DNA of 64,000 nucleotides from Acidimicrobiales bacterium (GTDB lineage Bacteria > Actinomycetota > Acidimicrobiia > Acidimicrobiales > Iamiaceae). The stretch lies in NCBI GenBank assembly GCA_030448105.1, contig JAUJNP010000006.1:11853-75852 (forward strand). The letters run 5' to 3'. Below are positions 1 to 64,000 of the stretch, piece by piece. Both the position numbers and the translations under genes were made by a program. Below the pieces are notes generated by a model that saw only the letters and a list, made by a program, of their open reading frames with translations, was not told where the DNA came from and did not search any database. Within the stretch, counting starts at the first letter, position 1; the number at the start of each line of letters is the position of its first letter.

Positions 1-132
1 AAGAAGAGCACGGCCAAGAAGTCGACGGCCAAGAAGGCGCCGGCGAAGAAGAGCACGGCCAAGAAGTCGACGGCGAAGAAGACGGCCGCCAAGAAGTCCA
101 CGGCCAAGAAGGCCAGGTCCGCCAGCAGCTGA
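1..132 (+). CDS. C-terminal tail of a Lys/Ala-rich protein (partial)
   Basis: The window opens inside this gene; 43 codons precede a TGA at 130-132. Nearly every residue belongs to an imperfect AKKST / AKKAP pentad repeat, giving a strongly basic disordered tail that would bind DNA or RNA non-specifically. Similar tails occur on actinobacterial HU (HupB), topoisomerase I and some histone-H1-like proteins. Nothing of the folded domain is present, so I do not choose between them. A strong hairpin follows the stop codon. Confidence 0.75.
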
Positions 133-136
133 GCTG

Positions 137-166
137 GGGCGTCGGACGGGTCGCCGTCCGACGCCC
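137..166 (+). terminator. strong hairpin after the Lys-rich gene
   Basis: A perfect 13-bp inverted repeat (137-149 with 154-166) closes a GTCG loop. A second, weaker hairpin follows (168-173 with 180-185). There is no T-tract, as is common for terminators in very GC-rich actinobacteria. It lies five bases after a stop codon and about 90 bases before the xth promoter. Confidence 0.7.
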
Positions 167-253
167 GAGGGCCCCCGAAGGCCCTTCGCCGCGCCCGTGC
201 CGGCGGTTACACGTCGGCGTCGCGCGCCGCGATGGCGCCGGCGGCCGCCTCGC

Positions 254-259
254 TATGGT
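254..259 (+). promoter_or_regulatory. -10 box (TATGGT) for leaderless xth
   Basis: TATGGT ends exactly six bases before the GTG at 266, placing the expected transcription start on the start codon itself. No Shine-Dalgarno sequence is present. Confidence 0.6.
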
Positions 260-265
260 CGCCCG

Positions 266-1039
266 GTGCGGATCGCCACCTGGAACGTGAACTCGCTCAA
301 GGCCCGGCTCCCGCGCGTCGAGGAGTGGCTGGCCTACGCCCAGCCCGACGTGTTGTGCCTGCAGGAGACCAAGCTGGCCGACACCGCCTTCCCGACCCTC
401 GCCTTCGGCGCGCTCGGCTACGAGAGCGCCCACCACGGCGAGGGTCGCTGGAACGGGGTCGCCATCCTCAGCCGGGTGGGGCTCGACGGGGTCGTCGCCG
501 GCTTCAGCGACGAGCGGGAGCCCGACACCGACGCCCGGCTGCTGTGGGCGACGTGCGGCCGGGTCCGGGTGGCCAGCATCTACGTGCCCAACGGGCGGGG
601 CCTCGAAGATGACCACTACCGCTACAAGCTCGACTGGCTGGCCCGCCTCCGGACGCACCTGGACCAACATGGCGACCCCGCCGCCCCTCTCGCGATCTGC
701 GGCGACTACAACATCGCCCCCACCGACGACGACGTGTGGGACCCCGAGGCCTTTGTCGGCTCCACCCACGTGAGCGGGCCCGAACGCGAGGCCCTGGCGG
801 CGCTGGAGGCGTGGGGCCTGGCCGACGCCTTCCGTCGCCAACGACCCGAGCCGCGGCTCTACACCTACTGGGACTACCGGGCCGGCATGTTCCACAAGCA
901 CCAGGGCATGCGCATCGACCTCATCCTGGCCACCGCCCCGTTGGCCGACCGGGTCACCTTCGCCCTGGTGGATCGAAATGCCCGCAAGGGCAGCCAGCCG
1001 TCGGACCACGCTCCTCTGCTGGTCGACGTGGACATCTGA
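266..1039 (+). CDS. xth: exodeoxyribonuclease III family protein
   Basis: Class II AP endonuclease / 3'-5' exonuclease of base-excision repair, 257 aa, the family's normal length. The fold runs end to end with the diagnostic motifs: WNVNSLKAR at the N-terminus, LQETK (metal-binding Glu), YVPNGR, GDYNIAP (Asp/Asn active site), RIDLIL and the terminal SDHAPL (catalytic Asp-His). The ORF is open further upstream, but the GTG at 266 gives the conserved MRIATWNVN start and sits exactly at the predicted transcription start. The next gene follows after 14 bases and may share the message. Confidence 0.93.
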   Translation: MRIATWNVNSLKARLPRVEEWLAYAQPDVLCLQETKLADTAFPTLAFGALGYESAHHGEGRWNGVAILSRVGLDGVVAGFSDEREPDTDARLLWATCGRVRVASIYVPNGRGLEDDHYRYKLDWLARLRTHLDQHGDPAAPLAICGDYNIAPTDDDVWDPEAFVGSTHVSGPEREALAALEAWGLADAFRRQRPEPRLYTYWDYRAGMFHKHQGMRIDLILATAPLADRVTFALVDRNARKGSQPSDHAPLLVDVDI

Positions 1040-1053
1040 ACGTGGAGGAGACA

Positions 1054-1743
1054 GTGCCCGAACCCGACCTGTTGTCCAGCCGCCTCCTGGCTGCCGGTGG
1101 GGGCGAGGTGTCCTCGCGGCGGCGGCAGCTCCGGCGGGTCGCCACCGCCACCCGGGATCTGATCGAGGGACTGGTCGGCACCGACGCGTCGGAGGAGCAG
1201 ATCGCCGCCGCCGCCACCGAGCTCGAGCGCCTGGCCGCGCCGTTCGGCCACGACGGTCCTCGCAGCATGTACGACGGCGTCGCCGAATCGGCCATGGCCG
1301 GCGCCGAGCCGGGCGCCTTCTTCGACCACAGCCCGATCATCGGCCAGGCCAACCCACTCGCCCCGCCGGTGGCCCTCGAGATCACCGACGGCGTGGTGCA
1401 GGCCACCGCCACCTTCGGTTCGGCCTACGAGGGACCGCCGGGCTGCGTGCACGGTGGGTACGTGGCGGCGACGTTCGACGAGGTGCTGGGCGCTGCCCAG
1501 ACCCTCTCGGGCAGCCCCGGGATGACCGGCACGCTGATCGTGCGCTACCGCAGCCCCACGCCGCTTCACTCCCCGCTGCGCATCGTGGGCGAGCTCGACC
1601 GCACCGAGGGCCGCAAGGTCTTCACCACCGGGCGCATGTTCGCCGGCGACGTGCTCACCGCCGAGGCCGAGGCCATCTTCGTGTCGATCGGGCCCGAGCG
1701 GTTCCGCCGGCTGCGCGAGGAGCGCGACGCCCGCTTCTCGTGA
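1054..1743 (+). CDS. PaaI-like hotdog-fold thioesterase
   Basis: 229 aa. The C-terminal 130 residues hold a hotdog thioesterase core: the central helix motif GPPGCVHGGYVAATFDEVLG (acyl-CoA binding and catalysis) followed by strands with TGTLIVRYRSPTPL. The N-terminal 90 residues are a helical extension not needed for the fold. Family members hydrolyse acyl-CoA thioesters in the cytoplasm; the substrate cannot be read from sequence. The GTG at 1054 is chosen because GGAGGAG lies just upstream; an in-frame GTG at 1042 is the alternative. It follows xth by 14 bases and ends 10 bases from a convergent gene. Confidence 0.8.
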   Translation: MPEPDLLSSRLLAAGGGEVSSRRRQLRRVATATRDLIEGLVGTDASEEQIAAAATELERLAAPFGHDGPRSMYDGVAESAMAGAEPGAFFDHSPIIGQANPLAPPVALEITDGVVQATATFGSAYEGPPGCVHGGYVAATFDEVLGAAQTLSGSPGMTGTLIVRYRSPTPLHSPLRIVGELDRTEGRKVFTTGRMFAGDVLTAEAEAIFVSIGPERFRRLREERDARFS

Positions 1744-1753
1744 CGAGCGGTGA

Positions 1754-2257
1754 TCAGCCCCGGGCCGACAGCCAGCGTTCGAGGAGGTCGACCTCGTCGC
1801 CGAGGTGCTCCTTCAAGCCGGACACGATGGCCCGTTCCACCGCGGAGCCGACGAGCGGGGCTCGGACCTTGACCTCACCACTTGCGAAGCGGTCCGTCGC
1901 CGCCGGGTCGTCGGGGGCGGCGGAGAACTGGTATGTGCCGTGGCTGGAGAACCGGTCGGAGTAGTGGTCGGGGTGGAGGGTGAACGCCACGCGGCGGGTG
2001 GCGCGGTCGTGGACCGCTTCCTCCACCCAGGTGAGCTTGGCCGGATCTAGGACCGCCCGCGCCGCGGACGACAGGTCGCCGGTGAATCGGTACCGCACCC
2101 TCATCACCACCCGGTCGCCCTCCTCGTCGCGGCCCAGCACCTCGGGTCGACCGAGCTTGGGCAGCTCGGCGAGGGCCTCGTAGAAGCCGGGGTCGCAGAA
2201 GGCGTCGGCCACCACGTCGACGGGGGCGGCGAAGCGCTGGTCGAGCTCGAAGTGCAT
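1754..2257 (-). CDS. DUF2505 / SRPBCC-fold protein
   Basis: 167 aa. The pattern (MHFELDQRFAAPVDVV at the start, alternating strands, an APLVG-x-AVERAIVSGL helix at the end) matches the actinobacterial DUF2505 family, which has the START/SRPBCC lipid-binding fold. The function is unknown; these proteins are thought to bind hydrophobic ligands. The ATG at 2257 lies two bases after the UvrD-like gene's stop, so it is very likely co-transcribed and translated with the helicase. No signal peptide is visible. Confidence 0.72.
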   Translation of the reverse strand: MHFELDQRFAAPVDVVADAFCDPGFYEALAELPKLGRPEVLGRDEEGDRVVMRVRYRFTGDLSSAARAVLDPAKLTWVEEAVHDRATRRVAFTLHPDHYSDRFSSHGTYQFSAAPDDPAATDRFASGEVKVRAPLVGSAVERAIVSGLKEHLGDEVDLLERWLSARG

Positions 2258-2259
2258 GG

Positions 2260-4266
2260 TCAGCGCTCCCGGTCGGTCGCCCTGCCGGCCGCGGGGTGTG
2301 CGGCCACGAGCGCCAGCAGGGTAACCCCGTACTCGTCGGCCTTCACCGGGCCGAGACCGGGCACGCCGGCCAGGTCGGCGACGGTGAGGGGTCGGTGCTC
2401 GGCCACCTCGGCGAGCAGCACGTCGGAGAGCACCACGCCGGGCGGGATGCTGGCGGCGCGGGCCACGCCCGCGCGCCACTCCCGCAGGGCGCCGAGGAGC
2501 TCGGCGCGGCCGTCACGGTGGTGGAGGGCGTCGAGCTGTGCCCGGGCGCGGGCCAGGCCGCGGTCGTGGTCCACCGCCGCGCTCTCGGCTCGCAGGGCGG
2601 CCGCCGCTCGGCTCAGGGGACCGAGGAAGGGTGAAGGCCGCCGCGCCATGGTGCGGGCGCCGAACGTGCGCTGCTCGGCCCACGTCCCCCGCAGCACCTG
2701 CTCGGCCCGGGTCACCGCCACGTAGAGCAGGCGTTGCTCCTCGGCCGCCGCCTCGGTGGAGCGGGCGTGGCTGATCGGCACCAGCCCGTCCTCGAGGCCG
2801 GCCAGGTGCACGACCGGCCACTCGAGCCCCTTGGCGGCGTGGAAGGTGACGATCTCGACCGCGTCGGCACCGGGGCCCGGATCATCGGAGCGCACGGTGG
2901 CGGTGAGCCACCAGCGCAGCTCCCGGGCCGTGCCGTCGGGCTCGAGGCCCAGGAACTCGTGGCCGAGGCGCACCAGGGTGGCGAGGCTCTCGCGCCGCTC
3001 CCGCTCGCCGTCGGCCAGCGAGGCGTCCTCGACCGGCGACGGGTCCAGGTCGGCCAGCGCGGCCCGCAGCGGACCGGAGGACCGGTCCAGTGTGGCCAAC
3101 CCCTGCTGCACCTCGGACCGGCTCATGAACGGGGCCGTCCCCTTCACCCGGAACGGGATGCGGGCGGCGTGCAGGGCCTGCTCGATCAGGGCGGTCTGGG
3201 CGTTCGTGCGCACCAGGACGGCCTGGCGGGCCCACCCGCCGCCGACCCCGTGGTGGTCGCGCACCGCCCGGGCCACCCCACGCGCCTCGTCCCCGTCGGT
3301 GGGGTAGGCCATCACCGTCGGCACCGGCCCGTCGGGGCGGTGGGCCCGCAGGCGGGGAGCCGGCGAGCTGGCGCCACCGTCGAGCACGGCCGTGGCCACC
3401 CCCAGGATCTGTGGGGACGACCGGTAGTTGTCGACCAGGTCGATCACCCGAGCGCCCGGGAAGTGGCGGGGGAACTCGAGGAGGAACCCGGCGTCGGCGC
3501 CGTTCCAGCGGTAGATCGCCTGGTTGGGGTCGCCCACCACGCAGAGGTCCGAGCGGCCGCCCAGCCAGGCCGTGAGCAGCCGGTGCTGCAGCGGGTTGAC
3601 ATCTTGGAACTCGTCGACGAAGACGTGCCGGAAGCGCCACCGCTGGGCCTCGGCGAAGGTGACGTCCTGGTCAAGGGCGTCGGCGCAGCGCTCGAGCAGG
3701 TCGTCGAAGTCCACCACCCGGCGGGCTCGCTTCTCCTCCTCGTAGGCGGCGTAGAGCGCCGCCACCCGGTCCGCCGGCAGACCGGATCGCCGGTCGGCAC
3801 GGGCGGCGGCCACCGGGTAGTGGTCCGGACCCACGAGGCGGGCCTTGGCCCACTCGATCTCGGTGGCGAGCTCGCCGACGGACATGCGGGTGACCCGCCC
3901 GAGCAGCCGGCCGAGCACCCGCCCCTTGCGGTCGAGCAGCTCCGGTGGGGCCACCCCCCGGCCCTTCCACCAGGTGTGCAGCTGGGCCCAGGCCACCGCG
4001 TGGAAGGTGCCGGTGGTCGGCAGGTCGCGCAGCCCGAGGCGGGCCAGGCGGTCGGCCAGCTCGCCGGCCGCCTTGCGGGTGAAGGTGAGGGCCAGCACGT
4101 GGCGGGCATCGGCGTCGTCGCCGAGGGCGCGGTAGGCGATGCGACGGGTCAGCACCCGGGTCTTGCCCGACCCCGCGCCGGCCATGATGCACAGGGGGTG
4201 CTCGGGGGCGGTGACCGCCCGGCGCTGTCCCTCGTCGAGGCCCACGAGCAGGGCCGCCGGATCCAC
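2260..4266 (-). CDS. UvrD/PcrA-family superfamily 1 helicase with HRDC-like C-terminus
   Basis: 668 aa ATP-dependent 3'-5' DNA helicase. Motifs in order: Q-motif LDEGQRRAV, Walker A AGAGSGKT (about residues 29-36), motif II DEFQDVNP, motif III GDPNQAIYRWNGAD, motif V VTFHAAKGLEWPVV and motif VI YVAVTRAEQ. The last 70 residues (PLTVADLAGVPGLGPVKADEYG) look like an HRDC nucleic-acid-binding domain, as in actinobacterial UvrD2. Motif II reads DEFQD, as in many UvrD proteins. The GTG at 4266 is supported by a TACCCT box ending six bases upstream. The DUF2505 gene follows after two bases. Confidence 0.92.
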   Translation of the reverse strand: MDPAALLVGLDEGQRRAVTAPEHPLCIMAGAGSGKTRVLTRRIAYRALGDDADARHVLALTFTRKAAGELADRLARLGLRDLPTTGTFHAVAWAQLHTWWKGRGVAPPELLDRKGRVLGRLLGRVTRMSVGELATEIEWAKARLVGPDHYPVAAARADRRSGLPADRVAALYAAYEEEKRARRVVDFDDLLERCADALDQDVTFAEAQRWRFRHVFVDEFQDVNPLQHRLLTAWLGGRSDLCVVGDPNQAIYRWNGADAGFLLEFPRHFPGARVIDLVDNYRSSPQILGVATAVLDGGASSPAPRLRAHRPDGPVPTVMAYPTDGDEARGVARAVRDHHGVGGGWARQAVLVRTNAQTALIEQALHAARIPFRVKGTAPFMSRSEVQQGLATLDRSSGPLRAALADLDPSPVEDASLADGERERRESLATLVRLGHEFLGLEPDGTARELRWWLTATVRSDDPGPGADAVEIVTFHAAKGLEWPVVHLAGLEDGLVPISHARSTEAAAEEQRLLYVAVTRAEQVLRGTWAEQRTFGARTMARRPSPFLGPLSRAAAALRAESAAVDHDRGLARARAQLDALHHRDGRAELLGALREWRAGVARAASIPPGVVLSDVLLAEVAEHRPLTVADLAGVPGLGPVKADEYGVTLLALVAAHPAAGRATDRER

Positions 4267-4272
4267 ATCGGC

Positions 4273-4278
4273 AGGGTA
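4273..4278 (-). promoter_or_regulatory. -10 box (TACCCT) for leaderless UvrD-like gene
   Basis: On the minus strand TACCCT is followed by exactly six bases and then the GTG at 4266. No ribosome-binding site is visible. Confidence 0.6.
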
Positions 4279-4307
4279 GAGGGCTGGTGCCAGGGGCCGA
4301 AGGCCAC

Positions 4308-4335
4308 GTCGCCCACCTGCCGTCGCCCACCTGCC
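4308..4335. repeat. 14-bp tandem direct repeat between divergent genes
   Basis: GTCGCCCACCTGCC occurs twice head to tail, followed by a further GTCGC. It lies between the divergent UvrD-like and zincin promoters. It could be replication slippage or a binding site; nothing in the sequence decides. Confidence 0.6.
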
Positions 4336-4355
4336 GTCGCTGACCGTGGCCTGGC

Positions 4356-4361
4356 TAGCGT
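4356..4361 (+). promoter_or_regulatory. -10 box (TAGCGT) for leaderless zincin gene
   Basis: TAGCGT ends six bases before the GTG at 4368; no Shine-Dalgarno sequence. Confidence 0.55.
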
Positions 4362-4367
4362 TTCCTG

Positions 4368-4712
4368 GTGATCGAGGTCAGCCCGGAGCGGTTCGAGGAG
4401 CTGGTGGGCATCGCCCTCGACCAGCTCCCGACCGAGATCGGCCGGTTGCTCGACAACGTGGTGGTGCTGGTGGAGGAGGGCCGCCAGCGCGGCCTGCTGG
4501 GCCGCTACGAGGGGATCCCGCTCACCGAGCGCGACGCCGGGTACGAGCTCATGGCGATGCCCGACCGCATCACCATCTTCCGGCAGCCGCTGCTGGCGGC
4601 GTGCACCAGCGAGGAGCAGCTCGTGGGCGAGGTCGTCACCACCGTCGTGCACGAGGTCGGCCACCACTTCGGCATCGACGACGACCGCCTGCACGAGCTC
4701 GGCTGGGGCTGA
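4368..4712 (+). CDS. zincin-like metallopeptidase family protein (DUF1025 type)
   Basis: 114 aa, matching the small zincin family (COG3824-like). The zinc site is VVHEVGHHFGI near residues 94-104: HExxH plus a following His/Asp-rich segment. The N-terminal half is helical and acidic. There is no signal peptide, so it should be cytoplasmic. Peptidase activity is assumed from the motif; substrates are unknown for the family. The GTG at 4368 coincides with the predicted transcription start. The following PH-domain gene has its own promoter. Confidence 0.82.
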   Translation: MIEVSPERFEELVGIALDQLPTEIGRLLDNVVVLVEEGRQRGLLGRYEGIPLTERDAGYELMAMPDRITIFRQPLLAACTSEEQLVGEVVTTVVHEVGHHFGIDDDRLHELGWG

Positions 4713-4723
4713 GCAGTGCTGGT

Positions 4724-4729
4724 TACGAT
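4724..4729 (+). promoter_or_regulatory. -10 box (TACGAT) for leaderless PH-domain gene
   Basis: TACGAT ends six bases before the GTG at 4736; no ribosome-binding site. Confidence 0.6.
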
Positions 4730-4735
4730 GCCGCC

Positions 4736-5359
4736 GTGGCGTTCCCCCGCAAGCTGCTGAACGACGGCGAGGAGCTCGTGCTCGACCTGCGGCCCCACTG
4801 GCTCTACCTGGCGCCGGCGGTGGCCCTCCTCGTGGTCGCGGTGGCCGCCGGCATCACCGTGGCCGTGGTCGGGGCCGAAGGGTCCGCCGGCACGGCCTTC
4901 CAGGTCGCCGCCATCGCCGTGCTCGTCCTCGCCCTGATCGTGTTCGCCCTCAGGTACGCGGCGTGGACCACCACTAACTTCGTGCTCACCAGCGACCGGC
5001 TCCTCACCCGCAGGGGCGTGCTTTCCAAGCAAGGTGTCGAGATCCCCCTCGAGCGGATCAACACGGTGTTCTTCCGCCAGTCGCTGTTCGAACGCCTGGT
5101 GGGCGCGGGCGACCTCACCATCGAGTCGGCCGGCGAGATGGGCAGCGAGTCCTTCACCGACATCCGCAAGCCCGCCCTCGTCCAGCGCGAGATCTACGTG
5201 CAGATGGAGGCCAACGAGAACCGCAAGTTCGACCGCGGTCGCGGCGGGTCCATGCTCTCGGTGGCCGAGCAGCTCGAGAAGCTGGACGCGCTGGTGCACC
5301 GGGGTGCGCTCACCCCGGCCCAGTTCGAGGCCGAGAAGGCCCGCCTGCTCAACCGTTGA
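4736..5359 (+). CDS. membrane protein with bacterial PH domain and C-terminal SHOCT motif
   Basis: 207 aa. Two transmembrane segments (about residues 22-46 and 52-76) are followed by a bacterial PH-like (bPH2) domain: TTNFVLTSDRLLTRRGVLSKQG, then IPLERINTVFFRQSLFERLVGAGDLTIESAGEMG. The last 33 residues (VAEQLEKLDALVHRGALTPAQ) form a SHOCT helical hairpin, a short oligomerisation-type motif common at bacterial protein C-termini. Such proteins are uncharacterised membrane-associated scaffolds. The long ORF extends upstream, but the GTG at 4736 gives a clean N-terminus and matches its leaderless promoter. Confidence 0.82.
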   Translation: MAFPRKLLNDGEELVLDLRPHWLYLAPAVALLVVAVAAGITVAVVGAEGSAGTAFQVAAIAVLVLALIVFALRYAAWTTTNFVLTSDRLLTRRGVLSKQGVEIPLERINTVFFRQSLFERLVGAGDLTIESAGEMGSESFTDIRKPALVQREIYVQMEANENRKFDRGRGGSMLSVAEQLEKLDALVHRGALTPAQFEAEKARLLNR

Positions 5360-5404
5360 ACCTGCGGCGGCCGTGAGCGTTCGGACCGTGAGGTCGCCGG
5401 CGGC

Positions 5405-6124
5405 GTGAGGATCGTGAGCCTCGTGCCCTCGGTGACGGAGACGTTGCTGGCTTGGGGCGTCACCCCGGTGGCGTGCACCCGCTTCTGCGAGCAGCCCGGG
5501 CTGAGGGCCGTGGGCGGCACCAAGGACCCCGACGTGGCGGCCATCGTCGGCTTGGCGCCCGACCTCGTGGTCATGTGCGACGAGGAGAACCGCCAGGAGG
5601 ATGCCCACGCCCTCACCTCGTCCGGGGTGGCGGTCCATTCGTGCTCGCCTCGCTCGGTGGCCGACGTCGGCCCGGCGCTGGAGAGGCTGGCCGCCGCCGT
5701 CGCCCCCGCCGCCGCCGTCGCCCCGGACCTCACATCGCCCTCGCCGGCGCCGTCCCCTCAGCTCGCCCTCCGGGCGTTCGTGCCCGTCTGGCGGCGACCG
5801 TGGATGACCCTCAACCGCGCCACCTACGGATCATCGCTGTTGTCGGATCTGGGCATCGACAACGTGTTCGCCGACGAAGCCGAGCGCTACCCCACCACCG
5901 GCATCGAAGCAGCGGCGGCGAGACGGCCCGACGTGGTGCTGGCCCCCTCGGAGCCGTACCCCTTCGGACCCCGCCACGTGGCCGAGCTGGAGGCCATCGC
6001 ACCGGTCGTGCTGGTGGACGGGCGGGACCTCTTCTGGTGGGGGGCCCGCACCCCGGACGCCCGCCACCGCCTGCACGCCCAGCTCAGCGCGTGGGCCGGG
6101 CCGCCTCAGAAGCGGTCGTCGTAG
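5405..6124 (+). CDS. BtuF-like metal/cobalamin receptor-fold protein without signal peptide
   Basis: 239 aa with the helical-backbone metal receptor fold (COG0614; BtuF/FhuD-like): MRIVSLVPSVTETLLAWG at the start, the lobe-one motif DLVVMCDEENR, a backbone helix in the middle and a second lobe ending WWGARTPDARHRL. Classical members are periplasmic vitamin B12 or siderophore receptors. This one lacks a signal peptide or lipobox and has no ABC transporter genes nearby, so it belongs to the stand-alone cytoplasmic-looking subgroup of unknown role. GTG start at 5405. Its 3' end overlaps the convergent DUF6458 gene by 19 bases. Confidence 0.75.
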   Translation: MRIVSLVPSVTETLLAWGVTPVACTRFCEQPGLRAVGGTKDPDVAAIVGLAPDLVVMCDEENRQEDAHALTSSGVAVHSCSPRSVADVGPALERLAAAVAPAAAVAPDLTSPSPAPSPQLALRAFVPVWRRPWMTLNRATYGSSLLSDLGIDNVFADEAERYPTTGIEAAAARRPDVVLAPSEPYPFGPRHVAELEAIAPVVLVDGRDLFWWGARTPDARHRLHAQLSAWAGPPQKRSS

Positions 6125-6327
6125 ACCTCGCGCTCGACCACCCGGCCGCTGGCGACCCGGTTGCGCCGCATGCCCTCGAGGATCAAGGAGGCCAGCAGGC
6201 CGATGGCGCCGCACACCATGAGGATGACCCCGATGACCCCCAGGTCGACCCCCTCGAACTCGTCGGCCACCGCAAACTTCAGGATCGCGCCCACCGCGAT
6301 CAGAAAGATGCTGGCTCCAATGGTCAT
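6106..6327 (-). CDS. small two-helix membrane protein (DUF6458-like)
   Basis: 73 aa with two transmembrane helices (about 3-20 and 27-48) joined by an acidic turn, then a basic cytoplasmic tail ending in VVEREVYDDRF. It resembles the widespread actinobacterial DUF6458 family, whose function is unknown. The ATG at 6327 follows a GGGGGA ribosome-binding site. The convergent BtuF-like gene overlaps its 3' end. Confidence 0.75.
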   Translation of the reverse strand: MTIGASIFLIAVGAILKFAVADEFEGVDLGVIGVILMVCGAIGLLASLILEGMRRNRVASGRVVEREVYDDRF

Positions 6328-6373
6328 GTGTCCCCCTGGGTGTCGAGCTGTTGACGCGTCGTGATGTACCCCG

Positions 6374-7408
6374 TCAGTCGGTCACGAGAACCCTCGCCCC
6401 GCCGGACGGGCGCACCACCATGCCCTCTCCGACCGCGCCCGGCTCGGCCACCGCCACGACGCACCCGCCGAAGCCGCCGCCGGTCATCCGGGCCCCGTGC
6501 ACCCCCGGCGTCGCCGCCAGCCGGCCGACCAGGGCGTCGACCGCGGGGGTCGACACCTCGAAGTCATGGCGGAGGCTGGCGTGGCTCTCAGCCATGGCCG
6601 CGCCCACCGTGGCGAGGTCACCTTCGGCCAGGGCCCGGGCCACGACCCGCACCCGGGCGTTCTCGGTGATCACGTGACGGGCCCGGCGGCGCAGCACCGG
6701 GTCTTCGAGCCCCTCTTCGCTTCCGGGGAGCGCCAGCCGGAGCGGCCCCATCACCGCCTCGGCCGCCTCGCACTGAGCTCGACGCTCGGCGTAGGCGGAA
6801 CCGGCCAAGGTGCGAACCTCGCCCGAGTGGACGACCACCACCTCCACCCCGTCGGGCACGGCCACCGGCTCGACCCGCAGGTGGTGGCAGTCGATCAACA
6901 GCGCGCAGCCCTCGACTCCCGCGGCCGAGGCCAGCTGATCCATGACCCCGCAGGGCACCCCGGACGCCCGCTGCTCCGCCCGCTGGCAACGCTGGGCCAG
7001 GGCGACGGGATCGTCGACCGCGCCCAGGGCGAGGGCCAAGGCGACCTCGAGGGCGGCACTGGAGGACAGCCCGGCGCCCACCGGCAGGGTCGTGGCCACC
7101 GTCCCCTCGAACCCGGTGCGGGGACCCACCTCGGCCACCACCCCGGCCACGTAGCGGGCCCAGGCCGGGGTGGCCGTGGCCGGATCACCTCCGGTCAGGG
7201 GGACGCGAGCGGGCTCCTCCTCGTCCTGCGAGCGAACCACCACCTCCTCCCCTCCCCGTCGTCCGGCCACCGTCGTGCCCCGGTCGATGGCCATGGGCAG
7301 GACCACTCCGCCGGTGGTGTCGGTGTGGTCCCCGATGAGGTTGACCCGCCCCGGCGCCCAGGCGGCCACCCGGACGCCGGTGGGGGGCTCGGTCCTGGGG
7401 TGAGTCAC
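6374..7408 (-). CDS. galK: galactokinase-like GHMP sugar kinase
   Basis: 344 aa GHMP-family kinase expected to phosphorylate C1 of galactose or a related sugar (Leloir-type entry). The substrate signature WAPGRVNLIGDHTDTTGG is at residues 17-34, the ATP-binding LPVGAGLSSSAALE near 109-121, the catalytic Asp in CGVMDQ near 153-158, and the third GHMP motif MTGGGFGGC near the C-terminus. The usual Glu of GEHTDYN is Asp here and the Tyr is Thr, so sugar specificity may differ. The GTG at 7408 overlaps the GH1 stop by four bases (GTGA), implying coupled translation; no uridylyltransferase or epimerase is in the window. Confidence 0.85.
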   Translation of the reverse strand: MTHPRTEPPTGVRVAAWAPGRVNLIGDHTDTTGGVVLPMAIDRGTTVAGRRGGEEVVVRSQDEEEPARVPLTGGDPATATPAWARYVAGVVAEVGPRTGFEGTVATTLPVGAGLSSSAALEVALALALGAVDDPVALAQRCQRAEQRASGVPCGVMDQLASAAGVEGCALLIDCHHLRVEPVAVPDGVEVVVVHSGEVRTLAGSAYAERRAQCEAAEAVMGPLRLALPGSEEGLEDPVLRRRARHVITENARVRVVARALAEGDLATVGAAMAESHASLRHDFEVSTPAVDALVGRLAATPGVHGARMTGGGFGGCVVAVAEPGAVGEGMVVRPSGGARVLVTD

Positions 7409-8838
7409 CGGTGGAGGACCGAGCGGTCGCCGTCGCGGAGGCCTTGGATGATCCGGCGGTAGGTGCCGGCGGCGTCGTGGCCCATGGAGTCGGTGTCGAG
7501 CCACCGGACACCGCGGGCGCGGTCGACGCCGTAGAGCCCGAACCGGGGCTCGTAGGAGCCCCACTCGTAGTTGTCCACCAACGACCAGTGGTAGTAGCCG
7601 CCGAGGGCCACGCCGGCGTCGAGCATGTCCACCACCGCGCCGAGGTGGGCTCGCAGGTACCCCGGCCGGGTCCAGCCGTCGAGGCGGGGGTACGACCGGC
7701 CGTTGCGCACCCGGTTGCAGAGCCCGTTCTCGACGATCCACACGTCGCGCCCGGGAGCGGCGGCAGCCGCGGTGAAGGCCCGGAACCGGTCGAGGTTCGG
7801 GCGGTCGTCCCAGAGCATGGTCGCCGGCTGCCAGTTGCGGCCCCCGGCGGTGCGATGCCCGGGCAGGCGCAAGTGGGCAGAGACCCGTGGCTCGTAGTGG
7901 TCGACCTGGGTGACGTCGAGCGTGCACGGGTGGGGGCTGTCGTAGACCGCGGCCACGGCCCGGGGGAGCGCCTGCTCCAAGGGGATGGCCCGCTTGGCCC
8001 ACAGCCGCAGGCCCGTCTCCCGACCGGCGACGGGCTCCACCCGGGCGTGGTGGTCCTCCCTCCGGTCCTCCAGCCAGGCGCCGAGGTCGCCTCGCGTGAT
8101 GCCGTGCAGGCGGGCCAGCAGCACGTCGGTGAGGAGGTGGTCGAGCTCGTACACCGAGAAGGCGTAGGTGTTGGTGGCCACCACCGCGTCCGGCCGGCGG
8201 CGGTGGATCTCGGTGTAGGCGAGCACATGGGCGGCGAGGAGGTGGTCGAGGGTGCGGACCACCTCACCCACCCGCAGGCGTCGGCCGGGCGGGAAGGCGC
8301 CGACGAGGTGGCTCAGGAGGGCGAGGACGTTGATCTCGTTGAGGGTCACCCAGTGGGTCACCCGGTCGCCCAAGCGTTCGACCGCCTCGGCGACCCAGGC
8401 GGCGAAGCGCTCCGGGGCGTCGAGGTCGAGCCACTGCTCCTCGCCCAGCCACCACGGAGAGGTGAAGTGGTGCAGGGTCACGAGGGGCTCGAGGCCGCGC
8501 TCCTGGCAGGCGTCGAGGATGGCGGCGTAGCGGGCGAAGGCGGTGTCGTCCCACTCGCCGTCGGCGGGCTGGCAGCGGGCCCACTCCACCGAGAGGCGGA
8601 AGGCGTCGCACCCGGCGGCCACCGCCCGGTCGAGGTGGATCTCGGGGTGCTCCCAGAGGTCGAGGGCGATGCCCGAGGGCTCCACCCGGCCGTCACGCTC
8701 CCAGCCGTACCAGTTGTTGCGGGGCTCGCCGGGCCCGTTGTAGTGGCCCTCCACCTGGAACCCGGCGGTGGCCACGCCGAAGCGGAACCCTTGGGGGAGC
8801 ACGCCGTCGGGGCGGCGCCCGGCCGTGTCGGCGGTCAC
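7405..8838 (-). CDS. glycoside hydrolase family 1 (beta-glycosidase)
   Basis: 477 aa, full length for GH1, a retaining (alpha/beta)8 glycosidase. The N-terminal signature FRFGVATAGFQVEG is at 18-31, the acid/base Glu in TLNEIN at 168, and the nucleophile Glu in VENG at 370. The acid/base motif reads NEI rather than the usual NEP. There is no signal peptide, so it would act on imported glycosides. Position in an operon with a galactokinase-like gene suggests release of galactose or a similar sugar from an oligosaccharide or glycoside. It is joined to both neighbours by 4-base GTGA overlaps. Confidence 0.9.
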   Translation of the reverse strand: MTADTAGRRPDGVLPQGFRFGVATAGFQVEGHYNGPGEPRNNWYGWERDGRVEPSGIALDLWEHPEIHLDRAVAAGCDAFRLSVEWARCQPADGEWDDTAFARYAAILDACQERGLEPLVTLHHFTSPWWLGEEQWLDLDAPERFAAWVAEAVERLGDRVTHWVTLNEINVLALLSHLVGAFPPGRRLRVGEVVRTLDHLLAAHVLAYTEIHRRRPDAVVATNTYAFSVYELDHLLTDVLLARLHGITRGDLGAWLEDRREDHHARVEPVAGRETGLRLWAKRAIPLEQALPRAVAAVYDSPHPCTLDVTQVDHYEPRVSAHLRLPGHRTAGGRNWQPATMLWDDRPNLDRFRAFTAAAAAPGRDVWIVENGLCNRVRNGRSYPRLDGWTRPGYLRAHLGAVVDMLDAGVALGGYYHWSLVDNYEWGSYEPRFGLYGVDRARGVRWLDTDSMGHDAAGTYRRIIQGLRDGDRSVLHR

Positions 8839-9749
8839 GGCTCCGGGCGGGGTGCGAGCTCGTCCATGGCACCGGCCAGCGCCTCGAGGCCGGCCAGCGA
8901 CCAGGGCGCCCGCAGGGCCACGTTCACCTGGTCGGCTCCCGCTTCGGTGTACCGGCCGACCGAATCGACCAGGGCCGCCCCCGGCCCGATCAGCACACCT
9001 GGGCGAACCACTTCGGCGATGTCGCCGAACTGGGCTCGGAGGTGGTCCTCGTCGAGGGCCAGCCCCACGTTGACCGCGCACCGGATCTCGGCCGGGTCGC
9101 GCCCCACCTCGGCGCAGTGGGAGGCGAGCACGGCCCGCTTGTGCTCGAAGTCGTCCGGTGAGATGAACGGCACGTTCCAGCCGTCGGCCCAGCGGGCGGC
9201 GATGCGCAGGGTGCGGCGCTCGCCGCCACCGCCGATCCACACCGGCACCTTGGCCTGCACCGGGCGGGGCTCGCAGCGGGCGTCGGTGAGGGTGAAGTGG
9301 CGCCCGGCGATGTCGGTGACCTCCTGGTGCAGGAGGCTGCGCACGCACTGCACCGACTCCTCGAGCAGGTCGAGGCGCTCGCCAGCCGGAGGGAAGGCGA
9401 TGCCGTAGGCCTGGTACTCGTTGACCGCCCACCCCGCGCCGAGGCCGACCTCGGCCCGCCCCCCCGAGAGGTGGTCGATGGTGGCGATGGCGTTGGCCAG
9501 CACGGCCGGGTGCCGATAGCCGGCGCAGTACACGAGCGACCCGCACCGCACCCGCCGGGTCCGACACGCCAGGGCGGCGTGGCTGGCCACCGCTTCGAGG
9601 CAGTCCGCGGAGGACAGGTCGGCCGCGTAGAAGTGGTCCCAGATCGAGATCCAGTCGAACCCCAGCTCCTCGATGCGGTCCCAGAGGTCGAACAGCTCGT
9701 CCACCGTGGTGTGCTGCAGCCCGGTGTGGACCCCGATCGGCACGCGCAC
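8835..9749 (-). CDS. LLM-class (luciferase-like) F420-type oxidoreductase
   Basis: 304 aa TIM-barrel of the bacterial luciferase superfamily: MRVPIGVHTG start, WISIWDHFY, GSLVYCAGYRHPAVLA, SGGRAEVGLGAGW and VPVWIGGGGERRTLRIAARWADGWN. The motifs fit the TIGR03560-type group that uses F420H2, but cofactor choice between F420 and FMN is inferred. The GTG at 9749 is chosen over an upstream ATG at 9869 because the longer form adds an unconserved leader, would overlap the divergent hydrolase gene, and TACCGT sits exactly six bases before 9749. It heads the LLM-GH1-galK operon. Confidence 0.85.
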   Translation of the reverse strand: MRVPIGVHTGLQHTTVDELFDLWDRIEELGFDWISIWDHFYAADLSSADCLEAVASHAALACRTRRVRCGSLVYCAGYRHPAVLANAIATIDHLSGGRAEVGLGAGWAVNEYQAYGIAFPPAGERLDLLEESVQCVRSLLHQEVTDIAGRHFTLTDARCEPRPVQAKVPVWIGGGGERRTLRIAARWADGWNVPFISPDDFEHKRAVLASHCAEVGRDPAEIRCAVNVGLALDEDHLRAQFGDIAEVVRPGVLIGPGAALVDSVGRYTEAGADQVNVALRAPWSLAGLEALAGAMDELAPRPEP

Positions 9750-9755
9750 GGCGGC

Positions 9756-9761
9756 ACGGTA
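9756..9761 (-). promoter_or_regulatory. -10 box (TACCGT) for leaderless LLM oxidoreductase
   Basis: On the minus strand TACCGT ends six bases before the GTG at 9749. It should drive the whole LLM-GH1-galK operon. Confidence 0.6.
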
Positions 9762-9812
9762 GACCACTCGGCCCGAGCCACGGGCGGCAAGGATCATGGC
9801 CCCCGGGGGGCG

Positions 9813-9830
9813 CTTGACCGGCCGGTCAAG
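9813..9830. promoter_or_regulatory. 18-bp perfect palindrome, probable repressor operator
   Basis: CTTGACCGGCCGGTCAAG is a perfect dyad in the intergenic region between the divergent LLM operon and the alpha/beta hydrolase gene, 20 bases before the hydrolase ATG. The TTGACC-N4-GGTCAA half-sites recur upstream of the ferritin-like gene at 15585-15600. This spacing suits a TetR-type dimer; no regulator gene is adjacent. Confidence 0.6.
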
Positions 9831-9849
9831 GGGGCGGGAGGATGACGCC

Positions 9850-10743
9850 ATGCCCACCGCCCCCGCCAACGCCGCCGGTATCGAGCTCTTCTACGAGACG
9901 TTCGGCGACCCGGCCGACGTGCCCCTCCTGCTCGTCATGGGCCTGGGGGCCCAGGGCCACGTGTGGGACGTGGAGCTGGTCGAAGGCCTGGTCGACCGGG
10001 GCTTCTACGTGGTCCGGTTCGACAACCGCGACGTGGGCCTGTCCACCAAGCCCGACGTCGGCCGGATCAACCTCATGGAGCGCCTCCTCGCCGCCTTCGC
10101 CGGCCAGCCGGTCGAGGCGCCCTACCTGCTGCGGGACATGGCCGCCGACGCGGTCAGCCTCCTCGACCACCTGGGCATCGCCGCCGCCCACGTCGTGGGT
10201 GCGTCCATGGGCGGGATGATCGCCCAGACGCTCGCCCTCGACCACCCCGACCGGGTGCTGTCGCTCACCTCGATCATGTCCACCACGGGCGACCCCGACG
10301 TCGGCCAGCCCGACCCGTCGGTCACCAGCGTGCTCCTCACGCCCACGCCGGCCGACCGCGACGGCGCCGTCGCCCACAGCATCGCCGCCAGCCGCGCCAT
10401 CGGCAGCCCCGAGCACTTCGACGAGGAGCGGGCCCGCCGGCGGGCCGAGACCTCGTACGACCGCTGCTTCTACCCGGCCGGCTTCGGCCAGCAGTTGCTC
10501 GCCATCGTCGCCTCCGGGTCGCGCACCGAGGCCCTGCGGGCCCTCGACCTGCCCACCCTCGTCATCCACGGCGACGTGGACCCGCTGGTCACTCCGAGCG
10601 GCGGCCGACGCACCGCCGAGGTCATCCCGGGCGCCGAACTGCTGGAGATCGAGGGCATGGGCCACGACCTGCCGCCGGTGTTCTGGCCCACGATCATCGA
10701 GGCCATCACCCGCCTCGCCGCTCGCACGTCGACCCCCGCCTGA
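9850..10743 (+). CDS. alpha/beta-fold hydrolase
   Basis: 297 aa with a complete catalytic triad: nucleophile Ser in GASMGGMIA, Asp in GDVDPLVTP and His in GMGHDLPP; the oxyanion-hole region is LLLVMGLGAQGHVW. The FDNRDVGLS motif is typical of the RdmC-like esterase / aromatic-ring-cleavage hydrolase group. Cytoplasmic; the substrate is unknown. The ATG at 9850 is preceded by GGGAGG. The CaiB-type CoA gene starts 8 bases after the stop, suggesting a shared catabolic operon. A palindromic operator lies just upstream. Confidence 0.85.
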   Translation: MPTAPANAAGIELFYETFGDPADVPLLLVMGLGAQGHVWDVELVEGLVDRGFYVVRFDNRDVGLSTKPDVGRINLMERLLAAFAGQPVEAPYLLRDMAADAVSLLDHLGIAAAHVVGASMGGMIAQTLALDHPDRVLSLTSIMSTTGDPDVGQPDPSVTSVLLTPTPADRDGAVAHSIAASRAIGSPEHFDEERARRRAETSYDRCFYPAGFGQQLLAIVASGSRTEALRALDLPTLVIHGDVDPLVTPSGGRRTAEVIPGAELLEIEGMGHDLPPVFWPTIIEAITRLAARTSTPA

Positions 10744-10750
10744 GCCGGCC

Positions 10751-11893
10751 GTGGGACCCCTCGCCGGATTGAAGGTGGTAGAGGTGGCGGGCATCGGGCC
10801 CGGGCCCTTCTGCGCCATGATGCTGGCCGACCTCGGCGCCGACGTGGTGCGCGTCGACCGGGCCAGCGGAGCGTTGACCGGCGACCCGAGCACCCCTCCT
10901 GCGGACCTGCTGGCCCGGGGTCGTCGTTCGGTGGCGGTCGACCTGAAGCACCCCGACGGCGTGGCCACCGTGCTCGACCTGGTGGAGCGGGCCGACGCCC
11001 TCCTCGAGGGCTTCCGGCCCGGCGTGATGGAGCGCCTGGGGCTCGGGCCCGAGGTGTGCCTGGACCGCAACCCCCGCCTCGTCTACGGCCGCATGACCGG
11101 GTGGGGACAGGACGGCCCCTACTCGTCCACCGCCGGGCACGACATCAACTACATCGCTCTGGCCGGCGCCCTCGACCCCATCGGTCGCCGCGGCGGCCCG
11201 CCCGTGCCCCCACTGAACCTGGTCGGCGACTTCGGCGGCGGAGGCATGCTCCTCGCCCTCGGCATCTGCGCCGCGCTGGTCGAGACGGCCCGCTCGGGCA
11301 AGGGGCAGGTGATCGACGCCGCCATGGTCGACGGTTCCGCCGTGCTGACCACCATGTTCCACTCCTTTCGGGCCATGGGCATCTGGGACGACGAGCGGGG
11401 CACCAACCTGCTCGACTCGGGCGCCCACTTCTACGACGCCTACGAGACGGCCGACGGCCGCTACGTGTCGGTCGGCTCCATCGAGCCGCAGTTCTACGCC
11501 GAGCTGCTCCGCCTCACCGGCCTGGAAGGCGAGGACCTCCCTTGGCAGCACGACAAGGCCCACTGGCCCGAGCTCAAGGAGCGCCTGGCCGCCATCTTCG
11601 CCTCCAAGACTCGCGACGAGTGGTGTGAGCTGATGGAGGGCACCGACGTGTGCTTCGCGCCGGTGCTGTCCCTGGCCGAGGCGCCCGACCATCCCCACAA
11701 CGTCGCCCGGGGAACCTTCTGCGAGGTCGCCGGCATCACCCAGCCCGCCCCCGCGCCGCGGTTCAGCCGCACCCCGCCCGAGATCAGCGGCCCACCCCCG
11801 CACGCCGGCCAGCACACCGAGGAGGTGCTGGCCGGATGGGGCGTGCCCGCCGAGCGCATCGCCGAGCGGCGCGCCTCGGGCGGCCTCGCCTGA
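10751..11893 (+). CDS. CaiB/BaiF-family enzyme, probable alpha-methylacyl-CoA racemase
   Basis: 380 aa, the single-domain length of AMACR/MCR. Features expected from the M. tuberculosis MCR structure are present: GHDINYIALAG with the catalytic His, and NLVGDFGGG with the catalytic Asp. N-terminal LKVVEVAGIGPGPFCAMMLADLGADVVRV is typical of CaiB-fold enzymes. It would epimerise 2-methylacyl-CoA esters so that branched or sterol side-chain acids can enter beta-oxidation. The GTG at 10751 is 8 bases after the hydrolase stop. Confidence 0.85.
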   Translation: MGPLAGLKVVEVAGIGPGPFCAMMLADLGADVVRVDRASGALTGDPSTPPADLLARGRRSVAVDLKHPDGVATVLDLVERADALLEGFRPGVMERLGLGPEVCLDRNPRLVYGRMTGWGQDGPYSSTAGHDINYIALAGALDPIGRRGGPPVPPLNLVGDFGGGGMLLALGICAALVETARSGKGQVIDAAMVDGSAVLTTMFHSFRAMGIWDDERGTNLLDSGAHFYDAYETADGRYVSVGSIEPQFYAELLRLTGLEGEDLPWQHDKAHWPELKERLAAIFASKTRDEWCELMEGTDVCFAPVLSLAEAPDHPHNVARGTFCEVAGITQPAPAPRFSRTPPEISGPPPHAGQHTEEVLAGWGVPAERIAERRASGGLA

Positions 11894-11920
11894 TGGGCCG
11901 GTCCTGATGGTTCGGTCCTG

Positions 11921-12742
11921 ATGGGGACGCTCGTGTGCTTCCACGCCCACCCGGACGACGAGTCCATCGCCACCGCCGGCACGATGGCCAAGGCCTCGTC
12001 CGCCGGGCACCGGGTGGTGCTGGTGGTGGCGACCCGGGGCGAGCACGGTGAGCCCGTGCCAGGGGTGCTGGCCGACGGCGAACAGCTCGCCGTGCGGCGG
12101 ACCGAGGAGACGTGGGCGTCGGGTCAGGTGCTCGGGGTGGATCGGATCGAGTTCCTCGGGTACGTCGACTCGGGGATGGCCGTTACGCGCACCAGCGAGC
12201 AGCCGTGGTGCTTCGCCCGCGCCGACGTGGACCGGGCGGCGGCCCGGCTGGCGCTGATCCTCTCCGAGGAGCGGGCCGACGTGCTCACCACCTACGACGA
12301 CAACGGCGGCTACGGCCACCCCGACCACATCCAGGTGCACCGGGTGGGGCGGCGGGCGGCGGAGCGGGCCGGTGTCGAGCAGGTCTTCGAGTCGACCATC
12401 AACCGGACCCACATCGCCCGCAGCATCGCTGCTGCCCGGGACGCGAACCCCGGCGGCCTGCCCGAGGGGCTCGACGGCCCGGACCTGGATGCCGATCCGG
12501 ACTTCGGCAAGCCCGAGGAGGTGATCACCCACCAGGTCGACGTGCGCCCCTGGCTCGAGCGGAAGCGATCGTCGATGCTGGCCCACCGGAGCCAGATGGC
12601 CGACGATCACTTCCTGCTGGCCATGCCCGCCCCCATGTTCGAGACGGGCCTGGGCCACGAGTGGTACATCGCCGAGGGCCCACCGCCGCCGCCCGGCTCC
12701 CTCGCCGCTGAGCTGTTCGAGCGGCGCGAACCGACGGGGTGA
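11921..12742 (+). CDS. PIG-L family deacetylase (MshB/Mca-like)
   Basis: 273 aa zinc-dependent deacetylase/amidase. The zinc site is AHPDDE (residues 9-14) with GHPDHIQVH near 130. Members in actinobacteria include MshB (mycothiol synthesis) and Mca (mycothiol S-conjugate amidase); this length and the C-terminal extension fit Mca-like proteins, but the assignment is only to family. The 27-base gap before the ATG contains three near-copies of GGTCCTGATGG, an oddity that puts several ATGs in a row. Its stop overlaps the next start as GTGA. Confidence 0.85.
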   Translation: MGTLVCFHAHPDDESIATAGTMAKASSAGHRVVLVVATRGEHGEPVPGVLADGEQLAVRRTEETWASGQVLGVDRIEFLGYVDSGMAVTRTSEQPWCFARADVDRAAARLALILSEERADVLTTYDDNGGYGHPDHIQVHRVGRRAAERAGVEQVFESTINRTHIARSIAAARDANPGGLPEGLDGPDLDADPDFGKPEEVITHQVDVRPWLERKRSSMLAHRSQMADDHFLLAMPAPMFETGLGHEWYIAEGPPPPPGSLAAELFERREPTG

Positions 12743-13851
12743 GCCCGACCCGCTGGACTCACACGGGCTTCACCCAGCAGCTGATCTTCGGCGACGGGGC
12801 GGTGGCCGAGCTGAGGGGCCTGTTGCGGACGCTCGGCGTGCGGCGGGCCCTGCTCGTCACCACCGCCGGCCGGCGCGCCTCCGAGGACGGGCAGCGCCTG
12901 GAGGCGGCGCTCGGGCGCGTGCTGGCGTCCACCTTCGCCGAGGTGCGGTCCCACGTGCCCGTGCCCGTGGCCCAGCAGGCGGTGCAGCAGGCCCGCCGCG
13001 ACGGCGTCGACGCGGTGGTGAGCTTCGGGGGCGGTTCGTGCTCGGACCTGGGCAAGGCGGTGTGCTTCTTCACCGAGCAGGAGCAGGGAACGCCGGGGGC
13101 CTCCTTCGCCGACCGGCCGGCGCTGCCCCACGTGTCGGTGCCGACCACGTACTCGGGCGCCGAGCTCACCCCCTTCTTCGGGATGACCGACCCGGCCACC
13201 CGCCAGAAGAGCGGCGGCGGCGGGCCCACCATCGCACCGGTGGCGGCGATCTACGACCCCGAGCTCACCCGCTCCACCCCGCCCCGGGTGAGCGCCGAGA
13301 CGGGGATGAACGCGCTGGCCCACTGCGTGGAAGCGGCGTGGTCGCCGACGCGCAGCCCCGAGGCGGAGGCGGTGGCGCTGGCCGGTGCCGCCGCCATCGT
13401 CGACGCCCTGCCCCGGGTGGTCGCCGACCCCGACGACCTCGACGCCCGCCGCGCCATGCTGGCCGGCGCCGCCCTCGCCGGCCGGGCCCTGCAGAACGCG
13501 TCGATGGGCGTGCACCACGGCCTGGCCCAGCTGGTCGGGGGGCGCACGGGCATCGCCCACGGGCTGGCCAACGCCGTGATCCTGCCCCACGCCATGCGCT
13601 TCAACGCGGAGGCCGTGCCCGAGGCCATGGCGCGCATCGGGCGGGCGGTCGGCGACGAGGCGGACCCGGCGGGCGCGGTGGAGGCGCTGTCGGCGCGACT
13701 GGGCCTCCCGCCGCGCCTCTCGCAGTGCGGGGTGAGCGACGACGACCTCGACGCCGTGGCCCGCCTCGCCGCCGGCAACCGCAACGTCGCCGCCAACCCT
13801 CGGCCCGTCACCGAGGCCGACGCCCGCGCCATCCTGGCCGCGGCCGGCTGA
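12739..13851 (+). CDS. maleylacetate reductase-like iron-containing alcohol dehydrogenase
   Basis: 370 aa group III (iron-type) dehydrogenase. The NAD(P)-binding GGGSCSDLGKA lies near residues 95-105; metal/catalytic His residues occur in HCVEAAWS, GVHHGLAQ and IAHGLANAVILPH. The close set of motifs and length match maleylacetate reductases, which reduce maleylacetate to 3-oxoadipate in hydroxyquinol and chlorocatechol pathways. No ring-cleaving dioxygenase is present in the window, so the exact substrate is inferred. The GTG at 12739 is inside the PIG-L stop (GTGA). Confidence 0.82.
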   Translation: MSPTRWTHTGFTQQLIFGDGAVAELRGLLRTLGVRRALLVTTAGRRASEDGQRLEAALGRVLASTFAEVRSHVPVPVAQQAVQQARRDGVDAVVSFGGGSCSDLGKAVCFFTEQEQGTPGASFADRPALPHVSVPTTYSGAELTPFFGMTDPATRQKSGGGGPTIAPVAAIYDPELTRSTPPRVSAETGMNALAHCVEAAWSPTRSPEAEAVALAGAAAIVDALPRVVADPDDLDARRAMLAGAALAGRALQNASMGVHHGLAQLVGGRTGIAHGLANAVILPHAMRFNAEAVPEAMARIGRAVGDEADPAGAVEALSARLGLPPRLSQCGVSDDDLDAVARLAAGNRNVAANPRPVTEADARAILAAAG

Positions 13852-13869
13852 CCCGGGGGCCTCCCGCGC

Positions 13870-13875
13870 TACCGT
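13870..13875 (+). promoter_or_regulatory. possible -10 box (TACCGT) for the PI-PLC-like gene
   Basis: TACCGT lies 32 bases before the ATG at 13908, leaving a short leader that carries the GGGAG ribosome-binding site. Confidence 0.4.
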
Positions 13876-13907
13876 CGGCTGACCGCTCGTCCACCGGGAG
13901 CAGCGCC

Positions 13908-15194
13908 ATGGGTCATCGCCTCCGCCGGCTGCTGATGGTCGCCACGATGACGGCGGTCGCGGTCGGCCTGGCCCCGGCCTCCTCACCGGCCACCGGAGCC
14001 GAAGGCATCGACGATGCCGTGCGCCTCAACCAGGTGCAGGTCGTGGGCTCCCACAACAGCTACCACCTGGCCGCACCGAAGGGCGAGAGCGACCTGCGCC
14101 GCCAGTTCGTCGGCGCCGAGGAGGACAAGCTCCAGTACACCCACGTGCCCCTCGACCAGCAGTTCGCCCACCAGAAGGTGCGCCAGATCGAGCTGGACGT
14201 GTTCAACGACGCCCAGGGTGGCCGCTACGCCACCCCCCTGATCCGGGTGGCCACCAACGGAGGCCCCTACGACCCGGCCATGCGCCGGCCCGGCGTGAAA
14301 GTGCTGCACATCCAGGACGTCGACTACCACTCCAACTGCCTGACCCTGATCGCCTGCCTCACCACGGTGAAGGCGTGGAGCGACGCCAACCCGTCGCACC
14401 TGCCCCTCGCCATCCTCGTGGAGCTCAAGGACACCCCCCTCGACCTCGGGGGCTTCGACTTCGTGACCCCCGAGCCGTTCGACACCGCCGCCCTCGACGC
14501 CCTCGACGCCGAGATCCGCCGCGTCTTCGGAGAGGACCGCACCATCGACCCCGACGACATCCGCGGCTCCCACGACACGCTGGAGGAGGCGGTCCTGAGC
14601 GACGGCTGGCCGACACTTGCCGAGTCCCGGGGCAAGGTGCTGTTCCTGATGGACAACGGCGGCCTCTACCGCGACCGGTACCGCCAGGGGCACCCGAACC
14701 TGGAAGGTCGCGCCCTCTTCACCAACTCGACCCCCGGCCAGCCCGACGCCGCCTTCGTGAAGATGAACGAGCCCGTCGGCAGGGAGGCGGCCATCGCCGA
14801 CCTCGTCCGCAAGGGCTACCTGGTGCGCACCCGGGCCGACGCCAACACCCAGCAGGCCCGCTCGGGCGACACGACCATGCGCGACGCCGCCTTCCGCAGC
14901 GGCGCCCAGTGGGTGAGCACCGACTACCCGGTGGCCGACTACGCCCGGCCCTTCGGCACGAACTACGTGGTGGAGGTGCCGGGCGGCACCGTCGCCCGGT
15001 GCAACCCGGTGAACGCCCCTGCGGTGTGCCGGGACGCGCCGTTGGACACGATCTACTCGCCGCCCCCCGCACCGCCGCCCACGGTGGCGTCGCCAACGGT
15101 GACGTCGCCCACCGGCCCACCGGCCGGCTCGGGGGCGGCGCCGCCGTCGCCCGCCGCCGAGCCGGTCGCTGGCCCGGCCCGCTTCACCGGGTGA
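13908..15194 (+). CDS. secreted Ca2+-dependent PI-PLC-like phosphodiesterase
   Basis: 428 aa. Residues 1-30 form a signal peptide (MGHRLRRLLMVATMTAVAVG, then Ala-rich to about ATGA). The mature part matches the Ca2+-dependent phosphoinositide phospholipase C1 family: QVVGSHNSYH (catalytic His), RQIELDVFND (Ca2+ ligands), VLHIQDVDYHSNC and AILVELKD. The last 50 residues are a Pro/Thr/Ala linker-like tail without an anchor. It probably cleaves phosphodiesters outside the cell; phosphoinositide specificity is not demonstrable. The start is supported by GGGAG eight bases upstream. Confidence 0.85.
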   Translation: MGHRLRRLLMVATMTAVAVGLAPASSPATGAEGIDDAVRLNQVQVVGSHNSYHLAAPKGESDLRRQFVGAEEDKLQYTHVPLDQQFAHQKVRQIELDVFNDAQGGRYATPLIRVATNGGPYDPAMRRPGVKVLHIQDVDYHSNCLTLIACLTTVKAWSDANPSHLPLAILVELKDTPLDLGGFDFVTPEPFDTAALDALDAEIRRVFGEDRTIDPDDIRGSHDTLEEAVLSDGWPTLAESRGKVLFLMDNGGLYRDRYRQGHPNLEGRALFTNSTPGQPDAAFVKMNEPVGREAAIADLVRKGYLVRTRADANTQQARSGDTTMRDAAFRSGAQWVSTDYPVADYARPFGTNYVVEVPGGTVARCNPVNAPAVCRDAPLDTIYSPPPAPPPTVASPTVTSPTGPPAGSGAAPPSPAAEPVAGPARFTG

Positions 15195-15243
15195 GGGCAC
15201 CCTGACGTCGACCCGGCGCCCCTCCATGCGACAGCATGGGGCC

Positions 15244-15582
15244 GTGCCCGTCATCAAGATCAACGCCATCACCGTGCCCGACGACAGCGGCGACGAGCTG
15301 GCCCGACGCTTCGCGGCCAGGGCCGGAGCGGTCGACGACCAGGACGGCTTCGAGGGGTTCGAGCTGCTCAAGCCGACCGACGGTCGGCCCGTCTGGCTGG
15401 TGGTCACCCGCTGGCGCGACGACGCCGCCTTTGAGGCGTGGGTCAGCTCGCCGGCCTTCGGCCACGGTCACCGGGCCGCCGGCGGGGGCGAGGGTGGGGC
15501 CGAGGAGGAGGCGCCGCGCCCGCCCGTGGCGATGTCGAGCGAGCTGTGGTCCTACGAGGTCGCCGGCGGCTCCGCCGGGTAG
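15244..15582 (+). CDS. mhuD: MhuD-like haem-degrading monooxygenase
   Basis: 112 aa ABM-fold protein closely resembling mycobacterial MhuD: xPVIKINAITVP start, FEGFELLKPTDG, LVVTRWRDDAAFEAWV and a SPAFGHGHR segment. The residues corresponding to MhuD Asn7, Trp66 and haem-ligand His75 are all present (KIN, EAW, GHGH). MhuD-type enzymes open haem to mycobilins and release iron. The GTG at 15244 aligns with the family start; a CAGCAT box lies six bases before it, and an ATG at 15226 is less likely. The ferritin-like gene begins 39 bases downstream. Confidence 0.85.
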   Translation: MPVIKINAITVPDDSGDELARRFAARAGAVDDQDGFEGFELLKPTDGRPVWLVVTRWRDDAAFEAWVSSPAFGHGHRAAGGGEGGAEEEAPRPPVAMSSELWSYEVAGGSAG

Positions 15583-15600
15583 GGTTGACCCAACGGTCAA
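15580..15600 (+). promoter_or_regulatory. -10 box overlapping a TTGACC-N4-GGTCAA operator
   Basis: TAGGGT (15580-15585) overlaps the mhuD stop. It runs directly into the perfect inverted repeat TTGACC-CAAC-GGTCAA (15585-15600), which would cover the predicted start of transcription. The same half-sites form the palindrome at 9813-9830. A repressor bound here would control the ferritin-like gene and its membrane partner. Confidence 0.55.
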
Positions 15601-15621
15601 GGAACGAAGGCAGGTGCGGAG

Positions 15622-16455
15622 ATGAAGCGGATCCTCCCCGTCGAGGAGTTGGCCCGGGACGAGCGGTTCCAGCGCGTCCAGGTCGAGCAGGCGATCTTCG
15701 ACCCCCGCAACCTGGCGGTCCGCCGACAGAAGCGCCGCAACGCCTTCGATCCCGGCACCTACGAGGCGCCCGACGCCGCCCGCCAGCTCATGCACGGCAT
15801 CTTCGTGGGTGAGATCCAGGCCCTCGAAGGGGCGGGTCGCACCTGCTGGGACTTCGACACCGGCCCGGGTCGGGACGAAGCTCCCTTCGAGCTCAAGCTC
15901 GACATGGCCCGCCAGTGCTGGGACGAGGCCCGCCACGTGGAGATCTCGTGCAAGCTGAGCGAGCACATGGGCTCGGCCATCGGCGAGTTCGCCGAGCAGA
16001 CCATGCTCTACGAGGCGGCGTGCAACGCCGACCCGGTGCTGCGCCTCACCGGGGTCAACCGCGCCCTCGAGGGCCTGGCCATCGACGTCTTCAACACCAT
16101 GCGCAACTTCGGCGAGGCCACCGCCGATCCGGTCCTCTACTTCTGCGAGGACTGGATGCTGGCCGACGAGGTCACGCACGTGAAGATGGGCTCGGACTGG
16201 CTGCGCCGGCTCACCGCCAAGGACCCCGAGCGCCAGAAGGCGGCCCTCGACTTCCAGAAGACGGTCGACAAGCTGTTCAGCTTCGGCGGCTTCCGCGGCG
16301 AGGAGGACGACAGTCCCGTGCACCTCGCCCGGCGGTTCCGCTCCCTCGCCGGCTTCAGCGACGACGAGATCACCGAGCTGGTCGACATCGCCGCCGAGGC
16401 GTACCAGGAGGCCCAGGCCCGTTCGGCCGCGGCCACACCCGCGCCCACGGGCTGA
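15622..16455 (+). CDS. ferritin-like (DUF455-type) putative di-iron protein
   Basis: 277 aa, nearly all helical. Carboxylate/His motifs spaced as in ferritin-like four-helix bundles are seen: EIQALEGAGRTCWDF, CWDEARHVEISCK, NRALEGLAIDVFNTM and ADEVTHVKMGSDW, giving two E-x6-Y/E...ExxH type pairs. The family (DUF455-like) is uncharacterised; di-iron oxygenase or oxidase chemistry is inferred. A Pro/Ala tail ends the protein. Its proximity to a haem-degrading enzyme may be meaningful for iron handling. The stop overlaps the next gene's presumed CTG start. Confidence 0.7.
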   Translation: MKRILPVEELARDERFQRVQVEQAIFDPRNLAVRRQKRRNAFDPGTYEAPDAARQLMHGIFVGEIQALEGAGRTCWDFDTGPGRDEAPFELKLDMARQCWDEARHVEISCKLSEHMGSAIGEFAEQTMLYEAACNADPVLRLTGVNRALEGLAIDVFNTMRNFGEATADPVLYFCEDWMLADEVTHVKMGSDWLRRLTAKDPERQKAALDFQKTVDKLFSFGGFRGEEDDSPVHLARRFRSLAGFSDDEITELVDIAAEAYQEAQARSAAATPAPTG

Positions 16456-16835
16456 GGCTGGTCGCGCTGGCGCTGCGGGACCTCCACGCCGGGTGGGCGT
16501 GGTTCGTGATCATCGGGAACGGGTTGGCCGGGGTGTGGGCGCTGGCCGCCCACTGGGTGGAGTCGCTGCGCAGCCGCGCGCTGTGGTGGTTCACGGTGGT
16601 GGCCGAGGTGGCGATCTTCGTGCAGGTCGCCTTGGGTGTGGCCATGGTGAGCAAGGACAAGATCGACCCGCCACAGTTCCACATGTTCTACGGGTTCGTC
16701 GCCCTCATCGCCGTGGCGTTGATCTACGCCTACCGCTCGCAGATGCTGGCCCGCCGCTACCTGCTCTACGGCTTCGGCGGCCTGTTCCTCATGGGCCTCG
16801 GCATACGAGCCATGCTCGTCGGGTCAGGCCGCTGA
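16452..16835 (+). CDS. four-helix hypothetical membrane protein, probable CTG start
   Basis: 127 aa if started at the CTG at 16452, which overlaps the preceding TGA as CTGA, just like the ATGA/GTGA joints elsewhere. The frame has no ATG, GTG or TTG near its 5' end; the first is GTG at 16506, which would remove the LHAGWAWFV segment that begins the first membrane helix. Four transmembrane segments are predicted (about 12-32, 42-64, 74-91 and 100-120). I do not recognise the family. Coupling to the ferritin-like gene suggests a joint function. Confidence 0.65.
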   Translation: MRLVALALRDLHAGWAWFVIIGNGLAGVWALAAHWVESLRSRALWWFTVVAEVAIFVQVALGVAMVSKDKIDPPQFHMFYGFVALIAVALIYAYRSQMLARRYLLYGFGGLFLMGLGIRAMLVGSGR

Positions 16836-16862
16836 CTCACCGAAGCGGAGGAGGAGCCAGTG

Positions 16863-17099
16863 TTAGAGGTGCACCACGGGGCAGGTGAGGGTGCGGGTGA
16901 TGCCGTCGATCATCTGGACCCGGCTCACCACCATCTTGCCGAGCTCGTCGACCGTCTCGGCCTCGCTCCGGGCGATGACGTCGTAGGGACCGGTTACGTC
17001 CTCGGCCGACACCACGCCGGTGATGTCGGCCACTTGGGAAGCCACCTGCGCCGCCTTGCCCACCTCGGTCTGGATCAGGATGTACGCGCTGACGGCCAC
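16863..17099 (-). CDS. stand-alone Lrp/AsnC ligand-binding (RAM) domain protein
   Basis: 78 aa comprising only the RAM (alpha-beta sandwich) domain: AYILIQTEVGKAAQVASQVADI, GPYDVIARSEAETVDELGK and IDGITRTLTC. The DNA-binding helix-turn-helix of Lrp/AsnC is absent, as in the single-domain SraM-like proteins that bind amino acids and oligomerise. The GTG at 17099 is chosen because GAGGAGG sits 7 bases upstream and the preceding residues are unconserved. A TACCAT -10 box is at 17134-17139 (minus). Confidence 0.85.
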   Translation of the reverse strand: MAVSAYILIQTEVGKAAQVASQVADITGVVSAEDVTGPYDVIARSEAETVDELGKMVVSRVQMIDGITRTLTCPVVHL

Positions 17100-17139
17100 G
17101 GTGAGCCTCCTCGACGGGCGGAGCGACGGCCGCATGGTA

Positions 17140-17155
17140 GCGGGGGTCGCCCCGC
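17140..17155 (-). terminator. hairpin between hsp20 and the RAM-domain gene
   Basis: GCGGGG (17140-17145) pairs with CCCCGC (17150-17155) around a four-base loop, 16 bases after the hsp20 stop and just before the next gene's -10 box. No T-tract. Weak but well placed. Confidence 0.4.
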
Positions 17156-17170
17156 CCAGGAGGCCTCCGG

Positions 17171-17635
17171 TCAGCTCTGCTCGGAGCCGTTGGAGGTCTT
17201 CACGGTGCCGGTCTCGATGGCCTCGGACCGGCCGCTGCCGCCGCTCACCGACACCTTGCGGGGCTTGGCCGCCGCGGCCACCGGGATGCGTACGGTGAGC
17301 ACGCCACGGTCGTAGCCGGCCTCGACGCCGGCGCCGTCGAGGGTGTCACCGAGCAGGAGCTGGCGGGTGATGGAGCCGTGGCGCCGTTCCGAGGCGAGGA
17401 TCTCGTCGCCCTCAGCGGTCTCGGGGTGGCGCTCGGCCCGCACGCTGAGCACGTTGCGCTCCACCGTGAGATCGATCGAGTCGGGATCCACACCCGGCAG
17501 GTCGAAGCTGACGACGACGCGGTCACCCCGGCGCACGGCGTCCATGGGCATCACCGACTCGGCGCCTGGCCGGGCCCAGGTGGGCGGTTCGGTGAGCCGG
17601 TCGAGGTCACGGAAGGGATCGAAACGGAGCAGCAT
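17171..17635 (-). CDS. Hsp20/alpha-crystallin small heat-shock protein
   Basis: 154 aa ATP-independent chaperone that holds unfolding proteins. The alpha-crystallin domain spans roughly residues 27-128: VMPMDAVRRGDRVVVSFDLPGVDPDSIDL, then LSVRAERH and the C-terminal GVLTVRIPVA, which holds the A-x-x-x-G-V-L signature. A short N-terminal arm (RFDPFRDLDRL) and a Ser-rich tail flank it. The ATG at 17635 follows AGGAGG. A HAIR-like HspR operator and TATGAT box lie upstream, so it should be heat-shock controlled. Confidence 0.93.
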   Translation of the reverse strand: MLLRFDPFRDLDRLTEPPTWARPGAESVMPMDAVRRGDRVVVSFDLPGVDPDSIDLTVERNVLSVRAERHPETAEGDEILASERRHGSITRQLLLGDTLDGAGVEAGYDRGVLTVRIPVAAAAKPRKVSVSGGSGRSEAIETGTVKTSNGSEQS

Positions 17636-17673
17636 CTCGGCCTCCTGTCTCGGTGACGGGGACTTGTGCGCAC

Positions 17674-17707
17674 ATCATAGAGCAAAGTTGAGCGCAATGC
17701 ACTCACA
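17674..17707 (-). promoter_or_regulatory. hsp20 promoter with HAIR-like HspR operator
   Basis: GTTGAGC-N7-ACTCACA (17687-17707) matches the HspR consensus CTTGAGT-N7-ACTCAAG at five of seven positions in each arm and has the exact seven-base spacer. TATGAT (minus, 17679-17674) is the likely -10 box, leaving a short leader with AGGAGG before the hsp20 ATG. Confidence 0.65.
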
Positions 17708-17724
17708 TCTTGGTCCGGGCTGAG

Positions 17725-19521
17725 TCAGCCGGCCAGGCGCTTCTCGAGCTCGCGCAGCTCGTCGCGGAGCTCTGAGGGCAGGCGTTCACCGATGGCGGTG
17801 AAGTGCTCCTCGATGAGGCCCACCTCCGCCCGCCAGCCGTCGACGTCGACGGTGAGCAGCTTCTCCAGGGTGCCGGGGGCGAGGTCGAGGCCGGTGGTGG
17901 TGAGGGCGTCGGGCGTGGGGAGCCGGCCGATGGGGGTGTCGACCGCCTCGACCTCGCCGTCGACCCGTTCGAGCACCCACTTCAGCACCCGGCTGTTCTC
18001 GCCGAAGCCGGGCCAGAGGAACGAGCCGTCGGTGTCCTTGCGGAACCAGTTCACCCAGAACAGCCGGGGTAGGAGGTCGGGCGTGCTGGCCTGGCCGATC
18101 TCGAGCCAGTGGGCGAAGTAGTCGCCGGCGTTGTAGCCGAGGAAGGGCAGCATGGCGAAGGGGTCGAAGCGGACCTCGCCCACGGTGCCGGCGGCGGCAG
18201 CCGTCTTCTCCGAGGACATCACCGAGCCGAGGAACACGCCGTGCTGCCAGTCGAAGGACTCGGTGACGAGCGGCACGTTGCTGGCCCGCCGGCCCCCGAA
18301 GAGGATGGCCGAGATCGGCACCCCCGCCGGGTCCTGCCACTCGGGCGCCATCGACGGGCACTGGCTGGCGGGGGCGGTGAACCGCGAGTTGGGGTGGGCG
18401 GCCGGTCGACCGCTGTCGGGCGTCCAGTCCTGGCCCTTCCAGTCCACCAGGTGGGCCGGGGGCTGCTCGGTTAGGCCCTCCCACCACACGTCGCCGTCGT
18501 CGGTGCGGGCCACGTTGGTGAAGATGCAGTTGGCGTGGAGGGTGCGGATGGCGTTGAGGTTGGTCTGCTCGGACGTGCCCGGTGCCACCCCGAAGAAGCC
18601 GAACTCGGGGTTGATGGCGTAGAGGCGGCCGTCGTCACCGAACTTCATCCAGGCGATGTCGTCGCCGACGGTCTCCACCTTCCAGCCCGGGAGGGTGGGG
18701 ACGAGCATCGCCATGTTGGTCTTGCCGCACGCCGACGGGAAGGCGGCGGCCACGTAGCGCTTCTCGCCGCCGGGGGGCGTGACGACCAGCACGAGCATGT
18801 GCTCGGCCAGCCAGCCGTCGTCGCGGGCCATGGTGGAGGCGATGCGCAGGGCGAAGCACTTCTTGCCGAGCAGGGCGTTGCCGCCGTAGCCCGAGCCGTA
18901 GGACCAGATCTCGCGGGTCTCGGGGAAGTGGACGATGTACTTGTTCTCGGCGTCGCAGGGCCAGGGCACGTCGTCCTCGCCGTCGGCCAACGGGTGACCG
19001 ACCGAGTGCACGCACGGCACGAACTCGCCGTCGTCGCCGAGCACGTCGAGGGCGCCCTGGCCCATGCGGGTCATGATGGCCATGTTGACGGCGACGTAGG
19101 CGGAGTCGCTGAGCTCGACGCCGATGTGGGCGATGGGGGAGCCGAGCGGACCCATGCTGAAGGGGATGACGTAGAGGGTGCGGCCCTTCATGGCTCCCCG
19201 GAAGAGCCCGAGGAGCTCGGACTTCATGGCCTCCGGCTCCCGCCAGTTGTTGGTGGGGCCGGCGTCGATCTCCCGCTCGCTGCAGATGAAGGTGCGGTCC
19301 TCGACCCGGGCCACATCCGCGGGGTCCGAGAGGGCGAGGTAGCTGTTGGGCCGCAGTTCCTCGTTGAGGCGTTCGAACGTGCCCCCCTCGACCAGCTCGG
19401 CGCAGAGTCGGTCGTACTCCTCCTGTGAGCCGTCGCACCAGTGCACGGAGTCGGGCTCGAGGATGGCGGCCCACTCGTCCACCCAGGCCTTGAGGGCTGC
19501 GTTGCCGGTCGTCGCGGTCAT
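17725..19521 (-). CDS. pckG: phosphoenolpyruvate carboxykinase (GTP)
   Basis: 598 aa, full length for the GTP-dependent class, converting oxaloacetate + GTP to PEP + GDP + CO2 in gluconeogenesis. The kinase loop [10 protein letters not shown] is at 261-270, preceded by the substrate/metal region [30 protein letters not shown]. Further class markers are [17 protein letters not shown] and WFRKDTDG. The ATG at 19521 overlaps the stop of the cold-shock-like gene (ATGA), so the two are translationally coupled. It ends 18 bases before the HAIR operator region of hsp20. Confidence 0.96.
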
Positions 19522-19760
19522 GGTGTGTGAGGGTCCTCCTCGAAGCCGGGGGTGCCCATGTCGACCTCGGAGCCGAGGCGCAGGCGGGTGGCCTGCCCCG
19601 AAGCGTTGAGGTCGAAGATCACCCGCTGGCCCTGGCGCAACATGCGGAAGACCGAGCCCGCGAGCGCGTCACCGGCGAGGTCGTACTCCGACCGATCGGT
19701 GTCGCTCAGGACGACGCCATCGGCGGTGCCGGGGTCGTAGGACTTGATAACGCCTTGCAC
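19518..19760 (-). CDS. cold-shock-like (S1/OB-fold) small protein
   Basis: 80 aa. The pattern [20 protein letters not shown]...[28 protein letters not shown] is that of a cold-shock domain, but the aromatic RNP1/RNP2 residues are largely missing (no KGYGFI), so nucleic-acid binding is uncertain. The GTG at 19760 follows AAGGAGCC. A TAGGGT -10 box (19804-19809, minus) leaves a leader of about 40 bases. It is the first gene of an operon with pckG, a pairing that could tie gluconeogenesis to RNA-level control. Confidence 0.72.
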
Positions 19761-19814
19761 CGGGCAGTGGCTCCTTGTATTGGCCCGCGTTTGGTGGGAT
19801 GCCACCCTAGGGGG

Positions 19815-20009
19815 TCAGTGCGCCACCTTGTCGATCTTGCCGGCCTTCAGGCAGGACGTGCAGACGTCGACCCGCTTGGGAGCGCCGTTGACCAGGGCCC
19901 GCACCCGCTGGATGTTCGGGTTCCACCGCCGCTTGGTGCGCCGGTGCGAGTGGCTGATGCTGTGACCGAACGACGGGCGCTTGCCGCACACCGTGCACAC
20001 CGCTGCCAT
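19815..20009 (-). CDS. rpmB: 50S ribosomal protein L28
   Basis: 64 aa L28 of the zinc-binding (C+) type: CTVCGKRP near the start and CTSCLKAGK near the end supply four Cys ligands, with the core FGHSISHSHRRTKRRWNPN. The ATG at 20009 follows a GAGG ribosome-binding site. A TAGGAT -10 box lies at 20053-20058 (minus), giving a leader of about 40 bases. It is divergent from the fakA-like gene, the usual order in actinobacteria, but the pair is separated here by an inserted segment. Confidence 0.95.
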   Translation of the reverse strand: MAAVCTVCGKRPSFGHSISHSHRRTKRRWNPNIQRVRALVNGAPKRVDVCTSCLKAGKIDKVAH

Positions 20010-20066
20010 GAGAACCTCGAAATCGTCGGGAGCCGGCCTGGGCCGGCGCACGATCCTACCCGCCGC

Positions 20067-20133
20067 CCCCCGGCGTCCTCCAAGGCGGACCTCCGTGCGG
20101 GTCGCCTCATCGCGCGGCGAGTCGTGACCCGTC
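20067..20133. repeat. 67-bp direct repeat, copy 1
   Basis: Matches 21200-21267 at close to 90%, allowing three single-base gaps; both read CCCCGGCGTCCTCCAAG at the left end and GCGGCGAGTCGTGAC near the right. The two copies flank the VapBC remnant and the VOC gene. Copy 1 lies just upstream of the rpmB -10 box. Confidence 0.75.
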
Positions 20134-20187
20134 GCCCTCGCTGGCCCTCCGATAGGGCGATCGATCGGGGTCCTACACTGGACTGCG

Positions 20188-20350
20188 ATGTCCCAGCGTT
20201 GAGCAGCCCGAGGATCCGGCGGTGCGGGTCTGTCCGCCAGCCGAGGCGCTCGAGCAGGCGCGTCCGATGCCCTCTCGGGATCGATTCGTGGTCGAAGACA
20301 TCACCGGCGAGGAGTGGAAGGCATTCCAAGAGGCGCTGGCTGAAGCATGA
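20188..20350 (+). pseudogene. VapB-type antitoxin remnant
   Basis: The C-terminal half reads MPSRDRFVVEDITGEEWKAF...ALAEA and ends in TGA at 20348-20350, overlapping the toxin ATG (ATGA) as in VapBC operons. The open frame can start only at GTG 20222. The natural-looking ATG at 20188 (MSQ...) is cut off by one extra base near 20197, after which VEQPEDPAVRVCPPAEALEQ continues in the right frame. It may be a frameshifted full antitoxin or a short GTG-started version. Confidence 0.6.
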
Positions 20351-20681
20351 CTGACGCCCCGGGAACGGGCGTCGTTGTGGACACCATGGTCGTCAGCTGG
20401 ATGCTCGATGACCGCCCGAACCCGCTCGCCGAACGCTACCGAGAAATGATCGGCTCGCAGCCCGTCATTCTGTCGTCCGCCCGACGACGACATGATCACG
20501 GCGTGCGCCGAACTACGCCTCCGATGCAGCAGGTGGGCCACGCCCTTGGCAACAAGTTGCACGACGGCGACCGCGGATCGCCGCGAGCGCCATTCGGCTC
20601 GACGTCACGCTCGTCTCCCAAGACCGCCTCTTCAACGACGCGCCAGGTTTACGAGTCATCACCGCAGCCGACGCGCCGTAG
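20347..20681 (+). pseudogene. VapC-type PIN-domain toxin, degraded
   Basis: The first 35 codons encode a PIN-domain start (VVVDTMVVSWMLDDRPNPLAERYR), with the first catalytic Asp. After VILS the usual middle section is missing. The sequence then resumes as PDDDMITACAELRLRCS in another frame, shifts by one base to VGHALGNKLHDGDR, and again to IAASAIRLDVTLVSQDRLF...VITAADAP, ending at TAG 20679-20681. An internal deletion plus two single-base losses means no functional RNase toxin can be made from the sequence as given. Confidence 0.75.
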
Positions 20682-20793
20682 TTCTCCGACCTGGACGTTC
20701 TGCCGCAGGTTGGCACCCCCGTGGCGTCGATCCGGTAGCCAGATCCACCGAATCCGATGGTGGCGACATCCCCACGATGCGAGGATTCGGCAG

Positions 20794-21171
20794 GTGGGGA
20801 CGCTGCGCGAGATCGTGTTCGACTGCGCCCAGCCGGCGCGGCTGGCGAGGTTCTGGGCGGATCTCCTCGACGGCTACGAGGTTCGACCGTACGACGACGC
20901 TGAGATCGCGCGGCTGGCGGAGCGAGGGCTCACACCTGAGACGGACACGAACGTGATGGTCGACGGGCCCGACCTCAACTTCTGCTTCCAGAAGACGGAC
21001 ACGCCACCCGTTCGAAAGAACAAGCTCCATGTTGACGTCGTCGCCGCGAACCGCGCCCACCTCGTGAAGCGGTTGTGCGACGAGGGCGCCTCCGTGGTTC
21101 AGGAGTGCGACGACAGCACTTGGATGCGGGATCCCGAGGACAACGACTTCTGCGTCACGGATCCTCGGTAG
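20794..21171 (+). CDS. VOC-superfamily (glyoxalase-like) protein
   Basis: 125 aa with the beta-alpha-beta-beta-beta pattern of glyoxalase-like domains: REIVFDCAQPARLARFWADLLDGYEV at the start, LNFCFQKTDTPPVRKNKLHVDVVA in the centre and WMRDPEDNDFCVT at the end (the typical DPEGNEFCV motif). No enzymatic role can be assigned. The GTG at 20794 is the first usable start. It lies inside the segment bounded by the 67-bp repeats, so it probably arrived with the VapBC remnant. Confidence 0.75.
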   Translation: MGTLREIVFDCAQPARLARFWADLLDGYEVRPYDDAEIARLAERGLTPETDTNVMVDGPDLNFCFQKTDTPPVRKNKLHVDVVAANRAHLVKRLCDEGASVVQECDDSTWMRDPEDNDFCVTDPR

Positions 21172-21199
21172 CTCGCTGGCGACCCGCTGGTCACCGATA

Positions 21200-21267
21200 C
21201 CCCCGGCGTCCTCCAAGGGCGGACCTCGTGCGGGGTCGCCTCATTCTGCGGCGAGTCGTGACGGGTC
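21200..21267. repeat. 67-bp direct repeat, copy 2
   Basis: Second copy of the repeat at 20067-20133, in the same orientation, located just after the VOC gene and upstream of the fakA-like gene. Confidence 0.75.
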
Positions 21268-21297
21268 GGCGAGCTGACCGACGCTTAGCGTTCGTTG

Positions 21298-21342
21298 ATG
21301 GCCCACCGTCTTCGTCGGCAGGGACGGCTGACGAACTCGTAG
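21298..21342 (+). other. possible 14-codon leaderless leader ORF before the fakA-like gene
   Basis: TAGCGT (21286-21291) ends exactly six bases before ATG 21298, which opens MAHRLRRQGRLTNS and a TAG. The box sits in the imperfect palindrome ACGCT-T-AGCGT (21281-21291). It could be a leader peptide or coincidence. Confidence 0.25.
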
Positions 21343-21376
21343 CTGCGAGCCTCCACGCTCTCGGGCCGGGCGTCGG

Positions 21377-21382
21377 TACGAT
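21377..21382 (+). promoter_or_regulatory. -10 box (TACGAT) for the fakA-like gene
   Basis: TACGAT ends eight bases before the ATG at 21391, predicting a leader of about two bases; no Shine-Dalgarno sequence. Confidence 0.5.
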
Positions 21383-21390
21383 CCCCGCCC

Positions 21391-23055
21391 ATGCCCCTCC
21401 TCGAGCGCCTGGGCGCCGACGACCTGCGCCGGGTCGTGGCTGCCTTCCGGGACGCGCTCCGGGCCCACCAGGCGGTCATCAACCGGCTGAACGTCTACCC
21501 CGTCCCCGACGGCGACACGGGCACCAACATGGCCCTGACCCTGGAGTCGGTGGTGGCCGAGCTCGACGGCACCGGGCCCGACGCCGACCTGGCCGCCACC
21601 TGCAAGGCCATCAGCCACGGGTCGCTCATGGGGGCGAGGGGCAACTCGGGCGTGATCCTCTCCCAGATCCTCCGGGGCGCCACCACCGTGATCGAAGGCG
21701 CCGGTGGGCTGGAGGGCGCCTCCCTCGCCGCCGCCCTGGCCGCCGGCTCCGAGGCCGCCTACGGCGCGGTCATGAAGCCGGTGGAGGGCACCATCCTCAC
21801 CGTCGTGCGGGCCGCAGCCGACGCCGCCGGCGCGCAGGCCGATCGCGACGGCGCCTCCCTGGTGGCGGTGGCCGGAGCCGCCTCGGCCGCCGGCAGGAGC
21901 GCCCTCGACCGCACGCCGGAGCTGCTACCGGTCCTTGCCGAGGCGGGCGTGGTCGACGCCGGCGGCGCCGGGTTCCTCCTCTTCCTCGACGCCGTCCTCC
22001 ACGTTGCCGACGGCCGACCGCTGCCCGAGCCGGTGGACGCGGGAGAGATCGAGGTCGACCTCGAGGCCGCCCGGAGCGCATCCGACCCCGGCGAGGACAG
22101 CGATGTCGGCGACCTGCGCTACGAGGTCATGTACCTGTTGGAGGCGCCCGACCAGGCCATCCCCGCGTTCAAGCACGTCTGGGCCGGGATCGGCGACTCC
22201 ATCGTGGTGGTCGGGGGCGAGGGCCTCTGGAACTGCCACATCCACACCGACGACATCGGCGCGTCGATCGAGGCCGCCCTCGACTGCGGGCGGCCCCGAT
22301 CGATCCGGGTCACCGACCTGATGGAGCAGGTGGAGGAGGAGCGCTGGGTGCGGGAGGGGGCGGGCGCCGAACCGGAGGCGGACGCGCCGGCCGAGCCGGT
22401 GACCACCGCGGTGGTGGCGGTAGCCACCGGGGAGGGGATCCGCCGGATCTTCGGCTCGCTCGGCGTCCAGCGCATCGTGGCCGGCGGCCAGTCCATGAAC
22501 CCGTCCACCGCGCAGCTCGTCGAGGCGGTGGAGGCCACCAGCGCGGACGACGTCATCGTCCTGCCCAACAACAAGAACATCGTGGCGGTGGCCGAGCAGG
22601 TCGACGCCCAGACGGCCAAGACGGTACGGGTGGTGCCCACCCGCAGCATCGCCGAGGGCTTCGCCGCGCTGATGACCTATGACCCCGAGGCGAGCGGCGA
22701 GGTGAACGCGGCGGAGATGGGCGAGGCCGCCGAGCAGGTGGCGGCGGGCGAGGTCACCCGGGCGGTGCGGCCCTCGGCGTGCGAGGTGGGCCCCATCGCC
22801 GAGGGCGACTGGCTGGGCATCAGCCGCGACGGCATCCGGGCGGTGGAGAAGGAGCTGTGGGCGGCCACCGCCGGCCTGCTCGCTCACCTGCTCACCGACG
22901 ACCACGAGATCGTCACCCTCATCGAGGGCGAGGGCGCCCACGCCGGCGAGACCCGGCGCATCACCGAGTGGCTGGCCGAGCACCACCCCGGGGTCAGCTG
23001 CGAGGTCCACCACGGCGGCCAACCCCTCTACCCCTACTTCGTGGGCATCGAGTAG
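21391..23055 (+). CDS. DAK2/FakA-like kinase-domain protein
   Basis: 554 aa with an N-terminal DhaL (DAK2) ATP-binding domain, residues about 10-200: NRLNVYPVPDGDTGTNMALT carries the two Mg-binding Asp residues, and SLMGARGNSGVILSQILRG the phosphate loop. The remaining 350 residues match the FakA middle and C-terminal domains (ILPNNKNIVAVAEQ, VPTRSIAEGFAALMTYDP). In Firmicutes FakA phosphorylates fatty acids bound to FakB; the actinobacterial orthologue next to recG is less studied. No FakB (DegV) gene is in the window. recG starts 5 bases after the stop. Confidence 0.88.
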   Translation: MPLLERLGADDLRRVVAAFRDALRAHQAVINRLNVYPVPDGDTGTNMALTLESVVAELDGTGPDADLAATCKAISHGSLMGARGNSGVILSQILRGATTVIEGAGGLEGASLAAALAAGSEAAYGAVMKPVEGTILTVVRAAADAAGAQADRDGASLVAVAGAASAAGRSALDRTPELLPVLAEAGVVDAGGAGFLLFLDAVLHVADGRPLPEPVDAGEIEVDLEAARSASDPGEDSDVGDLRYEVMYLLEAPDQAIPAFKHVWAGIGDSIVVVGGEGLWNCHIHTDDIGASIEAALDCGRPRSIRVTDLMEQVEEERWVREGAGAEPEADAPAEPVTTAVVAVATGEGIRRIFGSLGVQRIVAGGQSMNPSTAQLVEAVEATSADDVIVLPNNKNIVAVAEQVDAQTAKTVRVVPTRSIAEGFAALMTYDPEASGEVNAAEMGEAAEQVAAGEVTRAVRPSACEVGPIAEGDWLGISRDGIRAVEKELWAATAGLLAHLLTDDHEIVTLIEGEGAHAGETRRITEWLAEHHPGVSCEVHHGGQPLYPYFVGIE

Positions 23056-23060
23056 CGGGC

Positions 23061-25226
23061 GTGGCCCGCCGGCTCGCCCAGCTGAACGACCTGCCGGTCA
23101 CCGTGCTGGCGGGGGTGGGGCCCAAGCACGCCGCCGCCCTGGCCGAGGCGTTCGGGGTGGAGACCGTGCTCGACCTGCTCACCCACTACCCCCGCAACTG
23201 GCTCGACCGCTCGAACCAGGCCCGCATCGCCGACCTGGTGGTGGGGGAGGAGGCCATGGTGGTGGTCAGCGTGCAGCGCATCGCCGTCCGCCGCACCCGC
23301 GGTCCCCGGCCCAAGGCGCTCGTCACGGCCGACGTGGCCGACGGCTCGGGGCACCTGCGGGTCACGTTCTTCAACCAGGCGTGGCGCGAGCGCCAGCTCC
23401 CTCCCGGCACCAACGCCGTGCTCTGGGGCAAGGTCGAGGTGTTCCAGGGCCGGCGCCAGATGACCAACCCGGTGGTCGACCTCATCGGCGACCGCACCGG
23501 ACGGATCATCCCCATCTACCCGCAGTCCGAGAAGCACCGGCTCAGCACTTGGGACCAGGCCCGGTGGATGGAGGAGGTGCTGGAACGGGCGGGCACCTTC
23601 GCCGAGCCCGTCCCCGCCGAGGTGCTGGGGCGCCTGGAGCTGACCGACCGCACGTCGGCCTTCCGGGGCATCCACGTCCCCGAGTCCATGGGCGAGAAGG
23701 AGGTGGCCCGTCGCCGCCTCGTCTTCGACGAGCTGCTGCGCATCCAGCTCGCCCTGGTGCTGCGCAAGCGGGCGCTGGAGCGGGTGGCCAAGGGCATCGA
23801 GCACGAGGTCGGCGACGCCCCGGTCGGCTCTGGCGGGACCGGTGGGTTGGTGGCCCGCTTCTGGGAACGCCTCCCCTTCGCCCTGACCGGCGCGCAGCGG
23901 CGGGTGCTGGGCGAGATCACCGCCGACCTGGCCGCCCCCCACCCCATGCACCGCCTGTTGCAGGGAGACGTGGGCAGCGGCAAGACGGTGGTGGCCGTCA
24001 GCGCTCTCCTGGTGGCCGTGCAGGGCGGCCACCAGGGCGCGCTGATGGCGCCCACCGAGGTGCTGGCCGAGCAGCACTTCAGCGGTGTGCGGGACCTGCT
24101 GGCCGACCTCTCGGTGCCCGACTCCGGCGCCTCGCTGTTCGGGGAGCGGCCGGTGCGGGTGGAGCTGCTCACCAACCGCACCACGGCGGCGGAGCGGACC
24201 CGACTGGCGGCCGGGTTGCAGGGGGGCGACGTCGACATCGTCATCGGCACCCACGCCCTGATCCAGGAGGGCGTGCGCTTCCGGTCGCTCGGCGCGGTGG
24301 TGATCGACGAGCAGCACCGCTTCGGCGTGGAGCAGCGGGCCGCCCTCCGGGACAAGAGCGGCACCGAGGCCACGCCCGACGTGCTGGTCATGACGGCCAC
24401 GCCCATCCCCCGCACCGCGGCCATGACCGTCTACGGCGACCTCGACGTGTCGGTGCTCGACGAGCTGCCGCCCGGCCGCACGCCGGTGGAGACCCACTGG
24501 GTGGCCACGCCCGAAGAGGAGGACGAGGTGTGGGAGGCGGTGAGGGAGGAGGTGGCGGCCGGCCGCCAGGCCTACGTCGTGTGCCCGCTGATCGAGGAGT
24601 CCGAGAAGCTGGAAGCCCGCTCCGCGCAGCAGACGTTCGAGGCCCTGACGGCACCGGGCACGGGCCAGCTCGACGGACTGTCGGTCGCCCTGCTGCACGG
24701 GCGCATGCCGGCGCCGGAGAAGGAGGAGGTCATGGGCCGCTTCCGATCCGGTGCGCTCCAGGTGCTGGTGGCCACCACCGTGATCGAGGTGGGGGTCGAC
24801 GTGCCCAACGCCACCGTGATGGTCGTGCTCGACGCCGACCGCTTCGGCATCGCCCAGCTCCACCAGCTCCGCGGGCGGGTCGGCCGGGGCGCGGACCGCT
24901 CGCGGTGCTTCCTCGTCGGGGAGGGCGCCACGCCCGACGCCGAGGAGCGGCTCAAGGCACTGGTGCGCACCACCGACGGCTTCGACCTGGCCGAGGTCGA
25001 CCTCGACCTGCGGGGCGAGGGCACGATCATGGGCGAGCGCCAGAAGGGCCGCAACGACCTGAAGCTGGCGTCGCTGCGCCGCGACCGCCAGTGGGTCGAG
25101 CGGGCCCGCGCCGAGGCCTTCGCCCTGGTCGACGCCGACCCCGACCTCACCGGCCACCCCCTGCTCCGCGACGAGATCGAGCTGTTCCTCGGCGAGGACG
25201 ACGCCGCTTTCCTGCTCAAGGGCTGA
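23061..25226 (+). CDS. recG: ATP-dependent DNA helicase RecG
   Basis: 721 aa. An N-terminal wedge (OB-fold) domain (about residues 60-160; VTADVADGSGHLRVTFFNQAW) stabilises branched DNA. Superfamily 2 helicase motifs follow: Walker A GDVGSGKT (about 302-309), DEQHRFG, TATPIPRT, VATTVIEVGVDVPNA and QLRGRVGRG. It remodels stalled replication forks and Holliday junctions. The GTG at 23061, five bases after the fakA-like stop, gives the expected N-terminus; the open frame upstream overlaps the previous gene and is unconserved. Confidence 0.95.
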   Translation: MARRLAQLNDLPVTVLAGVGPKHAAALAEAFGVETVLDLLTHYPRNWLDRSNQARIADLVVGEEAMVVVSVQRIAVRRTRGPRPKALVTADVADGSGHLRVTFFNQAWRERQLPPGTNAVLWGKVEVFQGRRQMTNPVVDLIGDRTGRIIPIYPQSEKHRLSTWDQARWMEEVLERAGTFAEPVPAEVLGRLELTDRTSAFRGIHVPESMGEKEVARRRLVFDELLRIQLALVLRKRALERVAKGIEHEVGDAPVGSGGTGGLVARFWERLPFALTGAQRRVLGEITADLAAPHPMHRLLQGDVGSGKTVVAVSALLVAVQGGHQGALMAPTEVLAEQHFSGVRDLLADLSVPDSGASLFGERPVRVELLTNRTTAAERTRLAAGLQGGDVDIVIGTHALIQEGVRFRSLGAVVIDEQHRFGVEQRAALRDKSGTEATPDVLVMTATPIPRTAAMTVYGDLDVSVLDELPPGRTPVETHWVATPEEEDEVWEAVREEVAAGRQAYVVCPLIEESEKLEARSAQQTFEALTAPGTGQLDGLSVALLHGRMPAPEKEEVMGRFRSGALQVLVATTVIEVGVDVPNATVMVVLDADRFGIAQLHQLRGRVGRGADRSRCFLVGEGATPDAEERLKALVRTTDGFDLAEVDLDLRGEGTIMGERQKGRNDLKLASLRRDRQWVERARAEAFALVDADPDLTGHPLLRDEIELFLGEDDAAFLLKG

Positions 25227-25274
25227 GCGGGCGCTCCTCCCAGCCGCGGAGGATCGCCGTCCGCCAGCGTCCGG

Positions 25275-25280
25275 TACCTT
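25275..25280 (+). promoter_or_regulatory. -10 box (TACCTT) for leaderless PPOX gene
   Basis: TACCTT ends six bases before the ATG at 25287; no ribosome-binding site. Confidence 0.55.
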
Positions 25281-25286
25281 TCGCTC

Positions 25287-25679
25287 ATGGCAATCGATCC
25301 CGCCCTCAAGGCCCTGGCGACGGAGAAGAACTTCGCCGCCCTCACCACCCTGCTCCCCGACGGCCAGCCCCAGACCCACATGATGTGGGTCGACGCCGAC
25401 GACGAGCATCTCCTGGTCAACACCGAGGTGCACCGCCAGAAGTTCAAGAACGTCGAGCGCGATCCCCGGGTGACGGTGACCGTGTTCGACCGGGACAACG
25501 CCTACCAGTACGCCGAGGCCCGCGGCCGGGTGGTCGATGCCGTCCGGGGGGAGGAGGCCCGCGCCCACATCGACCGCTGCGCCCAGAAGTACACCGGCGC
25601 CGACTACGCCAACCCCATCCAGTCCGAGCGGGTCATCCTCAAGATCGTCCCCGAGAAGATCCACCGCATGGGCGTGTAG
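25287..25679 (+). CDS. PPOX-class F420-dependent oxidoreductase-like protein
   Basis: 130 aa split beta-barrel of the pyridoxamine-oxidase-like superfamily, close in layout to the Rv1155 / TIGR03618 group: FAALTTLLPDGQPQTHMMWVDADDEHLLVNTE, KFKNVERDPRVTVTV and YAEARGRV. These bind F420 (some bind FMN or haem); the cofactor is inferred from family and taxon. Cytoplasmic, probably dimeric. It starts at its own -10 box and ends seven bases before a convergent gene. Confidence 0.82.
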   Translation: MAIDPALKALATEKNFAALTTLLPDGQPQTHMMWVDADDEHLLVNTEVHRQKFKNVERDPRVTVTVFDRDNAYQYAEARGRVVDAVRGEEARAHIDRCAQKYTGADYANPIQSERVILKIVPEKIHRMGV

Positions 25680-25685
25680 GCGCGG

Positions 25686-25862
25686 TCAGACGTCCTCCTC
25701 GTCGGGCAGCAGGAGGTCCCAGCGGTCGGCGCAGTCCTCGCAGCGGTAGGTGACGAGGTCGCCGGGCTCCCAGCGGCCCCCCTCCCGCGGGTGGGTGAGG
25801 AGGTGGGCCCGGCCGCCGCAGTCGATGCAGTCGATCACGTCGTGGGGCACCAGGTCGCTCAT
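25686..25862 (-). CDS. 58-aa zinc-ribbon-like protein
   Basis: Short acidic protein with two CxxC knuckles about 35 residues apart (DCIDCGG near residue 12-18 and YRCEDCADRW near 44-53), which would bind one zinc ion. No known function. The ATG at 25862 overlaps the enoyl-CoA hydratase stop by four bases (ATGA), so it is made together with that enzyme. Similar small Cys4 proteins follow enzymes in many actinobacteria. Confidence 0.75.
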   Translation of the reverse strand: MSDLVPHDVIDCIDCGGRAHLLTHPREGGRWEPGDLVTYRCEDCADRWDLLLPDEEDV

Positions 25863-26593
25863 CGCCGCCCGGCCTCACGGCGCTGGCGCTGGCTCTCGGT
25901 GAAGCGGGCGACCCCCTCGGCGAAGCCCGGGTGCCCGATGACGGCCCGGCCGTGGCGGTCCTCGTTGGCCAGGGCCTCCTCGAGGCCCAGGCCGAGGCCC
26001 TCGTAGACCGACGCCCGGTCGTGCACCACGCAGTTCCAGGGGGAGGCGGCGATCGCCTCGGCCAGCTCGACGGCGGTGTCGAGGGCGGTGCCGGCGGGCA
26101 CCACGCGGTTGGCGAACGCGAGGGCGAGCGCCTCGGCGGCGTCGAACTCGCGGCCGGTGAGGATCAGGTCGAGGGCCCGGCCCAGGCCCACGATACGGGG
26201 CAGCCGGTAGGTGCCGCCGTCGACGAGGGGCACGCCCCAGCGCCGCTCGAGGCAGCCGAAGCGGGCGCTCTCACCGGCCACCCGCAGGTCGCACCAGGCC
26301 GCCAGCTCCACCCCGCCGGCCACGCACCAGCCCTCGACCGCGGCGATGACCGGCTTGGTGAGCTGGAGGCGGGTGGGGCCGAGCGGCCCGCTGGGGCGGA
26401 GTCGGGGCAGGTCCACGAGGTCGGCGCCGGCGCAGAACGCGGCGTCGTCGCCGGTGAGCACGGCCACCCGAGCGTCGTCGTCGGCGTCGAAAGCGAGCAG
26501 TTCGTCGTGCAAGCGGGCGGCGGTGGCGCTGTCGATGGCGTTGCGCCGGCCGGGGCGACCGATGCGGACCACGTGGACGGCGTCGCCTGGCAC
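25859..26593 (-). CDS. enoyl-CoA hydratase/isomerase (crotonase) family
   Basis: 244 aa crotonase. RPGRRNAIDSATAARL, the CoA/oxyanion motif AAFCAGADLVDL, and KPVIAAVEGWCVAGGVELAAWCDLRVA are visible; the second active-site region RRWGVPLVDGGTYRLPRIVG carries Asp where classical hydratases have Glu, so reaction type is open (hydratase, isomerase or other). The GTG at 26593 is used because a TAGCGT box lies seven bases upstream; the longer ATG (26626) form would run through the divergent promoter. Confidence 0.82.
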   Translation of the reverse strand: MPGDAVHVVRIGRPGRRNAIDSATAARLHDELLAFDADDDARVAVLTGDDAAFCAGADLVDLPRLRPSGPLGPTRLQLTKPVIAAVEGWCVAGGVELAAWCDLRVAGESARFGCLERRWGVPLVDGGTYRLPRIVGLGRALDLILTGREFDAAEALALAFANRVVPAGTALDTAVELAEAIAASPWNCVVHDRASVYEGLGLGLEEALANEDRHGRAVIGHPGFAEGVARFTESQRQRREAGRR

Positions 26594-26600
26594 CAGGCCG

Positions 26601-26610
26601 ACGCTACCGT
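26601..26610. promoter_or_regulatory. overlapping divergent -10 boxes (bidirectional promoter)
   Basis: The decamer ACGCTACCGT contains TACCGT for the plus strand (26605-26610, nine bases before the SDR GTG) and TAGCGT for the minus strand (26606-26601, seven bases before the crotonase GTG). The two hexamers share the central TA. Confidence 0.55.
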
Positions 26611-26619
26611 CGCACGCCT

Positions 26620-27519
26620 GTGCCACTGCTGTCCGGGCCCCGCTCCCTGCCCGACCTCGGCGGCCGGGTCGTCGTCATCACCGGCGCCAACTCCGGCATC
26701 GGCAAGGAGGCCGCCGTCGCCCTGGCCCGTTCCGGAGCCACGGTAGTGGCCACCAGCCGCGACCCGGCACGAGGGGAGCGGGCGGTGGAGGAGGTGCGCC
26801 GGCGCAGCGGTGCCGGCGAGCGGGTGGAGCTGGCGTCGCTCGACCTCGCCTCGTTCGCCTCCGTCCGCGCCTTCGCCGCCGACCTGCTGGCCCGCCACGA
26901 CCGGCTCGACGTGCTCGTCAACAACGCCGGGCTGATCCTCGAACACCGCCTGGTCACCGACGAGGGCTTCGAGATGATCGTGGGCGTCAACCACGTCGGC
27001 CACTTCCTCCTCACCGAGCTGCTCCTCGATCGGCTGGTGGCCTCGGCGCCGGCCCGCATCGTCACGGTGGCGTCGGTGGGCCACCGCTTGGCGTCGATGG
27101 ACGCCCTGCGCGACGACCTGATGTCCGAGCTGTCCTTCGAGGGCTTCCGGGTGTACTGCCAGTCGAAGCTGGCCAACGTGCTGCACTCCGCCGAGCTGGC
27201 CCGCCGCCTGGACGGGAGCGGGGTCACGGCCAACAGCCTCCACCCCGGCATCGTGCGAAGCGGCTTCGCGCGCGACGGCGACACCACCGCCATGAACGTG
27301 CTGTACACGCTGCTCGGACCGTTCATGGTGTCCTCCAAGCGGGGGGCCCGCACCATCGCCCACCTCGCCGCTTCTCCCGCCGTGGAGACAAGGACCGGCG
27401 GCTACTACGTGCGCCGGCGGCCCCACCGCCCCTCCGGCGCGGCCCGTGACCCGGCCAACGCCCGGTGGCTGTGGGAGGAGACCGCGGCGCTGGTGGCGGC
27501 GGCCAGCCCCGCCGTCTGA
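26620..27519 (+). CDS. short-chain dehydrogenase/reductase (retinol-dehydrogenase-like)
   Basis: 299 aa classical SDR. The cofactor loop TGANSGIG is near residues 21-28, followed by ATSRDPARG, suggesting NADP(H) preference; NNAG is near 107, and the active site is Ser in VASVGHRL with Y-x3-K (YCQSK). The C-terminal NSLHPGIVRSGFARDG region matches the RDH/WW-oxidoreductase-like group acting on lipophilic alcohols. The stop overlaps the rsmD start (TGATG). Confidence 0.87.
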   Translation: MPLLSGPRSLPDLGGRVVVITGANSGIGKEAAVALARSGATVVATSRDPARGERAVEEVRRRSGAGERVELASLDLASFASVRAFAADLLARHDRLDVLVNNAGLILEHRLVTDEGFEMIVGVNHVGHFLLTELLLDRLVASAPARIVTVASVGHRLASMDALRDDLMSELSFEGFRVYCQSKLANVLHSAELARRLDGSGVTANSLHPGIVRSGFARDGDTTAMNVLYTLLGPFMVSSKRGARTIAHLAASPAVETRTGGYYVRRRPHRPSGAARDPANARWLWEETAALVAAASPAV

Positions 27520-28085
27520 TGCGGGTCGTCGCCGGCGTGGCCCGGGGACGGCGCCTGTCGGCGCCGACGGGGCGCGACACCCGCCCGACCGCCGACCGCG
27601 TCCGCGAGGCGATCTTCGGCGCGCTCGGCAGCCTCGGGGCGGTGGAGGGCGCGGCGGTGCTCGACCTGTTCGCCGGCAGCGGGGCCATGGGCATCGAGGC
27701 GGTGTCGAGGGGCGCCGCTTCCGCCACCCTGGTGGACCACGACCGGGAGGCGCGGTCGGTGATCGCGGCCAACCTGGCGGCCACGGGGCTGGCCGAGCGC
27801 GCCATCGTCGTCGCCGGCGACGCCTTCGCTCACCTGGCCCGGGCCAGCGAGGTGTACGACCTCGCGCTGCTCGACCCGCCCTACGCCTTCGACCGCTGGT
27901 CGGACCTGGGCGCCGCCCTCTTGCCCCGTCTGGCCCCCGGGGCGGTGGTGGTGGCCGAGTCCGACCGCGAGATCGATCCCGGTGCCGGCTTCGTGGTCGT
28001 TCGGGTGCGGCGCTACGGCAGTACGGTGGTCACCATGGCCCGTGCCCCCGAGGGCCCTCCTCCACCCGCCGGAGCGCCCGCGTGA
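27519..28085 (+). CDS. rsmD: 16S rRNA (guanine966-N2)-methyltransferase
   Basis: 188 aa Rossmann-fold methyltransferase modifying G966 of 16S rRNA: MRVVAGVARGRRL start, RPTADRVREAIF, the SAM motif LDLFAGSGAMGIEAVSRGA and catalytic DPPY. The C-terminal RVRRYGSTVVTM is the family's final strand. The ATG at 27519 overlaps the SDR stop as TGATG. The stop overlaps coaD as GTGA, the usual rsmD-coaD pair. Confidence 0.93.
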   Translation: MRVVAGVARGRRLSAPTGRDTRPTADRVREAIFGALGSLGAVEGAAVLDLFAGSGAMGIEAVSRGAASATLVDHDREARSVIAANLAATGLAERAIVVAGDAFAHLARASEVYDLALLDPPYAFDRWSDLGAALLPRLAPGAVVVAESDREIDPGAGFVVVRVRRYGSTVVTMARAPEGPPPPAGAPA

Positions 28086-28561
28086 CGTCCGTCCTGTACC
28101 CCGGGTCCTTCGACCCGATCCACAACGGGCACCTCGAGATCATCGAGGTGGCGGCGGGGCTGTTTGACGAGGTGATCGTGGCCGCCATGCGCAACCCCCA
28201 GAAGGGCGCGCCGATGTTCGACCTGGGGGAGCGCACGGCGATGCTCGAAGAGTCGGTGGCCTACCTCGATAACGTGCGCATCACCTCGTTCTCCAGCCTG
28301 GTGGTCGACCTGGCCAAGGAGGTGGGAGCCAGCTTCATCGTGAAGGGACTAAGGGCGGTGTCGGACTTCGAATCCGAGATGCACCAGGCCCACATGAACC
28401 TGGCCATCTCGGGCATGCACACCATCTTCATCCCCTCGGCCACCACCCACTCGTTCGTTGCCTCCAAGCTCATCCGAGAGATCGCCCGGTTCGGCGGCGA
28501 CGTGTCCTCGATGGTCCCGCCGCCGGTGACCAAGCGACTGCTCGAGAGGTTCGACCCATGA
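28082..28561 (+). CDS. coaD: phosphopantetheine adenylyltransferase
   Basis: 159 aa, the normal length. It adenylates 4'-phosphopantetheine, the penultimate step of coenzyme A synthesis. SVLYPGSFDPIHNGHLEII carries the nucleotidyltransferase HxGH motif; the second signature, SSVS-like, is near SSMVPPPV; KGLRAVSDFESEMHQAHMN and PSATTHSFVASKLIREIA are family-specific. GTG start at 28082 inside the rsmD stop; its own stop overlaps the next ATG. Confidence 0.96.
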   Translation: MTSVLYPGSFDPIHNGHLEIIEVAAGLFDEVIVAAMRNPQKGAPMFDLGERTAMLEESVAYLDNVRITSFSSLVVDLAKEVGASFIVKGLRAVSDFESEMHQAHMNLAISGMHTIFIPSATTHSFVASKLIREIARFGGDVSSMVPPPVTKRLLERFDP

Positions 28562-29208
28562 CGTTCTCCGACGACACCAACACCGCCGCAGAGGAGGTGT
28601 CGGGCTCCCACCGGGTGATCCGGCCGGATCGGCGTCCCGCCCGCGATCCCCAGCAGCCCGAGACCGAGCTGCTCGTGCGCCGGGCCGCCGACCTGGTCGC
28701 CTCGGCCAAGCCGCTGCCCCTCTCCGCGTCGGTGATGATCAACAAGGAGGAGGTCCTCGACCTCCTCGGCGAGGCCATCGACCGCCTGCCCGAGGAGCTC
28801 CGGGCCGCCCGGTGGCTGCTCAAGGAGCGCGAGGAGTTCCTCGCCAAGGTGCGGACCGAGGGCGACGAGATCCTCGACGCCGCCCGGGCCCGTGCGGAGC
28901 GCATGGTGCAGCGCACCGAGGTCGTCAAGACGGCCGAGCTGCGGGCCCGGCGCATCATCGAGGCCGCCGAGGCGGAGTCCCGCCGGCTTCGCCACGAGTG
29001 CGAGGACTTCTGCGACCAGAAGCTGGCCAGCTTCGAGATCGTCCTCGAGCGCACGGCGCGGATGGTCCAGGCCGGCCGGGAGAAGCTCCAGGGTCCGGCC
29101 ATCACCGCGCCAGGGGCCCGGGGTGGGGCCGCAGGCGACCAGTCCGGGCAGGACGCGCAGGAGGAGGAGGAGGAGGAGAAGGCCTTCTTCGACCAGGACC
29201 AGCAGTGA
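28558..29208 (+). CDS. sepIVA: DivIVA-like coiled-coil protein, SepIVA-like
   Basis: 216 aa. A disordered acidic N-terminus (1-60) is followed by a DivIVA-type motif INKEEVLDLLGEAIDRLP, a long coiled coil (about 80-180, rich in ARAERM, KTAELRARR, EAAEAESRR) and an acidic EEEEEE tail. It lies directly before the DUF177 gene, as SepIVA (Rv2927c) does in mycobacteria, where it is a septal division and envelope-growth factor. The gene name is inferred from this position and layout. ATG overlaps the coaD stop (ATGA). Confidence 0.75.
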   Translation: MTFSDDTNTAAEEVSGSHRVIRPDRRPARDPQQPETELLVRRAADLVASAKPLPLSASVMINKEEVLDLLGEAIDRLPEELRAARWLLKEREEFLAKVRTEGDEILDAARARAERMVQRTEVVKTAELRARRIIEAAEAESRRLRHECEDFCDQKLASFEIVLERTARMVQAGREKLQGPAITAPGARGGAAGDQSGQDAQEEEEEEKAFFDQDQQ

Positions 29209-29218
29209 AGGCGCACCG

Positions 29219-29743
29219 ATGAGCCGGCGCGCCGACTCGCTGGTGGAGCACGTCGCCGAGCTCCGCCGCCGGCCCGGCACCCGCCGCCCGGTGCAACGGT
29301 CCGTGCCGGTGCCCGGCCTGGCCGTCACCAGCGCCGGCGTGCCGGCGGACCGCACCGTCGACCTCGACCTCGACCTCGAGTCGATCCCCGAGGGCGTCGT
29401 CGCCACCGGCACGCTCCGCTTCACGTGGCGCGGCGCCTGCCGGCGGTGCCTGGGCGACGTCGACGGCGTGACCGCGGTCGACCTGCGGGAGGTCTTCGAG
29501 CCCCGTCCCACCGAGGGGGAGACCTGGCTGCTGTCGGGCGACGAGCTCGACCTCGAGCCGATGGTGCGCGAGACGGTGCTGGTGCACCTGCCGCTCGCCC
29601 CCCTCTGCGACGACGCCTGCCGCGGCCCGGCCCCCGACGCCTTCCCAGCCCTGCCGGCCGACGACGCCGCCGGGGAGGCGGCAGAGCCCGCCCGCCCGCC
29701 CGACCCCCGGTGGGCGGCGCTGGACCAGCTCGACCTCGGCTGA
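29219..29743 (+). CDS. DUF177 (YceD) protein
   Basis: 174 aa. The core is the YceD/DUF177 fold (LDLDLESIPEGVVATGTLRFTWRGACRRCL...LLSGDELDLEPMVRETVLVHLPLAPLC), with CRRC and CDDAC pairs that could bind zinc. YceD is linked to 23S rRNA and 50S assembly and is almost always next to rpmF, as here. An Ala/Pro/acidic tail ends the protein. The ATG at 29219 follows a weak purine-rich site 10 bases after the previous stop. Confidence 0.88.
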   Translation: MSRRADSLVEHVAELRRRPGTRRPVQRSVPVPGLAVTSAGVPADRTVDLDLDLESIPEGVVATGTLRFTWRGACRRCLGDVDGVTAVDLREVFEPRPTEGETWLLSGDELDLEPMVRETVLVHLPLAPLCDDACRGPAPDAFPALPADDAAGEAAEPARPPDPRWAALDQLDLG

Positions 29744-29780
29744 GGTCGCGCCAATTTCAGTGGGGGGAGGGGTGGGCCGC

Positions 29781-29786
29781 TACCAT
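29781..29786 (+). promoter_or_regulatory. -10 box (TACCAT) for rpmF
   Basis: TACCAT ends ten bases before the rpmF ATG at 29797, predicting a leader of about four bases without a ribosome-binding site. Confidence 0.45.
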
Positions 29787-29796
29787 CGCCGGTCCG

Positions 29797-29972
29797 ATGG
29801 CCGTCCCCAAGAAGAAGACCTCGAAGTCCAAGAGCCGCAGCCGGCGGGGTCGGCGTGGACGCTCTCGGCCCCCTCCCGCAGCCTCGCCCCCCGGTGCGGG
29901 TCGGCCAAGCGGCCGCACGTGGTCTGCGGGGCCTGCGGTTGGTACGCCGGCCGCCAGGCCATCGACGTCTGA
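29797..29972 (+). CDS. rpmF: 50S ribosomal protein L32, broken by a one-base loss
   Basis: The N-terminal MAVPKKKTSKSKSRSRR reads from ATG 29797, and the rest, SAWTLSAPSRSLAPRCGSAK...HVVCGACGWYAGRQAIDV, continues in a different frame to TGA 29970-29972. The two parts make a normal L32 of about 58 aa with its CxxC zinc motifs once one base is restored at 29848-29849 (CGG CGG GG TCG). Read literally, the first frame runs on into plsX. L32 is highly expressed and conserved, so a sequencing or consensus error in the G-run is the simplest reading. Confidence 0.85.
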
Positions 29973-29976
29973 GCGG

Positions 29977-30975
29977 GTGACCGCCCTCCCCGTCGCCGTC
30001 GACGCCATGGGGGGCGACAAGGCCCCCGCCGAGATCGTGGCCGGCGCCCGGCGGGCGACCGAGGAGCTGGGCGTGCCGGTGATCCTCGTGGGCCGCCCCG
30101 AGGAGCTGGGCGACACCGGCGGCTTGGCGGTGATCCCCGCCTCGGAGGTGATCGCCATGGACGCCGACCCCGGCCAGAGCGTGCGCCGCATGAAGGACTC
30201 CTCGCTCGTGCGGGCGGCCGAGGCGGTGCGCGACGGCAAGGCATCGGCCATGGTGAGCGCCGGCAACACGGGGGCCACCATGGCCAGCGCCCTCCTGCGC
30301 ATGGGGCGCATCAAGGGGGTGTCCCGGCCGGCCATCGCCACGCCCATCCCCTGCCCGGGCTCCGACACGCCCACGGTGATGCTCGACGCCGGGGCCAACG
30401 CCGAGTGCCAGCCCGAGTGGCTGGTGCAGTTCGCCCAGATGGGCACCGCCTTCGCCCGGGCCCGTTACGCCACGGCCGCCCCCCGGGTGGGCCTGCTCTC
30501 CATCGGCGAGGAGCCGGGCAAGGGCGACACCCTCCGCAAGGACAGCTACGCCCTGCTGTCGGACCCGGGCTGGTCACAGGCCTGTGGCGCCAGCTTCGTC
30601 GGCAACGTGGAGGGGCGCGACCTCATGTCGGCCGACGTCGACGTGGTGGTCACCGACGGCTTCACCGGCAACGTCGCCCTCAAGGCCCTCGAGGGGGGGA
30701 TGCGGTCCCTGGTGGCCGCCATCCTGGCCGCCTTCGCCACCGACGACGCCACCCGGGCGGCGGGCGACGCCCTCATGCCCGCCCTCCTGCCGCTCTACGC
30801 CCAGCTCGACCCCGACAACACCGGCGGCGCCATGCTCCTCGGCGTCAACGGCGTGTGCATCATCAGCCACGGCTCCTCGTCGGCCACGGCGGTGGTCAAC
30901 GCCGTCGGCGTGGCCGCCGACATGGTCGCCGGCGGACTGGTCGGGCACCTCGGGCGGGCGGTCGCCGGCGCCTGA
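29977..30975 (+). CDS. plsX: phosphate acyltransferase PlsX
   Basis: 332 aa. Makes acyl-phosphate from acyl-ACP at the start of phospholipid synthesis. Family motifs: PVAVDAMGGDKAPAEIVAGA, GNTGATMASALLRMGRI, GVSRPAIATPIPC, EGRDLMSADVDVVVTDGFTGNVALK and GGAMLLGVNGVCIISHGSS. The GTG at 29977 is the only start giving the conserved N-terminus. Lies in the standard rpmF-plsX-acpP order. Confidence 0.95.
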   Translation: MTALPVAVDAMGGDKAPAEIVAGARRATEELGVPVILVGRPEELGDTGGLAVIPASEVIAMDADPGQSVRRMKDSSLVRAAEAVRDGKASAMVSAGNTGATMASALLRMGRIKGVSRPAIATPIPCPGSDTPTVMLDAGANAECQPEWLVQFAQMGTAFARARYATAAPRVGLLSIGEEPGKGDTLRKDSYALLSDPGWSQACGASFVGNVEGRDLMSADVDVVVTDGFTGNVALKALEGGMRSLVAAILAAFATDDATRAAGDALMPALLPLYAQLDPDNTGGAMLLGVNGVCIISHGSSSATAVVNAVGVAADMVAGGLVGHLGRAVAGA

Positions 30976-30979
30976 GCCG

Positions 30980-30999
30980 GCCCGCCTTCACAAGCGGGC
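30980..30999 (+). terminator. hairpin after plsX
   Basis: GCCCGC (30980-30985) pairs with GCGGGC (30994-30999) around an eight-base loop, followed by AAATGG. A new -10 box for acpP follows at 31015-31020, consistent with a transcript boundary. Confidence 0.45.
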
Positions 31000-31014
31000 A
31001 AATGGGGCGGTGGC

Positions 31015-31020
31015 TATGAT
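31015..31020 (+). promoter_or_regulatory. -10 box (TATGAT) for acpP
   Basis: TATGAT is 33 bases before the GTG at 31054, leaving a leader with CAGGAG as the ribosome-binding site. Confidence 0.5.
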
Positions 31021-31053
31021 CCGCCGGTCCACTTCCAGGCGCCAGGAGTCTTC

Positions 31054-31350
31054 GTGCCCGCCGAAACCCACGTTGAGCAGGGTCCCATGAGCCGCCAGGA
31101 GGTCTTCGAGCTGGTCCGGGACCGCCTCGCCGACATCCTGGAGGTCGAACCGTCGTCCATCCGCGAGGGCGATTCCTTCAGCGACGACCTCGAGGCCGAC
31201 TCCCTGGCCCTGATCGAGCTGGTGGAGGGGCTCGAGGAGGAGCTGGGGGAGCGCACGGTGGGGTTTCGCATCGACGACGAGGACCTCGAGGACCTGAAGA
31301 CGGTGCGCGACGCCGTCGACTACGTCCACGGACGCCTGGGCCAGAGCTGA
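31054..31350 (+). CDS. acpP: acyl carrier protein
   Basis: 98 aa from GTG 31054, or 87 aa from ATG 31087. AGGAG lies correctly before 31054, whereas the shorter form puts the phosphopantetheine Ser (in ADSLALIELVEGLEE) at residue 39, closer to the usual 36-37. The body is a typical acidic four-helix ACP: VFELVRDRLADILEVEPSSIREGDSF and FRIDDEDLEDLKTVRDAVDYV. It carries acyl chains in fatty-acid synthesis. The stop overlaps the presumed rnc CTG. Confidence 0.9.
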   Translation: MPAETHVEQGPMSRQEVFELVRDRLADILEVEPSSIREGDSFSDDLEADSLALIELVEGLEEELGERTVGFRIDDEDLEDLKTVRDAVDYVHGRLGQS

Positions 31351-32147
31351 GCGCCCTGAGCGTCGCCGACCCGATCGCCTCGCTCGCCGAGCGCCTCGGC
31401 CACCGGTTCCACGACACCGGGCTCCTGGCGCGCGCCGTCTGCCACCGCAGCTGGTGCGCCGAGAACCCGGGCGGCGAGTCGAACGAGCGCCTCGAGTTCC
31501 TCGGCGACGCCGTCCTCGGGCTGATCGTCGCCGACCACCTCTTCGGCGCCTACCCCGAACACGACGAGGGGTGGCTGTCGCGCTCGCGCTCGTCGGTGGT
31601 GCGGGCCAGCGCGCTGGCCGACATGGCCACCGAGCTGCACCTGGGGGAGGCGCTGCTGCTGGGCAAGGGCGAGGACACCTCCGGGGGCCGGGAGAAGCCG
31701 TCGATCCTCGCCGATGCCCTGGAGGCGGTGATCGGCGCGGTGTACCTCGACGGCGGCTGGGCGGCGGCCGAGGAGCTGGTGATGGCCCTGGTACGGGGCC
31801 GGATCTCGGACCTTCCCGGCGGCCAGGGAGACCAGGACGACAAGAGCCGGCTCCAGGAGCTGACGACCCGCCGGCTGCACCAGCCCCCGCACTACACCGT
31901 CGAGGAGACCGGCCCCGAGCACGACAAGACGTTCCGCGCCGAGGTGGTGCTGCTGGGTCGCACCTGGGGGGAGGGCACCGGTCGCTCCAAGAAGCAGGCC
32001 GAGCAGATCGCCGCCCGGGCAGCCCTGACCGCCCTCACCGCCGAGCTCGAACCCGACGGGGGCGCGCCGGCGGTGCCCGGCGCGCCCCCCCTGCGCCTGG
32101 CCCCGCCGGCCCCGCCGGCCGGAATCGAAGAGGCCACCGATGGCTGA
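31347..32147 (+). CDS. rnc: ribonuclease III, probable CTG start
   Basis: 266 aa. The RNase III signature NERLEFLGDAVLGLIVADHLF, the second metal region DALEAVIGAVYLDGG, and a C-terminal dsRNA-binding domain (DDKSRLQELTTRRLHQPPHYTVEETGPEHDKTF...GTGRSKKQAEQIAARAAL) are complete, with a Pro/Ala tail. It processes rRNA precursors and dsRNA. The frame contains no ATG, GTG or TTG before 31596, which lies beyond the catalytic motif, so initiation at CTG is required. CTG 31347 overlaps the acpP TGA (CTGA) and is preferred over CTG 31356. Confidence 0.88.
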   Translation: MSALSVADPIASLAERLGHRFHDTGLLARAVCHRSWCAENPGGESNERLEFLGDAVLGLIVADHLFGAYPEHDEGWLSRSRSSVVRASALADMATELHLGEALLLGKGEDTSGGREKPSILADALEAVIGAVYLDGGWAAAEELVMALVRGRISDLPGGQGDQDDKSRLQELTTRRLHQPPHYTVEETGPEHDKTFRAEVVLLGRTWGEGTGRSKKQAEQIAARAALTALTAELEPDGGAPAVPGAPPLRLAPPAPPAGIEEATDG

Positions 32148-32973
32148 GCTGCCCGAGGTCGAGACCCTCCGCCGCGACCTCGACCGCGAGGTGGTCGGCA
32201 AGAAGATCAAGACGGCCGAGGTGCTGGGCCGAGCGGCGGTCACCCGGCTGCCCAAGAAGCAGTTCACCGCCCGGCTCGAGGGAGCGAAGATCACCGGCGG
32301 GGAGCGGCGGGGTCTGCTCCTCACGCTCAAGCTCGACACCGGTGACCTCCTGGTGTTCGACCTCGGCGACGGCGGCCAGCTGCTCCGGGCGTCGGCCCGG
32401 GAGCCGGTCGCCAAGGGCACCCGGGTGGTGCTCACCTTCACCCAGGGCGGTCAGCTGCGCCTGCTGGATGCCGGCGGCGGGCTCGACGTGTGGGTCACCA
32501 CGTCGGACGAGCTGCTCACCGAGGTGCCAGGCCTGACCGAGCTGGGTCTCGACCCCCTCGACGAACCGATCTCCTGGACCACCTTCGGCCAGCTCCTGCT
32601 CCGCCGGCGGGCCAAGCTCAAGACCATCCTCACCGATCCCACCGCGGTGGCCGGCCTCGGCCCGGTGTACTCCGACGAGATCCTCCACGCCGCCGGCCTC
32701 CGCCACGACCGGGTGTCGAACGGCTTGTCGTCCCAGGAGATGCGCCGGCTGTACCGGGCCCTGGTGGAGACCCTCCACGAGGCGGCCAAGCACCGGGGCT
32801 CCACCCTGGCCGACGGCCACTACCACGACCTCGCCGGCAAGCCCGGCGACTACCAGGGCGAGCTCAAGGTCTACGAGCGCGACGGCCAGGCCTGCAAGCG
32901 GTGCCGGGCGGTGGTCACCAAGGCCAAGGTGGGCGGGCGCACCATCTACTTCTGCCCCGAGTGCCAGGTCTGA
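32140..32973 (+). CDS. Fpg/MutM-family protein lacking the catalytic proline
   Basis: 277 aa with the full Fpg/Nei layout: N-terminal ELPEVETLRRDL, a helix-two-turn-helix region near PTAVAGLGPVYSDEILHAAG, and a C-terminal zinc finger CKRCRAV...GGRTIYFCPEC with the conserved Arg. The N-terminus is MAELPE, not MPELPE, so the Schiff-base nucleophile Pro is Ala; the conserved Lys of the RRAKYL motif is Leu 59, and HLGMSG reads DLGDGG. It may bind damaged DNA without classical glycosylase activity. ATG overlaps the rnc end by eight bases. Confidence 0.82.
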   Translation: MAELPEVETLRRDLDREVVGKKIKTAEVLGRAAVTRLPKKQFTARLEGAKITGGERRGLLLTLKLDTGDLLVFDLGDGGQLLRASAREPVAKGTRVVLTFTQGGQLRLLDAGGGLDVWVTTSDELLTEVPGLTELGLDPLDEPISWTTFGQLLLRRRAKLKTILTDPTAVAGLGPVYSDEILHAAGLRHDRVSNGLSSQEMRRLYRALVETLHEAAKHRGSTLADGHYHDLAGKPGDYQGELKVYERDGQACKRCRAVVTKAKVGGRTIYFCPECQV

Positions 32974-33002
32974 TCATCACCGAGGGGCTGGTGGGAGGCG
33001 GA

Positions 33003-33048
33003 TAACGTCGCTCCGATGGCCTTGGCCGTGGGGGCAGCGTGTTCCTGA
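33003..33048 (+). promoter_or_regulatory. smc promoter and possible leader peptide
   Basis: TAACGT (33003-33008) ends seven bases before ATG 33016, which opens MALAVGAACS and stops at TGA 33046-33048, overlapping the smc GTG at 33039. If one G is missing from the G-run at 33030-33034, the same ATG would instead be in frame with smc. Confidence 0.45.
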
Positions 33049-36000
33049 AGACGTTGACGCTCAAGGGCTTCAAGTCCTTCGCCGAGGCCACGTCGTTGGA
33101 CATGGAACCCGGCGTCACCGTCGTCGTCGGACCCAACGGCAGCGGCAAGTCCAACGTGGTGGACGCCGTGGGATGGGTGCTGGGCGCCCAAGCGCCGAGC
33201 GCGGTGCGGTCCCAGAAGATGGACGACGTCATCTTCGCCGGCACCGCCAAGCGGCCGGCCCTGGGCCGGGCCGAGGTGTCGCTCACCATCGACAACGCCG
33301 CCGGCCTGCTGCCCATCGACCTCACCGAGGTCACCATCACCCGCACGCTGTTCCGGTCCGGGGACAGCGAGTACGCCATCAACGGCGTGCCCTGCCGGCT
33401 GCTCGACATCCAGGAGCTGCTGTCGGACTCGGGGGTCGGCCGGCAGCAGCACGTGATCATCTCCCAGGGCCAGATCGACGCCGTGCTCAACGCCCGCCCC
33501 GAGGACCGCCGCCTCGTCATCGAGGAGGCCGCCGGCGTGCTGAAGTTCCGGCGCCGCAAGGAGAAGGCCGAACGGCGGTTGGCCGCCACCGAGGGCAACC
33601 TCACCCGGCTGTCCGACCTCTTGCGCGAGGTGCGCCGCCAGCTCCGGCCGCTGGAGCGCCAGGCCGACGCCGCCCGCCGCCACGGCGCGGTGGTGGGCGA
33701 GCTCACCGCCCTGCGGGTGCACCTCGCCGGCAAGGACCTGGCTCGGCTGCGCGCCCGCCTGGCCGAGGCCGAGCACGCCCGGCAGGAGCTGGCCGGCGAG
33801 GAGCGCGCCACCCGGGCCGACCTGGCCCACCTCGACACCGAGGTGCTGGCCACCGAGGCGAGGCTCTCGGCCATGGGCGGCGACGACCTCGGCGACGCCC
33901 TCGTGCGCTTCGAGTCGCTGCGGGAGAAGGGGCGCGGGCTGGCGTCGCTGCTGGCCGAGCGCCGCCGGGGCATCGAGCGCGATCGGGGGCGTCGGTCGGC
34001 GCGGCCGTCATCGCCTCCCTCGAGGCCGAGGCCGCCCGCCTGGCCGCCGAGGTGGCCGAGGTGGGCGCCGAGGCCGAGGCCCTGGCGCCGGAGGCCGAGC
34101 GCCTGGCCGCCGACGAAGAGGCGTTGGCCGCCGCCGGGCCCGCTACTCGTCGGACTGGGAGGGCGTGGAACCGGCCGCCCCCGGTGGTCGCGTGGTGGAG
34201 GTGCGCGGCGAGCTGGGCGCGCTGCGCTCGGGCGTGGAGCGCGACGGCGCCGAGGTCGGCCGGCTGCGCAGCCGCCTGGCCGCCCTCGACGAGAAGGCGG
34301 GCCGCCTCGCCGCCGAGGCCGAGCATCTCGCCGCCGACCGGGCGGCGGCAGAGGCCGCCCGTGACCCCCTGGCCGCCCGCCTCGCGGGTGCGACCGAGGC
34401 CCGGGCGGCGGCCGAGCAGCGGCTGGCGGCGGCCGAGGAGGCCCGGCGGTCGGCCGACGCCGCCCACCACACCTGGGTGGCGCGGGTCGACGCCCTCACC
34501 CTCACCCTGGACCAGGCCCCGGCCCGGGGCCGGCTGGGCCCGGCTGGCAGCCGTCGCGGGGGTGCTGGGCTCCCTGCTCGACGTGGTGGACATCGACGCC
34601 GGTTTCGAGGCCGCCTTCGAGGCCGCCGCCGGCGACGCCCTCGCCGCCGTCGTGGTCGAGGGTCCTGATGTCGCCCGTCGCGCCATCTCCGCCCTGCTCG
34701 ACGGGGATGCCGCTGGAGCCGTACTGCCCCTACCGGACGAGCCGACGTCCTCGGTTCCGATGACGGGGTTGCGCGCTCACGTCCGGGGCACCCGGCCCGG
34801 GGTGGACGCCCTCCTCGACCGCCTGGTGGGCGCCACCGCCCTCGTCGACGCCTGGCCCGAGGCCCTCGACGTGAGCGGTGCCGACCCGGCCGCCGCGGTC
34901 GTCACCCGCGCCGGCGACCGCTTCGGGCCCACGGGCTGGCGGGTGGGGGCGGTGGGGGCCGGCGCCACCGGCGCCGCCCTCACCGAGGCCCGGGCCCAGG
35001 CGGAGCTGGCCACCGTCGCCGCGGCGCGCGCCGAGCAGCAGGTGGCCGCGGCCCGGCAGGCGGTCGATGGCTCCCGTCGGGTGGAGACCGAGGCGCAGCG
35101 GTCGGTGGACGCCAACGACGCTGCCGTCCACGCCCTCGTCGACGCCGTCGCCAGGGTCGAGGCCGAGAAGGGAGAGGGCGGGGCCGAAGCCGACACCCTG
35201 CGGGCCCACCTCGCCGACCTGGAGCACCGGGTGGCGGGCGAGGCGGACCGGCTGGCCGAGCTGGAAGCCGCGCTGCCCGGCCTGGAGGCGGCCGAGGCCG
35301 ACGCCGCCGCCCAGAGCCGGGCGGTTGCCGAGGCCCGTAGCCGGCTCGAGGAGCAGGCGGCCACGGTGGGCTCGCGCCGCCGCGACCTCGAGCTGAGGTC
35401 CGCCGGCCTGGCCGAACGGCGCCAGTTCCTCGACCGCCGCCGCGCCGAGGTGGAGGAGCGGCTCTCGAACCACGTCGCCGAGCGGCGCTCGGCCGAGGCC
35501 CGCCGGGTGGAGCTCGATCAGCGGGCACTGGCCACCGACCGCCTGTCCGCCCTGGTCGCCAGCCGGCTGGCGGTGGTGGAGGCGGAGGTGGCGTCACTGC
35601 GTGAGCGCCGGCGGCGCCAGTCGGAGGCGGCCCGGGAGGTGGCGGCCGGCCTCGACGCCCTGCGCCGACGCCGGAGCGCGGCCGAGCAGGCGCTCATGGA
35701 GGGCCGCGAGCGACTGCAGCGCGCCGAGCTGACCGAGACCGAGACCACGCTGCGGATCGAGGCGGCGGTGGAGGCCTTGCGGCGCGACCTCGACACCGAG
35801 CCCGAGGCGGCGATGGCCGCCACTCTCCCCGAGGGGTTCGACCACCCTTCGCCGGTGGGTCGTGTGCGTGAGCTCGAACGCGAGCTCCGGCTCATGGGAC
35901 CCATCAACCCCCTGGCGCTGGAGGAGCACACCGCGCTGGTCGAGCGCCACGACTTCCTCTCGGGCCAGCTCGAGGACGTGAAGTCCTCGCGCCGCGACCT

Positions 36001-36499
36001 GGGCCGGGTCATCCGCTCGATCGACGCCGAGATCGTGAACGTCTTCGCCGCCGCCTACGCCGACGTGGCCGTCAACTTCGAGCGCCTCTTCGAGACGCTG
36101 TTTCCCGGGGGCAAGGGGAGCCTGCGCCTCACCAACCCCGAGGACCTGCTCGGCACCGGCATCGAGCTGGAGGCCAAGCCGTCGGGGAAGAACGTGAAGA
36201 AGCTCTCGCTGCTCTCCGGCGGGGAACGCTCGCTGACCGCCCTCGCCTACCTGTTCGCCGTGTTCCGGGCCCGGCCGTCGCCCTTCTACGTGATGGACGA
36301 GGTGGAGGCCGCCCTGGACGACGTGAACCTGCACCGGTTCCTCGAACTCGTCCACGAGTTCCGGAGCGAGGCCCAGCTCATCATCGTGACCCACCAGAAG
36401 CGCACCATGGAGGCGGCCGACTGCCTCTACGGCGTCACCATGGCGCCCGGCGGTTCGTCGCAGGTGGTGTCCGAGCGGGTGACCTCACCCATCGGCTGA
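33039..36499 (+). CDS. smc: chromosome segregation ATPase SMC, with frameshifts
   Basis: About 1150 aa once repaired. The N-terminal head (FLKTLTLKGFKSFAEATSL, Walker A GPNGSGKSN) is in the first frame to about 33985; coiled coil continues in a second frame to about 34136, a third to about 34530, then hinge (GVLGSLLDVVDIDAGFEAAFEAA), second coil and the C-terminal head (LSLLSGGERSLTALAYLF, FYVMDEVEAALDD) in the second frame again. Each break is explained by one lost base in a G/C run (two at the last). SMC compacts and separates chromosomes with ScpAB. It overlaps the convergent hydrolase gene by 15 bases. Confidence 0.9.
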
Positions 36500-37792
36500 G
36501 CGGGCTGAGTCGCCGAGCCGCGCCTCGGACTCGCGGGACGCGTGGCCGTAGATCCCCTTGGCCATGAGGGAGGACTCCGCCTTGCGGCGCTCGGCGTAGA
36601 TCTCGGCGCGGGCACCGTGGGCCGGGCGGCTCTCGGGGTCGGCCTGGGCGGCCAGCTCCACCAGCTGGCACGCCAGGCGAAGGTCGCCGCCGTCGGCCAC
36701 CTCCCGGGCCCGAGCGGCCAGCGCGTCGGCCCCGCCGGCGAGGGCCGCCACCTCGGCGGCGAAGGTGGCGTCGGGGGCCGGCTTGAGGTGGCTGGGGTTG
36801 CCGTCGTACCAGCCGCCGTAGAGGCGCCAGACGTTGTGGATCACGAACTCCGGCTCGTCGTAGAGCGGCCGCAGGTAGGGCCGGCCCAGGAGGTGGTCGG
36901 GCACCCGCACCGAGTGGACGATCGTGTCGAGCCGCTCACCGGCGTTCATCTGTTCGAGCACGTCGGCGACGAGCTGCTCGAGGGCGCCGGCGACCTCGGT
37001 GAGCACGCCGGCGATGCGGTCGCGCCCGGCGATGGGCAGCCCGTGGGCGGGCAGGAACAGCTCGGGCTCGCGGGCCACCATCTCCCGGAGGGCAGCGGCC
37101 CACTCGGTTGGGTAGCGCTGCACCTTCTGGGGGTTCCCGGCGTTGGGGAAGTTCCATATGAGGAAGTCGCCCGAGCAGATGGCCCGCGGCGCGGGGACCC
37201 ACGCCCACAGGTGGTCGTCGGTCTCCCCGCGCCCGTGGTGCAGCTGGAAGCGAGCGTCGCCCACCTCCACCTGCAGGCGGTCGGTGAAGGTGACGTCGGG
37301 GTCGAGGTGGTCGGCCGGCAGGAACCGGGCCGGCCCGCCGATGCCGAGCCCGGCGGCGGCCGCTCCGCGACCGAACTGGCGCAGGTTGATGGTGCGGTTG
37401 TAGCCGTCGGTCAGGTCGTAGCGGTCGAAGCGGGCGGGCACGTTGGCGTGGGCGATCACCCGGGGGCGGCGATGGCCTCGCTGCTCGGCGTCGGCCGCCA
37501 ACGCGCCGCTGCCGCCGACGTGGTCGACGTGGCCGTGGGTGTAGAGGATGGTGTCGATGGGCGCCCCGGACCACCCCCGCAGTGAGGCGACGACCCCGTC
37601 GGCGGTGAGGGCGCCGCTGGTGTCGAACACGACCAGGCCCGCCTCGGTGGGGAAGATCACCACGTGGGAGAACGACTCGATCATGGCGATGCCGTCGGCC
37701 ACCTCGGAGAGCTCGTTGGTGACCCGGTTCACCGGTTCATCGGTGATGCCCTCGTCGATGATGCGGGCCGAGAGCTCGAGCAGGTCGGGCAT
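36485..37792 (-). CDS. metallo-beta-lactamase-fold hydrolase, alkyl-sulfatase-like
   Basis: 435 aa. The MBL zinc motif YTHGHVDHVGG is near residues 84-94, with later ligands in GRGETDDHLWAW and PAHGLPIAG. After the MBL domain, NVWRLYGGWYDGNPSHLKPAP and the helical repeat that follows match the alkylsulfatase dimerisation domain of SdsA1-type enzymes. The SCP2-like C-terminal domain of SdsA1 is absent, so substrate preference may differ. A TAGGCT box ends six bases before the ATG, inside the stop of the upstream methyltransferase. Confidence 0.82.
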   Translation of the reverse strand: MPDLLELSARIIDEGITDEPVNRVTNELSEVADGIAMIESFSHVVIFPTEAGLVVFDTSGALTADGVVASLRGWSGAPIDTILYTHGHVDHVGGSGALAADAEQRGHRRPRVIAHANVPARFDRYDLTDGYNRTINLRQFGRGAAAAGLGIGGPARFLPADHLDPDVTFTDRLQVEVGDARFQLHHGRGETDDHLWAWVPAPRAICSGDFLIWNFPNAGNPQKVQRYPTEWAAALREMVAREPELFLPAHGLPIAGRDRIAGVLTEVAGALEQLVADVLEQMNAGERLDTIVHSVRVPDHLLGRPYLRPLYDEPEFVIHNVWRLYGGWYDGNPSHLKPAPDATFAAEVAALAGGADALAARAREVADGGDLRLACQLVELAAQADPESRPAHGARAEIYAERRKAESSLMAKGIYGHASRESEARLGDSARSADG

Positions 37793-37798
37793 GGCCGG

Positions 37799-37804
37799 AG
37801 CCTA
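37799..37804 (-). promoter_or_regulatory. -10 box (TAGGCT) for leaderless MBL-fold gene
   Basis: On the minus strand TAGGCT overlaps the methyltransferase TAG and ends six bases before the ATG at 37792. Confidence 0.55.
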
Positions 37805-38584
37805 TTGACGCTCGGCGGCGTAGAGGATTGTGACGTACGGGCGGGTGACGGTCCCACCGAACTCGTCGTTGGCCAGGGCTTCCAACTCGTCGAGGAAGGC
37901 GGCGCGGTCGCGCTCGGGGAGGGCGTTGGTGGGGGAGTAGGTGGCGAACAGGCGGCGCAGCTCGGCGGCGGTGTGCACCCCCTCCCACGGGTAGCGGCGA
38001 ACCTCCACAGGACCGAACCGGCCGCTGCGGTCGAGGTCGGCCGCCCGCTCGGCCAGGGCCAGAGCGGTGTGGGCGCCGCTGGTGTGGTGGTTGGCCGGCT
38101 GCCACCGCTCGAACAGGGGAAGGGCAGCCTCGTGGAACGGATCGGGCCGGTCGGGGTCTCCGTACACGTGCCACCACAGCGCGATCCACCCGCCGGGGCG
38201 GAGGGCGTCGGCCACCTTCGACAGGGCGGCGTCGGCGTCGAGCCAGTGGAAGGCGGTGGCCGACACGGCCAGGTCGAACCGCCCCGGCGGAGGCGACCAG
38301 TCCTCGAACGCCGAGGTCACCACGTCCACCCGGTCGAACCGGGGCAGGCGCCGGCGGGCGAGGGCAGCCAGCGACGGGCCCAGCTCCACCGCGACGACCG
38401 AAGCGCCGCGCTCGGCCAGATCCTCGGTGGCCTGCCCGGAGCCGCACCCGACCTCCAGCACCCGGGTTCGGGGGCCGAGTCCGCACACCGACGCAAGGTC
38501 GTCGTAGAGCGCCTCGGGGTAGCCGGGGCGGGCGGCGTCGTAGTCGTCGGCCACGGCGTCGAACCCGAGCCGGCGATCGGTCAC
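37802..38584 (-). CDS. SAM-dependent class I methyltransferase
   Basis: 260 aa. VLEVGCGSGQATEDLAERGASVVAVELG is motif I/post-I, FDLAVSATAFHWLD motif II, and WIALWWHVYGDP motif III; FHWLD is typical of the Methyltransf_11/25 group that includes trans-aconitate-like methyltransferases. The substrate is unknown. The GTG at 38584 lies eight bases from the left end of a 93-bp dispersed repeat, which therefore forms its upstream region. Confidence 0.82.
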   Translation of the reverse strand: MTDRRLGFDAVADDYDAARPGYPEALYDDLASVCGLGPRTRVLEVGCGSGQATEDLAERGASVVAVELGPSLAALARRRLPRFDRVDVVTSAFEDWSPPPGRFDLAVSATAFHWLDADAALSKVADALRPGGWIALWWHVYGDPDRPDPFHEAALPLFERWQPANHHTSGAHTALALAERAADLDRSGRFGPVEVRRYPWEGVHTAAELRRLFATYSPTNALPERDRAAFLDELEALANDEFGGTVTRPYVTILYAAERQ

Positions 38585-38591
38585 CGAACCC

Positions 38592-38685
38592 AGGAGCCGA
38601 GCCGGTAGGCGAGGCGACCAGTCAGCACGGCGCTTGAGTGCGGCGCAGCCGCACCGCTTGCCTGGACGACGGCTCGACCTTTCCG
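38592..38685. repeat. 93-bp dispersed repeat, copy A
   Basis: Nearly identical to 56284-56376 over about 93 bases (two mismatches, then slight drift at the right end). It contains the perfect hairpin GTGCGGC-GCA-GCCGCAC. Copy A lies between the VWA stop and the methyltransferase start; no ORF or flanking duplication is seen. Confidence 0.8.
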
Positions 38686-38699
38686 CACACCCCCTTAAC

Positions 38700-39674
38700 C
38701 TAGGGCAGGCGGCTGAACCAGAGCAGCGACATCAACGAGCTGGCGAACAGGAACAGCAGCCCAATGCCCACGAACCACAGCACCAGCTCCCGGAACTCGA
38801 TGACGAAGCCCACCGACGAGCCGATGTCCTTGTAGGCCTGCTTCAGCTCCTTCTCGGTGGCGGCGGTGAACGCCTTGCCGCCGGTGTCGTCGGCGATGCG
38901 CTCGAGGGCGGGACGGTTGACCTTCACCGGGGTCGGCACCATCTCACCGAACTCGTTGGGCACCTCGATGTAGCCGTTGTCGGTGCCGAAGGCGATGGTG
39001 GTCACCGGCACCTTCTGGCGCTGGGCCTCACGGCTGGCGACCGCGTCGGGACGGCCGACGGTGGTCTCGCCGTCGGACATGAGCACGATGCGGGCCGGCA
39101 CCTTCTCCTTGGAGTCCTCGGCCTTGGGCGCCTGCTTGATGGCGGCCAGGCTGGCGTAGATCCCCTCGCCTATGGCCGTTCGCTCCGCCAGCTCGAGCCC
39201 GTCCACCGCGTTCTTCACCGCCTGTCGGTCGGTGGTCGGCGTGGACAGCACCTGCGCGCTCCCGTTGAACGACACCAGGCCCACGTTGATCTTGGGCGGG
39301 ATGATGTCGAGGAACACCTTGGCCGCCCGCTTGGCGGCGGCGATGCGGCTGGGGGCGACGTCGTCGGCCTTCATGGACAGCGAGGTGTCGATGGCCAGGA
39401 TGACCGTGGCCCGCTCCCGGGGGACCTTCTCCTCGCGGGCGGGACGGGCCAGCGCCAACACCAGGGACGTGAGCGCCAGCAGCATGGCCACGGCGGGCAG
39501 GTGGCGACGCCACCCCGGACGGCTGGGGGCCACGCTCTCCAGCAGCTCCAGGTTGGTGAAGCGCACCGCGTAGCTCCGGCGGCGGGCCGAGGTGACCCCG
39601 TAGGCCACGGCCAGGGCGAGCACCACGGCCAGGAGCCATAGGCGGCTGGGGGCGAGGTAGGTGACGGCGATCAT
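38700..39674 (-). CDS. VWA-domain membrane protein (BatA-like)
   Basis: 324 aa. An N-terminal membrane pair (LWLLAVVLALAVAYGV and HLPAVAMLLALTSLVLAL), a von Willebrand A domain with the MIDAS motif DTSLS and DGETT, and a C-terminal helix (VLWFVGIGLLFLFASSLM). It is the third gene of the MoxR-DUF58-VWA module, typical of chaperone-like systems that insert metals or mature envelope proteins. The ATG at 39674 overlaps the DUF58 stop by four bases. Confidence 0.88.
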   Translation of the reverse strand: MIAVTYLAPSRLWLLAVVLALAVAYGVTSARRRSYAVRFTNLELLESVAPSRPGWRRHLPAVAMLLALTSLVLALARPAREEKVPRERATVILAIDTSLSMKADDVAPSRIAAAKRAAKVFLDIIPPKINVGLVSFNGSAQVLSTPTTDRQAVKNAVDGLELAERTAIGEGIYASLAAIKQAPKAEDSKEKVPARIVLMSDGETTVGRPDAVASREAQRQKVPVTTIAFGTDNGYIEVPNEFGEMVPTPVKVNRPALERIADDTGGKAFTAATEKELKQAYKDIGSSVGFVIEFRELVLWFVGIGLLFLFASSLMSLLWFSRLP

Positions 39675-40609
39675 CGGGGACGCTGCCCGGCCGTGCCCCG
39701 CACCCGCTCACGACGGGCGGCGACGAAGTGGACCAGATCGAGCAGCCAGTCGCGGTCGGTGCGCAGCTGGAGGTGGTCGGCCCCGGCGCGGCGGATGCGC
39801 TCGGCGATGGCTGCCCGCTGGGCGGCAGCGGCTGCCGCGTAGCGCTCCCGGAGGCGGGGGTTGGAGGTCTGCACCTCGTGCAGGTCGCCGGTGCGCGGGT
39901 CCACCAGGCGCAGCACGCCCACCGCCGGCAGCTCCAGCTCCCGGGGGTCGACCACCTCGATGCAGAGGGTCTCGTGGCGGGCCGACAGGCGCCCGAGCGG
40001 GCGCTCCCAGGTGGCCTCCCCCAGGAAGTCCGACACCACCACGGCCAGGCCGCGGCGCCGACCGCTGGCCCCGAGGCGGCTGATGCCGGCGGCCAGGTCG
40101 GTGCGGCCCTGCTCGCTGCGCTCAGCGGTGACGAGTCGGTGGAGCAGGGCCATCAGGTGGTCCTTGCCCCCACGGGCGGGCACCGTGACCGGCCCGCCGG
40201 GGCCGAGCAGCACGCCGCCGATGCGGTTGCCGGTGCGGTTGGTGAGGAAGCCGACCGCGGCGGCACCCGAGACGGCCAGGTCGCGCTTCTCGCAGAACGC
40301 GGTGCCGAAGTCGAGCGACGGCGACAGGTCCACCAGCAGCCAGGTCTCCAGCTCGCGGTCGGCGATGGTCTCCCGCACGTAGGGCTCCTGGAGCCGGGCG
40401 GTGACGTTCCAGTCGATGCGCCGCACGTCGTCGCCGGCCTGGTAGGAGCGGGTCTCGCCCAGTTCCGAACCATGGCCCGGCACCAGGCCGATGTAGTCGC
40501 CGTGGAGGAGGCCGTCGAGACGTCGGCTGATCACCAAGTCGAGCCGGCGCAGGACCTCGTCGGGACGGCCGCCCGAGGCGGTGGGAGGGAGGTTGGCCGG
40601 TGCAGGCAC
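39671..40609 (-). CDS. DUF58 protein of the MoxR module
   Basis: 312 aa. The DUF58 signature SYQAGDDVRRIDWNVTARLQEPYVRE lies near residues 55-80, followed by the VWA-like ETWLLVDLSPSLDFGT. Members are cytoplasmic partners between the MoxR ATPase and membrane VWA proteins; their precise action is unknown. GTG start 12 bases after the moxR stop; overlaps the VWA gene. Confidence 0.88.
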   Translation of the reverse strand: MPAPANLPPTASGGRPDEVLRRLDLVISRRLDGLLHGDYIGLVPGHGSELGETRSYQAGDDVRRIDWNVTARLQEPYVRETIADRELETWLLVDLSPSLDFGTAFCEKRDLAVSGAAAVGFLTNRTGNRIGGVLLGPGGPVTVPARGGKDHLMALLHRLVTAERSEQGRTDLAAGISRLGASGRRRGLAVVVSDFLGEATWERPLGRLSARHETLCIEVVDPRELELPAVGVLRLVDPRTGDLHEVQTSNPRLRERYAAAAAAQRAAIAERIRRAGADHLQLRTDRDWLLDLVHFVAARRERVRGTAGQRPR

Positions 40610-40621
40610 AGGTGGCGGGCC

Positions 40622-41716
40622 TCAGGCCGTGCGCTGGTCGCGTCCGGCGGGGGACGGGGGCGCCTGGCCCCACTGGTCAGGGCCCCACTGGTCAGGGACG
40701 GTGTGGGTCGGCTCGGGCACCTGGCCACCCTGCTCGCGGGGAGCGATGCGGGGGGCGGGGACGGTGGAGAGCACCCGGGCCAGGATCTGATCGGTGGTGG
40801 TGCCGGCGGCGAGGGCCTCATAGGAGAGCATCAGGCGGTGGCGCAGCACGTCGGGTGCCACGTCGAACACGTCCTGGGGCAGGACGTAGTTGCGGCCCCG
40901 CATCAGGGCCAGCGCCCGGCCGGCGGCCACCAACCCGAGGCTCGCCCGGGGGCTGGCGCCGAAGGTGAGCAGCGGGGCGAGGTCCGAGAGGGTGTAGTTC
41001 TCCGGGTAGCGGGTGGCCAGCACGAGGGTGACGGCGTAGTCGACAACGGCCCGGTCGACGTAGACCTCCCGGGTGGCCCGCTGCAGGGCGACGAGCTGGT
41101 CGAGGGAGAGCACCTCGCTGGCCTCGGGCGGGCTCACGCCCATGCGGTAGACGATCTCCACCTCCTCGCCGGCGGTGGGGTAGCCCACCACGATCTTCAT
41201 CAGGAACCGGTCGCGCTGGGCCTCCGGGAGGGGGTAGACGCCCTCGGACTCGATGGGGTTCTGGGTGGCGAGCACGAGGAACGGCTCGGGCACCGCGAAG
41301 GTGGTGCCGCCGATCGACACCTGATGCTCGGCCATCACCTCCAGCAGCGCCGACTGCACCTTGGCCGGGGCCCGGTTGATCTCGTCGGCCAGCACGAAGT
41401 TCACGAACACCGGGCCGAGCTCCACGTCGAAGGTCTCCTTCGACGCCCGGTAGATCCGGGTGCCCATCACGTCGGCCGGCAGCAGGTCGGGGGTGAACTG
41501 GATGCGGGCGAAGGACCCGCCCACCACGGTGGCGAGGGTCTCGGCGGCGAGGGTCTTGGCCAGCCCCGGCACCCCCTCGAGCAATGCGTGGCCGCCGGCC
41601 AGCAGGCACACCATCAGGCGCTCGATCGGGCGGTCCTGGCCCACGATGACCTTCTTCACCTCGAAGAGGGCGGTCTCGAGCAGCTTGGCGTCGGGCGTCG
41701 CGCTGGCGGCGGGCAT
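40622..41716 (-). CDS. MoxR-family AAA+ ATPase
   Basis: 364 aa. Walker A EGVPGLAKT (about 47-55), FARIQFTPDLLPADVMG, the Walker B region FVLADEINRAPAKVQSALLEVMAE, sensor LATQNPIESEGVYPLPEAQRDRFL and the C-terminal helical lid are all present. MoxR ATPases act as chaperones for the DUF58/VWA partners encoded next. The ATG at 41716 follows a TACCCT box with a seven-base gap. A Pro/Gln-rich tail with a duplicated PDQWG motif ends the protein. Confidence 0.9.
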   Translation of the reverse strand: MPAASATPDAKLLETALFEVKKVIVGQDRPIERLMVCLLAGGHALLEGVPGLAKTLAAETLATVVGGSFARIQFTPDLLPADVMGTRIYRASKETFDVELGPVFVNFVLADEINRAPAKVQSALLEVMAEHQVSIGGTTFAVPEPFLVLATQNPIESEGVYPLPEAQRDRFLMKIVVGYPTAGEEVEIVYRMGVSPPEASEVLSLDQLVALQRATREVYVDRAVVDYAVTLVLATRYPENYTLSDLAPLLTFGASPRASLGLVAAGRALALMRGRNYVLPQDVFDVAPDVLRHRLMLSYEALAAGTTTDQILARVLSTVPAPRIAPREQGGQVPEPTHTVPDQWGPDQWGQAPPSPAGRDQRTA

Positions 41717-41723
41717 GGCGGTC

Positions 41724-41729
41724 AGGGTA
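41724..41729 (-). promoter_or_regulatory. -10 box (TACCCT) for the MoxR module
   Basis: On the minus strand TACCCT ends seven bases before the moxR ATG at 41716; no ribosome-binding site. Confidence 0.5.
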
Positions 41730-41786
41730 CGGGCTGGGCGCGGCGGCTCCCGCGCGCGCCGACGGGGAACCCTCCCCGGACGAACC

Positions 41787-41792
41787 TAACGT
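41787..41792 (+). promoter_or_regulatory. -10 box (TAACGT) for leaderless response regulator
   Basis: TAACGT ends six bases before the ATG at 41799. The MoxR promoter faces the other way about 60 bases to the left. Confidence 0.55.
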
Positions 41793-41798
41793 GGCGGC

Positions 41799-42503
41799 AT
41801 GCGGCTGCTGGTGGTGGAGGACGAGGTCGACCTGGCCGACGCCGTCGCCCGCGGCCTGCGCCGGGAGGGCTACGCGGTGGACGTGGCCCACGAGGGCGAG
41901 GACGCCCTCGAGCGCCTCGGCCACACCGCGTACGACCTCGTCTGCCTGGACCTCAACCTGCCCGACGTCGACGGGCTCGACGTGTGTCGCCGGCTGCGCA
42001 CGGATCCCCGGTTCACCACCGCCCCGGACCAGGCCGCGCCCCGGGTGCTGATGCTCACCGCCCGCGACAGCACCGCCGACCGCGTCGGCGGTCTCGACGA
42101 GGGGGCCGACGACTACCTGGTCAAGCCGTTCTCCTTCGCCGAGCTGTCGGCCCGGGTGCGGACCCTCCTGCGCCGCGACGCCGGCCGCCACGGCGCCGAG
42201 GTCCGGGTCGGGGACCTGCGCCTCGACACCAGCCGGTTCGAGGCCTGGCGGGGCGACCAGGCCCTCGACCTCACCGCCAAGGAGTTCGCCCTCCTGCGCT
42301 ACTTCATGACCCACGCCGGCGAGGTCCTGTCCCAGGAGCACCTGCTCGAACACGTGTGGGACGAGCACGCCGACCCCTTCACCAACACGGTGCGGGTCAC
42401 CGTGGGCACCCTGAGGCGCAAGCTGGCCGACGGTGGAGCGGGCTCGGCCATCGAGACGGTGGTGGGGCGCGGCTATCGCCTGCGTGACGACGGGCCACCC
42501 TGA
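41799..42503 (+). CDS. OmpR-family response regulator
   Basis: 234 aa. Receiver domain (1-125) with the acidic pocket VEDE, phosphoacceptor Asp51 in CLDLNLPD, Thr in MLTARD and Lys in VKPF. A 14-residue insertion with Pro/Asp (TDPRFTTAPDQAAP) precedes the fourth strand. A winged-helix DNA-binding domain (about 135-232; LDLTAKEFALLRYFM, NTVRVTVGTLRRKL, VVGRGYRLR) follows. Stop overlaps the kinase ATG (TGATG). Confidence 0.93.
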   Translation: MRLLVVEDEVDLADAVARGLRREGYAVDVAHEGEDALERLGHTAYDLVCLDLNLPDVDGLDVCRRLRTDPRFTTAPDQAAPRVLMLTARDSTADRVGGLDEGADDYLVKPFSFAELSARVRTLLRRDAGRHGAEVRVGDLRLDTSRFEAWRGDQALDLTAKEFALLRYFMTHAGEVLSQEHLLEHVWDEHADPFTNTVRVTVGTLRRKLADGGAGSAIETVVGRGYRLRDDGPP

Positions 42504-43783
42504 TGGCGGTGCCGGCGACCGACGAGGCGCCCTTGGTGGGGGTCCGCAGGGCGGAGCTGGCGGCGCGCCACCTGCCGGAGTGGATGGGCTCGGTGCGCTT
42601 CCGCCTCACCGCCCTCTACTCGCTGGTGCTCTTCGGCCTGGCCGCGCTGGTGGTGGGCGGGATCTACCTGGCGCTGGCCTCGCGGCTCGACGACGAGCCG
42701 ATGTCGCGCGACTTCACCATCGTGCGGACCATGCCGGGCCCCGACGGCAACCCCGTGGTGGTGGACCGCAACAGCGTCCGCATTGACTACCGGACCTTCG
42801 AGCAGCGGGTCAACCAGCGCTCCCTCCAACTCCTGCGCAGCTACTCCTTCGGTGCGTTGGCCCTGCTGTTCCTGTCCAGCCTGGTGGTGGGCTGGGTCGT
42901 GGCCGGGCGGGTGCTGGCCCCCATCGACCGCATCACCGCGGTGGCCCGGGACATCCAGGCCACCGACCTCTCGCGGCGCATCGCGCTGTCCGGGCCCTCC
43001 GACGAGCTCAAGGACCTGGCCGACACCTTCGACGGGATGCTGGCCCGCATCGACGACGCCTTCGAGAACCAGCGGCGGTTCATCCAGGAGGCCAGCCACG
43101 AGCTGCGCAACCCGCTGGCGGTGATCCGCACCAACCTCGACGTGGCCCTCGCCGACCCCGACGCCGACCCCGAGGACCTGCGCCGCACCGGTGAGGTCGT
43201 GCGCCGCACCGCGGAGCGCATGTCCCACCTGGTCGACGACCTGCTCGTCTACGCCCGCCAGGGGAGCACCGTCCGCCAGTTCGAGCCGGTCGAGGTGGGC
43301 CCGGTGGTGGCCGATACCGTCGCCGAGTTCGCCGTGCTGGCCGCCGCCCGCGGCGTGCGGCTCGATGCCGACCCGTCGACCGACGGCCGGGCGGTGGGGC
43401 TCGACGTGGTCGGTGACCGGGTGGCGCTGCGCCAGGCCCTGGCCAACCTGTTGGCCAACGCAGTGCGCCTCGCCCCGCCGGGCACGGCCATCTCCGTGTC
43501 GGCCGGGCGCCAGGAGGCGCCCGACGCCGACGCGGGAGAGGCGTCGAAGGTGTGGGTGTCGGTAGCCGACGAGGGGCCGGGGATCCCCGAAGCGGAGCGC
43601 GATCTCGTCTTCCAGCGGTTCTGGCGGGGCGACGGCCGGCGGGCCCGGGGCGAGGGGCGCAGCGGCCTCGGCCTCACCATCGTCCGCCAGATCGCCGAGA
43701 GCCACCGCGGCGAGGTCCGCCTCGAGGCCAACGACCGGGGCGGCAGCACCTTCACCATCTGGCTCCCCGCCGCCCTCCCGTAG
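42503..43783 (+). CDS. sensor histidine kinase with HAMP domain
   Basis: 426 aa. Two membrane helices (about 33-56 and 112-135) enclose a short sensor region of about 55 residues. HAMP (RVLAPIDRITAVARDIQATDLSRRI), the HisKA box EASHELRNPLAVIRTNLD with His199, and HATPase motifs (NLLANAVRLAPPGT, VADEGPGIP, GRSGLGLTIVRQIAESHRGE) follow. The N box has NAVR. It should phosphorylate the co-translated regulator; the signal is unknown. Confidence 0.93.
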   Translation: MAVPATDEAPLVGVRRAELAARHLPEWMGSVRFRLTALYSLVLFGLAALVVGGIYLALASRLDDEPMSRDFTIVRTMPGPDGNPVVVDRNSVRIDYRTFEQRVNQRSLQLLRSYSFGALALLFLSSLVVGWVVAGRVLAPIDRITAVARDIQATDLSRRIALSGPSDELKDLADTFDGMLARIDDAFENQRRFIQEASHELRNPLAVIRTNLDVALADPDADPEDLRRTGEVVRRTAERMSHLVDDLLVYARQGSTVRQFEPVEVGPVVADTVAEFAVLAAARGVRLDADPSTDGRAVGLDVVGDRVALRQALANLLANAVRLAPPGTAISVSAGRQEAPDADAGEASKVWVSVADEGPGIPEAERDLVFQRFWRGDGRRARGEGRSGLGLTIVRQIAESHRGEVRLEANDRGGSTFTIWLPAALP

Positions 43784-43786
43784 GCT
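43781..43786 (+). promoter_or_regulatory. possible -10 box (TAGGCT) for ftsY
   Basis: TAGGCT overlaps the kinase stop TAG and ends ten bases before the ftsY ATG. Confidence 0.35.
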
Positions 43787-43796
43787 CCGCAGCCAC

Positions 43797-44966
43797 ATGG
43801 AACCGATGCTGATCGTGCTGCTGGCCGTGCTCGTGCTGGGCGGGGCGACCGCCGCCTTCCTCGTCAGCACCCGTCGCCGGCGGGGCCCGGAGCTCGAGCC
43901 GCCCGGGCGCACCGCCACCCTGCCCCGGCCGGGCCCCACCGCGACGCCCGCCGCCGGGACCGATCTGGCCGACGCCGATCTGGCCGACGCTGACCTGGCC
44001 GACGTCGATCTGGTCGAGCCGCCGGGGGAGGCGCCCCCGGCCGAGCCCGAGGTGATCGCCCCGGTCCGGCCCAGCTTCCGGGACCGGCTGGCCCGGGCCC
44101 GCAGCACCTTCTCGGGCTACGTCGGCTCGATCCTCGGCCGCGACCGGATCGACGAGGAGACCTGGGACGACCTCGAGGAGGCGCTCATCCGGGCCGACGT
44201 GGGGGTGGGCCCCGCCTCGGAGCTGCTCGACTCGGTGCGGGCCCGGGTGAAGGAGGAGGGCCTGGCCGACGGCGCCCAGCTGGTGGAGGCGGTGAAGACG
44301 GAGATGAAGGCCCGCCTGGCGGTGGCCGATCGCACCCTCGCCGCCACCGAGGGCGCCACCGACGTGTGGCTGTTCGTGGGCGTCAACGGCGTCGGCAAGA
44401 CCACCACCATCGGCAAGGTGGCCAAGCGGGAGGCGGAGGTGGGCCGCACCATCGTGATGGCCGCGGGCGACACCTTCCGGGCGGCCGCCGCCGAGCAGCT
44501 CACCACCTGGGCCGAGCGGGCCGGGTGCGACATCGTGCGGGGCGCGGAGGGGGCCGATCCCAGCTCGATCATCTATGACGCCATCGAGCGGGCCGCTGCC
44601 CGTGGCGCCGACCTGGTGCTGGCCGACACCGCCGGTCGGCTGCACACCAAGAGCAACCTGATGGAGGAGCTGCGCAAGGTGAAGCGGGTGGCCTCCAAGC
44701 CCCCCGGCACCGTCAGCGAGACCCTCCTCGTGCTCGACGCCACCACCGGCCAGAACGGCCTCCAGCAGGCCCGCCAGTTCACCGATGCGGTGGACGTCAC
44801 CGGAGTGGTGCTCACCAAGCTCGACGGGTCGGCCAAGGGCGGCATCGTCTTCGCCATCCAGTCCGACCTGGGGATCCCGGTGAAGCTGGTCGGCCTGGGC
44901 GAAACCGCCGATGACCTCGTGCCTTTCGACCCCGACGAGTTCGTCGACGCCCTCTTCTCGGAGTGA
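43797..44966 (+). CDS. ftsY: signal recognition particle receptor FtsY
   Basis: 389 aa. An N-terminal membrane helix (MLIVLLAVLVLGGATAAFLV) and acidic linker precede the NG domain: N-domain helices 95-180, then GTPase motifs GVNGVGKTTTIGK (about 196), DTFRAAAAEQL, ADTAGRLHTK and TKLDGSAKGG. The linker contains three tandem DLADA units (15-bp DNA repeat at about 43966-44011). It docks ribosome-SRP complexes at the membrane together with Ffh, encoded 1.8 kb downstream. Confidence 0.95.
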   Translation: MEPMLIVLLAVLVLGGATAAFLVSTRRRRGPELEPPGRTATLPRPGPTATPAAGTDLADADLADADLADVDLVEPPGEAPPAEPEVIAPVRPSFRDRLARARSTFSGYVGSILGRDRIDEETWDDLEEALIRADVGVGPASELLDSVRARVKEEGLADGAQLVEAVKTEMKARLAVADRTLAATEGATDVWLFVGVNGVGKTTTIGKVAKREAEVGRTIVMAAGDTFRAAAAEQLTTWAERAGCDIVRGAEGADPSSIIYDAIERAAARGADLVLADTAGRLHTKSNLMEELRKVKRVASKPPGTVSETLLVLDATTGQNGLQQARQFTDAVDVTGVVLTKLDGSAKGGIVFAIQSDLGIPVKLVGLGETADDLVPFDPDEFVDALFSE

Positions 44967-44978
44967 GAGGCTGAGCCG

Positions 44979-45179
44979 ATGTTCCTGATCAAGTTGGTGT
45001 TCTCTCCGCTGCGCATCGCGCTGTTCCTCGTACGCCTGGTCGGATACAGCCGCTTCGGCCTCTTCCTCGTCGGCGTGGCCATCGGCCTGCTGTTCGCCCC
45101 CAGCACCGGTCGCGAGCTCCGCCAGGAGCTGGCCGATCGGATCGAGGCGCTCACGGGGGGAACCCCGGCACCGGCCTGA
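44979..45179 (+). CDS. small membrane protein, YtxH-like
   Basis: 66 aa. A hydrophobic N-terminal half with two helical segments (about 4-22 and 27-41; FGLFLVGVAIGLLFAPSTG) and a basic/acidic amphipathic end RELRQELADRI. The G-LLFAPSTGRELR motif is characteristic of YtxH-like proteins. Function unknown. It starts 12 bases after the ftsY stop with a GAGG site and is probably in the same operon. Confidence 0.75.
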   Translation: MFLIKLVFSPLRIALFLVRLVGYSRFGLFLVGVAIGLLFAPSTGRELRQELADRIEALTGGTPAPA

Positions 45180-45186
45180 GCGTCGA

Positions 45187-45220
45187 AACCTCTGACCCCT
45201 CCACCGGAGGGGAGGAGGTT
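45187..45220 (+). promoter_or_regulatory. hairpin enclosing a ribosome-binding site
   Basis: AACCTC (45187-45192) pairs with GAGGTT (45215-45220), and inside it CCCCTCC (45196-45202) pairs with GGAGGGG (45206-45212) around an ACC loop. The strand that pairs includes the GGAGGAGG Shine-Dalgarno sequence of the gene starting at ATG 45226, so translation should depend on opening the stem. It could equally act as a terminator after ftsY. Confidence 0.6.
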
Positions 45221-45225
45221 GACCC

Positions 45226-46743
45226 ATGTCCAAGGCAACCGGGAGCCCCACGGCACGGCGGGTCATGCTGTGGGCCGTCGTGCTCGTGGTCCTGGGCGCG
45301 ATGGTGGCCATCGCCCTCCGGGCCGACGACCAGCGCACGACCCTGCCGCTGGCAGTGGGCAATGCGACCATCGTCGCCCAGGCCGCCGCCGCCCCCGTCG
45401 GCGCCGTCCGCTACCGGGCGGGCGACGGCCTGCCCGCCCTCGACGGAGAGGCACCGGCCTACCGGCTGGATGGGCCCGGGGAAGCGGCGGTGGCCCGCCT
45501 CGCCGACGCCCTCGGGCTGGGGGAGCGGTTGCAGCGCGACGCTTCGGGGTGGATAGCGGTCGACGGTGAGCGCATCTTGGGGGTGGCCGACATCTACGGG
45601 GGGCTCTGGGAGTACTCCGTTGGCGGTCCCGACGGCACGGTGGGCAGCGGGAGGGTCGAGCCGGACGGGTCCCTTCCCGCACCGGACCCCCGCGCCGAGC
45701 CGGCGGCCCGCCGATTCGTCGAGCGGGCCGGGCTGGCGCTGGCGGGCGCGGACGTGATGGTGACGGCGGGCGAGCCCACCATGGTGCACTTCCATCCCCG
45801 CGTCGGTGACCTCGCCACCGTTAACGCGTCGACGACGGTGGCGGTGGACGCCGCCGGACAGGTGGCCTTCGCCTCCGGGCTGCTCGGCGAACCGGAGCCG
45901 GCCGGCACCTTCGCCCTGGTGGGCACCGGTCCAGCCATCGACCGGCTGAACCGGGGCCGGGGCCTCGGACTACCGGTCGGGCCGCTCCCGGGGCCCGTAC
46001 GGCCCTCGTCGGACCCCAACGGACCCGAGACCACCATCCCGGGTAGCGGGGGAGCAGGAGGGACCGGATCGAGCGGCGCGGAACCGGGCTCCACCGGCCC
46101 GGCCGAGGGCCCGGCCACGACATTCCCGTCCACCACCGGAACCGTGCCGCCGGAGGGCTCACCGGGCTCGGGCGGTCCTTGCGCCCCGGAGCCCGCGCCG
46201 CCACCCTCGAAGGCGCCGCCGACGACGAACGCCAACGACATGCCCACCTGCGTTCCCCCGGACGAACCGCCACCCCCGCCGCCCTGCGACGGCGACGGCG
46301 CCCCGACCGCCTTCGACACGCCCTTCTGCGTTCTGCCGGACGAACCGCCACCCTCGCCGCCCTGCGACGGCACCGGCGCCCCGACCACCTTCGCCTGTGG
46401 GCCGGCCGAGCCCGGCCCAGGGGGTCCCGAGCCCATGCCGCCCGCCCCGGAGCCGGCGACGGTGACGGTCACCGACGCGTCGGTGGTGCTGGCCGTGATG
46501 CCCGGCCGAGATTCGTCCACCGCCTGGTTGGTGCCGGCGTACCAGCTCTCCGACGCGGAGGGCCCGGTGGCCGTCACCCTCGCCGTGGCCGACGACGCCG
46601 TCGACCTCGGCCCGCCCGGGCCGCGCCCCGAGCCGCAGCCCGCCCCCACCCCCACCCCCGAGACCGGCACCACCCCGCGACCACCGGCACCGTCGGTCCC
46701 GGCGGACCCGGCGCATCCGCCGATGACGACCACCGGCGGCTGA
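45226..46743 (+). CDS. secreted or membrane-anchored Pro/Gly-rich hypothetical protein
   Basis: 505 aa. One N-terminal membrane helix (VMLWAVVLVVLGAMVAIAL, residues 14-32) and a roughly 220-residue globular extracytoplasmic domain (WEYSVGGPDGTVGSGRVEPDG is recognisable) are followed by about 150 residues of Pro/Gly/Ser/Thr-rich sequence. That region contains two 26-residue Cys/Pro units (CVPPDEPPPPPPCDGDGAPT and CVLPDEPPPSPPCDGTGAPT; 78-bp DNA repeat at 46249-46397). A short folded segment VTVTDASVVLAVMPG...STAWLVPAYQL follows. I do not recognise a family. Confidence 0.75.
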   Translation: MSKATGSPTARRVMLWAVVLVVLGAMVAIALRADDQRTTLPLAVGNATIVAQAAAAPVGAVRYRAGDGLPALDGEAPAYRLDGPGEAAVARLADALGLGERLQRDASGWIAVDGERILGVADIYGGLWEYSVGGPDGTVGSGRVEPDGSLPAPDPRAEPAARRFVERAGLALAGADVMVTAGEPTMVHFHPRVGDLATVNASTTVAVDAAGQVAFASGLLGEPEPAGTFALVGTGPAIDRLNRGRGLGLPVGPLPGPVRPSSDPNGPETTIPGSGGAGGTGSSGAEPGSTGPAEGPATTFPSTTGTVPPEGSPGSGGPCAPEPAPPPSKAPPTTNANDMPTCVPPDEPPPPPPCDGDGAPTAFDTPFCVLPDEPPPSPPCDGTGAPTTFACGPAEPGPGGPEPMPPAPEPATVTVTDASVVLAVMPGRDSSTAWLVPAYQLSDAEGPVAVTLAVADDAVDLGPPGPRPEPQPAPTPTPETGTTPRPPAPSVPADPAHPPMTTTGG

Positions 46744-46784
46744 CCCGCTCGAGCTCGAGGCCCCGGGCGGGCTTGGTGCTCCGG

Positions 46785-46790
46785 TAACAT
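46785..46790 (+). promoter_or_regulatory. -10 box (TAACAT) for ffh
   Basis: TAACAT ends nine bases before the ATG at 46800, predicting a three-base leader; no ribosome-binding site. Confidence 0.5.
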
Positions 46791-46799
46791 CGCCGCTCC

Positions 46800-48224
<1,425 letters not shown>

Positions 48225-48294
48225 CCGCTCGCGGCGGGCAGCATTGCCGGTCGGTCCTCCCCGGGCCGACGCTCTCGACAAGGACGACACCGAC

Positions 48295-48630
48295 GTGGCC
48301 GTGAAGCTCCGGCTGATGCGGATGGGCAAGAAGAAGCAGCCGACCTACCGGGTCGTCGCCGCCGACTCGCGGTCACCCCGCAACGGGCGGTTCATCGAGA
48401 TCGTGGGCACCTACCAGCCGCGGCTCGACCCCTCTGGGCTCATCATCGACAACGCCAAGGCGGTCGACTGGTTGCGCAAGGGGGCCCGGCCCACCGACCG
48501 GGTGGAGAAGCTGCTGCGCATCTCCGGGGCGTGGGAGCACTTCGAGCAGGGCACCGAGCCGCCCGACGCGCCGGAGCAGGGTGCCGCGGACGCGTCCGTG
48601 GCCACCGCCGGCCCGCCCGCCGGCTCATGA
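48295..48630 (+). CDS. rpsP: 30S ribosomal protein S16
   Basis: 111 aa: the standard S16 body (VAVKLRLMRMGKKKQPTYRV, SPRNGRFIEIVGTYQPR, NAKAVDWLRKGARPTDRVEKLL) plus a roughly 30-residue acidic/Ala extension common in actinobacteria. The GTG at 48295 gives the conserved MAVKLR start after AAGGAC; the frame is open further upstream without conservation. The stop overlaps the khpA ATG. Confidence 0.95.
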   Translation: MAVKLRLMRMGKKKQPTYRVVAADSRSPRNGRFIEIVGTYQPRLDPSGLIIDNAKAVDWLRKGARPTDRVEKLLRISGAWEHFEQGTEPPDAPEQGAADASVATAGPPAGS

Positions 48631-48944
48631 GCGACGCCGAGGAGCAGGTCGCCGGCGAGCAGGCCCCGGCCGAGGGTGCACCTTCTGGCTCCGGTCCGGC
48701 GGCCAACGCCCAGGCCATGCTCGAGTACCTCGCCCGGGCGGTGGTGGAGGACCCCGACGCCGTCGAGGTCGACGTGGACGAAGGCCGCCGTGGCGTAGTC
48801 ACCCTGAACGTCCACGTGGGCGACGGCGACATGGGGCGCGTGATCGGCAAGCGGGGCCGGGTGGCGCAGTCCATCCGCACCGTCGTGCGGGCCGCCGCCG
48901 TGCGCGACGGTGTCAACGTCGACGTCGAGTTCGTCGACTCATAG
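48627..48944 (+). CDS. khpA: KH-domain RNA-binding protein KhpA
   Basis: 105 aa with a 35-residue disordered N-terminus, then the single KH domain LEYLARAVVEDPDAVEVDV...DMGRVIGKRGRVAQSIRTVVRAA; the GKRG loop contacts RNA. KhpA with KhpB binds many transcripts and affects division in other bacteria. It sits in its conserved place between rpsP and rimM; ATG overlaps the rpsP stop (ATGA). Confidence 0.93.
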   Translation: MSDAEEQVAGEQAPAEGAPSGSGPAANAQAMLEYLARAVVEDPDAVEVDVDEGRRGVVTLNVHVGDGDMGRVIGKRGRVAQSIRTVVRAAAVRDGVNVDVEFVDS

Positions 48945-48954
48945 CTCCGTCCAG

Positions 48955-49422
48955 GTGCTGGAGGTCGGCAGGATCGACCGGGCCCACGGCCTCAAGGGTG
49001 AGGTGGTGGTCAGCCTGATCACCGACGTCACCGAGCGGCTGGCGCCAGGTTCGGTGCTGGAGACCGACGCCGGCCGGCTGGCGGTCGTGGCCGCCCGCCC
49101 CCACCAGCACCGGTGGATCGTCAGCTTCGTCGGCGTCGCCGATCGCGCCGCGGCCGACGCCCTTCACGGCATGGCGCTGCGGGCCGAGCCGCTGGAGGAC
49201 CCGGACGCCCTCTGGGTGCACGAGCTGGTGGGCGCCGAGGTCGTCACCGTCGCCGGCGAGGTGTGTGGGCGGGTGGCATGGGTGGAGGACAACCCCGCCA
49301 GCCCGATGCTCGTCCTCGACGGTGGTGCGCTCGTGCCGGTGGTGTTCGTGGTGGACCAGTCCGGGCTCCCTGATCGACTGGTGATCGACCCCCCCGAGGG
49401 CCTGCTCGAGCTCGGTGCCTGA
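48955..49422 (+). CDS. rimM: ribosome maturation factor RimM
   Basis: 155 aa, the usual two beta-barrel domains: [23 protein letters not shown] at the start, and a PRC-barrel with [33 protein letters not shown] in the second half. It assists assembly of the 30S head with S19. The GTG at 48955 is the only start giving the conserved N-terminus and lies 10 bases after the khpA stop. trmD follows after two bases. Confidence 0.93.
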
Positions 49423-49424
49423 GC

Positions 49425-50159
49425 GTGCGGATCGACGTCTTCACGATCTTCCCCGAGATGGTCGAGGACTTCGCCGGTCGCAGCCTCCTCGGCAGGGCGA
49501 GGGAGGCGGGCCTGCTCGACGTACGGGTGCACGACCTGCGGGCGGGCACGGCTGATCCTCACCGCTCGATGGACGACGCCCCCTTCGGCGGTGGCGCGGG
49601 CATGGTGCTGATGCCCGAGCCCATCTTCACCGTCGTGGAGGCGGTGGAGCCGCCCCGACCGCTGCTGCTGCTGGGCCCCGGCGGTCGACGCCTCGACCAG
49701 GCCCGGGTCCTCGAGCTGGCCGCCAGCGAAGGCTTCAGCCTCCTGTGCGGGCGCTACGAGGGGGTCGACGAGCGGGTGCGAGCCCATCTGGTCGACGAGG
49801 AGCTGTCGATCGGCGACTACGTGCTGGCCGGGGGCGAGGTGGCGGCCATGGTGGTCGTCGAAGCGGTGGGGCGCCTGGTGCCCGGGGTCATGGGCAGCGC
49901 CGCCTCCGCCGACGAGGAGAGCTTCGCCGAGGGCCTGCTCGAGTACCCCCAATACACGCGGCCGGCGGAGTTCCGGGGCTGGGCGGTGCCCGAGGTGCTG
50001 CGCTCCGGCGACCACGCCCGCATAGCCCGGTGGCGGCGGGCGCAGGCGCTGGCCCGCACGCTCGCCTGCCGGCCCGACCTCATCGCCGCCCGCGGAGGGC
50101 TGAGCGCCGAGGACGAGGCGCTGGTGGAGGAGTTTCGGGCCGAAGGGGAGCTCGACTAG
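49425..50159 (+). CDS. trmD: tRNA (guanine37-N1)-methyltransferase
   Basis: 244 aa SPOUT-fold enzyme making m1G37. [33 protein letters not shown], the knotted SAM site [12 protein letters not shown] and [14 protein letters not shown], and [31 protein letters not shown] are diagnostic. GTG start two bases after rimM. Confidence 0.96.
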
Positions 50160-50162
50160 CGT
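50157..50162 (+). promoter_or_regulatory. possible -10 box (TAGCGT) before rplS
   Basis: TAGCGT overlaps the trmD stop TAG and would give rplS a leader of about 65 bases, allowing expression apart from trmD. Confidence 0.35.
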
Positions 50163-50233
50163 TGCCGCTCGCCCAACGGTGCCGGTCGCCGTGTTCGGGC
50201 CCTCCCTCCCGCCCCCGCCAGGACGCCCGCGCC

Positions 50234-50581
50234 ATGCACCGCACCGACCTCATCGACGCCCAGACGGCCAAGCCGGCGGACCAGATCCCCTCGTTCGCGC
50301 CGGGCGACACCCTGAAGGTCCACGTGCGGGTGGTGGAGGGCAACAAGGAGCGGATCCAGGTCTTCCAGGGCGTGGTGATCCGTCGCCAGGGCTCGGGCAT
50401 CCGCGAGACCTTCACCGTGCGCAAGCTGAGCTACGGCGTGGGCGTGGAGCGCACCTTCCCGCTCCACACCCCGATCGTCAGCACCATCGAGGTGGTCTCC
50501 CGCGGCGCTGTCCGCCGGGCCAAGCTGTTCTACCTCCGCGACCGCATCGGCAAGGCGGCGAAGGTCAAGGAGAAGCGCTAG
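50234..50581 (+). CDS. rplS: 50S ribosomal protein L19
   Basis: 115 aa, normal length: [64 protein letters not shown] and [22 protein letters not shown]. It lies at the subunit interface. The ATG at 50234 gives the conserved start; the upstream open frame overlaps trmD. Completes the rpsP-khpA-rimM-trmD-rplS group. Confidence 0.96.
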
Positions 50582-50610
50582 CTCCGGGCGGTAGCGCCCC
50601 GGCGGACGCC

Positions 50611-50616
50611 TAAGGT
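50611..50616 (+). promoter_or_regulatory. -10 box (TAAGGT) for leaderless DUF2469 gene
   Basis: TAAGGT ends six bases before the ATG at 50623; no ribosome-binding site. Confidence 0.55.
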
Positions 50617-50622
50617 CTGCCC

Positions 50623-50922
50623 ATGACGCCTGACGATCTCGAGCGCTACGAGGCTGAGATCGAGCTCCACCTCTACAAGGAGTACAAGGACGTCTGCCCC
50701 ATGTTCACCTACGTGGTGGAGACCGAGCGGCGCTTCTACCTGGCCAACAGCGTCCAGTGCACGGTGCACGACGCCGACGGTCGCACCCACACCGAGCTGG
50801 AGCTGCGAGACGTGTGGGTCTGGGACATGTACCGCCAGACGCGCTTCGTGGCGTCGGTGCGGGTCGTCACGTTCAAAGACGTGAACATCGAGGAGCTGCC
50901 CCGCCCCGACATCCTCCCGTGA
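50623..50922 (+). CDS. DUF2469 protein
   Basis: 99 aa. Acidic, highly conserved actinobacterial family: DLERYEAEIELHLYKEYKDV, then FTYVVETERRFYLANSV and VWVWDMYRQTRFVASVRVVTFKDVN. Function unknown; it is encoded next to yraN in most actinobacteria. The stop overlaps the yraN GTG. Confidence 0.93.
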   Translation: MTPDDLERYEAEIELHLYKEYKDVCPMFTYVVETERRFYLANSVQCTVHDADGRTHTELELRDVWVWDMYRQTRFVASVRVVTFKDVNIEELPRPDILP

Positions 50923-51263
50923 CCCAGGGGCGCCTACGGCTGGGAGCGGCAGGTGAGGCCCAGGCCGCGGCCTGGTACGAGGCCCATGGGTACCGGATCC
51001 TGGCCCGGAACTGGCGGTGCCCTGACGGCGAGCTCGACCTGGTGCTCGACCGCGACGGCACGGTCGTCTTCTGCGAGGTGAAGACCCGCACGTCCGACGC
51101 CTTCGGCGTGCCCGCCGAGGCCGTCACCGTCGCCAAGCAGCGCAAGCTGCGACGGTTGGCGGCGCGCTGGCTGGAGCAGGCGCCGGCGCGACCCCGCGAG
51201 CTCCGCTTCGACGTCGCCGCGGTGCTCGGCGGGCGCCTCGAGGTGATCGAAGGCGCGTTCTGA
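50919..51263 (+). CDS. yraN: UPF0102 / YraN endonuclease-fold protein
   Basis: 114 aa restriction-endonuclease-like fold: LGAAGEAQAAAWYEAHGYRILARNWRCPDGELDLV holds the first acidic residues, then VVFCEVKTRTSDAFG gives the ExK core. Nuclease activity is predicted but the physiological role is unclear. GTG at 50919 inside the DUF2469 stop (GTGA). Confidence 0.92.
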   Translation: MTQGRLRLGAAGEAQAAAWYEAHGYRILARNWRCPDGELDLVLDRDGTVVFCEVKTRTSDAFGVPAEAVTVAKQRKLRRLAARWLEQAPARPRELRFDVAAVLGGRLEVIEGAF

Positions 51264-51304
51264 GGTGATGTCAGCGAAGGCGCGGGTCGGCCCCGCGTCC
51301 GTGG

Positions 51305-51541
51305 TCAGCGGAGGCGGCCGGGCCGGCGGCGGGCCCGGTTGGCCCAGCAAGGGTGGTGCCAGTGGCGGCGCAGGTCGGGCGCCGACGTCGGCACCACGAC
51401 CACATGACCCGTGCCCGGATGGATGTCGCCGTTGCACCCCGGGCACGCGTAGACCTTGGTCGCCTGGTAGGGCTGGATGCGGCGCACCTGGACGTCGTCC
51501 ACGCCGTCGAGGCCGTCGACGTCGTCGGCCGGTTCGGGCAC
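51305..51541 (-). CDS. small Cys/His zinc-binding-like protein
   Basis: 78 aa. An acidic N-terminus, then YACPGCNGDIHPGTGHVVVVP and RRHWHHPCWANR: a CxxC pair with a distal H-x-C that would bind zinc, and a basic Arg-rich tail. This is a conserved actinobacterial family sometimes labelled ATP/GTP-binding; I see no nucleotide-binding motif. The GTG at 51541 lies three bases after the small membrane gene's stop. Confidence 0.75.
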   Translation of the reverse strand: MPEPADDVDGLDGVDDVQVRRIQPYQATKVYACPGCNGDIHPGTGHVVVVPTSAPDLRRHWHHPCWANRARRRPGRLR

Positions 51542-51544
51542 GCT

Positions 51545-51655
51545 TCAGCCCAGGAAGGCCCAGGCGACCAGAGCCGCGCAGACGGCGAGGGCCACCGCTA
51601 CCAGCCAGTAGTCAGCGGTGGTGCGGCGGTGCTGGCGAAACGGGTTGAGGCCCAC
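51545..51655 (-). CDS. 36-aa single-helix membrane protein
   Basis: MGLNPFRQHRRTTADYWLVAV followed by a hydrophobic stretch (residues 18-35) ending AWAFLG: a basic N-terminus and one transmembrane helix. A GATACT box lies exactly six bases before the GTG at 51655. The zinc-binding-like gene follows after three bases. Too short for family assignment; supported by position, promoter and composition. Confidence 0.6.
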   Translation of the reverse strand: MGLNPFRQHRRTTADYWLVAVALAVCAALVAWAFLG

Positions 51656-51661
51656 GCCGTC

Positions 51662-51669
51662 AGTATCGT
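51662..51669. promoter_or_regulatory. second overlapping divergent -10 pair
   Basis: AGTATCGT contains TATCGT for the plus strand (51664-51669, seven bases before GTG 51677) and GATACT for the minus strand (51667-51662, six bases before GTG 51655). The two boxes share four bases. Confidence 0.45.
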
Positions 51670-51676
51670 GCCGGCC

Positions 51677-52477
51677 GTGACCGAGCGCACGGTGGGAGAG
51701 TCGCAGTTCGACACCATCGGGGTGGAGCGCGAATCGGGCGTCGTCACCGTCACCCTCGATCGACCGGCCCGCAAGAACGCCATCAGCGGGACCATGTGGG
51801 ACGAGCTGCTCGCCGCCTTCCGGGCCATCGCCGACGAACCCGCCGACCGGGTGGTGGTCGTGACCGGCGCCGGCGGCGCGTTCTGCTCCGGCGCCGACCT
51901 GTCCGACGCCTCGTCGCTCGGCACCCACTCGCTGACCAACATGCGCCACGTCGGCGACGTGTGTCTCGCCCTGCACCGCCTGCCCCAGCCCACCATCGCC
52001 AAGGTGAACGGCGTGGCCGCCGGGGCCGGGCTCAACCTGGCGCTGGCCTGTGACCTCGTCGTCGCCTCCACCGCGGCGCGCTTCTCGGAGATCTTCTCCC
52101 GACGCGGGTTGTCGATCGACTTCGGCGGGTCGTGGGTGCTGCCGAGGCTGATCGGCCTGCACCGCGCCAAGGAGCTGGCCCTGCTGGCCGAGATCATCGA
52201 CGCCACCGAGGCCGACCGCCTCGGCCTGGTCAACCGCGTCGTGGACCCCGATGAGCTCGACCAGTTCGTGGCCGCATGGGCGGCCCGCCTGGCCACCGGT
52301 CCTCCGATCGCCCTCGGCCTCACCAAGCGCCTGCTCAACGACGGCCTCGGCCGCACCCTCGCCGAGGCGGTCGAGGACGAGGCCCGGGCCCAGTCGATCA
52401 ACTTCGCCACCGACGACACGGCTGAGGCCATCTCCGCCTTCCTCCACAAGCGCGATCCGCAGTACCGCGGAAGCTGA
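51677..52477 (+). CDS. enoyl-CoA hydratase/isomerase (crotonase) family
   Basis: 266 aa: LDRPARKNAISGTMWDEL, the oxyanion motif GAFCSGADLSD, PTIAKVNGVAAGAGLNLALACDLVVA and RRGLSIDFGGSWVLPRLIG. The Asp in SIDFGGS replaces the second catalytic Glu of classical hydratases, as in isomerase-type or PaaG-like members. It probably acts in fatty or aromatic acid beta-oxidation. GTG start at its own promoter. Confidence 0.88.
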   Translation: MTERTVGESQFDTIGVERESGVVTVTLDRPARKNAISGTMWDELLAAFRAIADEPADRVVVVTGAGGAFCSGADLSDASSLGTHSLTNMRHVGDVCLALHRLPQPTIAKVNGVAAGAGLNLALACDLVVASTAARFSEIFSRRGLSIDFGGSWVLPRLIGLHRAKELALLAEIIDATEADRLGLVNRVVDPDELDQFVAAWAARLATGPPIALGLTKRLLNDGLGRTLAEAVEDEARAQSINFATDDTAEAISAFLHKRDPQYRGS

Positions 52478-52492
52478 GCGGGTCTCACCCGC
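52478..52492 (+). terminator. short hairpin after crotonase gene
   Basis: GCGGGT (52478-52483) pairs with ACCCGC (52487-52492) around CTC immediately after the stop codon. GC-rich inverted sequence continues to about 52545. No T-tract. Confidence 0.4.
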
Positions 52493-52564
52493 GCCCGCCG
52501 GCTCCGCCCACGGTGCTGCGCCCTGACGGACGGCGCCGGCGCGCCGGCTGTCACACGTGGTGGA

Positions 52565-52570
52565 TAGGGT
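52565..52570 (+). promoter_or_regulatory. possible -10 box (TAGGGT) for comM
   Basis: TAGGGT lies 80 bases before the ATG at 52651, leaving a leader ending in GGGGGAGG. Confidence 0.35.
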
Positions 52571-52650
52571 GGCACCAACGCTCGAGGGCCGGCGACACGG
52601 CCTCCCCGGTGTCATCGTCCCGGCCCTGGTGGTCGGTGGGGGAGGAACCC

Positions 52651-54168
52651 ATGCTGGCCATCATCCCGTCGGCCACCTTGTTGGGCGTTGACGGCCGGGC
52701 CGTCTCGGTGGAGGTGCACATCTCCAACGGCCTCCCCGGTTTCACGGTGGTGGGCCTGCCCGACGCCTCCTGTCGGGAGGCGCGCGATCGGGTTCGAGCT
52801 GCCCTGCTCTCGAGCTCGCTGCCCTGGCCACTGAAGCGCATCACGGTCAACCTGGCGCCGTCGGGCCTGCGCAAGGTCGGCAGCGGGCTCGATCTCGCCA
52901 TCGCGGTCGGCGTCCTCGTCGCCTTGGGCGAAGTGCCCGAGGAAGCGGTGCGGGGGCTGGCCTTCCTCGGCGAGCTGGGCCTCGACGGCTCGGTGCACCC
53001 GGTCCCCGGCACCGTGCCCCTCGTCGACGCCCTGCCCGGCGACGTCGCGGTGCTGCCGGCCGCCTGCGCCGGCGAGGCCCGCTTGGTGGGCCGCCACCTG
53101 GTGCGGCCCATCGTCCGCCTCTCGGAGGTCGCGTTCGCCCTCCAGGGCAAGGCGTCGTGGCCCATCCACCCCGAGCCGCCGCCCGCGCCCCCGGCCCCGC
53201 CGCCGCCCGACCTCGCCGACGTCCGCGGCCAGCCCGTCGCCCGGCGCGCCATCGAGGTGGCCGCCGCCGGCGGACACCACCTCCTCCTCGTCGGCCCGCC
53301 CGGCGCGGGCAAGACCATGCTCGCCCAGCGGCTCCCGGGCGTGCTGCCTCGCCTCGAGCCGGCCGAAGCCCGGCTGGCCACGCGGATCCACTCGGCCGCC
53401 GGTGTCGCCCTGCCCCCCGGTGGCATCGTGGACCGGCCACCGTTCCGGGCTCCGCACCACTCGTCCTCCATGGTCTCCCTCATCGGCGGGGGCACGGCGT
53501 CGATGCGCCCGGGCGAGCTCAGCCTCAGCACCGGCGGGGTCCTGTTCCTCGACGAGCTCGGCGAGTTCCTGCCCTCGGCCCTCGACGCCCTGCGCCAGCC
53601 CCTGGAGGAGGGCTCCGTACGGGTGGCCCGGGCACGGGCCAGCCTCACCCTCCCGGCCCGGTTCCTGCTGGTCGCGGCCATGAACCCGTGCCCCTGCGGC
53701 GAGGCCGGCCGACCCGGTGCCTGCCGCTGCACAGAGGCCCACCGGGCTCGTTACCGCCGGCGGCTGTCGGGGCCGCTTCTCGACCGGTTCGACCTGCGGG
53801 TCGATGTCCACCGGCCCGACGTCGACGAGCTGCTCGGCGGGACCGGCGGTGAGCCCTCGGCGGTGGTGGCCGCCCGGGTAGCCGCCGCCCGGGCCCGCGC
53901 CGTGCGACGGGGGGTGGGCTGCAACGCCGATCTTCCCCCCGGACGCCTCGACGCCGAGGCACCGATGTCAGGGGGCGCCCGAGCCATGCTCGAGACCTCG
54001 CTGCGCCAGGGCCGCCTCAGCGCCCGGGGCCTGGCCCGGGTCCGGCGGGTAGCGCTCACCTTCGCCGACCTGGCCGGGCTGGACGGCCCGTTGCGGGCGG
54101 AGGAGGTCGGCCAAGCCCTCGCCCTGCGCTTCGACCCCGTGGGCCTCGACGCGGCGGCGGTGGCGTGA
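52651..54168 (+). CDS. comM: YifB/ComM-family Mg-chelatase-like AAA+ helicase
   Basis: 505 aa. An N-terminal Lon-like (ChlI) domain (GLPGFTVVGLPDASCREARDRVRAAL, about 1-170), then AAA+ motifs: Walker A GPPGAGKTMLAQR (about 214), Walker B GVLFLDELGEF, AAMNPCPCG with the Cys cluster CPCGEAGRPGACRC, and the lid/C-domain. In other bacteria ComM is a branch-migration helicase used in natural transformation. Adjacent to dprA, as usual. ATG 52651 follows GGGGGAGG. Confidence 0.92.
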   Translation: MLAIIPSATLLGVDGRAVSVEVHISNGLPGFTVVGLPDASCREARDRVRAALLSSSLPWPLKRITVNLAPSGLRKVGSGLDLAIAVGVLVALGEVPEEAVRGLAFLGELGLDGSVHPVPGTVPLVDALPGDVAVLPAACAGEARLVGRHLVRPIVRLSEVAFALQGKASWPIHPEPPPAPPAPPPPDLADVRGQPVARRAIEVAAAGGHHLLLVGPPGAGKTMLAQRLPGVLPRLEPAEARLATRIHSAAGVALPPGGIVDRPPFRAPHHSSSMVSLIGGGTASMRPGELSLSTGGVLFLDELGEFLPSALDALRQPLEEGSVRVARARASLTLPARFLLVAAMNPCPCGEAGRPGACRCTEAHRARYRRRLSGPLLDRFDLRVDVHRPDVDELLGGTGGEPSAVVAARVAAARARAVRRGVGCNADLPPGRLDAEAPMSGGARAMLETSLRQGRLSARGLARVRRVALTFADLAGLDGPLRAEEVGQALALRFDPVGLDAAAVA

Positions 54169-55327
54169 TGGGCGGGTCGGCACCGGCCGGTGCCCCCCTG
54201 GCCGACGTCCTCCCGCCCGAGGCCTGGCTCGTAGCCCTGGCCGGGCTGCCCAAGATGGGCCCCGCCCGCCTACTGGCCCTCAGCCTGGTCGCGGAGCCGG
54301 AGGCGGCGTGGTCGTTGGTCGCCTCGGGCGGGTGCTCGGCCATCCCGGGCTCGTCCAGCGGATGGGCCCGGACCCGGCCAGCCTGGCCCGGGCCTGGAAG
54401 GTGGCCGCCGTCGGCACCGACGTCGCCGCTAGGTGGGTGGCGCACGCCGCCGTCACGGTGGCGGCCAGGGGGGCAGCCAACTACCCAGAGCCGCTGGCTA
54501 CCGATCTCGAGCCGCCCGCCGTCGTGTTCCAACTCGGCTCCACCACCGTCCTGGACCGGCCCCGGGTGGCGGTGGTCGGCACCCGGCGCTGCACGCGCTA
54601 CGGGCACGACGTCGCCGTCGAGCTGGGCCACGACCTCGCCGCCGCGGGCGTGGCCGTGGTCTCGGGCCTGGCCCTGGGCATCGACGGCGCCGCCCACCGG
54701 GGCGCGCTGGAGGCTGGTGGCGGTGGTGGCGCCCCGCCGGTGGGGGTGGTGGCCAGCGGTCTCGACGTCGTCTACCCCCGGAGGCACCGCGACCTCTGGC
54801 AGCAGGTGGCCGCCACCGGGTTGCTGCTGTCGGAGTGCCCCCTCGGCAGCTCGCCGGAAGGGTGGCGCTTCCCGGCCCGCAACCGGGTGATCGCCGCCCT
54901 GGCCGATGCCGTGGTGGTGGTGGAGTCACCGGGCAAGGGCGGCTCGATGTACACCGTCGAGCAGGCGCTCCGCCGCGACGTCCCCGTGCTGGCCGTTCCC
55001 GGCCCCGTGCGCTCGCCCGCCTCGGCCGGCACCAACCACCTCATCAGCGAGGGAGCCGTCCTCGTGCGCGACGCCACCGACGTGCTCATCGCCATCGGCG
55101 TCACCCCACCTCGCCGCCCCCGGACCGACCCGCGTCCGACCGCCACCGGCGAAGCCCGCACGGTGCTCGAGGCGCTGGGGTGGGAGCCGGCCACCCTCGA
55201 CCAGCTCATCGCCCGCACCGGCCTCGCCCTCGGGCCGTTGTCGGTCGCCGTCGCCGGGCTGGAGGCCGACGGCTGGATCAGCCGTTCCGGGCCCTGGCTC
55301 GAGCGGATCTCGGGGCCCGCCCGATGA
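54168..55327 (+). CDS. dprA: DNA-processing protein DprA, with a frameshift
   Basis: About 387 aa once repaired. The N-terminal SAM/HhH-like part (PEAWLVALAGLPKMGPARLLAL...AAWSLVASG) reads from ATG 54168; from about 54329 the frame changes and RVLGHPGLVQRMGPDP continues into the Rossmann fold (VAVVGTRRCTRYG, AVVSGLALGIDGAAHRGAL, FPARNRVIAALADAVVVVES) and the C-terminal winged-helix domain. One base is missing at 54327-54328. DprA loads RecA on incoming ssDNA. The start overlaps the comM stop (TGATG). Confidence 0.88.
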
Positions 55328-55369
55328 GGTGGCGGTGGAGCATGCCTCGGTGCTCAGGGAGCGGCTCGG

Positions 55370-55375
55370 TACGGT
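55370..55375 (+). promoter_or_regulatory. -10 box (TACGGT) for leaderless xerC
   Basis: TACGGT ends six bases before the GTG at 55382; no ribosome-binding site. Confidence 0.55.
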
Positions 55376-55381
55376 GGCTTC

Positions 55382-56284
55382 GTGGCCTGGCAGCTCGAGG
55401 CGTTCTGCTCCTCGCTCACAGGGGTCGCCCCGGCGACGGTGGAGGCCTACCGGAGCGATCTCGAGGGGTTCGTCGAGTGGGCCGGCCGTCTGGGCCTCGA
55501 CCGGCCGGGCGCCGTCGACCGGCGCACGTTGCGCCGCTATCTCGCCTACCTCGCAACCCGTCGCCGGGCCAAGCGCACGGTGGCCCGCAAGACCTCGGCC
55601 CTCCGCCGCTACTTCGCCTGGTGCCGCCGCACCGGCCTGGTGGCCATGGATCCGTCGGTCGGCCTGTCCGCCCCCAGCGGCGAGGGGCGCCTGCCCCAAG
55701 TCCTGCGCCAGGACCAGCTCGACACCCTGCTCGACGGCGCACCGTCGCCCGCCCGCCCGCCGACGCCACCGCCGGCCGACGCCCGGGAGCGGGCCCTCTC
55801 GGCCCGCGACGACGCGGTGCTGGAGCTGCTCTACGGCAGCGGCCTCCGGGTGGGCGAGCTGTGTGGCCTGGCGGTGGGCGACGTCGATCGACGACGCGGC
55901 CGGATGGCGGTCTGGGGCAAGGGCGCCAAGCAGCGGGTGGTGCCGGTCAGCGAACCGGCGGTCGCCGCCCTCGGCCGCTGGCTGGAGGAGCGCGAGCGCC
56001 TGCTCGCTCCCGACACGCCGGCCGACACCCTCTTCGTGAACCGTCGGGGGCGGCCGCTCACACCCCGCGACGTCCGGCGCATCCTCGACCAGCGAGCCGC
56101 CGCCCCCACCCACCCCCACGCCCTCCGCCACACCTTCGCCACCCACCTGCTCGACGGGGGCGCCGACCTGCGGGCGGTGCAGGAGCTGCTCGGCCACGCC
56201 GACCTCGCCACCACCCAGATCTACACCCACGTCAGCAAGGAACGGCTCCGGCGCGTCTTCGACGCCACCCACCCTCGGGCCTAA
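55382..56284 (+). CDS. xerC: tyrosine recombinase XerC
   Basis: 300 aa, the typical length. An N-terminal SAM-like core-binding domain (1-95) and the catalytic domain with Arg156 (YGSGLRVGEL), Lys in WGKGAKQR, HALRH (His246, Arg249), His272 (ELLGHADL) and nucleophile Tyr281 (TQIYTHV). It resolves chromosome dimers at dif with XerD. Its place between dprA and rpsB is the chromosomal xerC position, so it is not a phage integrase. Confidence 0.93.
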   Translation: MAWQLEAFCSSLTGVAPATVEAYRSDLEGFVEWAGRLGLDRPGAVDRRTLRRYLAYLATRRRAKRTVARKTSALRRYFAWCRRTGLVAMDPSVGLSAPSGEGRLPQVLRQDQLDTLLDGAPSPARPPTPPPADARERALSARDDAVLELLYGSGLRVGELCGLAVGDVDRRRGRMAVWGKGAKQRVVPVSEPAVAALGRWLEERERLLAPDTPADTLFVNRRGRPLTPRDVRRILDQRAAAPTHPHALRHTFATHLLDGGADLRAVQELLGHADLATTQIYTHVSKERLRRVFDATHPRA

Positions 56285-56376
56285 GGAGCCGAGCCGATAG
56301 GCGAGGCGACCAGTCAGCACGGCGCCTGAGTGCGGCGCAGCCGCACCGCTTGCCTGGACGACGGCTCGACCTTCCC
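56284..56376. repeat. 93-bp dispersed repeat, copy B
   Basis: Copy of 38592-38685. Starts at the last base of the xerC stop codon and ends about 65 bases before the M23-like gene. Contains the same GTGCGGC-GCA-GCCGCAC hairpin. Confidence 0.8.
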
Positions 56377-56442
56377 GACGCACCTTCTGAGCCCCGGCCG
56401 CACCGCGCTTCCCCCTGCGCCCCATCACTCAGGAGCCGCCCC

Positions 56443-57003
56443 GTGCGCCGCCCCGCCCCTCGCTCACCCGTGCCCATCATCGCCGGCGGCGCCGCGCTGG
56501 TCGTCGCCCTCCTCGTCGCCGCCGCGCCGGCCGCCGGCAGAGAGCGCCTCGACGGGCCACCGCGGCCGTACCTCCCACCGGTCGAGGCGCCCGTCACCGA
56601 CCCGTTCCGCCCCCCTCCCACCCCCTACGCGGCCGGCAACCGCGGCCTCGAGTACGCCACCGTGTCCGGCACCCCCGTCCGGGCGGCGGCCGCCGGGGTG
56701 GTCACCTTCGCCGGGTCGGTCGCAGGTGGCCTCCACGTCACCGTCGCCCACCCCGACGGCATCCGCACGAGCTACTCGTTCCTCGCCAGCATCGCCGTCC
56801 GACGCGGGGCCACCGTCGGCCAGGGCCAGGTCCTCGGCCGCTCCGGCCGGCGGCTGCACCTGGGCGCCCGCCGGGGCGACACCTATCTCGACCCGGCGTC
56901 TCTGTGGGGCAGCCGCGGCCCACCGCGGGTGGCGCTGGTGCCCCTCGACGGTGCCGGTCCGACCCGACCACCACCCGGCCGCGCCCCGCGGAACGTGATG
57001 TGA
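56443..57003 (+). CDS. degenerate M23 (LytM) peptidase-like secreted protein
   Basis: 186 aa with a signal anchor or signal peptide (residues 8-31) and a LytM fold: GNRGLEYATVSGTPVRAAAAGVVTFAG, GGLHVTVAHPDGIRTSY and RRLHLGARRGDTYLDP. Active M23 enzymes use H...D...HxH for zinc; here those positions read Asn66, Glu70 and Arg137, with only His139 kept. It is therefore probably a non-catalytic regulator of cell-wall enzymes. GTG 56443 follows AGGAG. Found before rpsB in many actinobacteria. Confidence 0.85.
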   Translation: MRRPAPRSPVPIIAGGAALVVALLVAAAPAAGRERLDGPPRPYLPPVEAPVTDPFRPPPTPYAAGNRGLEYATVSGTPVRAAAAGVVTFAGSVAGGLHVTVAHPDGIRTSYSFLASIAVRRGATVGQGQVLGRSGRRLHLGARRGDTYLDPASLWGSRGPPRVALVPLDGAGPTRPPPGRAPRNVM

Positions 57004-57008
57004 GGTCA

Positions 57009-57022
57009 GCCCGCCCGCGGGC
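57009..57022 (+). terminator. short hairpin after the M23-like gene
   Basis: GCCCG (57009-57013) pairs with CGGGC (57018-57022) around four bases just after the stop codon. It is short and lacks a T-tract. Confidence 0.3.
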
Positions 57023-57051
57023 CATCAGCAGATGCGGTCCGTGGGCGGAGC

Positions 57052-57177
57052 TACACTCGTCCGTCGGCCCGGCACCCGCCGGTCCCTATCTCCATCTCCG
57101 CCCGGTTCCTCCCTCGGTCGCCCGCCCCTGGCGGGCGCTGGTCCCGGGTCTCGCCCAACCGAGGGGAAGGAGCCGTC
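57052..57177 (+). promoter_or_regulatory. rpsB promoter and leader
   Basis: TACACT (57052-57057) is the likely -10 box and leaves a leader of about 115 bases before the GTG at 57178, ending in GGGGAAGGAG. A leader this long stands out among the short ones here, and S2 operons are often autoregulated in this region. No conserved fold could be assigned by eye. Confidence 0.45.
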
Positions 57178-58287
57178 GTGGCGCAGCCCGTCGTGACCAT
57201 GAAGCAGTTGCTCGAAGCCGGTGTGCACTTCGGGCACCAGACCCGTCGCTGGAACCCGAAGATGAAGCGGTTCATCTTCGGCGACCGCGGTGGCATCTAC
57301 ATCATCGACCTCCAGCAGACGCTGCAGCGCATCGAGGTGGCGTACTCCTTCGTGCGAGACCTGGTCGCCGACGGTGGCACGGTGCTGTTCGTGGGGACCA
57401 AGAAGCAGGCCCAGGACCCGATCCAGAGCTACGCCGAGAAGTGCGGCATGCCCTACATCAACGAGCGCTGGCTGGGCGGCATGCTGACCAACTTCGAGAC
57501 CATCTCCAAGCGTGTCGCCAAGATGCAGGAGTACCAGCGCATGCGCGACTCCGGCGAGTTCGAGGCCATGCCCAAGAAGGAAGCGCTGCTCATCAGCCGT
57601 GAGCTCGAGAAGCTCGAGCGCAACCTGGGCGGGATCCGCCGCATGGAGAAGCTGCCCGACGCGGTGTTCATCCTCGACACCAAGAAGGAGCACATCGCGG
57701 TCACCGAGGCCAACAAGCTCGGCCTGCCGCTGGTGGCGGTGGTCGACACCAACTGCGATCCCGACGTGATCCAGTACGTCATCCCCGGCAACGACGACGC
57801 CATTCGTTCGGGCACCCTGATGTGCCGGGTGATCGCCGACGCCGTCGAGGAGGGCCGGCTCATCGCCGGCAAGCGGGGCGGTGCACCGGTCGCCGCCCAG
57901 CGCAGTGCCGACGACGAGGCGCGCGTCGCCGCCCAACAGGCCGAGGCCCGCCGCCAGGCCTCGGCGGCCGCGGCCGAGCGCGAGGCACGGGTGGCGGCCG
58001 CCCGCTCCGGCCCGGCCTCGGAACCCGAGCCCGACGTCGTGCCCGAGCCCGAGGCCGACGTCGAGCCCGAGGCCGACTCCCGGCCCGCACCGGAGGCGGC
58101 CGCGTCGCCGGAGGCCGCGCCCGAACCGGCCGCCGCCCCCGCCGAGGCCGCTCCGAGCGAGTCGGCCTCGAGCTTGGAGCCGCCGTCCGGTGCCACGCCC
58201 GACCCCCACTCAGGCGTCGACGCCGAGCCGGCCGCCGAGGCGCCGCCGACCGCCGGCACCGACCCGATCGAGGAGCAGCAGAGCTGA
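57178..58287 (+). CDS. rpsB: 30S ribosomal protein S2 with long C-terminal extension
   Basis: 369 aa. Residues 1-230 are a standard S2 ([71 protein letters not shown]). Residues 235-369 form a low-complexity tail: an Ala/Arg/Glu-rich stretch then Pro/Glu/Ala repeats, about 100 residues longer than in most bacteria. GTG 57178 follows AAGGAG. The stop overlaps tsf (TGATG). Confidence 0.96.
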
Positions 58288-59081
58288 TGGCCGACATCAC
58301 CGCCAAGGACGTCCAGCGCCTTCGCCAGGCCACCGGCGCGGGGATGATGGACGCCAAGCGGGCCCTGGAGGAGTGCGACGGCGATCTCGACAAGGCCGTG
58401 AAGTGGTTGCGGGAGAACGGGTTGATAAAGGCCGCGGCCCGCCTCGGCCGGGAGAACACCCAGGGAGCGGTGGCGGTGTCCTCCTCCGACGACGCCGCTG
58501 CCATCGTCGAGCTCAAGTGCGAGACCGACTTCGTGGCCAAGTCCGACCGCTTCACCGCCCTGGTCACCGAGATCGCTGCCTTGGTGGCGGCCAAGGGGAA
58601 GGGGGCCGCCCCTGAGAAGGCCGAGGCCATCGACGACCTCAAGGTCACCCTCAAGGAGAACATCGAGCTCGGCCGGGTGGAGCGCATCCAGGCCGGCACC
58701 GGCAACGTGGTCGACACCTACCTTCACCGCCAGGATGGCCGGGGCGTGAACGGCGTCATCGTCGAGCTGGCCGGCGGCGGCAAGGAGCTCGCCCACGACA
58801 TAGCCGTGCACATCGCCTTCGCCCGCCCCACCTACCTGCGCCGTGAGGACGTGCCCGCCGAGCAGGTCGACCAGGAGCGCCAGACCCTCGAGGGCATCAC
58901 CCGGGCCGAGGGCAAGCCCGAGGCGGCCCTCGAGAAGATCATCGCCGGGCGCCTCACCGGGTGGTTCCGGGAGCGTGCGCTGCTGGAGCAGAGCTACGTG
59001 AAGGACGAGAAGCTGACGATCTCCCAGCTCCTGGGCACCGCCTCGGTCGTGCGCTTCGCCCAGGTGGTGATCGGCAGCTGA
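58287..59081 (+). CDS. tsf: elongation factor Ts
   Basis: 264 aa. The N-terminal UBA-like module [44 protein letters not shown], the EF-Tu contact [12 protein letters not shown], and the two core subdomains ([36 protein letters not shown]) are complete. It exchanges GDP for GTP on EF-Tu. pyrH starts one base after the stop. Confidence 0.97.
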
Positions 59082-59082
59082 G

Positions 59083-59808
59083 GTGGGCTCCGCCCGCTGG
59101 TCCCGCATCGTGCTGAAGCTCTCCGGCGAAGCCTTCGCCGGCGGGGAGGGCCACGGCATCGACGGTGCCGTCGTGCGCCAGCTGGCCGGCGAGATCGTCG
59201 ACGCCCGCCGCGACCTGGAGGTCGACGTGGCCGTGGTGGTGGGGGGCGGCAACATCTGGCGGGGCATGGTGGGCGCCGGCGAAGGCATGGACCGGGCCCA
59301 GGCCGACCAGATGGGCATGCTCGCCACCGTCATCAACGCCCTTGCCCTCCAGGACACCCTCGAGCAGCTCGGCCAGCCCACCCGGGTGCAGACCGCAGTG
59401 CACATGGCCCAGATCGCCGAGCCCTACATCCGCCGCCGGGCCATCCGCCACCTGGAGAAGGGTCGGGTGGTGATCCTCGCCGGTGGGCTCGGAAGCCCCT
59501 TCTTCACCACCGACACCCCTGCCGCCCTGCGGGCCGCCGAGCTGTCCGCAGACGCGCTGCTGAAGGGCACCCACTCGGGGGTCGACGGCGTCTACACGGC
59601 CGACCCGAAGCTGGATCCGTCGGCCACCAAGCTCGACGAGGTCAGCTACCTCGACGTCATCAACCACGGGCTGAACGTGATGGATCCGACGTCGATCACC
59701 TTCTGCATGGACAACGCGCTGCCCATCGTCGTCTTCGACGCGCTGCACGCCGGCAACCTGCGCCGTGTCCTCGAGGGGGAGGACCGAGTCGGTACCCTGG
59801 TGCGATGA
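59083..59808 (+). CDS. pyrH: uridylate kinase
   Basis: 241 aa UMP kinase of the amino-acid-kinase fold: [69 protein letters not shown] and [18 protein letters not shown]. It supplies UDP for nucleotide and cell-wall synthesis. GTG start one base after tsf. The stop overlaps the frr ATG (ATGA). Confidence 0.96.
59793..59798 (+). promoter_or_regulatory. -10 box (TACCCT) for leaderless frr
   Basis: TACCCT inside the end of pyrH ends six bases before the frr ATG at 59805, so frr may also be expressed from its own leaderless message. Confidence 0.5.
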
Positions 59809-60371
59809 CTGACCTGGCCAGGCTCGCCCTCGAGGAGGCAGGCGAGAAAATGGACCGGGCCGTCGCTCATGCCCGGACCGAGTTCGCCGGCGTGCGCACC
59901 GGGCGGGCGGCTCCCAGCCTGATCGAGAAGCTCATGGTCGACTACTACGGCGCCGAGGTGCCGCTCCAGCAGCTGGCCAACACGTCGGTGCCCGAAGCCC
60001 GCATGCTGGTGGTCAGCCCGTACGACAAGGCGTCGATGGGCGCCATCGAGAAGGCCATCCGCCACTCCGACCTCGGGCTCAACCCCAGCAACGACGGCCA
60101 CGTCATCCGCCTCACGTTCCCTCCGCTCACCGCCGAGCGCCGCAAGGACCTGGTACGCATGGTGAAGCAGATGGCCGAGGATGGCCGGGTGGCGGTGCGC
60201 AACGTGCGCCGGGCTGCCCGCCACGAGCTCGAAGCCCTCGAGCGTGACGGTGAGATGTCCGAGGACGAACAGCAGCGAGCCGAGAAGGACCTCGACAAGC
60301 TGACCCACGCCCACGAAGCCGAGATCGACCAGGCCCTCCAGCACAAGGAACAGGAGCTGCTCGAGGACTGA
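59805..60371 (+). CDS. frr: ribosome recycling factor
   Basis: 188 aa: three-helix bundle and beta domain of RRF, with [84 protein letters not shown] and [20 protein letters not shown]. With EF-G it splits post-termination ribosomes. Confidence 0.97.
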
Positions 60372-60433
60372 CCCGCCCTGCCCGGGTGGGCCCCGGCTAC
60401 ACCGGGCACCGGCAACCCACGAGGAGAGCCACA

Positions 60434-62449
60434 GTGGACGAGACGTTCCCCCGACCCGACGACAAGCGGCCGGGCGACCCCAGTGAGGGCGTGCGCATCA
60501 TCGGCGCCGAAGAGGCGGCCGAGGCCATGGAGCGCGGAGACGTGGCCTCCCGCCGGGGCGACGACCTGCCCCGCTACGGCGACCGGCCCAAGCCGCCGCC
60601 GGTGGGACCCCGCCCCGCGCTGCGCTTCCCCCTGGTGGCCAGCGCTGACCCCACCACCATCGACAAGCCCCCGGTGCGCCCGGCCGGCGACATCGCCTTC
60701 GAGCCTCTCGCCGGCGTGGGTGAGCCTGGCCGAGGTCAGCGCTTCGACCCGACCCCCGATTCCGCCGATGGCGCCGAGCCGGTGCTGAGCGTGGTGGAAC
60801 CGGCCAGCCCCGAGCCCGAGCCCGACCTGTTGTCCGAGGCCTATGCCGATCCTCGGCTCGAGGCGGTGCCGGAGCCGCCAATGAGCGTGGCGCCACCGGG
60901 GGCGGTCGACCCCGAGTCCACGCTGGAGCTCGGCCCCCCCGACGCACCCCTCGACGACGCCTACGTCGACGCGGGGGCGGCGCCGGTGGCGTTGCCGCAT
61001 TGGAGCGACCCGCCCACCGGCGAGGTGCCCCAGGTGCTGGTGGCCGACGAGGAAGACGACCTCGACGCCTGGTCATCCTTCGCCACCAGCGCCCCCCGTT
61101 GGCGCGACCGCGAACCCGACTGGCAGGACGAGGGGTACCACGAGACCTTGGGCGAGGGCGAGGGTTGGCGGGTGGGCGCCATGGACGACTCGCGCCCCAC
61201 CCACGAGGAGATCTACTCCTTCTCCGAGCTCGACCGGGAGGTGCCCGAACCGGCCGAGCCCGAGGGGGCGGCGGCCGAGTTCGACTTCGACTTCGACGCC
61301 GCCGTCGACCGGCCCCACGACGGCCCCGACGAGTGGGACGAGGGGCTCGCCTACGACGAGGCCGCCTCTGCTGAGCGCGACAACGACCTCGAGGTCGGCC
61401 TCGACCATGACCTCGACCACGATCTGGACGACGACGTCGAGCCGGTGCCGGCACCCCGGCGGCGGCGGCGGCGAGGCGGGGCCCGGGCGGCTCGGCGCCG
61501 GCGGGCGCCCGCCCGCAAGGCGGTGGCCCAGTACGCCAGCGGCGCCAACCGTGGGTCCGGCACGGGCACCGGCGGGGGCAGCGGTGGCGGCGGCGGCGCC
61601 GGGCGCGGCGGGGGCCTCCCCGCCGGGCGCGAGCTCGTGCCCGCGGTCGCGGTAGGAGTGGGCCTCTTCGCCCTCGCCCTCCTGCTGTTCAAGCTCGGGC
61701 CCCGCTTCGCCATGGTGCTCGTGGTGGTGGTGCTGGGCCTCGCCGCCGCCGAGCTCTTCAACGCGGTGCGTCGCGCCGGCTACCAGCCGGCGGTGCTGCT
61801 CGGCCTGGTGGCGGCGGTGGCCTTCCCGCTGGCGGTCTACAACGCCGGGATCGAGGCCTACCCCATCGTCTTGGCGGTGACCGTGATGGCCGCCTTCGCC
61901 TGGTACCTGGTGGGCGCCAGCGGGCCCGAAGCCCGGGTGGTGGAGGGCATCGGCGCCACCCTTCTCGGCGTGGGCTGGGTGGGTGTGCTCGGCTCCTTCG
62001 CCGCCCTGCTGCTGGCCTCCCCCCACGGCGTGGGGATGCTCCTGGCGGCGGTGATCGCTACCGTGGCCTACGACGTCGGCGGCTACGTGATCGGGCGCAG
62101 CACCGGTAGCCGGCCGTTGTCCGACGCCAGCCCGAACAAGACGGTGGAGGGGCTGCTGGGTGGGATGGGCGGTGCCGTCCTCGCCACGGTGGTGGTCATC
62201 GGGCTCATCGGTGTGCACCCCTTCGACAGCCTCGGCGCCGCTTTGCTGGTGGGCCTGGCCGCCGCCCTCGCCGCACCCCTCGGTGACCTGAGCGAGTCGC
62301 TGGTCAAGCGCGACCTGGGGCTGAAGGACATGGGCTCGATCCTGCCCGGCCACGGCGGTGTGCTCGACCGCTTCGACGCCCTGCTGTTCGTCCTGCCGGC
62401 GGTGTACTTCACCGCCATGCTCTTCGAGCTCGGACCGTTCAACGGGTGA
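60434..62449 (+). CDS. cdsA: phosphatidate cytidylyltransferase with large acidic N-terminal region
   Basis: 671 aa, more than twice the usual 250-300. Residues 1-360 are low-complexity and strongly acidic (Asp/Glu/Pro/Ala), with short conserved-looking segments such as GVRIIGAEEAAEAMERGD and THEEIYSFSELDREV; a basic Arg stretch and a Gly-rich linker follow. The last 260 residues hold about eight membrane helices and the CDP-DAG synthase signature SLVKRDLGLKDMGSILPGHGGVLDRFDALLF. The enzyme makes CDP-diacylglycerol at the membrane. GTG 60434 follows GAGGAGA. Confidence 0.92.
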   Translation: MDETFPRPDDKRPGDPSEGVRIIGAEEAAEAMERGDVASRRGDDLPRYGDRPKPPPVGPRPALRFPLVASADPTTIDKPPVRPAGDIAFEPLAGVGEPGRGQRFDPTPDSADGAEPVLSVVEPASPEPEPDLLSEAYADPRLEAVPEPPMSVAPPGAVDPESTLELGPPDAPLDDAYVDAGAAPVALPHWSDPPTGEVPQVLVADEEDDLDAWSSFATSAPRWRDREPDWQDEGYHETLGEGEGWRVGAMDDSRPTHEEIYSFSELDREVPEPAEPEGAAAEFDFDFDAAVDRPHDGPDEWDEGLAYDEAASAERDNDLEVGLDHDLDHDLDDDVEPVPAPRRRRRRGGARAARRRRAPARKAVAQYASGANRGSGTGTGGGSGGGGGAGRGGGLPAGRELVPAVAVGVGLFALALLLFKLGPRFAMVLVVVVLGLAAAELFNAVRRAGYQPAVLLGLVAAVAFPLAVYNAGIEAYPIVLAVTVMAAFAWYLVGASGPEARVVEGIGATLLGVGWVGVLGSFAALLLASPHGVGMLLAAVIATVAYDVGGYVIGRSTGSRPLSDASPNKTVEGLLGGMGGAVLATVVVIGLIGVHPFDSLGAALLVGLAAALAAPLGDLSESLVKRDLGLKDMGSILPGHGGVLDRFDALLFVLPAVYFTAMLFELGPFNG

Positions 62450-62476
62450 GCCCGCGGATGCGGCGATGAGCGCCCC

Positions 62477-63637
62477 GTGACCCCCACGACGGTGGCGCTG
62501 GCCGGGTCGACCGGCTCCATCGGCACCCAGACGCTCGACGTGGTGCGGGCCGAGCCCGAGCGCTACCGGGTGGTGGGGCTCGGCGCCAGTGGACGCAACG
62601 TCGAAGCGCTCGTGGCCCAGGCGCAGGAGGTGCGTCCCGAGGTCGTGGCCGTCACCGACGCCACCCACATCGACGAGCTCAAGGCGCGGCTACCGGCATG
62701 TGAGCTGCGGGTGGGCGAGGACGGCCTGGCCAGCCTGGGGGCCGAGGCCGACGTGTGCGTGAACGGGGTGGTGGGCTTCGCCGGGCTCCACGTCACCCTC
62801 GCCGCCCTCGGCGCCGGGCGCCGCCTGGCCCTGGCCAACAAGGAGTCGCTGATCGCCGGCGGCCCCGTGGTGCAGCGGGCCCGTTCCACGCCCGGGGGCG
62901 AGATCGTGCCCGTCGACAGCGAGCACTGCGCGGTGCACCAGTGCCTGCGGGCCTCGGACCCCGCCGGCCCGGATCGGGTGGCCCGCATCGTGTTGACCGC
63001 CAGCGGGGGGCCGTTCCGGGGACGGTCCCGGGCCGAGCTGGCCGATGTCACGGTGGACGACGCCCTGGCCCACCCCACCTGGTCGATGGGGCCGAAGATC
63101 ACGGTGGACTCCTCCACGCTCATGAACAAGGGGCTGGAGGTCATCGAGGCCCACGAGCTGTTCGGCGTGGCCTACGACCGCATCGAGGTGGTGGTGCACC
63201 CCCAGTCGGTGGTGCACTCGATGGTGGAGTTCACCGACGGTGCCACCGTGGCCCAGCTCTCGATGCCCGACATGCGCCTGCCCATCGGCTACGCCCTGGC
63301 CTGGCCCGACCGCATCGCCACTCCGTTCGGGCGCATCGACTGGTCACAGCTCGACCGCCTCGACTTCGAGCCCCCCGACCACGAGGCGTTCCCGTGTCTC
63401 GGGCTGGCGTATGCCGCCGGCCGCCTCGGTGGCACCGTGCCGGCCTGGCTGAACGCGGCCAACGAGGTGGCGGTAGCCGCCTTCCTCGACGGCGCCCTGG
63501 CCTGGACCGGGATCCCCGACGTCCTCAACGCGGTCCTCGACCGGCATGATGGGACCCCACCCGAATCCGCCGAAGTGGTGATCGATGTCGACCGCCGGGC
63601 CCGCCAGGTCGCCCGCGACGAGATCGACCACCGCTGA
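62477..63637 (+). CDS. dxr: 1-deoxy-D-xylulose-5-phosphate reductoisomerase
   Basis: 386 aa, second enzyme of the MEP isoprenoid pathway. NADPH site VALAGSTGSIGTQTLDVV, ALANKESLIAGG, metal/substrate motif PVDSEHCAVHQCL, TASGGPFRG, HPTWSMGPKITVDSSTLMNKGLEVIEAHELF and LPIGYALAWPDR are all present. GTG start at 62477; followed by the site-2 protease gene as in most actinobacteria. Confidence 0.97.
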   Translation: MTPTTVALAGSTGSIGTQTLDVVRAEPERYRVVGLGASGRNVEALVAQAQEVRPEVVAVTDATHIDELKARLPACELRVGEDGLASLGAEADVCVNGVVGFAGLHVTLAALGAGRRLALANKESLIAGGPVVQRARSTPGGEIVPVDSEHCAVHQCLRASDPAGPDRVARIVLTASGGPFRGRSRAELADVTVDDALAHPTWSMGPKITVDSSTLMNKGLEVIEAHELFGVAYDRIEVVVHPQSVVHSMVEFTDGATVAQLSMPDMRLPIGYALAWPDRIATPFGRIDWSQLDRLDFEPPDHEAFPCLGLAYAAGRLGGTVPAWLNAANEVAVAAFLDGALAWTGIPDVLNAVLDRHDGTPPESAEVVIDVDRRARQVARDEIDHR

Positions 63638-63650
63638 ACGGGAGCCCGCC

Positions 63651-64000
63651 GTGACCGCCACCGAGTCGATCGCCCCCCGTCCCACCGAGCCCGAGCCGGC
63701 CCAGGGCGAGGCCGGGCCGAGCGAGGACGGCATGGGCACGGGGCAGTGGGTGCGCCTGGTCGTGCTCGTCGGCCTGCTCGTGCTGCTCACCGCCACCAGC
63801 GGCATCTGGGGCGTCGTGGTGGTGCTCGGGATCGTGGCCATGGTGTTCCTCCACGAGCTCGGCCACTTCATCGCCGCCAAGCGGGCGGGGATGATGGTCA
63901 CGGAGTTCTTCCTCGGCTTCGGCCCCCGCATCTGGTCGTTCCGGCGGGGCGAGACCGAGTACGGCCTCAAGGTGATCCCGGCCGGGGCCTACGTGAAGAT
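63651..64000 (+). CDS. rseP: RseP-type site-2 zinc metalloprotease (3' end outside window)
   Basis: The first 116 codons are present. A disordered Glu/Pro-rich start (1-26), two membrane helices, and the zinc motif VFLHELGHFIAAKRAGM followed by FFLGFGPRIWSFRRGETEYGLKVIPAGAYVK identify an intramembrane protease of the RseP/Rip1 family, which cuts anti-sigma factors within the membrane. The GTG at 63651 follows GGGAG. The PDZ domain and second active-site motif lie beyond the window. Confidence 0.93.
   Translation, partial: MTATESIAPRPTEPEPAQGEAGPSEDGMGTGQWVRLVVLVGLLVLLTATSGIWGVVVVLGIVAMVFLHELGHFIAAKRAGMMVTEFFLGFGPRIWSFRRGETEYGLKVIPAGAYVK

What the first reader, a model, noticed from the sequence alone, without database searches (positions are those of the whole stretch)
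32140..32973. Fpg-family protein without the catalytic N-terminal proline
Classical Fpg/Nei enzymes use the mature N-terminal Pro as Schiff-base nucleophile plus a conserved Lys. Here Pro is Ala, the Lys is Leu, and HLGMSG is DLGDGG, while the DNA-binding helix and zinc finger stay. It may be a lesion sensor, use its Ala amine, or do different chemistry. Its fixed place between rnc and smc suggests a maintained role.
Basis: partly seen in the sequence, partly recalled or inferred. Interest (0 to 1): 0.5.

Follow-up and report, generated by a model that had tools for sequence, protein, structure and literature searches.

The report
Catalytically dead MutM kept beside rnc
A bacterial DNA-repair enzyme has lost the residues that find and cut damaged bases, yet its gene has been kept intact in its old place across many bacterial families, which suggests that the protein has a second job that needs no catalysis.

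Summary
The 277-aa protein at 32140-32973 keeps the Fpg fold (AlphaFold pLDDT 95; Z 34.5 to B. stearothermophilus MutM) but has lost P2, K60, H74, M77, R112, F114 and N174; E3, R264 and the zinc Cys remain. The missing Pro is a side issue: relatives at this locus have Pro or Ala and are degenerate either way. Among 131 rnc-locus orthologues read from Acidimicrobiales, 65 are degenerate (19 families), 65 canonical, one intermediate; no family is mixed. The degenerate genes form one clade. A second degenerate clade (19 genes, five families) arose independently elsewhere in the phylum. A canonical MutM (MutM-B) sits at another locus in 59 of 65 and 18 of 19 degenerate genomes (the 19th has a partial match), and in none of 65 and 15 canonical ones. 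Degenerate genes are under strong purifying selection (median omega 0.05 and 0.03). Both dead clades lost the DNA-lesion cleft but kept subfamily-specific residues, mostly in the C-lobe. Best reading: a non-catalytic MutM pseudoenzyme retained for a second function of an ancestral dual-role protein. The partner is unknown. 'Uses its Ala amine' and 'lesion sensor' are disfavoured.

The parts
32140..32973 (+). Fpg-fold pseudoenzyme (degenerate rnc-locus MutM), 277 aa
32143..32145 (+). codon 2: Ala in place of the nucleophilic Pro
   Evidence: position 2 is variable in degenerate orthologues
32314..32316 (+). codon 59: Leu in place of catalytic/phosphate-binding Lys (MutM K60)
32359..32376 (+). 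codons 74-79: DLGDGG in place of HLGMSG/HLRMEG (H74 and void-filling M77 lost)
32473..32481 (+). codons 112-114: GGG; R112 and F114 of the intercalation triad lost
32542..32808 (+). H2TH domain (aa 135-223), fold retained
32551..32586 (+). D138, W146, F149: part of the conserved set kept in both dead clades
32662..32664 (+). codon 175: Pro in place of the phosphate/lesion-contacting Asn (MutM N174, GNIY->GPVY)
   Evidence: role of the Asn: PMC4737139, passages
32695..32790 (+). aa 186-217: loop and helix with G186, L187, R188, D190, R191, R202, R203, R206, H213, K217; conserved set (D190 is D in the window)
32893..32964 (+). C4 zinc finger (C252, C255, C272, C275), with R254/R256 and R267
31596..32147 (+). 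rnc (RNase III), 3' part; overlaps the fpg start by 8 bases; the reading frame is open further upstream
33039..34364 (+). smc, 5' part (frame-broken downstream in this assembly)

Best explanation
The gene encodes a MutM (Fpg) pseudoenzyme. SHOWN by sequence: it descends from the ordinary MutM encoded beside rnc; it lost the catalytic residues and the lesion-binding cleft; the fold is predicted intact; it is under strong purifying selection. The same thing happened independently in another part of the phylum. In both cases most genomes carry another canonical MutM (MutM-B) that can do the 8-oxoguanine work. INFERRED: the ancestral MutM of this subfamily had two jobs. One was base excision in the cleft. 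The other works through a conserved, subfamily-specific set of residues, mostly in the C-lobe (D138, W146, F149, G186-L187-R188, D190, R191, R202, R203, R206, with K24, K50, F100-T101, K217 and R256). When excision became redundant, only the second job kept the gene. It most likely acts as a non-catalytic scaffold or adaptor that binds a protein partner (or nucleic acid backbone) through that surface. The partner is not identified.
For: Nine signature residues (P2 E3 K60 H74 M77 R112 F114 N174 R264) are bimodal in 131 order-wide orthologues: 65 genes keep 0-3 of 9, one keeps 5, 64 keep 8-9, and frame-split G033 keeps all six readable. Trees built without the trait columns: one degenerate clade in the order (SH-aLRT 90), two in the phylum (starred branches force two changes). 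MutM-B in 59/65 degenerate vs 0/65 canonical genomes of the order. Outside it, 18/19 degenerate at >=180 bits plus a partial 115-bit, 56% match in the 19th, vs 0/15 canonical f66/f67/f70 at >=180 bits. Omega: order 0.037-0.095 (15 usable pairs, median 0.052), second clade median 0.033 (3 pairs), canonical median 0.041 (7 pairs); window family pairs with finite dS 0.020-0.083. Of 85 sites >=90% conserved in 36 canonical subfamily members, 17 fall below 50% in both dead clades, including K59, H74, M77, H93, R112, F114, N175, Y228 and R267. Eight of the 15 subfamily-specific sites are kept at >=84% in both, among them W146, F149, R202 and R206. Mean retention of the nine catalytic residues: 0.15 and 0.18 in the dead clades. 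Mean retention of the 14-site set: 1.00 and 0.89, against 0.87 in canonical subfamily members and 0.27 in other Fpg. Fold: pLDDT 95.0, pTM 0.90, Z 34.5, rmsd 2.3 over 272 residues to 1r2y_A. E. coli Fpg R108, N168 and R258 mutants are clearly compromised, N168D most (PMC4737139, passages); the Lys is needed for both AP lyase and 5-hydroxyuracil glycosylase of M. smegmatis Nei2 (PMC11323726, passages).
Against: Only two independent losses carry the association with MutM-B (one search finds one independent pair in the order, which cannot reach significance). Six of 65 degenerate genomes lack MutM-B: G077 and G109 have a different MutM-like gene (PEKHMRFSR), G039, G074 and G133 only other Fpg/Nei paralogues, G170 no other PF01149 match. 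The loss is not total everywhere: in the order's 65 degenerate genes R264 is kept in 18, H74 in 6, N174 in 4 and E3 in 53 of 64 scorable. The 14-site set was chosen from the order's degenerate clade; only the second clade tests it independently, and there E200 (0.58) and K50 (0.63) are weaker. Some kept residues may be purely structural, and no coordinates were available to show that they form one exposed patch. Much of the first clade has lost three of the four zinc Cys (each kept in 0.32 of 19 family representatives; C272 in all), so the second job does not need the zinc finger there. Two of the 19 second-clade genes (f73: L325, L355) have no rnc within 0.9 kb and instead follow another Fpg-family gene in tandem. 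No partner, expression or phenotype data.
Confidence: 0.55

Rival explanations
1. Lesion sensor or flag: it binds oxidised or abasic DNA without cutting and hands it to other repair proteins, as alkyltransferase-like (ATL) proteins do (ATL recalled).
For: Fold, H2TH and (in the window) zinc finger and R264 are kept. E3 is kept in 53 of 64 scorable degenerate genes. AlkD2 is a precedent for a non-excising glycosylase paralogue (PMC4433238, abstract).
Against: K60, H74, N174 and void-filling M77, R112, F114 are mostly lost in both dead clades, as are R32, R35, H93, Y228 and neighbours. Mean net charge is +5.6 in 79 canonical proteins and +1.8 and -1.7 in two degenerate subsets of 30 and 9.
Confidence: 0.13
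2. Nucleic-acid binding by another face: the conserved basic helix (R202, R206, H213, K217) binds DNA or RNA backbone, for example in RNase III- or SMC-linked work.
For: R202, R206, H213 and K217 are 95-100% conserved in 65 degenerate genes of the order; on an ideal helix they fall on one side (own reasoning, no call). The gene overlaps rnc.
Against: The operon position is shared with canonical MutM. Net charge is low. H213 is not conserved in clade II.
Confidence: 0.12
3. Regulatory or heterodimer partner of MutM-B.
For: Close co-distribution with MutM-B in two lineages.
Against: Six degenerate genomes of the order lack MutM-B. The kept set is also present in canonical members without MutM-B.
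Confidence: 0.08
4. Still an enzyme with other chemistry, for example with the Ala amine or the Asp that replaces His74.
For: Ala would be exposed after Met removal (recalled rule); E3 is mostly kept. NEIL3 works with Val (PMC11323726, passages).
Against: Ten different residues at position 2, K60 kept in 1 of 65, H74 kept in 6 and otherwise replaced by ten residues (D 23 of 65). Apart from H213 no residue is newly fixed in the order's degenerate clade.
Confidence: 0.05
5. Relic: a decaying gene, or a translational spacer between rnc and smc with no protein function.
For: It overlaps rnc and could couple translation.
Against: Median omega 0.05 and 0.03, with 2dlnL 58-256 against omega = 1 in the 18 usable degenerate pairs. 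Full-length open frames (270-284 aa) in 64 of 65 order genes, the exception being L053 at a contig end, and in all 19 of clade II (275-282 aa). A set of charged and aromatic residues near-invariant at about 45% mean identity between families.
Confidence: 0.03

Closest known systems
MutM/Fpg (DNA-formamidopyrimidine glycosylase), e.g. B. stearothermophilus MutM 1R2Y, M. tuberculosis Fpg1 beside rnc
   Same: Whole fold, three Pfam domains, C4 zinc finger, E3, R264; position beside rnc.
   Different: P2, K60, H74, M77, R112, F114, N174 lost; scores below both NCBIfam MutM equivalog cut-offs (TIGR00577, NF002211) that three canonical controls pass.
AlkD2 (HEAT-like repeat protein, S. mutans)
   Same: A glycosylase paralogue that coexists with the active enzyme and lacks its DNA-recognition element; AlkD2 binds DNA weakly and does not excise (PMC4433238, abstract).
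   Different: Different fold; here the dead copy is the orthologue at the old locus and the active copy is the other one.
NEIL3
   Same: Fpg/Nei-family protein without N-terminal Pro; a non-catalytic scaffold role has been suggested (as cited in PMC11323726, passages).
   Different: NEIL3 is an active enzyme with Val; the window protein lacks the catalytic Lys and cleft residues.
M. tuberculosis Fpg2 (Rv0944)
   Same: Actinobacterial Fpg homologue without the catalytic N-terminus (PMC2734929, passages).
   Different: Rv0944 is truncated; the window protein is full length with point losses.
Alkyltransferase-like (ATL) proteins (recalled, no call)
   Same: Catalytically dead homologue of a repair protein kept by selection.
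   Different: ATLs keep the lesion pocket; here the pocket is lost.

Membership tests
Fpg/MutM enzyme (NCBIfam TIGR00577 / NF002211 equivalogs) | Score above the curated cut-off | tested here: not met
   193.7 < 203.3 and 205.9 < 212. MutM-B (L066), canonical L028 and f67 L308 pass; degenerate L007 and L113 also fail.
Fpg/MutM enzyme (NCBIfam TIGR00577 / NF002211 equivalogs) | N-terminal Pro nucleophile and catalytic Lys60 | tested here: not met
   A2 and L59.
Fpg/MutM enzyme (NCBIfam TIGR00577 / NF002211 equivalogs) | Phosphate pincers H74, N174, R264 | tested here: not met
   D74 and P175; only R267 (=R264) kept.
Fpg/MutM enzyme (NCBIfam TIGR00577 / NF002211 equivalogs) | Void-filling triad M77, R112, F114 | tested here: not met
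   D, G, G.
Fpg/MutM enzyme (NCBIfam TIGR00577 / NF002211 equivalogs) | 8-oxoG/FapyG glycosylase and AP lyase activity | not testable with these tools
   Needs the purified protein.
Fpg/Nei structural superfamily | N-lobe + H2TH + Fpg zinc finger, Fpg fold | tested here: met
   PF01149, PF06831, PF06827 above cut-offs; Z 34.5 to 1r2y_A.
NEIL3-type (non-Pro amine nucleophile) | Free amine at residue 2 with conserved Glu and Lys | tested here: not met
   Glu kept, Lys lost; position 2 unconstrained in orthologues.
AlkD2-like non-catalytic glycosylase paralogue | Coexists with a canonical paralogue and lacks the damage-recognition element | tested here: met
   MutM-B in the window's own genome, in 59/65 and 18/19 degenerate genomes; cleft lost. 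This concerns what it works like, not homology.
AlkD2-like non-catalytic glycosylase paralogue | No base excision and weak DNA binding | not testable with these tools
   Needs the purified protein.
ATL-like lesion flag | Lesion-binding pocket retained without catalysis (definition recalled) | tested here: not met
   Pocket residues mostly lost in both dead clades.

The most novel reading that the evidence does not exclude
A whole subfamily of actinobacterial MutM is a two-faced protein: besides excising 8-oxoguanine it carries a second, catalysis-independent function, mainly on its C-lobe. Where a second MutM took over excision, the rnc-locus copy shed catalysis (at least twice) but was kept for that hidden function, so canonical members of the subfamily should have it too.
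Probability: 0.45. Interest if true: 0.7.

Novelty: new variant of a known kind. Interest (0 to 1): 0.5.

Why it matters
MutM is a textbook base-excision enzyme. A lineage that keeps the protein after losing its cleft, twice, separates a possible hidden role from the known one and names the residues to mutate. The window protein, like two degenerate relatives tested, falls just below the curated MutM cut-offs while still matching Pfam's three Fpg domains, so such genes are easily named as active enzymes; the nine-residue check distinguishes dead from live copies. Searches of the held open-access library for catalytically dead, Pro-less or Acidimicrobiales MutM listed no paper that by title or abstract start describes this lineage.

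Tried and rejected
Pro as the key feature: rejected, since Pro/Ala varies within the family. Defence-system link: no PADLOC match. Structured RNA in the window: no Rfam match at gathering threshold. Bio.codonalign YN00 gave no usable dN/dS and was replaced by my own GY94 fit; pairs with dS outside 0.1-3 were left out of the medians. The first AlphaFold model with 20 sequences was mediocre (pLDDT 79.5; Foldseek TM about 0.73) and was superseded by 98 sequences. The SMC-based tree was too weakly resolved to prove one origin in the order (4 changes, shuffled mean 14.6). A careful tree of 61 rows needed 2 changes for the label and only 4% of 200 bootstrap trees needed 1, against 1 change in the 132-row quick tree; a single origin within the order is therefore likely, not proven. 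Whether loss preceded or followed gain of MutM-B could not be settled: intermediate G027 and family f54 lack MutM-B, but their placement has weak support and differs between trees. A surface map of the kept residues was not possible, as no coordinates are released. Three literature searches on MutM residue roles gave none or one paper.

Rows dropped before counts. Order survey: 148 genomes, 11 without a match at 1e-40, 137 with; 131 loci read; six low-scoring loci not read (G080, G131, G143, G148, G164, G169). G033 (frame-split) is counted as canonical in the 65. The degenerate label is <=3 of 9 in the order and <=4 of 9 in the phylum set (L347 keeps 4). Position-2 counts are by alignment column; by the start codon as called there are twelve different residues. 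Phylum survey: 119 genomes, 101 with a match at 1e-25; 53 loci outside the order read for state; the rest not read.

Full report
OBSERVATION. The open frame 32140-32973 (+) encodes 277 aa starting MAELPEVETLRR. It matches PF01149, PF06831 and PF06827 over their cut-offs, and B. stearothermophilus MutM over its whole length. In alignment P2 is Ala, K60 is Leu, H74 is Asp, M77 is Asp, R112 and F114 are Gly, and N174 is Pro; E3, R264 and the four zinc Cys are kept. rnc overlaps the start and smc follows.

WHOSE GENE. The window lies in a 3.29-Mb genome in 49 contigs. One genome of its family, G016, has a contig of exactly the length of the Aquihabitans sp. G128 chromosome (4,938,963 bases; L018, L113). 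Aquihabitans is Iamiaceae, Acidimicrobiales, Actinomycetota, so the window is most likely from that family (inference). The genome holds four other Fpg/Nei members. One, MutM-B (G000:C11:184986-185780), has all nine signature residues and passes the two NCBIfam MutM cut-offs TIGR00577 and NF002211. The window protein misses both narrowly.

IS PRO THE POINT? No. In the window's family 14 of 21 rnc-locus genes have Ala and 7 have Pro. The 20 read across the cleft, window included, have all lost K60 and H74 whatever residue 2 is, and N174 is Pro in 19 and Ala in one. The closest relative (L007, 80% identical) and the same-genus partial gene (L069) have Pro, so the window's Ala looks like a late change in an already degenerate protein (inference).

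HOW WIDESPREAD. In 148 Acidimicrobiales genomes of at least 90% completeness, 137 had a match and 131 genes were read. rnc was found beside 129 of 131, and smc within the fetched flank of 106. Counting nine residues (P2 E3 K60 H74 M77 R112 F114 N174 R264), the set is bimodal: 65 genes keep 0-3, G027 keeps 5, and 65 are canonical (64 keep 8-9; frame-split G033 keeps all six that can be read). Degenerate genes fill 19 families and the 64 scorable canonical genes 28, with no family mixed. With the trait columns removed, all 65 degenerate genes form one clade (SH-aLRT 90) inside the canonical ones; a smaller careful tree was less clear. In a phylum-wide sample 19 more degenerate genes turned up in five families outside the order. 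Seventeen lie beside rnc; the two of family f73 do not (within 0.9 kb) and follow another Fpg-family gene in tandem. The 19 form a second clade (SH-aLRT 88), and starred branches force at least two losses.

SECOND MUTM. A MutM-B orthologue of at least 180 bits at another locus exists in 59 of 65 degenerate and 0 of 65 canonical genomes of the order, and not in G027. In the second clade 18 of 19 reach 180 bits and the 19th has a partial 56%-identical match; the neighbouring canonical families f66, f67 and f70 have 0 of 15 at that level. Six degenerate genomes of the order lack it: G077 and G109 carry a different MutM-like gene, G039, G074 and G133 only other paralogues, and G170 none. In evolutionary terms this is two events, not 84.

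SELECTION. Pairwise omega is 0.037-0.095 for 15 usable degenerate pairs of the order (median 0.052), median 0.033 for three pairs of the second clade, and median 0.041 (0.015-0.078) for seven canonical pairs. In the window's family, pairs with finite dS gave 0.020-0.083. The gene is not decaying.

WHAT IS LOST AND WHAT IS KEPT. To avoid choosing sites by the answer, I took the 85 sites at least 90% conserved in 36 canonical subfamily members. Seventeen fall below 50% in both dead clades: R32, R35, K59, Y60, H74, M77, S78, H93, R112, F114, G115, F118, Q167, N175, D225, Y228 and R267. They include seven of the nine signature residues; of the other two, E3 is kept at 0.72 in both clades, and P2 could not be scored in this list because family f67 lacks it (its retention is 0.11 and 0.50). 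The assignment of residues to the cleft is recalled knowledge, apart from those in the cited papers. Among the 15 sites that are subfamily-specific (retained in under 40% of other Fpg), eight are kept at 84% or more in both dead clades: F100, W146, F149, G186, L187, D190, R202 and R206; six are intermediate and F118 is lost. A 14-site set chosen from the order's dead clade scores 1.00 there, 0.89 in the second clade (the independent test), 0.87 in canonical subfamily members and 0.27 in other Fpg. The nine catalytic residues score 0.15, 0.18, 1.00 and 0.94 (19, 19, 36 and 18 sequences). In the order's dead clade the only residue newly fixed relative to nearby canonical genes is H213. So nothing suggests a rebuilt active site, while a non-catalytic set is held.

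STRUCTURE. With 98 sequences AlphaFold gives pLDDT 95.0 and pTM 0.90. VIA-align gives Z 34.5, rmsd 2.3 over 272 residues to the MutM-DNA complex 1r2y_A. The fold is intact; a shared fold shows no function.

MECHANISM. Mutating the matching Arg108, Asn168 or Arg258 of E. coli Fpg clearly compromises it (PMC4737139, passages). In M. smegmatis Nei2 the Lys is needed for both lyase and glycosylase, while P2A spares the 5-hydroxyuracil glycosylase (PMC11323726, passages). Hence the Lys and cleft losses, more than the Pro, make activity unlikely. Since the cleft is lost twice, a lesion-sensing role through it is also unlikely. What is under selection is the fold plus a set that already existed in the canonical subfamily. 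I therefore favour a non-catalytic scaffold or adaptor that keeps an older second function of MutM. The partner is unknown; this step is inferred.

KNOWN OR NEW. Precedents exist for dead glycosylase paralogues (AlkD2, PMC4433238 abstract), for scaffold roles (NEIL3, cited in PMC11323726) and for a truncated Fpg2 in M. tuberculosis (PMC2734929, passages). The searches listed no report of this lineage. It is a new variant of a known kind.

Noticed in passing
L308-L313, L315, L316, L357 (family f67, same phylum): In 9 of 9 genomes read, the rnc-locus MutM is intact at the other eight signature residues but starts M-E-L-P-E, so the initiator Met sits where Pro should be. Start context was printed for eight; L310 and L311 have an in-frame stop directly before the GTG start, which rules out an upstream Pro. 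L308 passes the MutM cut-offs. In 7 of 9 genomes it is the only L028-like hit at 1e-25. It may be a natural MutM that uses the amine of Met1 as nucleophile.
   Followed up: partly
L020 (G027, family f5): Intermediate rnc-locus MutM keeping P2, E3, K60, H74, R112 but lacking M77, F114, N174, R264, in a genome without MutM-B: a possible early stage of the loss.
   Followed up: partly
L198, L200 (family f54): Degenerate rnc-locus gene in genomes with a different extra MutM-like gene (MPEAAEV..., PEKHMRFSR; L283, L294) instead of MutM-B. L182 (Acidimicrobiia bacterium EGI L10123) has a rnc-locus gene with the same motifs as L198; its genome was not examined further.
   Followed up: partly
L325, L355 (family f73, same phylum): The degenerate gene follows another Fpg-family gene in tandem, and no rnc was found within 0.9 kb.
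   Followed up: partly
L043, L046, L047, L049-L053 and relatives (order subclade): Part of the degenerate clade has lost three of the four zinc-finger Cys (for example CxxC to SxxS) while keeping C272 and the Arg between the first pair.
   Followed up: partly
window 33039-35512: smc is frame-broken in this assembly: a relative's SMC aligns in three different frames (33039-33989, 34144-34296, 34502-35512), by assembly error or real.
   Followed up: partly
window 31341-31596: The rnc frame is open well upstream of the first ATG/GTG/TTG (31596) and reads like an RNase III N-terminus there (NERLEFLGDAVLG), so the true start may be a rarer codon or the assembly may be at fault.
   Followed up: no
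L048 (G033): Canonical rnc-locus MutM split over two frames in one genome.
   Followed up: no
L159 and L170: Two different degenerate rnc-fpg-smc loci in one MAG (Zod_Metabat.708), probably a mixed bin.
   Followed up: no
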